From: Bryoerythrophyllum caledonicum
Lineage: Eukaryota; Streptophyta; Bryopsida; Pottiales; Pottiaceae
NCBI GenBank assembly: GCA_963971425.1
Contig: OZ020520.1
Coordinates: 5,994,553-6,058,552 of the forward strand
DNA length: 64,000 bases
Direction: 5' to 3'
A model generated the notes under the pieces. It searched no databases. It was not told where the DNA came from and saw nothing but the letters and a program-made list of their open reading frames with translations. A program made the position numbers and the translations under genes. Positions 1 through 64,000 of the stretch are shown in pieces (the stretch's first letter is position 1; every line of letters starts with the position of its first letter).

Positions 1-100
1 AGTAGGCATTTTCCCCAATATCTGATTGCATTTACATGATTTTTAGGTGGCCAACTTGATGCTATAAACCTCATCCTATGTTGATGTTCATGGTTGACAG

Positions 101-844
101 GATTGGCGCTGAAACCGGGCGTGTCACAGCAAATATTGCTTGTGTTTCAGGTGAAGATCCATATCCTAGAATGTTTTCCGCTGTGTGGAGGCGTGGGATA
201 TCTTTTTCCCTTTGGAATATGGCTTATGGTCTCTGATCAGCTGTCGTGAAACAGGAACGATTCTCTACTGTTTTGAGTAGAGTGCTACCTCATGCCCACG
301 AAGAACCACCCGGAGTTCCAGATGCTGGTGCGCAGGAATCCGCAGGGAAACCCTTCCAGTCGCCTTTTACATCACCGTTGATGAGCGCGCCATCCATCAA
401 GAACTCCGAAACAGAGGTACATTTTGCAAAGACAGGGTTTAGGGTTTAGGGTTCAGTGTCTGAAGCTTTTACTCTTGCACCAGTTCTACACCTCTCCTTC
501 CTCTTCTAGTAAGACTCAAGATTATGCTAACTTTTTACTTGTTTGCGTTGGGTACAGGTGGAGAATTTGCGCACTCAGAATGAGATTCTTCGCACAGTAA
601 TGACACTACCCTCTTCCTTCCAATTACTGTTGATGTTTGCTTCTAAACCTGGGTTATTCTAACCATGCTTTCTCATGACCTTGGTTTGCAGCTTTTGAGA
701 CACCAGGAAAAGATTGAGGATCTGGAGCATGAGAACGAACTGCTTCGAGAGCGGTTGGACATCACCAGGTCTCCAGCTAGTAGAGGTTCTGACTCTAGCC
801 ATAAATGCTTCGATTGCAGAATGCTAGCGCGGAGAAGAAACTGA
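101..844 (+). CDS. 3' end of an unidentified coiled-coil gene (partial)
   Basis: Four exons join in frame through GT–AG introns: 101–150, 241–416, 558–596 and 692–844 (TGA at 842–844). The gene continues upstream of the window. The last two exons form a short leucine-zipper-like coiled coil (heptads around LRTQNEILR and HENELLRERL), followed by a Ser-rich tail ending in a small C/R-rich stretch (CFDCRMLARRRN). The 39-nt exon is flanked by good sites (ACAG/GTGG and ACA/GTAATG). I do not recognise the family; a dimerising or scaffold role is only suggested by the coiled coil. It converges on the minus-strand gene ending at 1141, leaving about 300 bp between the stops. Splicing confidence is good because all three junctions keep phase; function is unknown. 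Confidence 0.6.
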
Positions 845-1140
845 GCATGAACTTAAACCCAACTGGAACGATTCCGGTAGAATGTGACATTTACTCTTTT
901 TCGATATACGGTGTCAGTTTATCAAGTTTGTTAGTTCGTTGCTTCGTTCTAGTTTTCTGTCGCAATGGCAAATATGTGCACATGGGACATCTCGGGGTTA
1001 AGAGTGACAATCTATCATTCCAAAGTTGATGCGAACAGATTACAAAGCGTTGGAAGATTGGATAAAGAAAACTATACAGATTACAATATCACAAACATGA
1101 GACTCTCTCTCCTCTCCTTCCAGAGAGGATTCTAGATCAT

Positions 1141-2759
<1,619 letters not shown>

Positions 2760-2883
2760 GTCTCTCTACTTGATCTGCAAGAGCAGAACTCCACGAAGAA
2801 AATCCACCAGTACGAAACTCTTCAGAGGTTAGTACACTACTTCATCTGCAAGAGCAGGGCTCTCAAAGACAGATATAAATATA

Positions 2884-3032
2884 CACTACTAGCAACCCTG
2901 TCGCCCCTCACTTACTATTTCAAGCAATTTAGAAGTTGGTGAAAAAAAACAAGAAAAGGCATCCTTTTCCACATTCTACGTAAGTGAAGGGCGACACTTT
3001 TCGAGTGAGGAGCGACAGGGTTGCTTGTAGTG
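2884..3032. mobile_element. Small CACTA-like MITE
   Basis: A 149-bp element with inverted ends. The left end reads CACTACTAGCAACCCTGTCG and the right end, reversed, reads CACTACAAGCAACCCTGTCG. Both continue into a C-rich CCTCAC block. The flanking triplets are ATA and ACA, a near match to a 3-bp CACTA-type target duplication. It has no coding capacity. It lies about 125 bp upstream of the SSL start codon, so it may sit in that gene's promoter. The terminal sequence differs from that of the giant CACTA at 14038, so it belongs to another subfamily. Confidence 0.75.
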
Positions 3033-3059
3033 ACACTACTTGATCTGCAAGATCATCAG

Positions 3060-3901
3060 AAGTTAGAATCATCACCCAAATCATATGAACCAACTACAAA
3101 GACACTCACCAGTACCAAGCTCTCCAGATGAGGACACTCACCAGCATGAAGTTTTTTGGAGGCCACGCCTTGTATGCGAAATGGGCCACTTGGACATGCG
3201 AAACTCATGTCCAAGTTTGGTCACTTAATTTACCTCACAGAGGACTCCGTCGTCTCAGGGTGGCACTTTCAAGGCTCTCAGTCCTTTGTTTACAATTATT
3301 TTCTGTGGTTTTGATTAGTCGCGCGACAGGTGGATGTGTCAATGAGCTTTCCCTTCAATGAAGCACTTCCCACTCGTCCTCGACCACCTGATATGGGGAC
3401 TGCTACATTACTTTGTTGGTGGGGAAAGTTACAGCTCTCCCACCTTCATAACATACACCCTCCGATAGGCCATCTTCGCTATCTACAATAATTTAAAATA
3501 AATTAATAACCTAAGGACCAGAACAAAAGAAGAACCGGGATATATTGGGATTCACAAGAAAAGACTCACAGACCAAGGACTTTTATGTTCTGAATCCCGA
3601 TCTGAGCTGCTGGTCGTGGAAACAAGACCTCCGTAAAGACACAAGTGCATGTATTACCAAAAACATCAGTTATCAAGGAAATTATAAGAGTCAACAATTA
3701 TAATTGGAATGAGATTGTTGAGTTCAAATGAAAAATTTGAAGATTCACAGTGACGAGAATGTCGATTCGTACTATCTAAGCTCTATATTACAGCGCACGA
3801 TCCTGCCCTTCCCAAACCTGTCGTTGAACACCCAATCAGCACGATTGCTTAACTTCTTTGGGATGGAATGATTGTTCGTCGCGGTGGGCGCGATGCCTCC
3901 C
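3060..3901. other. Intergenic region between SSL and CDKB1-like genes
   Basis: No supported gene. It contains local repeats of the phrase TGATCTGCAAGA that also flank the MITE, and the downstream region of the kinase gene. Small open frames here look random. Confidence 0.5.
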
Positions 3902-6002
<2,101 letters not shown>

Positions 6003-6452
6003 TGCAAGAGCTCCAAAACCCCTCGTCTGCACTCCACACTCCACTAAAAACCGCTGCGAATGGCTCAATCGAAAGCTAAGCAGGAACGCTACAAATTGCG
6101 AGAAATAGAGCGCGTGTAAAGTGCGTGAAGTGGGAGAGAAGAGCGTCACAAGTTGTGATCACAAGAATGAGGATAGTGTGATCACTCGATTTTCGCAACG
6201 GCTCTTTAGCTTTCGAATGCTCATGCGCGGGCCGAAGACTGGCAACCGGGGTTCCCGGTCATAATTACGACGAGAAAGATGTGCTTTCGTAGATGATGAA
6301 CTGATATCTAGGAATTTACTTGAATTCTTTCTGAACAACTTGTAGATGAGAGGGTTTTCAAGGACTGCCCTGCACTGTCCGCTGTGACGAGAGTCTATGT
6401 TTCGGTTGAGATATCTAGAAGAAGCGAAGATGTAGTCTCACGAATTTGGTGG

Positions 6453-6990
6453 ATGTAAGGGGTTCCTAAAGGCCCGAGGCATTTTCACACCAAAACTGCT
6501 CGTTCTAGTGCAATGAGTAATGAGGTAATCAAAACGTTTTATTTTTACATTTAACCGTTGGATCTAGATTACGGCTTGTTGATTAACGTCCTCACAAAAT
6601 TTCATAAACTTTGATCACACGGATTGAAAGATTATAGTGTTTGAAGTAGAGAAAATCGTTCTTTTTCTTCCCTACTTTGAGTGGATCAGCAGACTTTGAC
6701 TTCACTTGGTGTCAAATTTTGCACTACACAAGGTCTGAAAACATTACCATCATGTTAATCATGATGTTATTTCCTTCTACACCATTTTTTAGAGGTGGAG
6801 AAGGGGTGTAGTCTATTACTTTTTCATAGAATGTCGGATTTAGGAATAATTTGGACTCACACAAAGATTTTAGCAATGTCCATCTAGAGTAGCAATTTCA
6901 AAAAGGAATGTTACAACTTGACACCATAGAAACCTGTCCAAACCTCCAAAAGTCCTTCGAGGGGACTCTTGGGCCTTTAGGGGTTAAGGA
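6453..6990. repeat. Non-coding interspersed repeat, copy A
   Basis: A stretch of about 530 bp bounded by inverted CCTAAAGGCCC-type ends (about 6465 and 6975). Its interior (around 6590–6800, with matched phrases about ACACCATTTTTTAGAGGTGG and GTGAAGTCAAAGTC-like text) is a diverged, inverted copy of the repeat near 43.35–43.56 kb. No coding capacity. Boundaries are approximate. Confidence 0.5.
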
Positions 6991-9900
6991 CGGGTTTATT
7001 TAGGGTAGTACACGACATTGCAGTGGCAACTTCATGCTATGTCTTTTTTGTGTTGTGTGGAGAATGTAGGACACTTGTAGATAACGGATTGACATTCTTT
7101 AGAAACTTAGCTCAAGTTTTGAGATATAGTCTAACCTCAATACTATCACAAGATAACACTATAAAAATAATAACAAGATAACACTATAAAATAATAAAAA
7201 GTAAAGGTTGAAACAAATAATTATTATCAAGATTAGCCATTGAAGAGAAGTTCAAAATTAAAAAGGATATAAGCTAGAAAACACCACTAATTTTATGATA
7301 GAAACCAAGGATATGGAAACTTCAAACTTCCTATCCAGAATGAAATAAAAGATAGAAGCCAGAACACATCATTCTTGGGTGCTTTAGAACTTCATGCAAG
7401 ACTAGATATGGAAAATTCACCTGCATAACTTGTTTCTTTTTTTCAACTTGCAAGGAATGAATGGTCTGTGCAAGACGATCTAGCATCTTGTTGCTCATAC
7501 TCTCGGGCAAGGATGAATCATCAAAGGGGAAGAAAGGCCAGAGAGCTTGCAAGGAACCAGGGTTTGGTGAGGGTCAGCAAGGGCTTAAGCCAAAGGGCTT
7601 ACATCACCAATTAGTTATGTAACATCGATGCAATTGGCGATTCTAAACTTTCAATGGGCAATTATAAAGTTTTGGCACTTTTTGGCCAAGGGTGACGGGA
7701 GAGGTCACCAAGATGTCATCCATCCGGTCACTTAATCATCTATGCAGCTTATTATTGTCACACTTACACTAAACTTTCTGAAAAAAATAAAATAATATTG
7801 TCAAGGGTGATAGAGATATTAACAAAGGGGTTTTGAACTAGGAAAATCAGTTTCAAGGTTTTGGGTGGTAATATCAAGGTGTTCAATCAACAAGGGTGAT
7901 ATTATCAAGGTTAGACTATACTTGGATTAGGTGGATGGGAACGCTATATAGAGGAGCCCATTTGTTGATAATAGTTGATAGCGAGAAGAGTGAAGAATTC
8001 AAGATTCACCGTGGTGTTCGATAAGGGTGTCCAATAACGCCATACTTGTATCAATTCATTGCAGACATCATAGGATACATGTCCTCATATGAGAAGTATG
8101 GTATTGAAGGACTCACAATGCCGTATGGCAATGACGAGACCTTGTGAGGAATTGGAGAGTGTTCGGGGTGAGTTGATAAGAAAGATCTAAAATTAGCAAG
8201 AAGTTTTAAATATAATTTTTTTCAAATTTCGGATTTAAATACTAGATTTTCTAGAGTAGACTATCTAAATTTGGAAAATATATGGATCTATTCCCGTGGA
8301 ACATTTTACTCATTTCCCCTTTTTATGAATGTAAATGATTTTCAAATCATTGGAATTTCAAAGATAAACTATAAAATTTGGAAAAGCAGAGGTTCCATTA
8401 TCATGGAAAATGACACAAATTCCCCCTTTTTGCAGATGTAAATGATAGCCTTTTTTGTCTCTAGGTTATTCCGTTGGATGATAAATTGACGCGAGGTTGT
8501 GAAAGTTGGAACAAATGAAACGGGAGACACATACACAATGACAAAGTCGTGAAGTGGCATAAACATTGAACCTATGGATAGATGATTCAAAAAAAATATG
8601 CGAACATGATACGGGGCAAAGACAAAACACATCAATATTTGCCAGTTGTATACAATCAGTGTTATAGCAACGTCCCTAGTTCTTGTCTGCCTACAAAGTT
8701 TCAAGCAAACTTCTACAACATCATTTCTCTAACAACGGATATGAGTTCCTTGAAGTTGAGTATTGCGGCATCAACAAATAATTTCTCAAGTTTGTAAAGT
8801 TTGCACATGACTCCATAGACAAAGTATAAATGCTTGCAATAAACCCAAGACCGGCAAAATTGATTGACCATTGCCTACATTGAAACAAAGTCTGGACATG
8901 TTGAAGCCGGAATTGAGTTCGACGTAACATGCTCCAAGGCGTGAGTAGTAGAGGAGTCAACCTCAAGATCTACAATGAAGTCAATTCAGTGAAGGCTAAC
9001 ATTGGGCGCATCCAAATCATTGCCTTCATCGTAGGGCGGACCCCAATTGATGAAGTTGGGCAATTAGCCCGTCAGAACGACGCTTCACCACTTTGGTAAA
9101 CCAAAACATGGGATGTTTATTAGCGTCCATTTGAACTAGGTATGCAAGGAGGCCAACACCATCAAAATTGGTTGATTGGAAGTGTTGATGGGAAGACATT
9201 TCTCGCTCTTGTGGAAGCTAGAAACCAGCGCGCTTAAGGGCAATGTCCTCGACCGCTTGAAATTGGTCCTTCTTAACATGCCAGATTTATGGCATGTTAT
9301 TCAGGCAAGTAAAAACCCACTTTTTGCAAGAGCCCAATACACAATGATAAACATCGTTGGGGCAGAAATAGAACCCATGTTGCAAGAGTCTACCAATGTG
9401 ATAGTTCATCAACTTTCTAATGTTACGGTGTATGTGGGATATAATGAGGCCTTTCTTTGTTTGGATGATATTCATTGTGCATTGCTTCCTTGAGAGGCCC
9501 AACGTGCTACACTGGAGCAATGTTAAGGTACTTAGGTGATATACCAATTGGTAACATCACGGTTGGATTCCTCTACCTCGCAACATGAGTAAGTCGATTG
9601 TGCCCGACAATAACGTTGTTCATACATTCGGGACTTGGAGAATCGCATATGCCGGTAGTTAGATTGACATCCACATCTAGGTCCGCACGAGCACCAACCT
9701 CTTAAAGAACTTCACAAGTCCTTTAGGCCTTGGCCGACTTGGTCTCCACTTGGGGACAAAAGAAATTGATCCTCTTCGGGGGAAGGCGGGGTGAGTTGAA
9801 GTTCAATCATGAGGGTATGTGGTTGATCTTTTGTCATGTGCATTGCATTCTAATTAGATTGATAGGAGACGTGATTTATTGCAGATTCTTAAAGAAATTG

Positions 9901-10170
9901 TCACTTGAATACATGTTCATATAGTTGAAGAAAAGAAGAAAAGAAGGAAATGCAACTCTTCATTTTTCAAGTATTAAGCAGTTGATGAAGGCAATGATGG
10001 GAAGACGCAAGGCCTAGAGGATGACTTAGAAGATATCCCTTGTGCCGTATCGTTAGAGATAGGTGAAGGTGAAAGTTTACCAAATATTTCAGAGGATGGT
10101 GCAACGCCATGAGTACATAAGGAAGACAACATCAATGACAAGGGACAAGGACATGGAGGGCTCGAATGTT
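6991..10170. other. AT-rich intergenic DNA, no supported gene
   Basis: Roughly 3.2 kb of AT-rich sequence with only short, random-looking open frames. Parts of 8.7–9.8 kb may be very old retroelement remains, but I see no diagnostic motif on either strand. Confidence 0.4.
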
Positions 10171-10179
10171 CAAAAGTGT

Positions 10180-11200
10180 GCTCTAGGGGGCCGCCAACAC
10201 CGGCACCCCTTAAGGAGTGCCTACAAGAAATTCCAAGGCACATTAAAAAGGAGTGCCATTAACGACATTCTGTTGGTGCTGAATGATGATTCTATTTTCT
10301 TTAAACCTTGCAATAGACCTTGTCATGTACTTTCCAAAATAGTGTGAAGCGTTAGAAATTGAGCTTGGAGGAGTATATTATGCGCAGATGAAGTATGCCA
10401 ACACAAAACTTTATTCAAACGTTATTCTCTCATCCAATATCCATTTCAAATATGGAATACCATTTTAGAAACTGCATCAAATTTTCAAGAGCGTAGTCTA
10501 GGGGGCGGTGGACACCAACACTTCCTTAGGAGTGCCTATAAGAAAATTCAAGGCACATTAAAAAGGGGTCCTATTAACGGCACTCCCTTGGTAGTGAATG
10601 ATAAGTCCAGTTTAATTAAACCTTGCTACAGAGCTTGTGACACACTTTCTAAAATGGCGTGGCATGTTAGAAATTGAGCTTCAAAGAGTGTATTATGTGT
10701 GGATGAAGTATGACAACACAAAACTTAATTTATGCATAACTCTCTCATCTAAGCTCCATTGCTATTGTGCCACATTATTTAAGAAATTTCATCAGACTTT
10801 TTAGAGAATGTTTTAGAGGGCGGCTCGTATCGGCAATCCTTTAGAAGTGCCTACAAGAAACTCCAAGGTACATTCAAGAGGGATGCCATTAGGGGCACCC
10901 TCGTGATAGTGAATGATAAGCCCACTTTATTTAAACCCTACTACAGAGCTTGTGATGCGCTTTCTAAAATGGCCTAGCACAGAAGGAATTGAGCTTTGAA
11001 GAGTGTATTATGTGCGGATAAAGTATGTCAATACAAAACTTCATTCATGCATAACTCTCTCATCCAAGCTCTATTGCTATTGCGCCATACCATTTTAGAA
11101 ATTTCATCAAATTTTCAAGAGCCTGCTCTAGAGGGTAGTCGACACCAGCACTCCTTTGGAAATGCCTACTAAAGCTCCATGGCACTTGCCTTTAACGGAT
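10180..11200. repeat. About 316-bp tandem repeat, three copies plus a fragment
   Basis: Copies begin near 10180, 10498, 10812 and 11127 with the shared phrase GGCGG..CACC..CACTCCTT(A/T)(A/G)GAGTGCCTAC. The units also share AAGGCACATT, a TTTAAACC block and TTGAGCTT(G/T)..AGTGTATTATG. They are clearly diverged from one another. No protein is supported. The array lies just beyond the 3' side of the gypsy pol remains, so it could be LTR- or UTR-derived; that link is a guess. Confidence 0.75.
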
Positions 11201-11960
11201 ATTTAACAAAATCTGGTCAAGATCACCATTTGTGGACCGATTAGACTCTGAATTCTTATCTACTACCAGCCGATGCTTGTAAGTTCTTTTCGTATGGAAA
11301 TTTCAAACAGTCATAACTTACTCAAATTTTGTCCAAAGCAATCTTACGAGGTGTTTTTTGACATCTACATTTATTGTAGATGCCAAAAAACATCTCATAT
11401 GCTCCATTTGGATAGAAAATGAGTGAGTTAGGCACTTTAGAAGATTAATGATAAGACGCTTTGGCAGCTCTCGGCTGGCAGCCAACCACTATTTCTGGAC
11501 TTTCATTTGTCCATATTTTGTAAAATATCCGTTCTTTGGATTTGTTGTGCACAACCGCATCGTGCCAAAATAACATTGTGCTAGTCATGTGAGAGCGCAT
11601 AGTTAGGGACAACTCCAGAGTAACGGTGACAAAACCACCATCGTTACCTCCGTCAAACAATAAATCAACACACACGTACACACTATTAGCAATCTAGACT
11701 TAGAGAAAAGAAATAAATGACTCATAACCTCGTACATCAAGAAGTAGTAAGCGGTCAACAAGTACCCCTTTATTTATCCCCTTCGTCTGCGTTGAAGTCC
11801 CTTTGACACCGGCGAACCACACAATTATATTGAACTGCATGATAATCGTGAATGAAAACCTCTCAAGACCATAGAATCAATGTGATCCACATGAAAAGAC
11901 GTTAAAAGACTCCATAATCAAAGTATAGGTTGGGTGCAAGTAGAGCTTTATCATTAATTG
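11201..11960. other. Non-coding region next to the gypsy 3' end
   Basis: AT-rich sequence between the tandem array and the PHD-finger end of the gypsy pol. A 3' LTR is expected hereabouts for a minus-strand element, but I could not match it to a partner near 62 kb, so no LTR is called. Confidence 0.35.
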
Positions 11961-11963
11961 CCT

Positions 11964-14037
11964 CTAATACATTTTTAATGCTGGAATTAAACATTCTAAA
12001 TGCCACCCCGTAGAACAAAAGTCACAAAGAATCATTGTGGCTGCCCGATTGGCACTACCACATAATCGACAACGTAATCCAGCATAGACGTGAGAGAGGC
12101 CAGATGTACGATCCCATCTATGTATGGAAAGTGGCAAGGAGCGTAATTGCGTGTGTAATCCTTCCACATCTTACCATCATGACCCTCCAGCACTAGCACA
12201 CTTGACTCCTTTACGTCACGAACTCGTAAAATCACACGTCCCGCTGTCACATCCAAGGTGGTGGGCGTTGTTTGCTATAAATACACATAGTCTCCAATAG
12301 TGAAACTCCCGCACTTGTGGTCGGTAACCACCTCCCCGTATTGTAGCATAGTGCAACGTATTTTGATGTTGAGAAATGGAGTGATTCTCCAATACCATAA
12401 GCGTCACCTTTTTGAACAAATCTGCACGTTGTTCATACACTTGAGTCCACGTGTTTGGATTGTCTATGTTAGCCAACACGATGTCAGCATCTGCTTGAAT
12501 GACCTTTGGTAAAATCGGGTGCCTTCCAAACAGTAGATAACAAGGTGAAAAAGACGCCAAGGATGCTTGTTTGCTAAACCGATAGCCCATTGCTATCCAC
12601 GGTAACTGCAAATTCAATCCTGGTCATGTCCCTTCTTTGACCTGTACTTCCGGAGCTCCCTCTTTACAATTTGCACAATATGCTCCGCCAATCTATCTAC
12701 TTCGAGATGATCCCTCGGAGTAGCGCCATGATTAATCATCGCTTGCTCACACAACATTTGAAACTCATCCAAGAATTCTCTCCCATGGATTGTGAGCACC
12801 TCCGCTAAAGCTCCAATGCAACTTAGAACACGATCAAGATAAGAGTAAACGACCCCCTCACTGAATTAATCAGGCAATGCGACTTACTCTATCCATTTTA
12901 AAAAATGTTTAATGATCACCAACACATACTTGTTGTGTCCAAGTGTCACTGGCAACGAACCTGCAAAATTCAACATCCACTGGTATCCTAAGCCCAAAAT
13001 TGGAAATGATTGCAATTGTGGCATTAGAGCGTAAAAAAATGCTTGCACACAATTACACACGATACATCGGGCTACCAATGCTTCGACTTGTGACTTCATC
13101 CCTCCCCACTAATAATGAATTTGTAGTAAAGTATAGGTCCTACGTACTCCCAAGTGTCCAAAATCCTTATGTGCATGCTTGATCAGCTTCACCCTCTCCG
13201 TCAGAGCGAACACCACCTTCTTGGTACCATCCGACTACACCCTAACAAGATAAGTCCTCCCCCACACGAACTGTTTGGCTCGTTGTAAGACCCGATCTTT
13301 CTCCTTAGCGGACTATGTTGGCACTACTTCTCCATGCTTTGGAAATTGCATCACATTTGTATCTTCAAAGATGTCTCTGGCGCCTCCAGACTCCTCACCT
13401 TTATCTTCATCTACCATGGCCACAATATATTCCTTGGTGGGATTTCCATGCATTGCCAACACTTCTAAAAACGCCAAACAATGCCAACGTGGCAACGGAT
13501 CGGCCTCACCCTCACCGTGCCACCTAATGTCTGTGACATCGTTTTGGTTTGGAAATTGGATTGCGGCTAAGGCCGTCAGCATCCATGTTCACTAACCCCA
13601 CCCTATGAACTACCTTGAAGTCATACTCCATCAACATCAAGGCCCACCGCGTTAGTCTCTTTGTCAATTTGTCAAATTCCATCAACCACTTCAACGGTTG
13701 ATGATCTGTCACCAACAAAAACTTGTTACCATAAAATATAACACCTGAAATGGGCAATTTTCCACACCAGAGCCAAGCACTCTCCTTCGTAAGAGCAATA
13801 TTGAGCCCCCACATTTTTGTTGGACCGACTCGCGTAGGCAATCACAAACTTCTTCCCATCATCATCCATTTGCGTCAACTCCGTGCCAATCCCTAACGTA
13901 CTCCAATTTGTGTGTAGCTGATAAGTCCTCCCTGCTATTGGCCTTTTAAGTATCGGTGTTGATGCTATACAGTCCTTCAATTGTTAAAAAGCCCTCTCTT
14001 GTTCATTTGTCCAAATCCAAGGTTGATCATTCCTTGT
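11964..14037 (-). pseudogene. Ty3/gypsy pol, 3' half: RNase H, integrase, PHD finger
   Basis: Minus-strand pol remains, N to C from high to low coordinate. RNase H begins at the 14037 break (…WTNEQERAF), followed by LKDCIASTPILKRP and YQLHTNWS..GIGTELTQ, then SNKNVGAQYCSYEGECLALVW, DHQPLKWLM and VNMDADGLSRNP. An H2C2-type linker and integrase core follow at about 13.1–12.88 kb (LGYQWMLNFAGSLPVT..NKYVLVIIKHFLKWIE), where the usual first catalytic Asp (xDFAG) is Asn. Then an integrase tail, and at about 12.09–11.99 kb a Cys4-His-Cys3-like PHD finger (CRLCG..MILCDFCSTGWHLECL). A TAA at 13986–13984 sits where CAA is expected, and several frame changes occur. Dead copy. The frame continues without loss at 56183 on the other side of the giant CACTA. 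Confidence 0.88.
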
Positions 14038-14064
14038 CACTATAAGAAACCCGTGTTTTTTGTC

Positions 14065-16120
14065 ACGTCCTGAATCATGTCCCAAGAGACATGTAGACAT
14101 CCGAATTTACATCCCTCTGATGTACCAGCGCGTGTAACACGCTATAACGCGTGGGGACAACACCAAAAACGCGAGGACATCCCTGCGACAGGGACGATTT
14201 TCGGAGATTTTGGGAGGCTGGAAATGGTGCCAACTGGTCGCCACGTAGACGACACCTAAGCGGCAGGATGACGGGCAGTGCCACATGGCCGGGAAATTCA
14301 TCCTCTCCATTGGTGACGTGGCATGTGACGTGGACCCACGTGGCCTCTGATGTGGACCCGAGAAAGAGTGACGTGGCGTGCCACCTCAGCAGAGATTTGT
14401 GTCGTTTTTTTTTTAGATTCGTGTTTGCTGGGACGTCACTGGGAACATGGCTGCGTTTTACAAAACGTCCCAGATTGACGTGGAGATGTCGACGTGGATG
14501 CCTACAGCGACGCGTACTGGCTGTGGATGTTCGTTTTGTCGAACATTGCCATGTTGCACAGGACATATCCATAGACATGACCTGTCCATAGACATGACCA
14601 AGTTCTGAGGTACGTTGCTTATCCATGTACGTGGTTATAGAAGGTGTCATCGCGGATGTCTCATAAAATTTATGCGTGTCTGACGTGACATCTCCTGAGA
14701 CATGGTATTGTTCACGGCGTGTATTTGATGATGTTTTGGAGGATACGAGACGTGCTGTAGAAGACACGAGTACTGTCTATGTGGACGTCGTTGTGAACGC
14801 GCGGACGTCTATATGATGACGTCATAATGTTCTTCAGGACGTCTCTGAAAACATCTACAAATTTATGGATGTTATGAAATACGTCGTCGTGACCCTACAA
14901 TAGTCCCTGAAAACATCTGTGCGTCATGTGCGACGTGTTACCAAGACATCAACGACGACATGTAGACGTCGCGAAAGACATCCACTCGCCATGTCATAAG
15001 TGTTACTGAAGACATCATCACGTAGACCCAGACGTCCGAGAATACATCCGCACGTCTATCTGATCCGAGAAAGCTGAGACTGAACCCTTGAAAAGTAGAC
15101 GTCTCATAAAACATCCCCATGTCACTAAAGAAGTGCGTTCAAAGACATCATCATGATCACCCAGACGTCCTAGAGAACATCCTATTGTCACGTTGGACGT
15201 CCTAGATGGATATCATGCATATCACATAGCCGTCCCACAAAACATTGCCTTGTCATAGAACAATTGTTATGAAAGACATCACCATGTTCACTTAGACATC
15301 CATAAAAACATGACCACATCACGTCCAACGCGTTAAATGAACATGAACCTCATCACACAGCCGATGTAGGTAACATCCACTTGTCACATAAGAATAATTC
15401 TGCAGAACGTCATCGTGATGACGCAGACGTCTACGGTAACATTCTAACGTCATGTCTAATAGGGGGCATGAACATCGTCCTCAACACATACTCGCCGCAG
15501 AGAACATCCTCATGTCAATAAACAATTGTCATAAAAAACATCATCATGATTACATAGTCGTCCGGGATAACATTCCCACGCTATGGACAATGTCTTCCAG
15601 GGAACATCGAAGCATATACGTAGACGTCCCACGTAGCATACTAACGTGACCATGCATACATTCACTAGGACATCGCGGGCGTCCCCCCAGACATCCCCGT
15701 GTCATAATCTAGATGTCATACAATACGTCTCTTCTAACATTCAGGTAACCACGTCTTCCACTGGCTCCAATGTCTTCGCAGCTTGTCGATGCTCGCATGT
15801 GTGCATCATTAATTTCCATGCTTGTCCATTGCTCCACCTATTCAACATGCCAACAATGCCTTCGGTTAAACTAGTGATAGAGTAGTATACATTATTGCAT
15901 TAGTTACCAATCGCAGGACCATCATAAGATACATGGTCCAATCGTGCATGCACACATATCCTTAATCATGAACTATTTCGACGTTCGGGATGACTGACAC
16001 TTTGGTATACATGCTACAATATGGGCCAAGACGTCCGCAGAGATGTTCTACCAGACGTCGTACGCTGGCATGGAAACGTCCACGTGTTTCCGCGGACGTC
16101 TTCAGAGACATTTGCAATAA
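14065..16120. repeat. Left subterminal repeats of the CACTA element
   Basis: Very dense short motifs built on GACGTC, GATGTC and ACATCC in both orientations, spaced roughly 10–40 bp for about 2 kb. CACTA elements carry such subterminal repeats as binding sites for the TNPA-type protein. The same vocabulary recurs at 54.78–56.1 kb and inside introns of both transposon genes. Open frames here are chance products of the repeats. Confidence 0.85.
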
Positions 16121-19100
16121 CGTCCTTCTTGTCCGCCTGCTTTAATCCAACTTCGACTTGTAACAGTCATCAAGATTTCAGAACTTCTAAGGTTTCGGTG
16201 AAGTCACTCACCCATTTCTTTGCAGGCCCCGTATGTCATTTATTCCTGGCCGCCTCTGTTCTTGTTGAAGTCCCTACCTGTACTTGTGAAATGTCAGCGA
16301 ACTATACTTAAGCAATGTCTAGGTATATTGTGGATAATACAGTTTCTGACACTCTCTCATTGGAAAATGTACATTACTACCCACCGCATAGTTCCAAAAA
16401 GAAATATGCCTACATATAAGTCCAAATATGGAGTGGGTGTACATATTTCCAACCTTCTGAAGCGGCTTCCCCTGTTTGGACATTTCGGCTGCCTTTGTTG
16501 CATCAACCTTTGTCACTTTGGACGCTCCCGTTGACTTCTGTGTGTCGCTCTTCCCCGATTTTGACAATCCTATAGGCTTAGGTGTCTTTGACAATGCCTT
16601 TAGCATGTTACCTGGTTGCATTCTACGTCGTTCAGTTCCCGCAGACCCCCCCGGTGTTTCCATGTCATCCTGCACCTTGAATTCATCACAAGTTCGAAAA
16701 TTACTCACAGCATCAACACTAGCCCTGCTATATGTAGAACAGAGAAGTTTACAAGCCCATGTACACCCATGTTATCAACTTCATAGTAATATGACATAGA
16801 CACGATTTGAGATATGAATGGCTTACAGTTCGTAGTGATTACATAGACGATAACAGCACATATACTGATCAAAATTAAATACAGCTAAATTGTCACGACA
16901 ACGTTGCTTGAAACATTGCTATGTTCCTAGACATGTCCAACAACGTCCACACAGACGCGAAGATGTTACCAAAAACGTCCACGCGTTTCCTACATGCTAG
17001 TCCAGATGTCCTGTATAATGTGATGACGTCTGAAGTTCCTCTAAGCACATCCTCCATCACTTTACCCGCTGGGAAGGCTCTGCAGACACCGGCGTATCTA
17101 AGATTGCGTAAACATCATCCTCTTGAGCCTTGTCGCCTTCGTTCGGTGCTTGTGTGAAGCCAAGTGTATCTTCCCCCTCCCCGGTGCCCTCTCCTTCTGC
17201 GGCCTCAATAGAAGGGTCTCCCCCAACATCCTGCCCAACCACCATTCCAACATCCTCGTGGCCGTTGCGATGTGAGACGCCAGAGGCAGCATGGATTGGC
17301 GAGGTTGGGCGCGTTGTGTCTGTGATGGGCGTGGGCGTTGGAGGTTCCTGCAAAGCCACGGAATGGACACACTCTGGGGAATCCGTGGATTGGGTCAGTG
17401 TTGAGTCCGCGTGCGATGTCTTCCCGGCCAAGAGCTCCCGAAACATGGCCTCCATGCGCTGTATGGAGTCTTCAATCTTCGACTCCAGTCGCTTGTTCAA
17501 GAACTCAATCTTCGCCTCCAGACGCTCGTTTGTCGCATCCATTTGTCCCTCCAACTCAACCAAGCGGCTCTGTAAGTCTTCGAGGTCATCCTCCATAGTA
17601 CCACCTGCGCTCTCCTTCTCCTCCTGAATCCGTTCTTCGATCTTGTCCACGATCTCAGACTCCCAGGGTTCTCGATTATGGCGAAGAGTCTCGCCGGATT
17701 CAAACAAAACATCGTTAGAACATGAGAAGTCAATGATAAACAACAACAACGGACCTGTACACCTAAACTCTGCGATGGTCAAGACCCACACTGGACAGAC
17801 ATCCGCGTTTCCCAAGACATGCATAGACGTCCTATGCAACATCCTTCACAATGACGAAGACATGTAGACGTTGTCCGAGACGTGTAGACGTCCTCCAAAA
17901 CGTCCAAGGATGTCTCGACGTTATGGAAGACGTCCACGCGTTATCGAAGACGTCCATAAACGTCTGCAGCAGTGTCCCACGCCGAACGTATAGCTTCGAA
18001 TATGACTGTACATGACATCTTCTTTGACAACATGTTGTTCTTTATAAGTAAAGAAGACAATCCAAAGCCCAACATATAGCAAAATAAAGGTGCCAAGAAG
18101 GAATTTATCATACCAGTTTTACTACAGCCGCCTCACGGAGTGAAGCCATCTTAGACTTGGACTTAGATCCCTTCCCCTTCGAGACTTTTCGCATCTTCTC
18201 TATTGTTAGACGTGACTCCTCAGTGGATCTCTTATGCACGAGCCTGTTCCACTAGGCATCGGTAACTTCAGGTGGTTTGCGCTCCTTGTTGTCGATCATC
18301 CGGTTGAGGCGAAAACGGCGGTTGATCAAAATCTTGTTCACCCTAATGCGAATGAACTCGGGTTCCATGTTCTTCCTTTCCCCCTTCACCACCCAACCTA
18401 CAAAAACAGAAAATCATGAATGGACCGTGACCAGTCGTCTCGAAAAACTAGTAGTACAAGTCATCCAGATTGAGACGGTCAATCTTACAATTGCAAATGA
18501 CCATGCACACTAAAAAATATGTGGACAAGGCCAGCTGTGAGACAGGGTTGGACGTCTTTGGATGTCGCCATGGACATCTCCACCTCTTCGTCGACATGAT
18601 CGTGTCTCAGTGGACATCTCCTACATCCAAGACACATTAAGATATCATCGAAGGACGGCACAACAGTGCCGAGAACAACTTCGATCTCAAGAGACGCAAC
18701 CTGCAAAGCAAAAATCCAAGAGAGACCGCAACACTTTCAAGATGAAGATCATACAGAAATACCGACATCGAAGACAAAATCCTCCCAAAGGAAGGCGAAG
18801 CAAAGCAATTGGAAGACCAACATCAGACAACAAAAATCAGAGAGTACACATGGTACAGCAAGGACGAAAAGAAGTGAAATGCAACCAGCACAACATTGCA
18901 ATGGAGGCGACCTAGTCTCAAAGCACGGAGATTCAATTCATGTCAGGTACAGGCTGCAAAGCAAATGCAGCGTGATCCATAGCAGTCACCGAAAACAACT
19001 CCATGTCAAGAACAGACTACAAGGTGACCAAAATTATAATGAGCCTTAAAATCTGCGGTACTTTGACAGGGGATGACTGAGAGAGCAATACGCGAAGTAA

Positions 19101-19819
19101 GCATTCTAAACAAATCAGGATTCAATGTCACACATAAAAAACATTCCTTTACCTTGCCACAGGCGCTTGAGAAATCGCTCCTTGGTTGCCTCGTCCTGCT
19201 CAACAAAGTTGTAACACGGATCCAAGTTCGTAGCCAGGGCCCGCAAATCCGCCTGGAAGGCCCCCACTAACGCACCGTAAGGCTCACCTTTCTCATCAAC
19301 TCTGATGGGCTTTTTCTCCAGGATCTTCTCGCGACCCACCGAGGCGTGCCTGTTGCTATGGCGAGGCGGTGTTGTGTCCTGAAATATGTCCTCGTCTTCC
19401 ACCTCCTCATCCTCTGGATCTTGTTCCTCCTCTTCGTCGTCTTCGTCTTCATACCCTCTACTGTACAAAAGAAACCCTTGCCTATTTAATTGTTAAAAGC
19501 CCCAAGCACATCCATTGTAGGGCGTCACGGACGTCCACAACGACATCTGCACGTCATGTGTAACATTACTGTGTCCTCACTGACGTCCTTGCCTGTGTCA
19601 GCGTTACAAAAGAATAATATACAAGATCCTCACAGTTCCACTACTCTTATCCACGAGTCTTCAAAATAGAAATTCATACAGAGGCCTCAGACTTTACATT
19701 GATTTCCACTACGTACTCGGAATTGAAGATTAAAATTTACTTCATACAAAGCGTACAAAGTGGAATACAACACACAACATAAAAGGCAATAAATAACGGA
19801 CGAAGCTATTTTGCGTGCC

Positions 19820-19861
19820 GTGAGCGGTGAGCGGAGAGCGGTGAGCGGTGAGCGGTGAGCC
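19820..19861. repeat. Left terminal 7-bp tandem array of the MULE
   Basis: Six head-to-tail 7-mers, GTGAGCG with one GAGAGCG and a final GTGAGCC, starting 22 bases inside the element. It mirrors the right array, making part of the terminal inverted repeat. Likely a binding platform for an element-encoded protein (inference). Confidence 0.9.
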
Positions 19862-21309
19862 TAGAGTAAAATAGTGGGGCATTTTTTGGAAAAAGTTATT
19901 GATAAAGTTGGAATTAATGTAAATGAGAAAGTGAAAATTAAAGCAAAAGGTGACGGTAGAGGGCCTATAGCCATGGATTCCTAGTCTTATATGATTTATT
20001 TGTTTGTATACCAAAGTACCTAGGGAGGTACTTTTTAAGAAGGGGGTGGTGAATGAAATTGGTGAGGGTTGTAGAAACCCTATGACCGTGGATTTCCAAA
20101 ACTCTCTTCAATAAGTGATGTTGCATAAATATCCCTATTATTCAGCATCATGTTTATATGAAACCATTTTGTGTGTTGATTTTTACATTTTATCAGCATT
20201 CATAGAAAATGCAATGCCAGTTACGTTGCATGATCGTACATAATAGAAATAAATAGTATATTTTAAATTTCAGAATACCCGTAGAAAACATGGAATGTTT
20301 TAGGATACAAATTATAATGATTAAAGATACCTCATATATATAGTGGAAAATGTGGACTTGGGAGAATAGAGTGCTTGTGTAGGAAGAGATGATAGGAAGG
20401 ATTTTTGTATATTAAATTACTGGTCAAAGTAGGAGCTAGGTAGACAGTTTTGCAGTGGCATATTATATGTAAAGTAAACTTCATTCCAGAGCATTGTTGA
20501 ATTTTTACATTGCTCAACTTGTTGGTACATGATAAACTTAGTAAATTTAAATGGCCTACAATGAAAGTCTTCATGAATCGACAAATTTTTTAATCTGAGG
20601 AACAAATTTAAATCTCGCAATCTGAAAGACGACACGGTTCAATCAAAATTCCAGACATTAATCTTATTGAATATGAATGAAACCAAACAAAGCAAAAGGC
20701 ATGCAACTCATAGTACTTTAGTGATTCTCATTGGTTATTCATTGTATTCCTTGCTATTGCATGAGTTTTAGAACTATGAATCAGGTTAATATACTCCATG
20801 GGTGCTTACGCTTGAGCAAGCGTATATATGAACTTCAAATTTCACAACGACACTCTTCATGGAAGATACAACAAGTTGGGTAATTGAAGGCAAAAATTTC
20901 ACAATGTAAATATGTTGTTAAATTTGTACTTGTCTTTAACGTTCCAAGAGTTCAAGATATGGAGATCACCAAATGAAGGAAGATTAAAGCAAATAATGTA
21001 ATAGGATGAAGATATATTGGGCTATAGCACTAAAGAAATAGCCAAGAAGTGTAGCATGAAATTTGGTTGTGAGGATGACAAAAAGAAATATATATTTTGC
21101 AAGCCACATTATGTTAGCAGCCAATGAAACAATCGTGCACTGAATTACAGAAAGGCGGGAATTCAATAATTGACCAAATAGAAGTTTGAATTGAGACTGC
21201 TAATATGGAAACAAAATATGGAAATTCTAAAGGATAAGGATCGTTTACAAACAGATCATAACATAAACGCCAAAGAAAAAGGAGAGTCCACAGAAGATAA
21301 AAAGTGTGC
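19862..21309. other. Left flank of the MULE, 3' of the methyltransferase-like gene
   Basis: AT-rich non-coding sequence between the terminal array and the stop codon of the minus-strand gene. It should include that gene's 3' UTR and polyadenylation signals. No further gene is supported. Confidence 0.5.
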
Positions 21310-24300
21310 TCACGCAGATGCAGACGAACTAGAGGCCGAGGAGGAGGATAGGACATGTCTTTCGACGTCTGCTTCTACATCTAGAAAATGGAGCACATGG
21401 GAATCATATCGCCGATTGTGGGTATGGATTTGAGGAGACGAGGTAGTCGCCATTAAGTCTGCGACATGGGCGGCCCAAGGTGGCAGCAGAAAATCTTTGG
21501 TTGGGGAAGCCGCCCTGGCAATCAGACTGCAGAGTCCATAGAAAAATTAGGTTATCAAATCAAGGAATTCTTCACAGAGAATGGCAGAGAATTTCAAATT
21601 TAACAACTTTGAACTTACGTACTCAGTCTATTTCTTTTCACAATCTTGCGGATAGGAATGTCTTCGTCTAAGAGAGTTGCCATTGGAGGCGCCTCGCTTG
21701 GGATGGTCGAATCGACTGATGGCGATGATAGGGCCTTCAACTTCTCGTTGAAGACAACGGTGTCGCTTTCCAAAGCAACAATATGACGGCCGGACATCTG
21801 GCATGCGCGCACAGAATTTCCTGCAAAGGAATAACAAAATTAGTTATGACTACAATTATGTACATTGCTTAAGAAATGAAGAAGACTCACCGATAGAGGC
21901 AAACGCATCTAGAACAACCGCTTGAGGCTGTGATAAAGCCTCGATCAACATCTGGAGGAAGGTAGCGTCCTTCTCACGTGGCCCCCTCCATGGAATGGAT
22001 CCTCGCATGGACTGTGATTCGGCAGAGGTGAAATTGAAAAGAACATCGGATTCTTCCACGCCCATTCCCATCTCACAGAGGGCGTCGTTTTTATTGAACT
22101 TGAAGTTGGCAACATCCACATTCTGTCGAACAAGGAACAAAACACGGAACCTACGCGACTGCGATTGCAATGCACGTCGAATCCAATAGAGACAGTTAGA
22201 ATGAGATATACAATAAAATCAACAAATAAAACATCTGAAATGTAAGAAGGAGGATCGGTTAAGCGCACCTTCAGCGAAGCATCAATGTGCGAGGTGAATG
22301 GGAGGTCGTTTATTGCCCACCAATCTCTGAGGATTTTGAAACCGTATCCGCCCGCATAAGACAACACATCGGACCGGATAGAGGGGACCTCGGGCAAGAA
22401 GATTAGCATCCCGCCCTTGTCATGGAGGAAGAAATCTGAAAACTCAAATAAGCTCTCCACGACCGGAATCGAATACTCGTTCCAGGTTGGAATGTCATTT
22501 GTATGCTTCGAGATGGATGGAACCGGCATCCCGTCAGGGATGTCTGCCAAGATCAAGTCGAATCCACTGTGAGGGCAGTGAGCTGAACGACCTGAACTGC
22601 AAGCTTTCTTCCTCGCCTGGACAAGCACAAGTCAGTAATAGTGTTTTGAAACAATGGCATTGGATGTTTTGTTACAATGAAGAGGATAATTTATAGTTCT
22701 AGTTGTAAAACAATCCTATTCTTTTGGGACAACAACAATCAATAAGTACAGGAAAAGAAATAGACATATCTTGAAATTGAGATGTAAAAAACAAGCTTAA
22801 GTACCTGGAGGCCAAACTTATTCATGGCAAGAAAAGAAATAGACATATCTTGAAATTGAGATGTAAAAAACTAGCTTAAGTACCTGGAGGACAAACTTAT
22901 TCATGGCAAGAAGCGTGGAATGCTGGTCAGGGAAAGAATCCATGATCATAGAGATTGATGTGTTGTCTACAAAGACACTCGCTGGTGGAGGTGGCGAGGT
23001 TCTCCCAGCCTTCACCGTCATGATAAGCATGTTAGAGTTCTGTGAAAGGGGACTTGAAGCGTTCGATGCTTCGGGTGCTGATCGCTTTGATCTCCTCTGA
23101 GACTGCAAGGGCGCCACTAAGGACTCTGAATCCAACATCTCAATGTCATCAATACGAGCGGTGGAGGCCAAAGTGATCAGCTGAGCATGTTGTGAGGCTA
23201 GTTCCGCCTTCGCGGCGGCAAGTGCTTTGGCCACTTCCACTGCTGTAGCCTCCAATTCAGCCTTCGCGGCAGCCTCTGACTCTGCTTTTGCTTTAGCAGC
23301 AACTTCAGCATCAGCGGTAGCCTTTCTCTTGGAGACACGGGTCTTCTTCGCACCAAGTTCTGTAGAAACAGAAGGAAGTATTGTTTCCGTACCCAATAGA
23401 TCTGGCTGGACACTGTTCCGTAATTCGATATCAAATGAAGGAGGCCTCTTAACGGGACAATCCAAATACCAACCACAACGCTCCCAATGCTCACGCCCCC
23501 ATGTCTTCATGATATCGTCAGTGAACATGAACATATCACTAGTCTTCTCCAAGTAATTGGAGAAGGATGGTGGAGTACGAGAAATTGCCTTCCTCGGGAA
23601 TAGAATGTACATGAAGTACCTGTAGAGAGTCCGGTTGATGGCTTGCTTAAGTCCTACTTGCTTCTCGGGTGGATTATTCTTATGAACTCCCTTCCCCTTA
23701 AACTCGTTATGGAAGGCAATATCCCAGAGCTGCACGCGCATCTGTTCAACATATTCGGGTATTGTTTGGATAGGCATACCATGCTCAGGAAAGTAGTCAA
23801 TATTAACCTCCATGTCAGATAATATCCCTTGGAACAATGATTCAGTCTCCCCTGAAAGCTGCAATTACCATTCAAACAATAGTAAGAAATAGAAGCACAA
23901 TGAAATAACACTATCAAAGAATGGTAATTCAGCTTGTACCTGAGCCCACCATGTGGCCTTGTGAAGCCATTCTGGAAAGTCATGGTCTGGGAACTTAGAC
24001 TTTGGAAAGCGAACTTGTTCACGAAGGGAAGATGGCTTGTTCCACCTTTCCAACCATTTCACTTTCATGCTTGGGACCATAGCGGAGGTGGCGAGGTAGT
24101 AGAGCTTCTCCTGAGACATCTCAGGATCATCTTCGCGGTCCTCATAGTGGATTCGAACTTGTTGAAGAAACTCGGAAGTGTGCTTGGGGTCAGCAATTGG
24201 CAATTGCTTCTTGAGCTCAGATGTTAGTTGAACCTTCACTTTCTCAATTGCGGCTGAAACAAAGTCATGAAACTTGGCGGAAGTCCAAAGAGAGTCATCT

Positions 24301-26721
24301 GGAAACTTCTCCTTGAACTTTCGATTAGCATGAGCAGCTGCCTCCCCCAACTCTTGCTACAAAACCAAGCAAGGTGTCGCGTCAACAACACTGAACATTC
24401 TGATCAACACACCAACAATTGAAGTAGGGGAAAGCATCCACTATAACATTGATGAAAAATGCAAGTATACTGAGTAGATGTTATAGAAGAGCAAGAATAC
24501 CTGATAAAGAATTGCGATTAGAGACTTGAATGTCAAGGTATACCATGTTCTGTCCTTGGACTTCTGCTTTGCCTCGGCAGCTGAAATTTCATCCTTGCTC
24601 ACCAAGGACTCAAAATACTGTAGTGGCTGCCCGGCAATGCCCTGAATACGATATAATTTGTGGACAAGGTTCATGGTGACGTGAGATTTTTGGTTCCTCC
24701 TGCAAGCTCAAATTCATAAGTTAGAATTTAATTTCACCAACTAACTGAAAGCAAATGGTAATCATACCAGTTAACTTGGTGAAGAGCTGTTAGTAGAGGA
24801 GCCACTTGACCCTCCACATTGAGGATAATAGATTCCACCGCATAATGCCACTTAGCATCGTTGGAATGGTCTCGATTGATTATTGGCATCCATGCTTGTA
24901 ATCTGTGGTTCCCATCCCAAACATGGAACATTCTTCCAGAAAACTGCTTTAAATCCTCATCCATCTCCAATTCAGTCTCAAATTGTTCATTTGCTTGAGT
25001 CCACAATGGACTCCAAGAATCTGAAATGGCTTGGGTGACAGTTACCGTCTTGCCCTCGTTGTCCTCCATAGCCACGTAGAATACACCGTGGCCATCCATA
25101 TATCCCGTGCTCACAAAATGCGCACCCAAACCCATCACATCATTCTTCAAAGAAGGTCGAACTACCGGTAATGAAATCATTCTGCATAGAGGAATATTCA
25201 ACTTTGATTTGTGCCTTGGTTTAAATCGGAGCCTTTCCAACACAAGGTTAGTATTCACAGATTCTTTGATGACCAGTTCATCCATCTCCTTTCCAAGCTC
25301 GTCGGCGGACATAAGCTTCGAATTCTCATCTGGGTCCTCCAAATCAAGGTCTGCCGTCTCTATCAACGGCTGGACTTCTGCAATATCATGGAAAACCACA
25401 TGAGATTTGGAAATCAAAATGAAACAAAACAAAAGTAAGTCCAATCACATTACCAATACCTTCGTTCTCCTGATCATGTTGGGTGGACTCTAGCATCTCA
25501 TTGAAAGAAGAATCTGAAAACATCACCACGGAAAGAAGGGTGGTGAATATCTAAATGGTGTGCTAATGGTTCACTGAAACTGGAAAAAAAAATCAACATC
25601 CTGTAGGAGGTACAGCTGTGGGCACCTCCCTTGCGGGTCGCAACTTTGGGGCGGGGCTGTCGACATTGACAAAGCCTTCCCCGAGGGGGTGCCGCTGTCG
25701 GCACCCCCTCGGGGAAGGCTTTGTCAATGTCGACAGCCCCGCCCCCCCGACGTGCAGCTGCCGCCTTCTCTCCTACGGGGTGCCGACCGTGATCCAAAGT
25801 CGCGACCCGCAAGGGGGTGCCGACAGCGGCACCCCCTCGAAGGTGGCGCCGCAGATATCGATAGAGAAAATAACGAATAAACTCAAGGATTACGAAGAAG
25901 AGGAGGAAATACATGAGATGCTTACCCTCCATGTCGAGTCTTCGATGATCGCAACTTCCCTCAATCTCGAGGCTGTGGGTGTCGCTCTTTCGATCAGATT
26001 GAAGCCCGTTGTCCTCGGCTGCGACGACTTGCGTCCAAGCCTCACGTTAGATTTAGATTTTGTGAACTCATCAAGCAAGCATGTGAGTGCAATCAGTTGC
26101 GCACTATCGTGAAACCCTACACTGAATGAAATCGTTCCTCCTCTCTTCTTCACTGCGAATGCCTCGAAACCCTTAGCAAATAGAAATGGTTCTTCCTGTC
26201 TACCTCATATCGGCAGCAATAAAACCCTATTTTCTCAAAATGGCAGGTAAGGGCGGGTAAGGGCGGGAACTCACGACGGGATTGGACGGGAACAAGACTT
26301 GGCCATATGTAACAAAAGACTATTGACTTAACGGCTTTAGGGTCTTTTCAGCCTTTGACATCTTGGACCTCGCACAAAATGCTAAAATCACAAAGACAAA
26401 CATAACTTGGACTTGAATTAACTCACATTGATCGCAATCCATGGCCGACCTCGGGGGGGTGCAAATTCCTTTGCCGTTGAATTGCAAATCGAAATTGGGT
26501 TGTTTATCCTCCGTAACGTGCTCTGCAATTCTCTGAAGCTCCGGACCACTCCGACAACTCATAACTGGACTCAAGTCAGATGCATCCTCAAAATTTAAAA
26601 CCCTTGCGGTCTCGCCTGAATCTATCTCCCTCGGCATCGACTTCTTCTCTCTCATTTGCCTACTCCGTTTTAGCGTCTTTGCATCACTAAAGTACAGAGC
26701 TTTTCTCTTTTGCCTCTTCAT
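21310..26721 (-). CDS. MULE cargo protein: ParB-like domain plus class-beta amino-methyltransferase-like domain
   Basis: Eleven exons, all joins in phase: 26721–26427, 26018–25926, 25513–25460, 25377–24768, 24699–24501, 24356–23940, 23858–22884, 22616–22269, 22158–21891, 21820–21619 and 21526–21310. They give about 1225 aa. At about residues 209–310, IPLCRMISLPVVRPSL..VSTGYMDGHGVFYVA..FHVWDGNHRLQAW resembles a ParB/sulfiredoxin fold (IPL start, GxHR-like DGNHR). An Ala/Lys/Glu-rich coiled coil sits in exon 7. The C terminus has amino-MTase motifs in class-beta order: motif IV-like FDLILADIPDGMP (about 900–912), then motif I VLDAFASIGG (about 1079–1088) and GRHIVALESD. The catalytic (D/N/S)PP(Y/F/W) is replaced by DIPD, so activity is doubtful. 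A ParB fold fused to an N4/N6-MTase is known from phage and bacterial proteins. The exon 3 donor could also be six bases further on (in frame). Exon-2 acceptor (GCAG at 26019–26022) is chosen by phase. Confidence 0.8.
22752..22909. repeat. 79-bp tandem duplication over a splice donor
   Basis: Two adjacent 79-bp copies (22752–22830 and 22831–22909) differing at only about two positions. The upstream copy, in the sense of the minus gene, contains the end of exon 7 (…LLAMNKFVLQ) and its GTACTTAAGC donor. The second copy repeats the exon end and donor inside the intron, giving a decoy donor. Confidence 0.92.
25629..25839. repeat. GC-rich nested palindrome in intron 2 of the MULE cargo gene
   Basis: An inner hairpin at 25650–25743 has near-perfect arms of about 45 bp around CTGT, with core GGGTGCCGCTGTCGGCACCC. 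Outer arms at 25629–25649 and 25794–25814 also pair. A further copy of the core, reversed, is at 25813–25838. It stands out from the AT-rich intron. It may be a small foldback element or a structured RNA segment. Confidence 0.85.
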
Positions 26722-27351
26722 AATTTTTGAATTATGATTCTACTTGCATTCAACTCCTCTTTCACCACCACCTTTTAGCGGCCATTCTTGCAAGGTTTCA
26801 ACGTAGTTAATTCAGCAAGTCTGCTCATTTTTATTCAAATTTTTCTAAATTATTGTAAATATCCCACCAATTCTGTGTTCAGATCGTGGAAGTGACTCGA
26901 ATTCTTTGTTATTTTCAATTTCTTATAATTTTATGTGGCGGCCGTTTCAATCTAAACATATCCCTCTCCAGGAAAAACCGTACGAAGGCGGCTCTGAGAT
27001 TAGATCAGCTAATTCAGAGTCATGTTAGTGCTGGCCAAATTCTTTGCCAGATCAAGATTGCTTTCATTAGAATATTATATACAGGATCTGAGAAGCGGAG
27101 CTTATCAATATTAATAGCGCAACATTATTGCAATTTGACGGGCCTTTCCATGTCTCCCTAGCATCATCCATCGTGGATACACGTATGCCCACTGTCCTTT
27201 AATAACCTTATGGTTGCTATAGTTACTCTCAGGGGCTTAAAGTATATATACTCCTATATATCTCCCTTGAATCAACTCTTTCAATGTCGTCTTTGTTAGA
27301 ATTCAATTCACTTTGTCTTTGATAGAATTCAATTCAATTGTCCTCTAAATT
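26722..27351. promoter_or_regulatory. Divergent promoter region of the MULE genes
   Basis: A 630-bp gap separates the two start codons, which point away from each other, so one region must drive both. It is AT-rich and has TATATATA-like stretches near 27240–27260, about 100 bp upstream of the transposase ATG. No individual element is proven. Confidence 0.6.
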
Positions 27352-30300
27352 ATGGCTGACCTTGAAGATGAACTGAGCAGTAGTGTCTTGCTTCGAGGAG
27401 ATGGTCCTGGAGTCCCTGTTTCATTTGTAGTAGATGAAACTGGCTTTGCTTCTGTGAGTGGAAGTCGTCTTGCATTGAGGTTCAAGATCTCTGAGGAAAC
27501 GGTTCATGTTGACCGAGAAGTGTTTGATGCAGTCACGGGTGAACTTACTCATTCAATTGCTCAGATTAGTAGTGGCCGTGGTGAGGACGAGATTTGGTCG
27601 CTGAAGGCAGGGAAATACCGAGTTTATGGCAAGTTCGATAGCATCCATGGAACACCCTTACCTGCGTTTACACCGCGTCTGTCATCTAGTGCTAGTGAGG
27701 TCACACCACTGCTTTCAAAGGTCAAATTAGAGCCAGTTAATGACAATGTTTTTGTTTTGAGTGACGACTCTGATTGCGAGTGCCTTCCATTGAATCCTGG
27801 CATTACTTCGTTTCAATCCTCATCTCTTTCTTCCAATCCTCGTCCATCGTCCTCTTGCTTTGTTCCCGATCCTAGATCTAAACCCCCTCTTGCACCATCT
27901 GCCTCGTCTCCACTAAGCATAGTGGACTGCCTCCGAAATTTGAGTTCCCGGCGTAGATCAAAGTCAGTCCTTAGTAGAATAGATTTCAATTCCATCACCA
28001 TAGAGAAAGTCGACTTTTTGCCTCCCACTTTTGATGGAGACATCGTGTTTGAACTACCTCCTCTTGGAAACACTCTTCCTTCTTCCAAGGCAGGCCACCT
28101 CCACGGTATGGATAAGAAACATGATGGTCATGCTTGGACTCGTACCGTCACTTCTCACATCAAGTCTGATCAGCAGCTCACGTTCCGGATGTCTTCATGC
28201 TTGGGACACCTAAGGTGCACTAATAGTCTCTGCGACTATCTCAAACGTCCCAATCGAACATCTCCTTCTAATGAGACAGAGTGGGAGGGTACCGCCTCCT
28301 CTTCATTTCTCCCTGGCTGTGAGCCACCTTTCAATTCTTCTGTTCTTTGTGCCATTTGTCTGCTTCCCCCGACATGCATAGACAGTTGTATGGCTAAAGT
28401 CTATTATGTTGTTGGAGAGAGTCATATGTCACGTGCATGTGTGCATTTGGGATATCATCGTCATGTGGTGAAGAGAGGTAATTGCAGAGAGTCAAACGCA
28501 AAACTTAGGGCCTTGATTGGGGAACAAGTTGAACGGACTCCCAGTGCGACAAACTCCTCCATCATCTTGGAAGCAAGTAAGGATTACCTTGGAGAACTGC
28601 TCCTCTGCCCTGACGGTGTTCCGCACAAGACCTTGGGATTAGATGAACTTGTCCCTGTCTTGAACAAGGTGAAGCAGATGACCTCCCCTAGTCTCCGCAA
28701 TGAAGTCACAACATTCCGTTACTTGCGTCGATTTGGAGTCATGGACAGTATAACAAAATTGAGAGGCTCTAGCAATTGGGCTTTTGTCCAAGAGAACCGT
28801 TTTCCGGGACAAGGTGCAGACGCAGACAAGGTCTTTATATTTAAGATGGCAGAGATTGGACCAGGGAGTGGTGTTGATTTAGTACGCCGAATGCAGCCTG
28901 GCGGTGATTTGCAAGACTCTTGGATGATGTTCGATCATGTGAAGCGCGTCAAAGGATGGACTACAATGGCTTCCCATGTGTATGATTCCACGTATTGCCG
29001 TGTTATGACCATTGCTATTTGTGACATGCAATCCGAGGATGTCGCTGCGCAACGAGTATTCTGGAACAATTTGAATGCAGTGGCGGGTAGGCATGATATG
29101 CCAAATGTGAATTTCAAAGGCTTCATGGCCGACAGCGCACAGGCAAATTGGAATGCTATACGTATTACTTACGGAAGTGGAGACGCGAATATCCGAATGG
29201 ACAACCGGGAAAGGACCTGCCTCTTTCATTGGACGCAATCATTGGAAAAACATACAAAGGCAGACATTAGGGCAGACTTGCAAGACCAACACAAGCGACT
29301 TTGCAAACAATATAAGAATTCCACATCCATGGAGGAGGCACAGACTAAATACCTCGCCATTCGATCATGGTGGTTATCTTCTGGAGCAACGACGGATGAT
29401 GGCCTCGTCCGACTCGACTTATGGCTTGCCTTTTGGCATTTCCGCTATCGACAGTGGGGAGGCTTCATGGATCATGTAAGCTACCCATACTTCACTTTTA
29501 TTTTCTCTGACGTGACCATCTACCAATTTTTTTTTCATTTGTTGAATATTGTCGAAGTCCTTTTTTTCTTCCTGCTAGATGGAGGTGCCGCCTTCGGCAC
29601 CCCCCTAAGTCTCGGAAATTAATAAATCACATTTTACTCGTCAAATGTCACAATAGCGGCACCCTCCCTGGATGCTGTACCTCTGAAATCTTTGCTCTAC
29701 TTCAGAGTGGGTGCCGCTGTCGGCACCCCCTTGGAGTCGTCGACTGTTGTATTCAGAGTTCCACACGAAAAGAGGTGTTGTTGTCGGCCCCTCCTTCTGA
29801 GTCGAGCAATGATTACTTCCGCCAACCACCCCTAAATGGGAGCCGATAGCGCCATCCCTCTTTGCTAAGGATATTCACAACTCTATTTTGATTAGTTTTT
29901 TTTTATAGTGCCAAATTGACATATTGACGTAGAATTGTTTATGTCTTCCAGGCTTTATCCGAGTCGGAATTAGCTGAGATGCCTTCATGTAATCTAGCGG
30001 AAACCGTTCACAACAAGTGGTTGCAGCAGTCAGGCAAGAGAGGCAACGACTTATATGTGGCAACCGTAGATGACATGGTTCGTGCCTTCATGCAAGTTGT
30101 GGCCTATTATGGATTTCTGAAGGGTGAGAAGGCTGGAACTGGCCCAGGAAAAGAAGAACTTCGACTTCGTGCCGCCCAACGAACTGCGCAACAGTCTGGT
30201 AATTCAAAAGTACTTCACGAAGCGTTTTCCAACATGCCTGGGGCCGACGAATTTTGCATCCGTGACCCTCATCTTGAAGGTGAAGAAGTCTTTCTCTCAA

Positions 30301-31403
30301 TGAAAAGAAAGGCTGATCTACCGCCGGGTTCTGAATTTGACTCTCACCGACCCGACAAGATCAGTATCTCACGCCCTCGTGTGAAGACTGGACGGATAAA
30401 TCCAGAAATAAGTGTCCTTCCAATCGAGGTTGACGTCCAATATCCGGGTCAAGAACATGATGCAGCTCGAGCCCCTGATTCCCCGACTCCGCCATCCTCC
30501 TTACGAGTACAACACACCAAGAATGTTATGGAATCAGATTGCGACGAGAGACAATGGCACATTGCTAGACTTCCGAAAACCTCTGCAAAAGCGTGTTTTG
30601 CTCAACAGGCCATCACAAAGAAGAAATGTGTTGCCAAGATCGTACAAGGCGGGAGAAGTACCGTTGCCCCGACTTACACAGGTATGATGGACAGCTACAA
30701 GAAGAATAGGCATGAGAAGATGCAGTTCTTCTTTTGCAATGACGACATCGAGCGTTGTGTCAAAGGCAGTCGAAGGAAGTGGGTTTTGTCCAAACCTGAA
30801 ATCCCAGATGTATGGCCCGTTAAGATGGGCACGAATCTTGTGAGTAAGGAAATATTAGCACTTGAAAACGCTGGGTTCCGCCTGGCCGAGCGCCTACAAT
30901 TGTCTCCAAGGAAGCTTTTTAGTGACATTGCCGCGCCCGTGGACTTGGAGGAATATCCTCCGCCCGTAAACCCATTAGAGCATCCCACAAGGAGGTATGG
31001 AAAGAATATCCGCAGAAATCCGCAGGCACCGACTACAAAACATCATAACAGTTGCGCCTCTGCACTCTCCGTGGTTGGCAAAATTCGCAAGATCCTTATG
31101 GTGCCGCGACCAGCTCTAGGGTGCATTGTGAATTTGGAGTCCACAAGCATTTCCAAGGTCTCCACATATTTGGTGGTGATTGGTCAGTTTCCGAGTTGTA
31201 GTTGTCCATCTTTCAAGGAGATGTCTGACAAGTCGCTTGGCAAACGCGCGCAATGGACATACTGTAAGCACCTCTACTTCATCCTGAATATTGTCTGTGG
31301 ATTAGATCCTGAGGTTGATGTATTTATGCATGCTCCTAGTTTCAGCTGGAATGAGACCAAACAAGTTATTCAACTTTTGATTCTCAAACAGTATAGTGCG
31401 TAG
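27352..31403 (+). CDS. MULE-type transposase (GCM/WRKY-like zinc region, DDE, SWIM finger)
   Basis: Two exons, 27352–29475 and 29952–31403, joined at phase 0, give 1191 aa. Residues from about 283 have a Cys/His pattern CLGHLRC..LC..(spacer)..CAIC..CVHLGYHRH, resembling the WRKY–GCM1-type zinc domains that precede MULE transposase cores. The putative DDE triad is D558 (TIAICDM), D594 (GFMADSAQANW) and E725 (NLAETVHNKW), with a C..H element between (CLFHWTQSLEKH, about 623). A SWIM zinc finger, C1124-x-C1126-x19-C1146-x-H1148, lies near the C terminus, as in MuDR-type transposases. The intron (29476–29951) contains GGTGCC/GGCACC hairpins like those in the partner gene. No stop or frameshift, so a functional enzyme is possible. 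The catalytic assignments come from spacing and context only. Confidence 0.85.
29580..29870. repeat. GGTGCC/GGCACC hairpins in the transposase intron
   Basis: Several short palindromes of the type GGTGCCGCTGTCGGCACCCC (about 29709–29729) and GGTGCCGCCTTCGGCACC (about 29583–29601), plus degraded copies near 29655, 29775 and 29838. The core matches the palindrome in the intron of the partner gene at 25.65–25.84 kb. Confidence 0.75.
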
Positions 31404-31950
31404 TTATCCGTATGGGCATTTCAACACTGTGTTACATTTCTTTTATATTATTCAAAAACGGTGAGACTACAAGGGCCACCGGATGTGTTTCTAAATTGAC
31501 AATTGTTTAGATAGGGCGCAACCTCATGTATATACAATCAAATGCACGACACCTTCCATTTGAGATATGAACAAGTATTTAAATATCTGGAATCCAAAAC
31601 TACATGGAGAAGTCCAGGAACTATAAGGACATTATCTAAGATGTCAAATGCTTTGTATTCAAATAATAAACCTTCGTTACATTATTTCACAATGAAATAC
31701 TTCAAGTTATTTGTAAGTTCACAATTTACTTGTCTAAGGTCCTACACTTCCTGTATTGCCAAGTTGAATGAATCCATACGTTCATGGAATCACACCCTCG
31801 TATACGGTATGTTTTTCCCAAAAAATTAAGCGGCCTCTTTCCACGGCTTTAGGTCACACATATTTTACTAATTTTAGATATTATATTCTACAATTATTCC
31901 TAAACTTTTTATTTTCCAAAAAAATCTCACAACAAATTTTTATTTTTCAG
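31404..31950. other. Right flank of the MULE, 3' of the transposase gene
   Basis: AT-rich sequence between the transposase stop and the right terminal array. It presumably holds the transposase 3' UTR. No further gene is seen. Confidence 0.5.
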
Positions 31951-31992
31951 CTCTCGGCTCACGGCTCACGGCTCACCGCTCACCGCTCACCG
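31951..31992. repeat. Right terminal 7-bp tandem array of the MULE
   Basis: Six 7-mers of the form CTCACCG/CTCACGG/CTCTCGG, the reverse orientation of the left array (GTGAGCG). It ends 26 bases before the element boundary. Together with the left array and the shared GCTATTTTGCGTGCC end it defines the terminal inverted repeat. Confidence 0.9.
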
Positions 31993-32654
31993 CTCTAGGC
32001 ACGCAAAATAGCAATCCCCAATAAATAACTCCAAACATTACCGACTTTGCATTTTAAAATATTGAAATTACAAACAAGGTAAGCAACAACGACCCTTAAA
32101 CCGACTGCTTTAACTATGTCATACGTTGTAAGACATCGCCGTGACTACTAGGACGTTTGCAGAGACGTCTGCATGTCCTCCACCGTGTCGCCGGGGACGT
32201 CAGAAAACAAACTTCTACTTGTCAGTAAGGACTTCGGAATCAATGAATTTAAGTTCCATTGTGCAATAAAAAGCGAGAAACTCACCGGAAGTCGCGCTGC
32301 ATCACCAGCTCTTTCATCCGTAGTGTGGCCTTTTCATTCGCTGTCAAAGCCGCTCGTGTGTCCTAGGCCCTGCCTTTCCCTTTAGAGCTACCACGCACAT
32401 CAAACTTCTGCTTTGTTCGCCCCTCAAGAACTTCCTGTGGAGCTCCATCATCCCCATCACTTGACGGACTGTCCACTTGCGTTGGAGGCGACCGGTTGCG
32501 CTTCTTCATTTTCCCGTGCAATTTTGGCATCCTGACCCGACGAGGTGGCCACTTCACGAAGGCTTCCCCCTCCTTCTGCAGCAACCATCGCACACCAACA
32601 GCAGAACAAGTCAACGACCGAGAGAAGAACACACAAATTGAATACAACATCCTA

Positions 32655-33892
32655 AACGTCTCCAATAACGTTGAAACATCACTGTGGACATGCGAACGTC
32701 TACAATAGTGCAGTAACATCCCATAATAATGAGAGCATAATCAGCAAGCATCATTACTAGTTGTAGCAAAAGATATGAGAGCACGGTCTGTCTTCCACAC
32801 CGAAGTGAAATAAAAAAAAAATAGTAGTACGAGCCTATACATTCATAGACGACGCTGAACGCAGGATAATCAACTCTCATTCTTAAGGTAGTGGGTAGAA
32901 CTTCAACAAGAAAAAAATTGCTCACAGATTTCTCACATATTCACTAACTACATAATCACTCCATAACACATACGCTGTCAAGAAAATTGAATGCCCAATC
33001 AGCAAGTTCGGAGATCATCCATAAACAGCACAAGGCTTGCCTTTGACCAACAAAAAATACTAAAATCAACGAGGGTGATTTCCTGGTGATTTTCCAAACC
33101 ACACCGATATTACCACCGAAACCCTCCTAACATTGCCAACAACGCTAAGACGTCCTGCAAGACATGTTAACGTCTCCAACAGCGCAGTCACATCCCAAAT
33201 TAAAATCATCATTATCAGTAAGAGTAGACTAATTCTAGCAAAGGATACAAGAGCACGCTCTTTCTTCCACATCGAAGTAACAATAAAAATAAAAAACCAA
33301 AACCAGCCTAGATACAGTCATAGACACTGCTGAACGTTGTATAACCAAGTCTCCTTCTTACCAATAAGGCAGTGGGTAGAACTTCACCAAGGAAAAAAAT
33401 GCTCCCAAATTTATCACATATTCACTAACCACATAATCACTCCATAACACATACGCTGTCAAGAAAATTGAATGCCCAATCAACAAGTTCGGAGATCATC
33501 CATAAATAGCACAAGGCTTGGCGTTGACATACACAAAACACTAAAATCCACGAGGGTGATTTCCCGGTGATTTCCCAAACCACATCGTTATTACCACCAA
33601 AACCCTGCATACGTCGCCTACAACGCCAAGACGTCCTGCAAGACATGTTAAAACACCATATTCATTATATTGGGAGATTTCTAGGACTTTGAAAGGTATC
33701 AATGGTTTTTCCAATAGTAAATATTTGTGCACATTCAGCTCGACTAGAGCTGAATATATACCTATATTGAACATATTGGACAAATTTCATTGTATAAATT
33801 CACTAAACATATGCATGTTTAGATCAACCCAAGCTTTATATAATATTTTTGGAGGCTCCCAATCTCCCAATATTATGAATATGGTGTTTTAA
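32655..33892. repeat. About 0.5-kb tandem duplication in the CACTA
   Basis: Copy 1 starts near 32655 and copy 2 near 33170; a third start, with ACGTCTCCAACAGCGCAGTC, is at about 33893. Shared blocks include CATACGCTGTCAAGAAAATT, the CCACGAGGGTGATTTCC region and GACGTCCTGCAAGACATGTT. Copy 2 carries the MITE at 33652, and copy 1 preserves the unoccupied site. It lies in the long intron of the TNPA-like gene. Confidence 0.88.
33652..33888. mobile_element. 237-bp MITE with 4-bp target duplication (TTAA), copy 1
   Basis: Inverted ends AACACCATATTCATTATATT / (reversed right) AACACCATATTCATAATATT, continuing into TGGGAG. The flanks are TTAA (33648–33651 and 33889–33892). The homologous site in the neighbouring tandem copy (about 33165–33172) has a single TTAA and no insert. 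It contains an internal TGCACATTCAGCT inverted motif shared with the copy at 61308. Confidence 0.9.
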
Positions 33893-34149
33893 CGTCTCCA
33901 ACAGCGCAGTCACATCACAAAGAACAGGTACACATCTTCAAGAGCTTCCGGGCCCAACCTAAAACATGAAGACGTCTTAGAATACGGCAAATGAATATTT
34001 CAACCCAAACCCAGAAACCTCCAATTTCGCTTAGCATTACCGACAACAGGACCGCAACCCTGTGGACGTCTCCAACAACGTGAAGACATCGCGCGGGACA
34101 TGCCGACGTCTTCGACATCGTGATAAAATTAACCTATAGTAACACACAT

Positions 34150-36690
34150 GTTCAACATCGACCTTGCGTAGGCTGAAACACGAAGATGTTTCCTAGAGTG
34201 CCAAAGGCGAGACACCTGAAAGCCATGTAAACAACTGTCCCTGCTAAGGGTCGACAAATCCTAGACAACGTCAACAGAGCACTCCCAGCTGTGGGCATTA
34301 CCTCGGCCGACCTCCACTTTGCTCCACATCGAAATTGAAATAGACACAAGTGAAACTTTGGACAATCACAGCACGCTGTCGTGTAGAGAGGAGTGCGCTT
34401 TGAGAACACGCGAGGTATCTGGCTGCGACTTCGTAGAGTCTGCTACGGAGTTCTGTCAAATCTTGTGGTCTTCGGTCTTCAGTCTTCAGTCTTCAAACTC
34501 CTCCCCGTTGGCCTATCCTGTGGTGGCTCTAAAGGGTTAAAGGTAAAGGTGGGTGATAAGAAACCACGGCCTCGGACGGGTAAAACGGGACGGCCAGACC
34601 ACAAGCTGAAACCGTCCGAAAGATTGGCTCCTAAAATTCAAACCCATGGTGACCAGCAAACGTGCCTCACCGTTGGGAACGACATAAACACGACCGTGTG
34701 GGCAATTAACCCCACTTCGCCGCAACAAAGTTTATAAGAACAGAATTGAAATACAACTAGCCTCCAAAACTGGCTTGGAATCACAAAAAAAGAAATCGGA
34801 CCACAAGCCACAACACACTTGTCCCCATCTTCTCTTCTCTTCAAGCCTCAAGTCTTCAATTCTTCCATCCTTCAACTCCAAAGTCTTCAAGTGTTCAAAA
34901 ACACTAAGAAACTCAAAAAAAGTGTTCAAAAACACAATGGAAAAGTTTCACCAAGGCTGTAACCTTCAAACAAGTGACACCGATGACTCAAAACTTCAAA
35001 TACTAAGTGTAATAGCTCTCTAGAAAGCTAATTCAGACAACTAACACTCCTCCAAATTTCAAGTCAATCTAAACTACTGTCCGAAAGTTATACGAGTTCA
35101 AAGTTTTGCCCCTCCAGATATTCAATCGCTCATAACTTCTTTTTCAAAACTCCAAATCTCAATTGTAATAACTTTTTGAAGAGCTATGACCATGGTTCAC
35201 GCACCTTGTAATTCTCAAACAATTCTAATTTACTGTCCAAAAGTTATGGACAATCAAAGTTTTGCCTACCCCTATTCATTCAAATCTCTATAACTTCTTG
35301 CTCACAACTTCAAATCTCAATTGTAATATCTTTCTAGAAAGCTAAGATAGAGATGCACAGTCCCTCAAAATCTCAAATCAAATTGAAAACTACAGAAAAA
35401 GTTGTGGCTCCTCGAAACCTCTGCCCCTCAATGGATGGCCTCGGGTTTTCACAGAATTAAAACCTCAATAACTTTTTCTCTACAACTCCGAATTTAAAAT
35501 TTAAAACGAGCATGGAAAGCTCTTGAAACAAGGAACAAGATCACAAATTTTCAATTCCATATCATTCAAGCTCAACGAGTTACACACAGTCAAAGTTCTG
35601 CTCCAAACCCTTGCTCTCTCACCCGCGCACACACACACACTCACTAAGGAATCTCTTTTCTAATTTTTTCACCTCTAGTGGACGTGGGCACTCCAGCCCA
35701 TGTCACCCTACCCAAAGTACCCCACAAGGTACTTCATTACTTTCTTATCCTTTCCACTTTCAACCACATAAAATCCCCTAGTCTTTTATTTATTGGAAGA
35801 CTAAAAACTTAGACCTTCCAACCAACAAGATAAGTAAAATAAAAAAATAACTAAATAAAAATAAAAATAAAACTTATCGTAAGATAGCTGATGGTACGGA
35901 CGTATAAAGGTGTTGATTCGCACAACCTGATCGCCAAGTCGTGGACTTGGTTGGCTGGAAATGTCGTGGTCAGTGGCTGCCGCCGGTCCGGGTTCTAACC
36001 CAATCGAGCCCGTCGAATGGTTCGGCGGCCCACGGCTTGGCTCGCTAGTGAGGCAGGAAAAATACCAGTCAACCCGCTACCTACCCCCCTGAGCAGTGAC
36101 AAGAACAATGCGGCACCATTATGCTAACACCTTCCCAAATCCTCAAACCGTGGTTCTTACCACGACCAACCCCTTTTACCCCAACTCCTTATTTATTAAA
36201 TCCACACATATAAAGACTAATACTTGTATGTACATGATGGAAGAATTTCCATCAGGACAACGCGCAATCCCACACATCCAGACATCGACATCATGGGCTT
36301 ACAAAACGTGAACCCAAAACAGACGTACCTCTTAGAAGCTCCACATCATGCACAAAGCCCACCAACAAAAGATACTGATCTAAATTGCAGCAATTTCAAC
36401 AGGATGTAAAGCGAAAGCAAAACACCAATCAAACCCCGTTGTCACGGTGCTGAAGATTCGGCTTCCAACTGCAGCCTACAAGAATCTCCGCGCGGCCCTT
36501 CCCACGTCCAATTCCTCTCACGTCCCTCACCCAAAGTGACTCCTTCCTACAAGGTGATCTACGGTCCTTGGCTGCACCCCCATGCAGGAAAGTGGAGCCC
36601 AAAGGTGATCTGTCGCCCCGCCCAACGCATGCACGTCCTCCGGCGTCGCTGGGAGTAATATCCCCGATGGGGACCTATACCCGTACAGTC
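34150..36690. other. Repeat-rich filler in the TNPA-like intron
   Basis: No supported gene. From about 34985 to 35600 a diverged tandem repeat (period roughly 150–190 bp) recurs with phrases like CTCATAACTTCTTTTTCA, CAAATCTCAATTGTAATA and AAAGTTTTGCC. A CA-rich run lies at about 35622–35640. At 35880–36090 a GC-richer block may belong to a short interspersed element, but evidence is weak. It is probably one or more old insertions. Confidence 0.5.
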
Positions 36691-37079
36691 TTCTACAAAG
36701 CACGTGTTGGAGCGGAAGAACTGAGAACGCCGCCAAGATTTATTGTGTTTCCTAGGGTTTGCGGTGTTGTGGAGGTGGTCCATACCTTTTGCAATGTGGG
36801 ATTTGGTGCTGTCGGTGGAGCTGATTCCACTGCGTCCACGGCCTTGCTCAAGCGCTCGCTCCTCCTCACTTGAGTCGATGGAATTTGGCGTTTCTCCCTC
36901 ATGTTTTCAGTTGTGGGAGACACCCTCGCAATTTGCTCTACAAAATTGTTGAAGTCCTGAAGAGCGGCCTCAGTGATGTCGGACTCTCGAACCTGTGCTG
37001 GTATGGTGTCCTCTTCTGTCTGTACGATATTCATTGCACTATGTTAGACACGTGGACTAGTAAATGAGTGCAGGCCGTG

Positions 37080-38034
37080 AACATCCCTGTGGACATCCCC
37101 ACGTTTTTAGAGATGTCCGTGGAGACATCTCAAATGACATTCTTACGAACGCTGTAACGTCCACAAGAACATCTCTGTAGACGTAACGTGTATCATGAGA
37201 ACGTCCCATGCGTTCTGTAATGTCAACCGGGTCTGTCTGTGTACGAGAGTACCCTAGAAGAATCCATAAATTGTTGAAGAAGTTATAAAATGTATATATG
37301 TATTGTCATTTCTCTGTGAATTACGTACAATTGGACATGTGTGCGCTATCCGAATTAGTTAATGTGCAGGAATTCTATATTGCCTTCATCTTTGAGCATA
37401 CTGCACTTAAATTAGGAAATGACATCTACACGTTCTCTGAGACGTCGAAGCGTTAACCGGGACGTCATAGAGAACGTCAACGTGGACGACTTAAAGTTCT
37501 GTTCAGCGTCGTTAAGACAAGAGTCTTGCTTTTGAAGAGCCGAATACTGACACTGTTCTGTGATGACAGGGATCCTCTCACGGTGGAACAAAGACCAAGT
37601 CAACACACTCTTCAGCGGTCACTGCCCTATTTGGGTGAGTATATAAACAGAACTTCCCTAACTACATAATTTTTCATACCATGCATCAGTGTGTGTCCAA
37701 TACCAACTTCTGTGACACCCGGTGAGCTACATACCGTGAAGATATACATGACCTCAATACCATTCTCCTCGTTTGTGTAGTGATAGTGCTCTGTAAAACT
37801 ATAGACACTTGATTCCTAGTAAGTGTTCATAAACAATGTGCGTTACATGCAGACGTCTTGGTGGATGTCTTCGTTGATGTCTCTGCAGACATCTGTAGAG
37901 ACGTCAGTGAGTTCTCTGAAACGTTGTCAATGGTAAATTTGACGTCTGTAACCCCCTAGACATGGACGTGTACATGCACATCATGTTTACTGTGCTACAA
38001 TTACAGGGTCATTAAGTCGTGTCGCTGCATCCCC
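37080..38034. promoter_or_regulatory. Divergent region upstream of the CACTA genes, with GACGTC repeats
   Basis: Sequence between the minus-strand TNPA-like start (37034) and a plus-strand acidic open frame (38035), filled with GACGTC/ACATC-type motifs like those of the element ends. It may act as a promoter with binding sites for the TNPA-like protein (inference). Confidence 0.4.
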
Positions 38035-38382
38035 ATGGCGTTGCATGAGGAGGCAAGGTCAGATGTCGAATCTGTGGGAGAGTGCGATCATCCGTATGAA
38101 CCATATCCTTTCGAAGATTACGATGTACAGCATGTCGCGTACTTGCAGCGGCTAGTGCTTCTACATAGTGAACACATGTATTTATACGAGCGTGGATTGA
38201 TGAACAATCAAGATTTCTTGGCTGAGACCGTGGATGATGTATACCACAAGAACATGTTCAGCATGTCATGGTTCTACGAGGATTGTTATCCCTTTGACAC
38301 TTGGGAGGATGATTACGACCACTGGCCGTACGATCAAGTCTTTTTTGCTATGATCGATGGAGATGATGTATTGGCATCTTAG
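38035..38382 (+). CDS. Acidic 115-aa open frame of the CACTA, possible first exon of the tnp2 gene
   Basis: An ATG frame of 115 residues rich in Asp, Glu, Tyr and Trp (e.g. SVGECDHPYEPYPFEDYDV, WEDDYDHWPYDQVF). It lies in CACTA sequence with GACGTC repeats on both sides and in the same orientation as tnp2. Its composition suggests real coding, but I cannot match it to a known domain. It may be a separate small gene or a 5' exon. Confidence 0.4.
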   Translation: MALHEEARSDVESVGECDHPYEPYPFEDYDVQHVAYLQRLVLLHSEHMYLYERGLMNNQDFLAETVDDVYHKNMFSMSWFYEDCYPFDTWEDDYDHWPYDQVFFAMIDGDDVLAS

Positions 38383-38389
38383 AGGCCTC

Positions 38390-39880
38390 CATACTGAAGC
38401 CGGGTTCTTGGACCTGTTCTGTGATAAGGATGACGTTCTTTATAGACGTCTGAGTGGTAGACGCGGATGTCATTAGTAACATTATGATGTTTCTATGTTT
38501 AGGAGGACGTCACTTGTAACGTCCGGATGTTTCTCTGTTTATGAGGATGTCCAACTCAACGTGATGATGTTTACTATTTCATGGGTGGACGTTCGCTTTA
38601 GAGGCTTCGGTAACAGGGAGTGAAGCCATCTTTGACTATGTAAACACTTGCGAATATGTAATGTACACATTGTTGACCGTTCTTCCTCCCATCCTCATTC
38701 AGAAATTCAGTTCTGTTCACATCCGTTACCCGGTGAAAAGTTGTAGGTTTTGTGGAAAAAGTGATACTTTTTTGGGGAAAAAGTGTAAAAAATGAAACTT
38801 TTTGTGTGAATAAAAGTTCAAAATTTGGCGTGGGTCTTTCCACACACGTCATTTTCAGGATTTTTTGCATGGATTTTTTCCCCTTTTTTTTTTTTTTTTT
38901 TCTTCATTTTTTTTTCCTTTTCTTTCTTTTAAAAACAATTTTTTATTTTTATTTTTATTTTTATTAATTTTGATACTTAAAAAATTGTTAGTTTAATCAA
39001 AAGTATCCCCGTTACCCGGTGTTGGTTTTGAACCAACTCAAATTACAAAGAAATATGCAACAAACGACGCACTAGGGAATTTCAGGCCTTCACCCCTCGT
39101 CCGAAGACTGATTTACCACTGTGCCCAGCGTTGGTACCATCAGCGCGTTGAAATTTCCTAGATTGCTGATTGTGCAAAAAATCATTGCAAAATGCCCACC
39201 AACTAATGTGGGACGAGGTGTTTGATTTTACTCTACCACCCAAAAAATAATTAATAAACATTAACAAAGATTTTTTATTACAATATATTATAAATGAGTG
39301 GAATGATAATTGCACGTGCACATTTTCTCCTTCCAATCTGCACAATGAACATGCAGCACATATCAAATATGCTTGAGGAATAGAACAAGACGTATTAATA
39401 TGCTTGTAATAAAAAATGGACGGAGACTAGAACTTGTGCACATACTATTTAAGTCTTGCACAAAAATATAACTTACAAAGAATATGTTGCATACGCTGCC
39501 CTTCATTTCTCGATCCTACAAGACAATGTCTAGATGAAAGATTAGAAAATAATTCTTGCCAATGAGCAAAATCGCAGTACAGATTATAGTATACTCGTAC
39601 ACTGTTTAACCTAGTTGTGATAAATCATGAACATATATAAAGTTATACATCTCATAGAACACCAGAGTAAAGATTGAGTGCTCAGTAGTGAGAAAAGGGT
39701 GAAAGGTTCAAGCACCAACCAATTTGAGAGATAGCTACTTGCCCATTTTGAATTCCCCGGTTGCAGGAGTTTGATGAATGGTATGAAAGGTATAGCTTTA
39801 GATCCCACAGAGTTTCGTGTTCTAAAGGTTTGAGAGTCTCACGTTTTAGAACAAGGTTTCAAGATTTCCCGTCTCATTTC
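38390..39880. other. Non-coding, T-rich region
   Basis: GACGTC-type CACTA repeats end at about 38600. AT-rich foreign-looking sequence follows, with a homopolymer/T-rich tract at 38880–38970 and the phrase GTTACCCGGTG repeated at about 38725 and 39010. No gene. Confidence 0.45.
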
Positions 39881-39972
39881 CAGGTTGAAGGGTTCAAGGT
39901 TTGCAGGGTTCCAGGTTCAAGGTTTGCAGGGTTCCAAGTTCAAGGTTTCCAGGGTTCCGGGTTCAAGGTTTC
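39881..39972. repeat. 23-bp minisatellite, four units
   Basis: Four 23-bp units starting at 39881, 39904, 39927 and 39950, consensus CAGGGTTCCAGGTTCAAGGT plus TTG/TTC. The units are slightly diverged. It lies upstream of the captured gene region. Confidence 0.9.
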
Positions 39973-40369
39973 CGCGGTTTTACATTGTCCCACATTTGAT
40001 TCTAATCGTCCAGAAACAATGTTGACATACCGATAGTGAATGTGCCCCACGTGATGAGAACTTTTTTTTCGCGTGGAAATAATAGGATGATAGCATTCCT
40101 TACAAGTTTCAGCTCAGCGACTATTTACTGCAAACAACCAATAAACAACAATTAGATAGGCTTCTACCAATTTCAAATTTTTTAGTGCAAGGATAAGAGG
40201 TGTTACAAGGTCAGGTTGGTATTCTCATGGAAATTGAGACGAGAACATGGACACTAGCTTTCGAACTGTCATGAGTTGGAAATAAAAACGTTCCCATTTT
40301 CAGACACCATTCTTTCTCTTCATGCTCGCAGGAAGCTCACATCGCAGAAAGCACATCGACTATGGAGTT

Positions 40370-41560
40370 AACTGGCAAGTGGGTGAACATTCTCGGCAAT
40401 CTGATACCCCACATCTGGATCATCAGCTATCGTCCTCTTAATTGTCTGTAATACCCTCAAAGATAGAACGTACCATCTCAAACCCCAAATGAAAGTAGGA
40501 GCGAAGAGAAAGAGAGTTAGAGGATACCTTCTTGGAATGAATCTCGTCCTCCAGTTCGTGAAACTTGTTGAGGCGCCTGAAGGCGTTGATGTTCTGCTGG
40601 TCGTCCCACGCGCCACGCCTGTCGCCTCCTCCGCCTTCTGCTTCGCGCCATCCCACATGTCCCCGGCTTTCTGCCTTGCTGCGTTGGTGTAGTCCAACAC
40701 GGTATCCTTCGCAGCTTGGTAACTGCATCGAGCAAACAAAATCACCATGAGCACATAGCATGGGCAAGATCGTGGACAGTAGTTGAAAAGTCGTCCGAGT
40801 TAACCCTACTACTTGTTCGTTCTAGTTATGATCAAATCGTCAAAAGAGCTTAGCAGTCTTTTAATTTAAATCCTTACGAGAGCCTAGTGATTTCCAACTC
40901 AAAGGAAAGTAGTTATAACGTCTTTGAAAGTGCAGAGTGTCAACTTGAGTACTTCGATCTCATTCTAGATTCTGATGGGAAACGCTTATTTCTTATTGAC
41001 TTTGCTAATGATTGGGAACTGGGCATTCAAACACTCACGTGGATCCTGCAGCTTCCAAGGCCTGGTTGCCCTTCTCGGCGACTGTATCCTTGGCGCTCGC
41101 GGCGGTACCCACAGTGGTGTCCTTCGTCTCGACCCGCCCGTCTCTACCCAGTCGCAACGCCCCCCGGCGGCGTACGGATCCAACTTCCGGATCACCTTGT
41201 TGCCCTCGAAGTCGCCACCCGTCTGCACCATCTGCCCATTGTAGAAGAACACAGCAGCCGACAACGCCCGCAGCAGCCGACAACGACGAGGAAAAGATCG
41301 CCACCGCCACCCAACAGAACCGCACTATTGCGAAGCGCGTCCCCGAAGGAAAGTACTGCAAAACCCAAAGAAACTATCACTACGCGAGGAAGGGATATAA
41401 TCATCGTCACCATCGTAGAAGAAGACATCACAGAAGACATCACAAGAAGCATCGCAGGAGGCATCACCAGAATGTACCTGCCCAGATCAACTCGCCCTTC
41501 CGCCATCGAGTTGCGCGCGCCCTCCTCATCAACATGCGCGGGCTCCTCGTCCTCCTCCAA
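40370..41560 (-). pseudogene. Chimeric captured host-gene fragments: LEA-type and prefoldin-4-like
   Basis: A minus-strand, spliced-looking unit: about 41560–41478 (MEEDEEPAHVDEEGAR..), 41355–41039, 40722–40528 and about 40436–40370. The second and third pieces encode LEA group-3 type repeats (KDTTVGTAASAKDTVAEKGN, then AAKDTVLDYTNAARQKAGDM and WDGAKQKAEEATG). The third piece then changes frame by one base into WDDQQNINAFRRLNKFHELE and DEIHSKK, the signature of prefoldin subunit 4 (a cytosolic chaperone subunit), and the fourth reads ADDPDVGYQIAENVHP. LEA and prefoldin-4 are normally unrelated genes. The frame changes and the location inside the CACTA point to transduplicated fragments, as in Pack-MULEs or gene-capturing CACTAs. 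Introns are retained, so capture was from genomic DNA. A recently fused host gene is less likely. Confidence 0.65.
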
Positions 41561-41794
41561 ACCCTAACTCTCTACGTCTTTTTGTAGGAGGCTTCCGGCC
41601 TCGTCACTTCCGCCATCGTCACTTCCGCCTTGCCCTTCGCACACACACGCATTCTAATTTTCCAACACCGCCGCCGCACGGCCCACGTTCCCACGCGCTC
41701 CTCGCTTCCGTGCCTCTCCAACTGCCCATGTGACTCCACGCAAGTCCCGCTCCCATTCCTGAGTTGCGCGCCCTGACTTCCCCAGCTTCTTCGC

Positions 41795-42000
41795 CACTTG
41801 CTTCAACGACTCTTCTTCTTCTATTCTTCTTTTTCTAATTCTCCCACTTTTTATCTTTTTCTTCTTTTACTTTTACTTTTTCTTTTTCTTCGTCTTCGTC
41901 TTTTTCCTCATCTTCGTAATTTTCTTCTTGTTTTTTTTCTTCCTCTTCTAACTCTAATTTTCTTCTTCTTCTTTTTCTAATTCTAATTTCACATTTTCAA
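41795..42000. repeat. Pyrimidine-rich tract
   Basis: About 200 bp of TTC/TTTTC-rich low-complexity sequence. No coding content. Confidence 0.85.
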
Positions 42001-42154
42001 ATTATAAATTGTGAATCTAAAATCCTAAATTCCAAACTCTAAATTCTAAATCCTAATTTTAGCATTTTTTCCATTTTTTCTTTTCACTAATCTATATTTT
42101 CTCTCCTACTATTTCGCCGCACACCACATAATACCACTACTCTATTGCACTATT

Positions 42155-43730
42155 GAAAACAAGTGTCAAGATGTGGTGGTTCAAAAATTGACAATTCACT
42201 CGATATTTTATTGTGAACTTAATATGTATAAAATTGATAATCCAGATGGTCAATAAGAAGGTTTCTACCACATGATGTTGTAAAAAGAATAAAAAGTTAA
42301 ATTATATGAAGATCTCTAGGTTTTACGTAGAAAAGATGAACTTTTTCTGATACCTTGCCTGACAATATGTGAAAATGGTTGACTTGGGTAAAAAAAAATT
42401 ACACTAAATTCAAGAATCATTTATTGACATCTTCAAAGAAGGTAATCTTTTCTGTATGTATAAAAAATCTCAATGTCAACAGAAACTTCTAGCAAAAAAT
42501 TTGGAGTTGTCCAAAGTCCCCATTTTGACTTTGAAGGCAAATAAATTTCATTTTACAAAACCAATTTTTTAAAAAATTTCTCAGAAATATCTTATTAGGG
42601 ATAATCTAGGTAAAAATTTCCAAAAAAAGAATATATTTTTACCAAATTTTATAAACCTGCCCAAAATCAAAATTGTCTCTCCAAGGGACACTTGGTCATT
42701 TAGGAATTATCAGTACGTCTTAATGTAATGATACCATGAATTAGTGTTATTTGCTTTGATATTATGGAAAAAAAATTCTAATATTTAGGACAAAACAACA
42801 TATTAACCCCTAAAGGACCAAATCTCCTTCGGTGGGATTTCTGATTTTGGGCAAGTTCCTAAAATTAGAAAAAAAATCTTTTTCCGTGAAATTTTTATTC
42901 TAGATTGCCTCTGATAAGAGATTCGTGGGAGATATTTCTATTTGATTTTTTGGATTTGTGGTTTGAAAGTTAGTACCACTTAAAGCCAAAAGTGGGGACT
43001 CCGGGCACCTCCAAAATTTTTGACAAAAGTTTCTATTGACATTGAGATTTTTCACACATGTAAAGAATATTTCCTTTTGTGGAAATTTTCATAAAAAATT
43101 CTTGTCTTTAGTGTAAAAAGGCATTTTATTCCAAGTCAAACATTTTCACACATTGTCGAGCAACGGGGGAAAAAACATTAATCTTTTCTACCTAGAGATC
43201 TTCATATTTTCCACTTTTTATTTTTTCAACAACAATATGTGGTGAAAACCTTCTTATTGGCCGTTTGGATTATCATTTTAATACATACGTAGTTCAAAAA
43301 AATATAAAACGTGAAATGACAATTTTTGAACCTCCACTCCTTGCACACTTGTTATGAATATGCTACACCCATTTTTTACCTCTAAAAAATGGTGTGTTGG
43401 GAAATAACATCATGTTTAAGACAATGGTAAAAGATTTAGACCTTGCACTCGAGCAAATTTGATACAAAGTGAAGTCAAAGTCTGCTGATCTACTCATCGC
43501 AGGGAAGAAAATGAACCATTGTTTTGACTTTAAACACTAAAATCTATCAATCCGTGCACTGGATTGCAACCAAAATTACATGGCATGTTTATATAGAAGT
43601 ATTTTTTAAGATCTTACGGTTGAAAATCCGAAATTCACTTTAAAATGTGAATTTCATGTCTCTTTTTGGCAGTGGCAGTTTGGGACTCGTTTTAAAGCAA
43701 AAGTGGTCGTGGTCCTTTAGGGGTTAATCC
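42155..43730. repeat. Inverted pair of non-coding repeats (foldback-like)
   Basis: The left arm starts near 42155 (AACAAGTGTCAAGATGTGGT) and the right arm ends near 43345 (reversed: AACAAGTGTGCAAGGAGTGG). The arms are diverged over about 550 bp around a centre near 42.71–42.80 kb. The right copy extends to 43728 and is bounded by TTAACCCCTAAAGGACC (42803–42819) and its reverse complement (43712–43728), so it could be one element with a TTAA duplication. Related to the copy at 6453–6990. Confidence 0.65.
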
Positions 43731-43734
43731 AAGT

Positions 43735-44276
43735 CAAACACTGTTGTGCACAAGCCAGCTATAATGTTATGTACATCATAAGCACTAACTAATTTAAATT
43801 TAGTTTATCTAAATATGGATAACAAGCGGTAAATATGTAATGAAGGTCCATAGTAACTTTACTCTTTTATTTTGAAAATTGTAATTATAAATTGCAACCA
43901 TGGAAACATGTCCGAGATTGGCAAAAGCCCACCTCGGGTCTTTTATCAAAAAGGGGTTAAGAAAAATCCATCATGTTGACGTCACTTTTCAATAAATTTC
44001 TACATGCTGATGTCAGCCCTAATTCTATAAATATAAATTGACAAATTTTGAAGTTGCTACATTTGAAGTTTTCTAAATATACTAGTCCACGGTAATAGAG
44101 GCCTTCAAAAATTCAAATTTCAAAAAGTTCTCGTAAAGAAATTAAGAATCATCTATCTTCACCAAAAAAAACAAATGTCTGTCTTAGTTTTAAATTTTAC
44201 TAAAAAAAGACCACGGTAATAGGGCCCCTTTAATACAATATGTGCACATGAAATGTAAGATTTTCTGCTCTCTTTT
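43735..44276. other. AT-rich non-coding sequence
   Basis: No gene. The phrase CCACGGTAATAG occurs twice (about 44090 and 44213). It lies just inside the MULE-type terminus at 44281–44329. Confidence 0.4.
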
Positions 44277-44280
44277 TCTG

Positions 44281-44329
44281 CTCTCCGCTCTCTGCTCACC
44301 GCTCACCGCTTACATACGAGCTTTTCCCC
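44281..44329. mobile_element. Right terminus of a second, related MULE
   Basis: Four 7-mers CTCTCCG, CTCTCTG, CTCACCG, CTCACCG (44281–44308) followed by 21 bases ending GAGCTTTTCCCC. This matches the layout of the intact MULE's right end (7-mer array, then about 26 bases ending in CCC). Coding sequence of tnp2 resumes immediately afterwards. I could not find the matching left end or target duplication. Confidence 0.6.
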
Positions 44330-46319
44330 ATATGACGATGACGTTGTAGAGCAGGCACCAGACATTGGCGCTTCTGATGTCCTGCCGGACATCGCCGACG
44401 ACATCTCCAGACGTAGTCATGTTACAGAGGACGTTACTGCATTGGATGAGAATCACGACGTCCAGCGCCAGGTCATGGAGGCCCTCGACCGTGGTGATGC
44501 ACTACATAGGGATGCAGAGGGGCAACAACACTTGGAAGAGGACGACGACATTGATAGCGATACGGTGGATGGCCTCCAACAATTGTATGAGGAAGCCACC
44601 ACACCGCTGTATGCGGGATCGAGAACCAACGTTGTTTCCCCTACAATCGTCATCATGAACATGTGTGTTGTTTTTGGGGTGAGCAACACGTTCACCAGTG
44701 AGTTGCTGCAGTATTTGGCAGAGGATTTGCTCCCTGCAGGCAACAAGCTGCCCAATAGTCATTACGCCGCATCGAAGACCATTTGAAGGTTGGGATTGAA
44801 CTACAACAACATCCATGCATGTCCTGATGGTTGTGTCCTCTATGAGGATGAACATGCGGAGTTGCAGACATGCCCAAAGTGTTCCAAGTCCCGATGGTTG
44901 GAGGGCACTAACTCCATCCGAGCCAAGGTGATTAGGCACTTCCCTCTCATTCCCCGCTTGAAACGGATGTGGCGATCACCAGAAATTGCGGGGATGTTGA
45001 CAAGTCACACAAAGCACGTTAGTGACGACGGCGTGATGCGATCTGTGATTGACAGCCCAGCATGGAAACACATCAACACGGACGTCGCGTTTGACGGCTT
45101 CGGACGTGAGGACCGCAACATGCGTCTTGCTTTAGCACTGGATGGTATCAATCCTTTCAAGTTGAGCAATACAAATTGGTCTACGTGGCCAGTGTTGGTC
45201 TTAATCTACAATTTGGAGCCTTGGTTTGTGACGAAGAAGTTCTTCATATCCATGTGCATATTGATATTGGGGAAGCGTTCCCCAACTGCAACAAACATCG
45301 ACGTGTTTGTGCGCCCGCTGTTGAAGGAGCTACACCAACTTTGGCGAGGAGTCGCGGCATAGGATTTTACCCAACCCGTGGGGTCTCGACGCTTCAATCT
45401 ACGTGGATTGCTAATGTGGACCATTTCGGATTTCCCTGCATACGGTCTAATCTCAGGCCTATGCTGTAAGGGATACAAAGGATGTCCTGAATGTGGCCTG
45501 GAGACAGATGCACGGATGGCGAAGACAGGGGATATGCGTCCCGACCGTACGATACGAGGTTCGAAGATAGTGTATGGAGGAGCACGTCGGTACCTTGCTC
45601 GTCACCATCTGTACCGTTGGAACACTAGGTTCAATGGGAAGCGTGAGAACCGGACAGCGCCTTGAACCATGTCAGGTGCAGACGTCATCCGTTACGCAGC
45701 GTGGCGGCAGTCATACTTAGATCTTGGTGGCAGGGAAGGATCTCCAAGTGACCCTGTGCACTATACGGGAGTCAAACGTCTTAGCGCATTCTTCAAACTT
45801 CCGTACTGGCAGGTGAACACTTCGTATATGCTGGCTGTTGGAACAAATACCAGATGCATTGTGTCAATGTTGTTGTCATGGTAGACGTCGCAGCGTTACT
45901 TGTGATGTCTATTTCGTTATGGAAGATGTTCTTGCAAACATACTTCAAGACATCCTCAGCAGCAGAGGGATGTTTCTAGAACCGCGTGGCAGTGTTCTTA
46001 GAAACGCACATGAAATATTACAAATCTAATCAACATGCATGGTTCATTCTAATAGCATCTCAAGGTTCGACACGTACTAGACGTCATGCATTGCGAGAAG
46101 AATCTATGCGAGAACATTCTGAAGACATTGTTTGGAATGAACGACAGCCCAGGAAGTCGTCAAGATGTGGAGGACTTGAACATACATGAGGAGATATGGC
46201 TGCAACCCCCCCGACGCCGAGGTGACGAATACTACATGCCGCAGACACCGAACATTCTTAAGCCTGAGGAGAAGCAAGAGTTTGTCAGGGTTACCAATCC
46301 GACGTCCTTGGAGGTCTGA

Positions 46320-46742
46320 GAGCGTCCTAGGACGTCCTAGGACGAGGACGTCCTGACGTCACGTCGGACGTAGCGTCCGGGGGGTAAAATGCATTTACGG
46401 AAGGCCTGGTAAGTTTTCAGGACGGTCACATTCGACGAAGTGCCACGCGGCGAGATCTCAGCCGTCGAAATGCGACAAGTCGTCCGATCGGCCCCTGCCG
46501 TCGGAGAGATCAGACGGCACCTCGGCCGTCCGCCTGATCGGACGGCCGCGATTTAATCGCGCGGGCTCGCGACGGCCGTCCGATCAGGTCAACGACCGCC
46601 CGGCCGTCCGATCGGCGGACGGCCCATTGACGGACTGGCCGTCCGATCGGCGGACGGCCCATTGACGGACTGGCCGTCCGATTGTCGGACGGGCCATCGG
46701 CCGTCCGTCGGATTGGCCGTCCGATCGGCGGACGGCCCGCCA
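46320..46742. repeat. Left GC-rich end of the 6.28-kb element
   Basis: Tandem and inverted copies of GGCCGTCCGATCGGCGGACG and similar, with GCGTCC/GGACGTCC palindromes at the extreme left. The same vocabulary fills the right end at 51.24–52.58 kb. Open frames here are repeat artefacts. Confidence 0.9.
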
Positions 46743-46779
46743 TTTTTTTGCACATCACACTCTTCTTTATGACCTGCTG

Positions 46780-49700
46780 ATTCTAATTTGGTGTGGCAAT
46801 CGCTCATCGGATGAAAATTGCATGAGTTATGAGCGGATGAACATTTCCGGCGGAATACTTCATCTGTTCATAAGCGCTTTGTCCTTTGTCGGATTGTCAG
46901 TTGCCACACCATTTTGGAGTTGGCAGCATAATGTCCAGAGCGTAAAGCATTAAAATTATGGAATCCCATGTGAATGGCAAAGACAAATTTGTAATGATTC
47001 AAAAAAATTCCTTTGACTAATGGATCTTTCTTTTATTGAGATGTATTGATCATGCAAGACCTTGGTCTAATCCTTGAAGGAACAAATCATCCCCGGGGAG
47101 AAACTTTTCACTTGGTGCACGTTACTATGATTGTGATTTTAATTGGAATATTGCGGAATGTTAAACATAGATTCCCATAATGCAAGCCTAGTGGAAACAT
47201 TAATTTTGTCCCACTTGGATTCCTAAAGAAAAAGCAATGCTCTTCTAATCACACATACTTTGACTCCGCGCAACTCCAAACATTTTGCTAGAAGCTTCCA
47301 TCGATTTTAAGAGTCTTTGTATTACTAGATCGTACCTAGGTTTCTTAAAAACGTCAATAAATATTTCATGCCTTCAATGAAAGATCTAATTTTCAAGCAA
47401 AGTCAAAAATGTTCACACATTTCTGGGTAGTGTAAAGAGAACCACTAATAATTTTGGACATTTTTACATCTTTGGGTTTAGATTTTTGTAAGGTTTAAAA
47501 CGGGTCAACTCACAAAACACCAAGACTCACACATATTCTCCTTTTGATTCTAAACTCATTTCTCGGATAATCTAGCGTCTATTGTATTATTAATTAACTC
47601 TAATTTCTATACAAAAACTCTCTTCCATCAACAAAACTTAAGTTTTAACCCAAACTCTTAAGAATTTAAGGTTGTTATGCATCCCTCTAAAGGAACAAAG
47701 TATTCATTAAACCCAAGGACTAAGTGCCTAGAAGGAACATTATTCCTTTATCAATTGTGCATGTGGTCAACTGTGAAGACTCTTAATCCATGCCTAGATA
47801 GGCCGATGGAAGATTCCATTGAATTTCAATACAAATCATTAATTATGTTCTTCTTAGAAATCAAAACGAAATGCGATTAATCCACCTTGAGAAATTGAGT
47901 GTAATGGAAATTGTAAATTCATTTGTCTTTACACTTGTCATAAAACACAAATGCGATTGATCTACCTTAAGGAGTCTCTCCTTTCTAGGTTAGACTTAAT
48001 TCAAGTTATTAACATGGACATAACACTCTTAACATGCTATGCATCAAGAAATGCATCTCTCTTGATAATTTTTTTTATCATTAGTATTAAAAATTACTCT
48101 TACTCTTAAGCATTTTTAATTTTCAACACTCAAACTTAAATCTTTATAAAGTGGCAAGTGCCCATGCATTCCTGGAAGTATTGCATTAGGTCACTAATTA
48201 CACATTAACACACACACATGAATATCTCATTCATGAAATCATTCCTTAAACATCTACAATGCCACTTAAAGCTTCAATCAAATCATACTCTTACTTGCAC
48301 TCAAGTTTTACATTAATTTAATTCAATCACACTCACATCTCATCACAATGTTTATAATTAATCTTCATACACACAAAATTGTATTAGTTAGACAAATTAG
48401 AGTATTTCTCTAATTTATAATGAAGTACTAATATTCAATGTATTACAAATGACTCAATTCACAAAATCAAGACAATAATTACACAATGAATAATCACATA
48501 TATCAATCATAAATCCAATACATATAGCAAGAATTACTCTTACAAACTCAAGAGTTTCACAAAAAAACTAGCTTTCAAAGGTAGGACACACTCCAATCTT
48601 TAACATGGTAGTGGTGGAATTATTGTCTTTCCAATGCTATGTATAATTTAAATTTTAGGGAAGACACCTCTTGAAAAGAGGTGTGTATTATAAGTACTTT
48701 AACTTCTACAACTGTTCATTAAATGGATGCATCTCTTCAAATCTTAACTTACTTTTAATGAACTCTTGGCTTAATATGTATTTTAGCTATTTTAACCAAT
48801 AGATATGAACTTTTAACACTAATTACTAATTTTTGAATATATACACAACCCTTATAATACTTAAAATTTTGAAAAGAGCTATTTTTAATGGTTCGGCTCT
48901 ACGGTTTTATTTTACTATATGATGCGTTATATGTCATCCTTTTTACTGTTGGGATTCTCAGTTTATGGCAAATTATGTACACCACAAAAATAAACAAATA
49001 TATATATCATAATAGTATTTGAACCCCAATCCCTTCCACAATGTTTTTGAATATTTTGCACCCTTCATATTTCACTTTGATTTTTCTTGCAAGGACCTAA
49101 CATTGTATATCAAATTTTTGCACAAAATTTGATTCTAATCTAAAGCATGAAATTTACATCACAAGAATTCAAAAGGAGATGATCTTTAAAATACATGGAA
49201 GTGAAAAAGAACCTTGTTTTTTGCTTCAAAATATATAATCTCTCAATCCATACCATCAACTTTCATGAAATTTTGAAAGCATGTTATTCTAAATGTGAGG
49301 ATTAAAGTAGAGCTTCAAGATTTTTTTCCCCTCATTTCTTTTTGCACAAAGTAAATGTACATTCTAAAGTAAACGTGCATTTTAATGACAAATACTCAGA
49401 ATTTTAGGGGTTCACCTTGCAAAAAAAACTTAATGATAATGTATCGATAGGAAAGTTTTCCAACTTATATGAGATGATGTGGTCAAAATTTCGTGAAATT
49501 TAATCACTTGAATTGAAAGATGATCGCAGTGAAGGTAAACATAATAAACCTTGTAAAGTACACTTAGGCTTGCGGGGGTTAAACTTATATGATTCAAGAG
49601 TAAGATGAGTTTAGATTCTTGTTACAGATGTTGCCAATAGTTTTTCCAACGATAACTATTATTGCGCTCTTTCTGAGAAAAACAATAAAAATAATTATTG

Positions 49701-50345
49701 TAAATAATCATTGTTTTTTCCTTGAACGCATCATCTATTTAAATTAATAGTAGTAGCATAATAGGTGCAAGAGTGATATTCCATACTACATGTTTATCGA
49801 TATGCAATTCAAGCATGAATATATACAAATTTTGATGGTGGTTGGTTCTCGAAATATATCTTGCTTAATATGTAAATTTCAGAATACATGCCACTGTCAT
49901 ACCTAACTATGGAAGATCTAGCCATTACCTTTTGCCACTACGACTATATCCGTACCTTTTAATAAAATGCGGCACTATTAATTCTATTATGGCATTCTAA
50001 GAATAAAAAAGTGGTCCACATGCAATGATTTAAGCTTATGACCTCAAACTTATAGTCTATTTCTAATTTTTGAGATCTCTCTAATAAGTGTTTTTGAGGG
50101 GTTTCACGCTCTTATTTTTGACATGTTCATTCCAAGATGGTATGGCAACAATCCATTGGATAACTAATGGATGCGTTAAATGCGGATGAACTCTTTCAAT
50201 GGAGTACTTCATCCATTTAGAAGTCATTGGTTCTTTGTCGGATTCTCAGATGCCATACCATTCCGAAATTGGCAATATAAATTATAATGTCTAGAGCATT
50301 GTGTGTTAGAAATATGGACTTTCATATGAACAAAGAAGTCAAATT
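46780..50345. repeat. AT-rich core of the 6.28-kb element with diverged direct repeats at its ends
   Basis: 46780–47005 and 50130–50345 are diverged direct copies: both carry GGATGAA..TTC..GGA.TACTTCATC, then CTTTGTCGGATT.TCAG.TGCCA.ACCATT, then a TGTC.AGAGC block. The stretch between them (47.0–50.1 kb) is about 70% A+T with no supported gene. Confidence 0.7.
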
Positions 50346-51468
50346 CTACCGGTCCAACACTTCATCTTTTAACTTCTACGCTCATTTTTTTTGATTGCAA
50401 GTGTGTTTAGAAGGTTCAACCTTGGTTCAAACCCCCAACTTCCAATTCTATTTGGAACACAAATAATGCCACCCCAAAATCGTGTAGAGTTTGGGAATAT
50501 TTTAAGACATTGCTAATGTAATTAAATTGTTTGTAGAACATTATGGACATTATGATTTTGGAAAGTATCATTTAACACTTGCACCTCTCTCCAAGTTCCA
50601 AATTTACTACATACATCCTTGCCAAAATAATTACTCCTTTCAAATTCTATGTTGGAAACGTTGGAATGTATAAAAATTTCTCATTCCACATATCCACTTA
50701 TACTTAAAAATAAGCAATGAAGTTTATTTAGAAACAAGTAACATAAAATGTATACTTTTTGTTTACATTGACATGGCCGCAATGTGGAAAAAAACATCCG
50801 CTAGGAGATCTTAAAAAATGACCTTGATCAATCGACTCAAGGCCAGTCGGTCGGCACTTGGTGGTCGACCGCCATGCCGTCCGCCCCTAGAGCTTGGCGG
50901 ACGGCCACGAAGCCACGAAGCCTCAAATTTCAGCAACTCCCTTCCCTCTCCTCCACTTCTCTCTACTCTTTGGCAACACGGAAGCGGTTTGGAACATTAC
51001 TTTTTTGGGTAGATAGACATTGCATGTGCACTCTAAATTAGGAGAAAGAGTCACGTGCATTGTTAGTCAGAAGAATGTCTCAAAGATATTATGCGAATAT
51101 ATATATGAATATTCCATTTCAAATATCCTATGCACTTGGAAACATATGAAGAATAGAACTTGTGAATAGTGGTTTCACTTAAAATAGAGTACACAAGAAA
51201 TCTAGATTCATTTTTCTCCTTTACTAACCACAAGCCTATTTGAATGGTCGTCCGCCCCGTAGTCCGTCTCTGGCATTTGGGTGCTTCCCTCCGCTGTCCG
51301 CCTATATAACTGCCACTTGTCACTACACGAGGGTTCGCCCTACGACACTATGGCCGACCGCCGCTCGGTCGACTCTTGGCCATCCAATCCACCGATTGCC
51401 TAGCCGTCCGCCCGGCGGTCGGCCTTAGGCGTCCGCCGGAACGGCTGACTGCCTAGCCGTCCGCACAG

Positions 51469-52053
51469 GTTTTTTGGCCATAACTCCCTCATTTTTGCGA
51501 GTTTTTGAACGTGTAATATACCATTCAAAGCGCCTTGAAAATGCGCTTCCAACCGTATATAGCGCGCAGCGGACGCCCAAGGGCCGTCCGCACGGCGGTC
51601 GGCCCTCACCCGTCCGCACGGCGGACTGCCTGGCCATCCGCACGGGTTTTTTGGCCATAACTCCCTCAATTTTGGGAGTTTTTGAACGTGTAATATACCA
51701 TTCAAAGCGTCTTGAAAATGCGCTTCTAATGGTATATAGCGCGCAGCGCATGCCCAAGGGCCGTCCGCACAGCGGACGGCCGAGCGCCGACCACCATTCG
51801 GACAACCAGGCGGACGGCTGACGGCCGACCGCCATTCAGACGGCCGATTGGACGGCCAAAACGCCGACCGCACGGGTTTTTTGGCCATAACTCCCTCAGT
51901 TTTGGGAGTTTTTGAACGTGTAATATACCATTCAAAGCGTCTTGAAAATGCGCTTCTAGTGATATATAGCACGCAGCGGACGCCCAAGGGCCGTCCGCAC
52001 AGCGGACGGCCGAGCGCCGACCACCATTTTGACAACCAGGCGGACGGCTGACG
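51469..52053. repeat. Three long tandem units with AT-rich cores
   Basis: Units start at 51469, 51645 and 51875 with GGTTTTTTGGCCATAACTCC, run through GAACGTGTAATATACCATTC and GCGCGCAGCGGACGCCCAAG-like text, and end in CGGACGG-rich spacers of variable length. The cores are highly conserved while the GC-rich spacers differ. Confidence 0.92.
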
Positions 52054-52054
52054 G

Positions 52055-52340
52055 CCGACCGCCATTCGGACGGCCAAAACGCCGACCGCCATTCGGACGG
52101 CCAAAATGCCGACCGCCATTCGGACGGCCAAAACGCCGACCGCCATTTGGACGACCAAAACGCCGACCGCCATTCGGACGGCCAAAATGCCGACCGCCAT
52201 TCGGACGGCCAGAACGCCGACCGCCATTCGGACGGCTGCTGGACGGCCAACCTCTAACTGCCATTTGGACGGCCGGGCGGACGGCCAATTGCCGACCGCC
52301 ATTCGGACGGCCGAGCGCCGATCGCAATTCGGACGGCCTG
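52055..52340. repeat. 27-bp CGGACGGCC minisatellite
   Basis: About eight to ten units of GACCGCCATTCGGACGGCC plus AAAACGCC or AAAATGCC, becoming irregular toward 52340. It translates on the minus strand as a false GRPNGGRR-type repeat protein. Confidence 0.92.
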
Positions 52341-54779
52341 GCGGTCGGCACTGACCGACCGCCAGGCGGTCGCGGCGGGTGGACGGCGGGGTGGACGCCA
52401 CTGACCGACCACCGGGCGGACGGAGGGTGGTCACATCTGATGGCCGAGCGGTCGGCCGGGGCTGCGGACGGCTATTTACCCCTGGGTAAACTGACAAAAC
52501 TCGTTATGTCACCGGACGTCCTGATAGGCCCGAGGACGTCCTCCGTCCTGACGTCCGGACGTCAGGGACGTCGAGCGTCCTGACAACGCTGGAGTTTGTG
52601 CACATTGTTTCCAGCATCCGCACTCCCACAAACTACGTGGGAGCAATTCACAAGCGGCTGCAGGACGGAAAGCTGCAATACATGAAGACACACGACTATC
52701 ATGTCCTCATGCAACAGATATGGGTACTACTCTTAAATTACCTTCAGTCAGAATACACTTATTTGTAACAGCTATAGTGCATTGCATGGGAACTGTGAAT
52801 GTCTGTTTTTGAGGATTCTCTTGTATGGACCCTTTCCTGTAAGCCACGTCTTGCAAAACATGTGGACATTGAATTGGACACAAACAAATGTTTTGCAAGA
52901 CACGATGATGTTTTCTATGACATTTCAATGTTTGGCCAGACAATGCTGATGTCTGTCGAGACATACGCAGCGTAGGAGCCCAGAGGTGATCGCAGCCATG
53001 ATTATTTCCACCTTCTTGTGTTTTTGTTTTCAGAAGTCGAACATGATGATTGTACTACCTCCTGTAGATTCTCCCGGTGGTTGTTCGGAACTTGCTGGAC
53101 GAAGAAGTGCGCGTAGCTATCATCAAAATGTGTAGAGTCTTCCAGCGTATATGTGAGAAAGAGGTACGGGAAGACGCCCTCGATGCTCTCATGCGGGACG
53201 TGGTTATCGCAACGTGTGTGCTGGGAATGAGTTTCCGCCCACATTCCTGAACGTGATGGCTCATCTTCTCGTGCATCTCGTGGAACAACTGTTCATATGC
53301 GGACCGGTGCATTGCAGGTGGATGTATCCAATTGAGAGATACATGAAGACGCTGAAAGATTACGTACGGACGTATGCACATCCAGAAGGGAGTATAGCAG
53401 AAGGCTATAGACTAGAGGACACGCTTGGGTTCTGCACAGAGTACATGCAGCGGCATACAACGACAACCCACCGTGTTTGGGACCCGAACGAGGACGCCAT
53501 TATGAACGACGCGATATTGAGGCTGAATGAACACACGAAGCGTAGAATGTCCGATGAGGTCCGCGGCTATGCACACGCATTCGTAATTGACAACGCACTT
53601 TGCTTGGAGCCGTGGCAAGAGTGAGTTCCTCTCTAAGCACTTTCTGATGTTCTTCTTGACATCATTCATATGCATCAAAATAGGGGACACGTGAACGTTA
53701 CATGCCTGTCCATGCTGACATTGTACATAACATTGTAGAATTTTGGAGGATGTACAGATGATGGACGTGCACATGTCATTTGCAACGTCCACGTGAACAG
53801 GCGGATGTCACTGGAGACGTCTTAGGGGATAAATCCCAACGTCACAGGTGCACTACGTGATTACCGTACATGTCTGATGTCTAAGAACAGAGGTGGATGT
53901 GCTGTTCAGGGAATACATCACAACAAAGGGACGCAGATGGGAAGAGCGAGAGGCATTTCGAGTACTGTCACGACGTCGTCGATCTTCTAGACCGGTGACA
54001 TACCCACCCGAACTCCGTGATTTGCCAAACTTTGCTGATTGGCTCAAGGCGCGGGTGAAGGCAGCAGAGCACGCTGGAGTTCTCTTGGACTAGGACATGA
54101 TACAGTATTCATGTCCGCCGGAGCGTTATGCAACCTCCCACCGGCAAATGTATGCATTTGGGATGCATTTGCGTGTTAGGACTTCCGAAGGAGGCCTTGT
54201 AACTCGGGACTCCTGTGTGGTGGCCACCTATACACAACAATTGCGTTGGAGGATTCGCAATGGGAGGCCCATTGACCATACTGTCGAGTATGCCGGGTAC
54301 ATCGAGGAGATACTGGAATTGGATTACCGCAATCACTGTACGACGGTGTTGCTATGCGAGTGGGTTAAAGTGTCAGGGGATGTGCGAATTCCTTGCATTG
54401 AACGTGACAAGTACGGATTCAGAGTGGCAAACTTCAACCACATGGACAACAGAGTACATGCGGATTCCTTTGCATTCCCCTTGTATTGTCAGCAAGTCTT
54501 TTTCTGTGATGACCCTACGAGACTCGGGTGGAAGATTGTTTGTAGAACAGAACTTAGAGGGAGGCGAAACACACCCCATCATCAGCATCTAGTGGCCAAC
54601 GCTATCGCTGTTGGTGACGACGAGGACTTCCAGGGCTTGCAACCGCCGATTTTGGAAACAGACCCAATTCGGAGAGCTTCTACGACGGGAGGGAGCTATG
54701 TCGTAACCGGAACAGAAACCAACAACCAAGTTGAGATTGAGGAGGAGTAGTGATTTTTGGACATTTTGCTCGTAGTACC

Positions 54780-56115
54780 GTACTTTACTGCCCCCTTCAT
54801 CTATCCGCCGTGACATCCTCGCGGACGTGTATGCTGACATTACTATGTATCAGAGGACATTTTACATGTTTTTGCTGACGGTCTCTCACGTCCTCTACCG
54901 TGTCATAGTCAATGTCTGTGCCAAGACGCCATGCTGCATCATGAATGTTATGGTAGATGTTTTCAGGGACGTCTTCATGGACATCCCTGAAAACATTCTT
55001 CGAGACACGGGTCGCATTGTTGCGGATGTCACCGCGGACATGTCAATAACAACATGCAAATGTCTGAGGGGATGTCGAACAACACGTTCGGACTGGTGCC
55101 AACAGCCACGTCATACGAGACACAGGTGACATCCACTCAAACATGACCGCATATGGATGTCCCTTTTGATGTTTCTGGTGATGTCTCCGAGGATGACTAC
55201 GGAGACACCCAGGTGGGACGTCTCGTAAAACATCTTCCAGAATTTCTGCAAAGACATCGTCGCGTTTCTGCAACGTTCTCAAGGACATCCCGGAGGATGT
55301 TTTTAGAGACATAGTGACGTCACTGAAGACATATGGAGTTGGATGTCTCAAGTGACGTGGACCTGAACACAGAATGACGTGTGAGGTTCGTCAACGTGGA
55401 ATTGTGCTTGCCATGTAGATAAACAACTATAAACTACAAAATATATAATATGTCCACATAGGTATTGCCACTTAGAACTTTGCAAATTCCTTTTTTTTTT
55501 AAATTCTGGATTTTGTAGAAAAAATACACTATAATATTATATTAAGTTATAATTTATTTTTTAATATTTAAATATACAGTACTTAATTTAGTATGTCTGG
55601 TTATATTACAGAATAATCAAATTAAATAATATATTATTAAAATTTTAATTTTAATTTTTTTTTAAATTTCTAAAAAGTAAATTTTATTATTAAATTTTTT
55701 TATATGAAATAGACAAATCAGAATGACTATAATCAAAATATTCCTTTTATTTTAAAATCAAGAAAATTAATTTCCAAAAAAAAAAAAAAAAAAAATTTAA
55801 AGGGTGGTGCCTTTTTTGTTCTCCTCCTCCACACTGCTGCCCGTCTTGCTGTTTTTTTACTGTTGGGCAGCTTTCTATCTTGCACAGCAGTAACTTTCAC
55901 GTTCTTACCTCAGATGAAACGATAGTCCGCTGCCAGCGTGGCAGTTTCGCGTCACCCATGATGTCCTCGGTGACGTCCTCGAAGACGGACACGTTGCCGA
56001 AAACATCGTCGCGTCTCCTATTTCACACGCGTGTTTCGGTATCCTCCCACCTCCACTGTTCATTATTGACGCGTGGACATCCTCACGTTCGGGAGGACAT
56101 TACTGGCTAACACCA
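54780..56115. repeat. Right subterminal repeats of the CACTA element
   Basis: GACGTC/GATGTC/ACATCC motifs in both orientations mirror the left end (14065–16120). They are interrupted at 55440–55800 by a very AT-rich, homopolymer-containing stretch with no gene. Confidence 0.82.
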
Positions 56116-56182
56116 AGACATCAACAAAACACGTTGACATGAATGGAGATATAACAAAAAAACACGGGTTTTTATAGTGTGT

Positions 56183-57060
56183 TAATATGGCCAATGGCTT
56201 TGCAAGAGCACTGAAAGCCTTCACAAACCTTTTATAATAGTTACACATCCCCCAAAATTCATGTAGCCTACTCACATCTCGTGGACCAGGAATAGACATC
56301 ACGATTCACCACTTCCACTTTGATAGCTACCACACCCAATCTACTTGGATAAATCATGTGGCCTAAATACTCAATATGATCAAAGTAGAATTTGCACTTA
56401 CCAGGGTGCAACTTCAAACCGTGGAGCTTTAATCTAGCAAACACCTCCATCAAGTGTAGTCTATGTTGCCTTCGATTTTTGCCAAAGACAATAATATCAT
56501 CAATGTAACATCTCACAAAGTCCAAGCCCAAGAGAAACCAGTCCATAACCCTCTGGAATTCTACTGGTACATTCTTCAACCCAAATGGCAAGAACTTCCA
56601 CTGAAACAATCGATCCTTCCCATCCTTATCAATGCCTCAAAATATAGTCTTTTCCTTGTCCTCATCTCTCACTCCTATTTGGTAGTATCCAGAGCGCAAA
56701 TCCAATGTATTAAATACCTTGGCATGACCAATGGCCTCAAAATTCTCCTCCAAAGTTGGCATGGCATCACAATCTGACTTAGTGAATCTAATAATCCTCC
56801 TATAATCACCGCTCATCCTCTTTTCAGTCTAATTACCATAGATGTCCTTCTTGGATGGCATAACCGTTGCCAATGCATACTCACAATCTAGTGGAGCTAA
56901 CTCCACTAGCTTTGCAGTCACCAATTCCTCTATAGGAGCGTGAATCATTCTTCGTTCAACGTCGCTATACTTATATGGCTTCTGATAAATTGATGCTTCA
57001 TCTATCAAGTTAATACATACCTCCTGCCCCTTCAACACTTCCATAACGTGCAAACTAAAC
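56183..57060 (-). pseudogene. Ty3/gypsy reverse transcriptase (5' half of the split element)
   Basis: Minus-strand RT: ERRMIHAPIEELVTAKLVEL at about 56.97 kb, FQWKFLPFGLKNVPVEFQRV and the catalytic YIDD box (VRCYIDDIIVFG) near 56.5 kb, LHPGKCKFYFDHIEYLGHMI, then the RNase H junction YYKRFVKAFSALAKPLA just before the CACTA. The frame continues at 14037. Frame changes and spacing loss show it is dead. Order on the minus strand (gag, protease, methyltransferase, RT, RNase H, integrase) fits a gypsy element. Confidence 0.88.
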
Positions 57061-58555
57061 GCAAATCAATCCATATACTCCTTGAGGAATTCATGTTCCT
57101 CTACCTCTACTACTCCATTTGTCAGGCCAACTATCGGTTTCCACGTTTCCATGGTCACCGCCTCGTTTGGTTCCATTAGTGCATGTTTCTCCATCTTTGG
57201 TTGCTATTGAATGCCAACTTGGAAAGACTCATCTTCCCCCACACCATCCTGCTTCCAAGTCCCTCCAACTGACTTAATTTTCCAATTTCCTCAATTTGAG
57301 AGGTCGTCTGTTCTTCCACAAACATCTTCCTCTACGACCTCTTTGAAATCCATCTTCTTGTGAGCCAGTCTCATTTCTTGACTCTAATGTTCCACCCCTT
57401 GGTGAAGATCCTTTGCCTTGGGCATTGCAAAAAGATTTGTCGTACCCCATATATTCCATGGATGAGGTGCCAAGGCCCTCTTGCCCTTAACTACTTTGTT
57501 TGTCACCTTCACAGAGGCAAGTGGTTCTCTAGCCGCCCGCAATTCATATAAACTTATGGAACTAGTTAAGCTAGAAGCTAAACGCTTCTGCTCGGCAACC
57601 GCCAACAATACAATCCAAGTTAGGCAATTTGAATCCATTGCCTAACCAAGTAAAAACCGTCGTTGTTGCTCTAAAATCCCAGGCATATTGGTGGTGTCAA
57701 CAGGAAATCCATGACTCTCTCCCGCTTATTTACATTATGCTCCACCATCTCCTTTGATAGGGTCTTGGTCGTCTAAGCTAATATGAAAAACCAGTCACAA
57801 AGGGTGTAGGGACAAGTCACGAGCCTTCGTTTGCTATCTATTGCCAATGTAGGTTTGTTTTTGGAATTTTCCTAATGGAATGTAATTGCTTACTTCAATA
57901 GCAATATGAGAGTCCAAAAAAATTAGAGTTCCGGCTCATGCTTTGGCGAGTAGAAGTATATCTTTCATTACTACATACCTGTCACAGGTATCTCAAATTA
58001 GACAAATATTCTTTTTTTGAGAGTTTCAAGAGGCAAAATACTTAAAAAAAATTGGAAGACATTTATACCATAATGTGCTCCTGCATTATAATTGAAAATT
58101 CTAGATCCAAAACTTAATTTGACTTCTATTGGTAAAAATAAGTTATTTTTTCAAGAAGCCTAAATAAGAAATTAATGTTGATATTTGCTCCAAGTTCTTA
58201 TCCAACCTTCTTTAGTGTACAAAAATCTATCTTGTAGATAAAGTGTTTTCAAAAAAACTTTTTTTTCCCATTATTTTCTTCAAAACCTATTTTTTGGTGC
58301 CTTGATTCAACATATATACTGCGTAGTATATTTGGTATATTTTCAGTCTTTGCAGTATGCAATATACTCATCTTGGGAAAGAGTTGGGCCACCAATAGAG
58401 CAACATGTGTTATGAAAACACAAAGTCCAAAAAATCAGCACCTTCTTCAAGATATTTTATGTTCATCTAAAATTTTATTGGACATGATTTCTTCACACCT
58501 AATCAATGGACGGTTGGCATTCAACAACAATTTAACAAAGGGCTCCAAAACAAAT
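57061..58555 (-). other. Gypsy spacer with an AT-rich insertion
   Basis: 57.1–57.64 kb keeps pol-like minus-strand text (e.g. VKVTNKVVKGKRALAPHPWN) of unclear domain. 57.78–58.55 kb is AT-rich and unlike the flanks, probably a later insertion. No intact gene. Confidence 0.45.
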
Positions 58556-58558
58556 ATA

Positions 58559-59515
58559 CTATGGATTATATGTTTTTTGCCCAAAAGTGAGTAACCTTTG
58601 TGGACTTCTACCCGACAATGAATCCCACACAAGCTTACGTCCATCATCTTTAAAAGCATATGACCTTGCAAAACTAACCAACGTCGACAAGGTCCTATGT
58701 GGTTTCCTATTGCAGTGAACCACTGCCAATGGTGCTTGGTCTTTGTGGTACATGCGCCGTGGTGTCCTATGAGGATCAAAAATATTACCCACATATACAT
58801 CCGGCCGTGTAATCCGACCCAACGCGGATTGTAGCATTTTTGGTGGTCCAAGTTTGTCCACTACAAGCGTGGTCGATGTGCTAATGACCCCACTGCAGCT
58901 GCATCAATCAACACTAGCAAACCCAGAGTTTGATGAATGCGGTGCATATTCTTCAATGTCTTTGACCTCGAACTGCTCACCACCGGCACGTTCTCCACAA
59001 TATAACCCGCCGGATGCTTTAGAGAAGTTTGAAGCAACCGCATCACTAGATTCATGTCAAAGAATTTGAAAGAACGAGAGTTATTCAATCGGTTCTGATC
59101 GCCAGCCATTGACATGCCTTGGCAAGGCTATCCTATAATGACAACGTCAACCTAACCCACATGGTGAATGTCATCCTCTGATAACAAAGAAATAACACCC
59201 CAAATATAGAGAAGGAAGTTTTGATGGCACTAGTGGCCAATAATTCTGGGAATTGTATCCTTAGACTCCGTGAGTGACGTTAGGCCACCATCCTTGCTGC
59301 TTCATCCACAACCACATAAATGTAGCGCTTGACCTTGATCCTTGCTTGTAAAACAACGGCCAATGATGTGTTAATTCTTCTAAAGAGCTCCAACAACACA
59401 ATGCCAGCCGTTGGTGTCTTCCAATAGATGGTAGACGTGTCCAAAGGAGGCCCTAGATCTTGCTCAACTCTGGATTCATGTTGCATCTGTGGTAGCATAG
59501 AATATTGTCACGCTT
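58559..59515 (-). pseudogene. C5-cytosine DNA methyltransferase domain carried by the gypsy element
   Basis: Minus-strand order of C5-MTase motifs. Motif I region GIVLLELFRRINTSLAVVLQ with KVKRYIYVVVDEAARMVA is at about 59.43–59.28 kb. The catalytic PCQ (PCQGMSMAGDQNRL) is at 59127–59119, motif VI ENV (GYIVENVPVV) at about 59.02 kb and motif VIII-like AVGSLAHRPRLWWTN at about 58.88 kb. A C-terminal stretch TLVSFARSYAFKDDGRKLVW follows near 58.65 kb. The SAM-binding F-x-G-x-G is FRRIN, so cofactor binding is lost, and a TAA follows ARMVA, so the copy is dead. The domain lies between protease and RT. Cytosine methyltransferases have been reported inside some algal and dinoflagellate retrotransposons; this looks like such a case in a plant-type gypsy. 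Confidence 0.85.
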
Positions 59516-59954
59516 CTTCCATTGCTAATTTTGCGTGCTATCGCAACTGGGTGGTGTTGGTCCACGTTGCCTCGATCTCATGTTGATATCCTTTCCATCA
59601 CTCGTGTTGTCCATATGGACATTCACTTACTCTCAAGTGTGGTTAGCAAAAAACAAATCCTCAAAACCTGCCTAAAACCATGAAGGTTTCACATTCATAC
59701 ATCCAGAGAAGGCAAACTTGTCAGCAAGATTACTAGTAAGAACTCGAACAAATCAAGCTAGCAGTTGGGCCTTTTGTCCATCTCTTGCTTGTCATCCTAG
59801 TCTATAGCTTGGTGACTCCTCCTAGAAATCCAAGGTGAATCCCACTGGATATAACACCGCCGAGCCCACCAAAACATCATATGACTTGGCCTTTGTGATG
59901 ATCGCCTTTACCCCATGAAAGCATCCGTGACATCATCTTTATTAAGTTGCAATA

Positions 59955-60300
59955 TCAAATGAGCTCTTGTGATGCTTGTATGTGCTTCCTACCTCCCATG
60001 GATGTGTTAATTGTCCATAGACACTTCTCCAAAGTATCCCCAATCAAACCCAACCTTTCAATAAGAGATGCTCCGAACATCAAAGGTTGAGCTCCTGAAT
60101 CCAAAAGTACACGTCGAGGTACAAAAATCCTCCCTTTAGGCCTTACAAGTTGAAAAATACTTTGGAAGTTTTCAACCACCACCACAATAGATGTAATGGA
60201 TGACCTCTCAATTGCAGATCTATCGGCCATTGTCTTGACACGCATAACTGCTGAAAACAATCCCTCCACGATGTCACTTTCGCTCTCCTCTGCCTCCACC
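59955..60300 (-). pseudogene. Gypsy aspartic protease region
   Basis: Minus-strand frame of 114 residues. RVLLDSGAQPLMFGASLIERLG at about 60.11–60.05 kb contains the D-S-G-A active-site motif of retroelement proteases. It lies between gag and the methyltransferase domain. The segment itself is open but its neighbours are broken. Confidence 0.75.
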
Positions 60301-60799
60301 TTGATTACCTCCGTCTACAACACATGGACTCCCGTGGAGTTGCCCAACTTACACATTGAGGCCTCGTGCCTGAAAACTTCTACCATACTAAAGCCATCAT
60401 GTGAGAACTCCTAGGCAAAAAATAAGAAAGTTTCACATATCAAGCATGGTTGTTCCGGCGTCCGTCCGTCCGATGGAGAATATTCCAAGATATTCTAGAA
60501 TATTTGGGAATATACGGAATTATTTGTACAAATTTGAAGAATATTTTGTGGAATATTCTAGGCATCTGTCCGATAAGGGTGTTGTCCGTCATGTCCGTTT
60601 GTCCAACTGTCCGTCCGTCCGTTGTCTTTGGGCCCCTATCTGCTTATGTAGACAACCTTGATACCAAGGTTGTTGCTTCCATAATTGCTTCATGAACTCT
60701 CGTTTGTCCTCCAACTTGCGGTGAGGGTCGTTTGAACGTTGCTATTGGTCGTGTTTGAGGCACCATGGACAACATGCGCACCATTTCTTCCAACGTGGA

Positions 60800-62000
60800 G
60801 GACTAGGGCAACTGTCCTTGCCGGTTGTCTTTTCCATGCTCAGGATCCAGAGTTGGACTACGTCCACGTGGAACCTCTTTGGAAACTTGTGTTTGGCTCC
60901 GTGTGAGGGCATAAGCCACCCATGTGCCATCGTTGATGGTAATTGCCATGCCTCTCAACATAAAGTCCCTAAATTCATCATCTACAGAACTAAAGCCGCC
61001 CCTATCATGAAAACTAGGAGTGACATGAGGATTGCCGCCTCCCACGGTAGTGTCGGCACTCATTAGTCTCATTGCTTCCATTTTTGCCTCCAATTCCACG
61101 AAGTTGGCCTTCCAACTCTTATTTTCCTTCCAGTGGCTTTAAACTCTTTTGCCTTACCACCTACTTTAGCTCCTTTGCTCCCGGAAGACTTCAACTTCGG
61201 GTGAAGCTTCCAACAGTTGGCCTCCACATGTCCCTTGACAACACAACCAGAGCAAAAACGTCTAGCTTGAGGTGTGCAAGTCTTGCCTTCCTTGCAATCC
61301 TTCCTATAACACCATATTCATTATATTGGGAGATTGTGAGCCTCCCAATTTAATACGTATGTTGCTCTTGAGCTCTAAAATGTATCCACTATGCACATTC
61401 AGCTTGAGTCAAGCTGAATGTGCACTAGATTAAAATCATGGAAATCTCCCAATATAATGAATATGGTGTTCTATGATGTTCTAGCTTCCTACATTTGAAG
61501 CACAAGGCACTAGTGTCAGTGGTATATGAAGGAACAACCACCTTGTCCACCTTAACCTTCTTCAGAATCTTCTCTTTACGTTTGAGAAATCCCATGGCTT
61601 CCTTCTCATTTACTAAATTGATCTCAATTTGCACTGAGGTTTTGAAAACAAATTGTAGTGTAGTTGGCACTCTCAATCGCAATGCCTCATTGCAAACCAT
61701 GGTCTTCAATTCCTTGTCTATGATACTATACTAGTGTTGAATTGTCTGTTGTTGTGTAACTCCGTGAGTGGCTGAGATTATTCTGTTAAATCTCGTATGA
61801 GCTTATCTCAGAGACTCATCACCTCGACGTGTGAAGGGACAAAGGGCCTTTACCTTATCCGCTCGTTGACCTTGATAGTCTTGGTTGAGTTGCACAAAGA
61901 ACCTCGCTGTGGGGTTTGTCACGGGAGGTGGCGTCGAGGGTCTCTGCGCATCGTAGTTTTTCAGCGTTGCATAGTTTGTAACTAATCTGTGGATTTAGGG
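60800..62000 (-). pseudogene. Gypsy gag remains with zinc knuckle, interrupted by a MITE
   Basis: Minus-strand pieces. About 62.0–61.74 kb has FFVQLNQDYQGQRADKVKAL and an RRGDESL-type helix. 61.71–61.47 kb runs to a knuckle-like CFKCRKLEHH, where the MITE 61308–61470 is inserted. About 61.29–61.2 kb has further Cys pairs, and 61.1–60.8 kb the ELEAKMEAMRLMSA..MAITINDGTWVAYAL tail. Several frame changes and stops. The beginning of gag and any 5' LTR upstream (above 62.0 kb) are not defined. Confidence 0.65.
61308..61470. mobile_element. 163-bp MITE with 4-bp target duplication (CTAT), copy 2
   Basis: Ends AACACCATATTCATTATATT and its reverse complement, followed by GGGAGATT on both sides. The flanks are CTAT (61304–61307 and 61471–61474). 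Same family as 33652–33888 with a shorter middle, which keeps the palindromic core TGCACATTCAGCTTGA. Inserted in gypsy gag. Confidence 0.92.
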
Positions 62001-62039
62001 ACGTATGACGGCGTACCACATTCATCGGTGGGTGATTTC

Positions 62040-63000
62040 CATCCACTTAGGGTTGTGTGTGTGTGCCTATATCGCCGCACACGTCCTTGACTTGACATCT
62101 TTGTCAAGTAAGCTTTGTGAGTGAGTTAAAGAGTGTTTGATGATTATCTTTGCTTGTAAGTGATTGTTGTCATTAGTAATGGCTCTGCATTATCTTATAC
62201 TACTTGCACTTGTTGATTCTCATTTGGTGAATTGCAAGACGCCTAACTACTCTTGTGATTTACTACTTATTCTTTGAAGGTGTACTACGTATTCTTGTTT
62301 TAGTGTATGTTTTTTGTTTATTTGATGTTGGTTAGGACTCTCAATCTGTAGTGGTTGTCAAATTTTTTTACGACATGTTGAATGGAGGTGGATTGGATAC
62401 GAGCTCCTCTGGTTGTACCATATTTTCCACAATGCTTGTACCTTCCTCTTTCTTCTCTTTTGACAAGAGCGATGATATCATCCTTGGTGCTCCACCAAAT
62501 GTGTCTACGTAATTTGGAGCATAAAAATCTCTCTAGGCCAGAATTTCTGGGAAGTAAGCCTCCTCGAATAATCTGCTAGTGGTGCTCCTTCCAGACACTT
62601 AAACAATGCCCTTCAAACCATGCTGGGGGATGAAAGTCAGCTAGGGTTACTCACTTTTGGGCAAAAAAAATATACCTCCAAGTATATTTACCCGCAGCCC
62701 TTTGTAAACCAGCTCGATCAATTAGCACCGTCCATTTTATGTACCTCGGCTAATCGTGGCCGTTGAGTTGATCTTAGATGTGACTTAATGGTCAACAACG
62801 GCGCATTGAAGTGAACGTGTGGTGTATCGACCGTGGCGTGGCAGTTAATCGGTTTGCGCGCATTTCGAGGGGGAACTGGCTGGGCCATTCTTGCTCAGGA
62901 GCTCTCATTCTTTGCTGTGCAGCTGTGGGTGTTTGCTCAGTGAAGAGGGTTTAGAATGTTGCGAGTTTGTCGATCTAAGCTGGACTTCGCGTGTGCGCAT
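62040..63000. other. Transition from gypsy to host sequence, no gene called
   Basis: Contains a GT run at about 62050–62060 and T-rich stretches. A 5' LTR and primer-binding site would be expected near 62.0–62.6 kb but none is demonstrable by eye. The final 150 bp become GC-richer and promoter-like. Confidence 0.4.
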
Positions 63001-63015
63001 TAGGGTTCTGCGGCG

Positions 63016-63255
63016 TTGGAGGCGTTGGCGAGGCGTCGTGCGATCGAGGAAGAGATTGTGAAGCCCCGGCGCCTAGCGACTCAGGAACGCTGCAGATTTG
63101 GATATGACGAGAGGGTGTGCGTCATGGCTGTGGGCTTCACCTACGCAGCATCGGAGCCAGTCCTAGATGCGCATTTCAGCCATCACTATAAGCATCCCTC
63201 GCATCTCGTTCTAAATTTCAGCTATCATGGTGAGTTTCACGTCATTTTGCTGTAG
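63016..63255 (+). CDS. Possible first coding exon of a host gene (79-aa frame)
   Basis: An ATG-less (GTG/internal) frame with MEALARRRAIEEEIVKPRRL-like charged N terminus, then GYDERVCVMAVGFTYAASEP. It is followed by a plausible donor in ATCATG/GTGAGT at about 63229. The surrounding GC content and the telo-boxes downstream resemble a plant promoter/5' exon region. I do not recognise the product. It may equally be a 5' UTR. Confidence 0.3.
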   Translation: MEALARRRAIEEEIVKPRRLATQERCRFGYDERVCVMAVGFTYAASEPVLDAHFSHHYKHPSHLVLNFSYHGEFHVILL

Positions 63256-63259
63256 ACAG

Positions 63260-64000
63260 TTGTCAGGAGGTATCGCGGTCTTCATCTTGGTAGGCGGGCT
63301 TGCAATAGGGTTCTAGAAGAGGTTTGATCTGGGCTCTATTCCTGAATAATTTCCGGTTCGGCGCAGTATTCTGGAGCAACGGTGGAGCTGACGCTGGTGT
63401 GCCTAATTGGAAGGTTTTGTTGTTTTTGTACTCCAACCGCGTTGGGTAAGTCCTTCTCTTGCTCCAGATTTCTACTCTAGAGTTTAGGGTTTAGGGTGGA
63501 TGTAGTAGATACTCCTTCATGTTTCCTCGTTTACGATCCGCTTGGAAAGCACGGTGAGGGTTAGGGAGACTTTGAGAGGAGAGAGGAAGAGAAGAAGAGG
63601 GTTTACTGGAGCGCCATTTTGTCGTGGATGTCATCTTCACACTATCTACAGGGTGCTATGTGCAGGGTTGAGAGCGGCTGCAGCGACGTGGAAACGTGGT
63701 CTCCGCAGGGCGGTCACGTCGGACAGGTTGAGAGGGTTTAGGGTGGCCTCCAATACTGCCAACGGAAGCTCTACTGTACTCTAGGTGCGCGCTGGGAGGT
63801 GCGGGGAGTCTGAGGTTTGTGCTTTCTTTGTTGACAGGAATTGGTTGTCAAATGATAAAGTTCATCTTCAGTTTTAGGATAACTTCGTGTTGGTGTTGAT
63901 GTTTCATGTCACCTATAACACATGGTAGGGTTTAATATTGGTCCTTGCCGTCACAAGTTTCTAAGTAGATAAAGATGCTGCATGATCAGCCCCGAGTGTT
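63260..64000. other. Host-like sequence with telo-box motif
   Basis: TTTAGGGTTTAGGG at about 63483–63496 and a second GTTTAGGG at about 63736 match the plant telo-box (AAACCCTA), common in 5' regions of translation and cell-cycle genes. An 80-residue Arg-rich frame at 63542–63784 is probably chance. No gene is called. Confidence 0.4.

Follow-up and report, generated by a model that had tools for sequence, protein, structure and literature searches.

It is an open question how some transposons remain active in the face of host silencing; the VANC proteins of VANDAL elements are a studied plant example of a countermeasure encoded by a transposon. In the sections of PMC5735166 used here, the VANC21 motifs are placed inside VANC21 and VANB21 introns as well as upstream of VANA21, as dynamic tandem repeats, and VANA is described as more conserved than VANC. 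Second ORFs are carried by other MULEs as well, mudrB of MuDR among them, and the motifs given for these ORFs in Table 1 of PMC6446971 include FAR1, SET, PMD, an ovarian tumour gene, MutB, DUF and unknown ORFs; neither a ParB/amino-methyltransferase protein nor a bryophyte host appears in that table. Accessory proteins that combine ParB with an N4C/N6A methyltransferase (MTase) are reported from brown, green and red algal transposons in the portion of PMC12477816 cited here. A ParB fold next to an amino-MTase within one protein is also found in phages and bacteria (the ParB-methylase Bce_0392; a phage "DNA methylase").

We analysed a 64,000-nt stretch of DNA (the window) from the moss Bryoerythrophyllum caledonicum, in which a 12,221-bp, autonomous-looking MULE-like element at 19798-32018 carries a ParB/MTase-fold gene beside its transposase, giving the two-gene layout of MuDR and other MULEs with second ORFs. 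By description, the protein fits the algal accessory class: both domains are found in one transposon-borne protein. The initial annotation had called this domain pair known in phage and bacteria and not a standard plant gene, which misses the algal transposon proteins in the cited part of PMC12477816. As with Sola1-1_Ec32 of Ectocarpus, there is one long ParB-like plus N4C/N6A MTase protein (1,104 aa there, 1,228 aa here), encoded on the strand opposite the transposase, but the Ectocarpus element is a 21.5-kb Sola1 element whereas the moss element is MULE-like with 11-bp duplications (PMC12477816, same portion). Compared with the algal proteins as that source describes them, the moss element stands out for its high copy number, the palindromes in its introns and the degenerate state of motif IV. 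No MULE-borne or bryophyte ParB-MTase case was found in the open-licence literature, outside which most subscription papers lie. The kind is already in print as the algal ParB-methyltransferase transposon proteins, and the MULE-like version with degenerate motif IV is a new variant.

The element is flanked by a perfect 11-bp target duplication, with CAATAAATAAC at 19787-19797 and the same 11 bp at 32019-32029. Its terminal inverted repeats (19798-19866 and 31950-32018) include 62-nt arms of 90% identity (19805-19866 and 31951-32012) and tandem arrays of the heptad GTGAGCG (19820-19860 on the left, 31950-31995 on the right), with a repeat number that varies. The left end is common to copies L009-L011, L013, L014 and L016. 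Both ends were compared in two copies, the window element and L012, which is internally deleted and has its own perfect 11-bp repeat, CATCGTTCGCA; the 11-bp duplication was present in both. Identity over the probed kilobase was ~100% in 14 copies among the best 40 of 92 candidates scored; the perfect duplication and the youth of the element, both initially claimed, are borne out. Further genome searches scored the best 150 of 1,782, 150 of 1,771 and 150 of 3,180 candidates, and the counts given here refer to scored candidates, not to all copies in the genome. One copy, L046, was considered as an intronless retrocopy and rejected, being a copy with a deletion inside one of its introns.

The transposase is encoded on the plus strand by exon 1 (27352-29475; 708 aa, with a DDE-like region at about residues 440-705) and exon 2 (29952-31403), near the C-terminus of which lies a weak SWIM-type zinc finger, below the cut-off both for the whole exon (E 0.48) and for a piece of it (E 0.039; 14.0 bits, cut-off 19.6). 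Its D..T, D.A and C..HW motifs, judged by eye, are ones that we take to fit a MULE. The window transposase was not matched by the Pfam MULE profile PF10551 (E up to 1; pieces up to 10), nor did it appear among the genome's PF10551 candidates, of which the best 150 of 384 were scored; a miss by a profile does not show a different fold. A transposase piece gave two PDB matches at E about 1 and no match among phages. The label MULE is based on the 11-bp duplications, the inverted repeats and the weak SWIM match; PF10551 does not recognise the transposase, which qualifies the original assignment. In MULEs, target duplications measure 8-11 bp according to the cited part of PMC6446971.

On the minus strand, the ParB/MTase-fold gene (26721-21310) comprises 11 exons: 26721-26427, 26027-25926, 25513-25460, 25377-24768 (exon 4), 24699-24501, 24356-23940, 23858-22884, 22616-22269 (exon 8), 22158-21891, 21820-21619 and 21526-21310. 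All have GT-AG borders, and joined together they keep one reading frame that gives 1,228 aa and closes with a stop codon whose last base is 21310, in agreement with the intact 11-exon gene of about 1225 aa first proposed. Exon blocks are conserved in divergent copies, mostly at 77-88% identity: in L023, L026, L027 and L028 every one of exons 4-11 aligned at least in part, in L024 exons 6-11 aligned, in L025 exons 7-11 and part of exon 6, and in L027 and L028 part of exon 1 as well. Support for exons 2 and 3 comes from close copies only. In divergent copies, the gaps between aligned blocks contain most of the intron 1-7 sequence; introns 8-10, all three of them short, are enclosed in a single block. 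By the Nei-Gojobori method, with decayed copies among those compared, dN/dS was 0.137 against L028 (dS 0.97; 1,167 codons), 0.186 against L026 and 0.216 against L024, and two wrong frames used as a control gave 1.57 and 1.77. The contrast between 0.137 and the wrong frames sustains the earlier claim of selection on the gene, and this selection is purifying.

Searching 5.8 billion proteins with the full-length protein returned no match, probably because candidates need a similar length and metagenome ORFs are single exons. An exon-4 alignment searched against the same proteins gave 239 relatives (best 120 listed) and exon 8 gave 12; relatives occur in metagenomes and in Ceratodon.

Far from being recent cargo, the gene is a long-lasting second gene across a large lineage of transposons. 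A listed ParB exon lay within 10 kb of 109 of the 144 transposase matches scored (the best 144 of 2,535), so that the gene is present beside transposases in other copies, and 108 of these 109 pairs were head-to-head (divergent), which the term "cargo" in the initial annotation understates. Shuffled positions gave a mean of 1.7 pairs and at most 8 in 200 trials, a control covering the 13 large contigs with assumed lengths for two (C9, C12). Among the matches listed, 35 of the 144 transposase places lacked a ParB exon at a distance of up to 10 kb, and a neighbouring transposase was lacking for 157 of 266 ParB exons. The similarity ranks of the two genes were correlated (Spearman 0.79 for 83 pairs; 0.62 for 68 pairs without the youngest), and head-to-head pairing persisted in families down to about 66% identity. 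The transposase piece was more conserved than the ParB piece, at 92 vs 82% in the element of L028, 84 vs 69% in that of L044 and 83 vs 66% in that of L045. A second gene beside a more conserved transposase is likewise seen in VANDAL elements, as far as the cited sections of PMC5735166 describe them. We are almost certainly dealing with a conserved two-gene transposon with a ParB plus MTase-fold partner.

For the exon 4 domain (about residues 200-354), the AlphaFold (AF2) model built from an 85-sequence alignment reached pLDDT 91 and pTM 0.82; a five-sequence model was poor (pLDDT 44) and was dropped. Foldseek and VIA matched the model to ParB, sulfiredoxin and SerK, with ParB and sulfiredoxin as the top PDB matches. 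Matches to the ParB fold were distant, with TM-scores of 0.31-0.40 when normalised by model length and a best E of 0.014. The predicted structure supports a ParB/Srx alpha+beta fold, in line with the ParB/sulfiredoxin-like region described before, and the motifs noted there, IPLCRM...VWDGNHRLQAW, are present in the spliced protein. In GNHR, the G-x-x-R nucleotide-site motif, G is invariant and N, H and R are each conserved in at least 90% of the 85 aligned members. No Pfam ParB family was matched by the window domain; across the 85 members the commonest weak Pfam matches were unrelated (DUF5531 in 14, MC2 in 5; best E 0.0029), and a weak DndB match appeared in two (best E 0.0059). Matches to Sat3 in the ParB part (E 0.0092) and to MRP-S31 in residues 355-717 (E 0.0028) were taken as chance. 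No separate DNA-binding helix-turn-helix was identified in the partner protein. A viral fold search ranked the "DNA methylase" of Mycobacterium phage Vincenzo fourth (E 6.7e-3), whereas scans of viral and prokaryote contigs with the ParB alignment found no sequence relative, a difference from the phage and bacterial ParB-methylases.

Judged by its sequence, the C-terminus is a beta-class amino-methyltransferase fold in which cofactor motif I is kept and catalytic motif IV is lost. PF01555 matched over exons 9-10 at E 6.5e-4, below its cut-off, and was the only family found when the whole protein was scanned with Pfam at E up to 1; phrog_6952 matched at the motif I region (E 1.1e-7). These motif I profile matches all fall under the curated cut-offs where one exists. 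Motif I begins in exon 9 (VVLDAFASIG) and continues with the next strand in exon 10 (NSVRAC...GRHIVALESD), and similarity extends to DpnA-like, RsrI and CcrM enzymes. Alignment to solved enzymes places motif IV before motif I, the motif IV stretch lying only in a sub-threshold segment. The class-beta fold and motif order of the initial annotation stand, but motif IV is not canonically catalytic: exon 8 encodes DLILADIPDG where D-P-P-Y is expected, [DNS]PP[YFW] was found in 0 of 15 aligned members, and the PP pair and the aromatic residue were missing from all 15, with nearly invariant flanking positions. Marking of element DNA, proposed earlier, is weakened by this absence and therefore appears unlikely for the partner protein.

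A palindrome, GTGCCG-N4-CGGCAC, is present in introns of the ParB/MTase gene and of the transposase gene and turns up again in divergent families. Two sites lie in intron 2 of the ParB/MTase gene (25688-25705, as GGTGCCG-N4-CGGCACC inside a foldback with 47-nt arms, and 25816-25833) and two in the transposase intron (29584-29601 and 29710-29727). Even with two mismatches allowed, the 64-kb window holds these four palindromes, all in the element, with 0.05 expected. All 28 palindrome sites mapped in 13 loci fell outside coding blocks, many being common to close copies. A 20-mer form has 76 sites in the whole 437 Mb genome, against 0 for the reversed control. Of 50 listed sites, 41 were within 5 kb of a family match, a count that used 23 ParB, 19 transposase and 104 MTase places from longer lists; 36 were in close copies, and five, at four places, were near MTase exons only 53-55% identical. 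The nine others were near no listed family match, and comparison by eye with all listed ParB and transposase matches also placed none near. Sites in the L045 family, at 66% identity, are altered symmetrically on both arms, and in different families the palindromes occupy different introns. The exact core is absent from L019-L026, L044 and L046; in L019, L020, L024, L025, L044 and L046 the introns concerned were not covered or were lost, and in L022 and L023 sequence is present there with no palindrome even with two changes. Alternatively, the palindromes may belong to a GC-rich hairpin that has proliferated within these introns, which would count against a role as binding sites.

It is probable that the partner aids the element in acting on its own DNA. 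How it does so is more tentative; the reading we prefer, with somewhat less than even confidence, is that it binds element DNA and opposes silencing. Binding would be to the element's own non-coding DNA, most likely at the intronic palindromes. ParB loads at and spreads from parS, and the partner may load and spread in the same manner, while its MTase fold may serve, without catalysis, as a scaffold for binding DNA or AdoMet. With silencing opposed, the element would stay expressed and mobile, functionally as with VANC proteins. This reading is favoured by the pairing, the selection on the gene, the predicted ParB fold, the loss of motif IV and the palindromes. Against it weigh the nine palindrome sites away from listed family matches, the absence of sites from L022 and L023, the change of intron between families, the remote fold matches, the lack of an identified helix-turn-helix and the unpaired transposase and ParB places, the last of which the limits of the lists may or may not account for. 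VANC-like anti-silencing remains the best of the initially proposed roles, strengthened by the intronic palindromes. The target motifs of VANC likewise form clusters of tandem repeats within introns and elsewhere in non-coding DNA, and the repeats differ from one related copy to the next. VANC itself contains DUF1985 and DUF287 where the window protein has ParB and MTase-fold domains (PMC5735166, cited sections); neither DUF was matched by Pfam in the whole window protein at E up to 1. A more specific form of this reading, parABS-like self-recognition in which a nucleotide-gated ParB-fold would load at the palindromes, spread and shield the element while the dead MTase served as reader or anchor, is doubtful.

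Rather unlikely, in our estimate, is a transposition factor comparable to TnpA of En/Spm or mudrB of MuDR: together with the transposase it would bind the subterminal GTGAGCG repeats, and excision or integration would require it. Its pairing with the transposase across copies and the variable heptad arrays at both ends would suit such a role, as would the apparent requirement of mudrB for integration (PMC6446971, cited part), but the element-enriched palindromes are intronic and not terminal. An active N6-adenine or N4-cytosine methyltransferase, targeted by ParB and marking the element, is unlikely: the fold, the conserved motif I, a low dN/dS of the MTase part alone (0.18 against L028), the enzyme similarities above and the same proposal for the Ectocarpus protein (PMC12477816, cited portion) speak for it, and it is ranked lower because motif IV lacks the PP pair and aromatic in 15 of 15 members with flanks nearly invariant. 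We consider improbable a nuclease or NTP-dependent nickase activity of the ParB domain in element replication or resolution; Bce_0392 of Bacillus cereus, with the same superfamily fold, is described as nicking DNA (in the part of PMC5512222 cited), but the conserved GNHR fits nucleotide binding equally well. A host fragment captured once and carried as a passenger is very improbable, for although MULEs often capture host DNA (PMC6446971, cited part), head-to-head pairing down to about 66% identity, dN/dS well below 1 and relatives in metagenomes and Ceratodon stand against it.

Having considered these alternatives, we return to a partner that binds element DNA. A bacterial-type ParB domain is under selection here as the second gene of a transposon, with candidate binding sites. 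Since every member examined has lost the catalytic motif, the published self-marking guess is disfavoured, at least in this lineage. If the parABS-like reading is true, VANC-type anti-silencing would have arisen a second time in the moss element, from an unrelated protein and again with intronic sites.

The minus-strand gene at 26721-21310, whose product joins a ParB/sulfiredoxin fold to a beta-class amino-methyltransferase (MTase) fold (the partner gene), is a lasting second gene of its transposon and not cargo. In searches of the moss's own 437-Mb genome, scored matches to the ParB exon (exon 4) were all at least 66% identical (best 150 of 1,782 candidates; 112 without internal stops, rows counted by hand), and those to the DDE-like region of the transposase all at least 80% identical (best 144 of 2,535 candidates; 94 without stops, also counted by hand). 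Adding a second query from the 66% family of the divergent locus L045 brought the distinct ParB-exon places to 266. A ParB exon lay within 10 kb of at least 109 of the 144 transposase places, a lower bound because the matches listed are the best candidates only, and 108 of these 109 pairs were head-to-head; shuffled positions gave a mean of 1.7 and a maximum of 8 (200 trials). Among the matches listed, 35 of the 144 transposase places had no ParB exon within 10 kb, and 157 of the 266 ParB exons no transposase. The similarity ranks of the two genes were correlated (Spearman 0.79, 83 pairs; 0.62 for 68 pairs without the youngest). Even where exon 4 is only 69% (L044) or 66% (L045) identical to the window, the ParB and MTase parts form one collinear gene. 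The initial annotation had spoken of a cargo gene, which understates its place in the family.

The whole element (19798-32018; 12,221 bp) is flanked on both sides by perfect direct repeats, CAATAAATAAC, which bears out the 11-bp target duplication claimed earlier, and an internally deleted copy (L012) has its own perfect 11-bp flanking repeat. The terminal inverted repeats have 62-nt arms (90%) and contain mutually inverted tandem arrays of the 7-bp unit GTGAGCG (19820-19860 and 31950-31995), with the number of units varying among relatives. Three further heptad matches at 44286-44313, adjoining ORFs that by eye resemble a CACTA/En-Spm element, may be a remnant of one end of a related element. 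Elsewhere in the window are what we take, by eye, to be an SMP30/strictosidine-synthase-like exon (2124-2765, minus strand), a plant-type CDKB-like kinase exon (5757-6158, minus) and a gypsy-type reverse transcriptase fragment (56268-56636, minus). The two element genes diverge from the middle of the element, and the transposase (27352-29475 joined to 29952-31403) has 1,191 aa. The 11-bp duplication agrees with the MULE assignment of the initial annotation, but the window transposase was absent among the 150 scored of 384 genome candidates for the Pfam MULE profile, which matched transposases elsewhere in the genome; we therefore term the element MULE-like.

The partner gene has 11 exons encoding 1,228 aa, and its extent, exon number and phase all agree with the earlier model. 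With a 1-kb probe, 14 of 40 scored genome matches were about 100% identical and the others 98 down to 75% (best 40 of 92 candidates). Three young copies spanning the gene's full length (L009-L011) match the window at 99.6-99.9% identity in aligned blocks and keep every splice site; the frame is open in L009 and L010 and carries a single stop, in addition to the terminal one, in L011. Alignments of divergent copies support the exon model, covering exons 4-11 wholly or partly in L023, L026, L027 and L028, exons 6-11 in L024, part of exon 6 with exons 7-11 in L025, and part of exon 1 also in L027 and L028; the short exons 2 and 3 are supported by close copies. The aligned blocks leave out most of the sequence of introns 1-7, and a single block takes in the short introns 8-10. 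A 79-bp tandem duplication (22752-22912) spanning the exon 7/intron 7 junction is present in the youngest copies and also in L012, L014 and L019, and arose within the family, since L013, L015-L018 and L022 have a single copy. In L046, a deletion in the intron between exons 8 and 9 leaves one open frame across both. The partner has a relative in Ceratodon.

Over the whole gene, dN/dS was 0.137 against L028 (dS 0.97, 1,167 codons; 1.57 and 1.77 in the wrong frames), 0.186 for L026, 0.216 for L024, 0.267 for L023, 0.289 for L027, 0.301 for L025 and 0.24-0.46 in the remaining copies apart from L009-L011, where there are too few changes. By region, the L028 comparison gave 0.226 for the N-terminus, 0.043 for ParB (dS saturated), an undefined value for exon 5, 0.063 for exon 6, 0.078 for the first half of exon 7, 0.187 for the linker, 0.179 for MTase and 0.366 for the C-terminus. 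Both domains have thus stayed under constraint between element lineages.

Profile matches of the MTase part were to phrog_6952 (E 1.1e-7), an NCBIfam DNA methyltransferase (E 3.1e-6; 27 bits, under the cut-off of 244) and Pfam N6_N4_Mtase (E 6.5e-4; 20.2 bits, under the cut-off of 26.7). Against the PDB, the six rows with E no higher than 5 were without exception methyltransferases (best E 0.028), namely DpnA-like, RsrI, CcrM and 8urk, the last labeled just 'methyltransferase'. In a sub-threshold segment, DLIVADPPYGLG of 8urk stands opposite DLILADIPDGM of the partner; motif IV thus precedes motif I, as in the earlier reading. The motif IV consensus [DNS]PP[YFW] was found in none of 15 aligned members (window, L044, L045 and 12 related proteins), which have D-I-P-D-G, D-L-K-D-G, D-V-K-T-G, D-F-P-D-G, D-V-P-E-N and similar variants; P0131 alone lacks even the D. 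Motif I (VLDAFASxGNS) is retained in most divergent copies read. The domain would thus bind the cofactor and is probably non-catalytic.

The palindrome GGTGCCG-N4-CGGCACC (up to two mismatches allowed) occurs four times in the window, always within the element (0.05 expected), with two sites in partner-gene intron 2 and two in the transposase intron. A perfect foldback in partner intron 2 (25648-25745; 47-nt arms, 4-nt loop), partly deleted in L009, encloses one of them. The core GTGCCG-N4-CGGCAC was found in 28 of the 46 loci fetched, L001-L008 not covering the introns concerned. Mapping in 13 loci put none of the 28 sites in a coding block, many of them being common to close copies and the 3.5-kb loci L029-L043 lying outside the mapping. 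L028 has six exact copies in the exons 1-4 interval, and intron 5 of L045 has three palindromes with both arms altered symmetrically (GTGTGCCG-N4-CGGCACAC twice, GAGTGCCG-N4-CGGCACTC once). The exact form is absent in L019-L026, L044 and L046; the introns concerned are uncovered or lost in L019, L020, L024, L025, L044 and L046, L026 has three near-palindromes (one or two changes) and L021 one (two changes), and L022 and L023 have none even with two changes, though the region is covered. Across the genome, 76 sites carry the 20-mer form, against 0 for a reversed control. Among 50 sites listed, 36 are in close copies, and another five, spread over four places, have MTase exons of just 53-55% identity within 5 kb. 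The remaining nine are near no family match among those listed, the family lists being incomplete. The main alternative is that the palindromes are a GC hairpin that spread inside the family.

Transposon-borne ParB plus amino-MTase accessory proteins are already described in algae (PMC12477816), so the class of protein is known. The literature searched held no MULE-like carrier with 11-bp duplications for such a partner, no family-wide pairing and selection, and neither the degenerate motif IV nor the intronic palindromes; Table 1 of a MULE survey (PMC6446971) listed no ParB plus MTase partner. One rival role for the partner is that of a transposition factor acting on the end repeats, where the variable heptad arrays lie; another is active marking of element DNA, against which the motif IV variants speak. 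A nickase is a further rival.

In PMC5735166, VANC is described as causing methylation loss in TEs, and VANC21 motifs as dynamic tandem repeats located upstream of VANA21 and within the introns of both VANC21 and VANB21. The element resembles VANDAL21 (PMC5735166) in its conserved transposase, faster second gene and target-like intronic motifs of variable number in both genes. From this likeness we infer that the ParB part would bind non-coding DNA of its own element sequence-specifically, and that this binding may protect the element from silencing.
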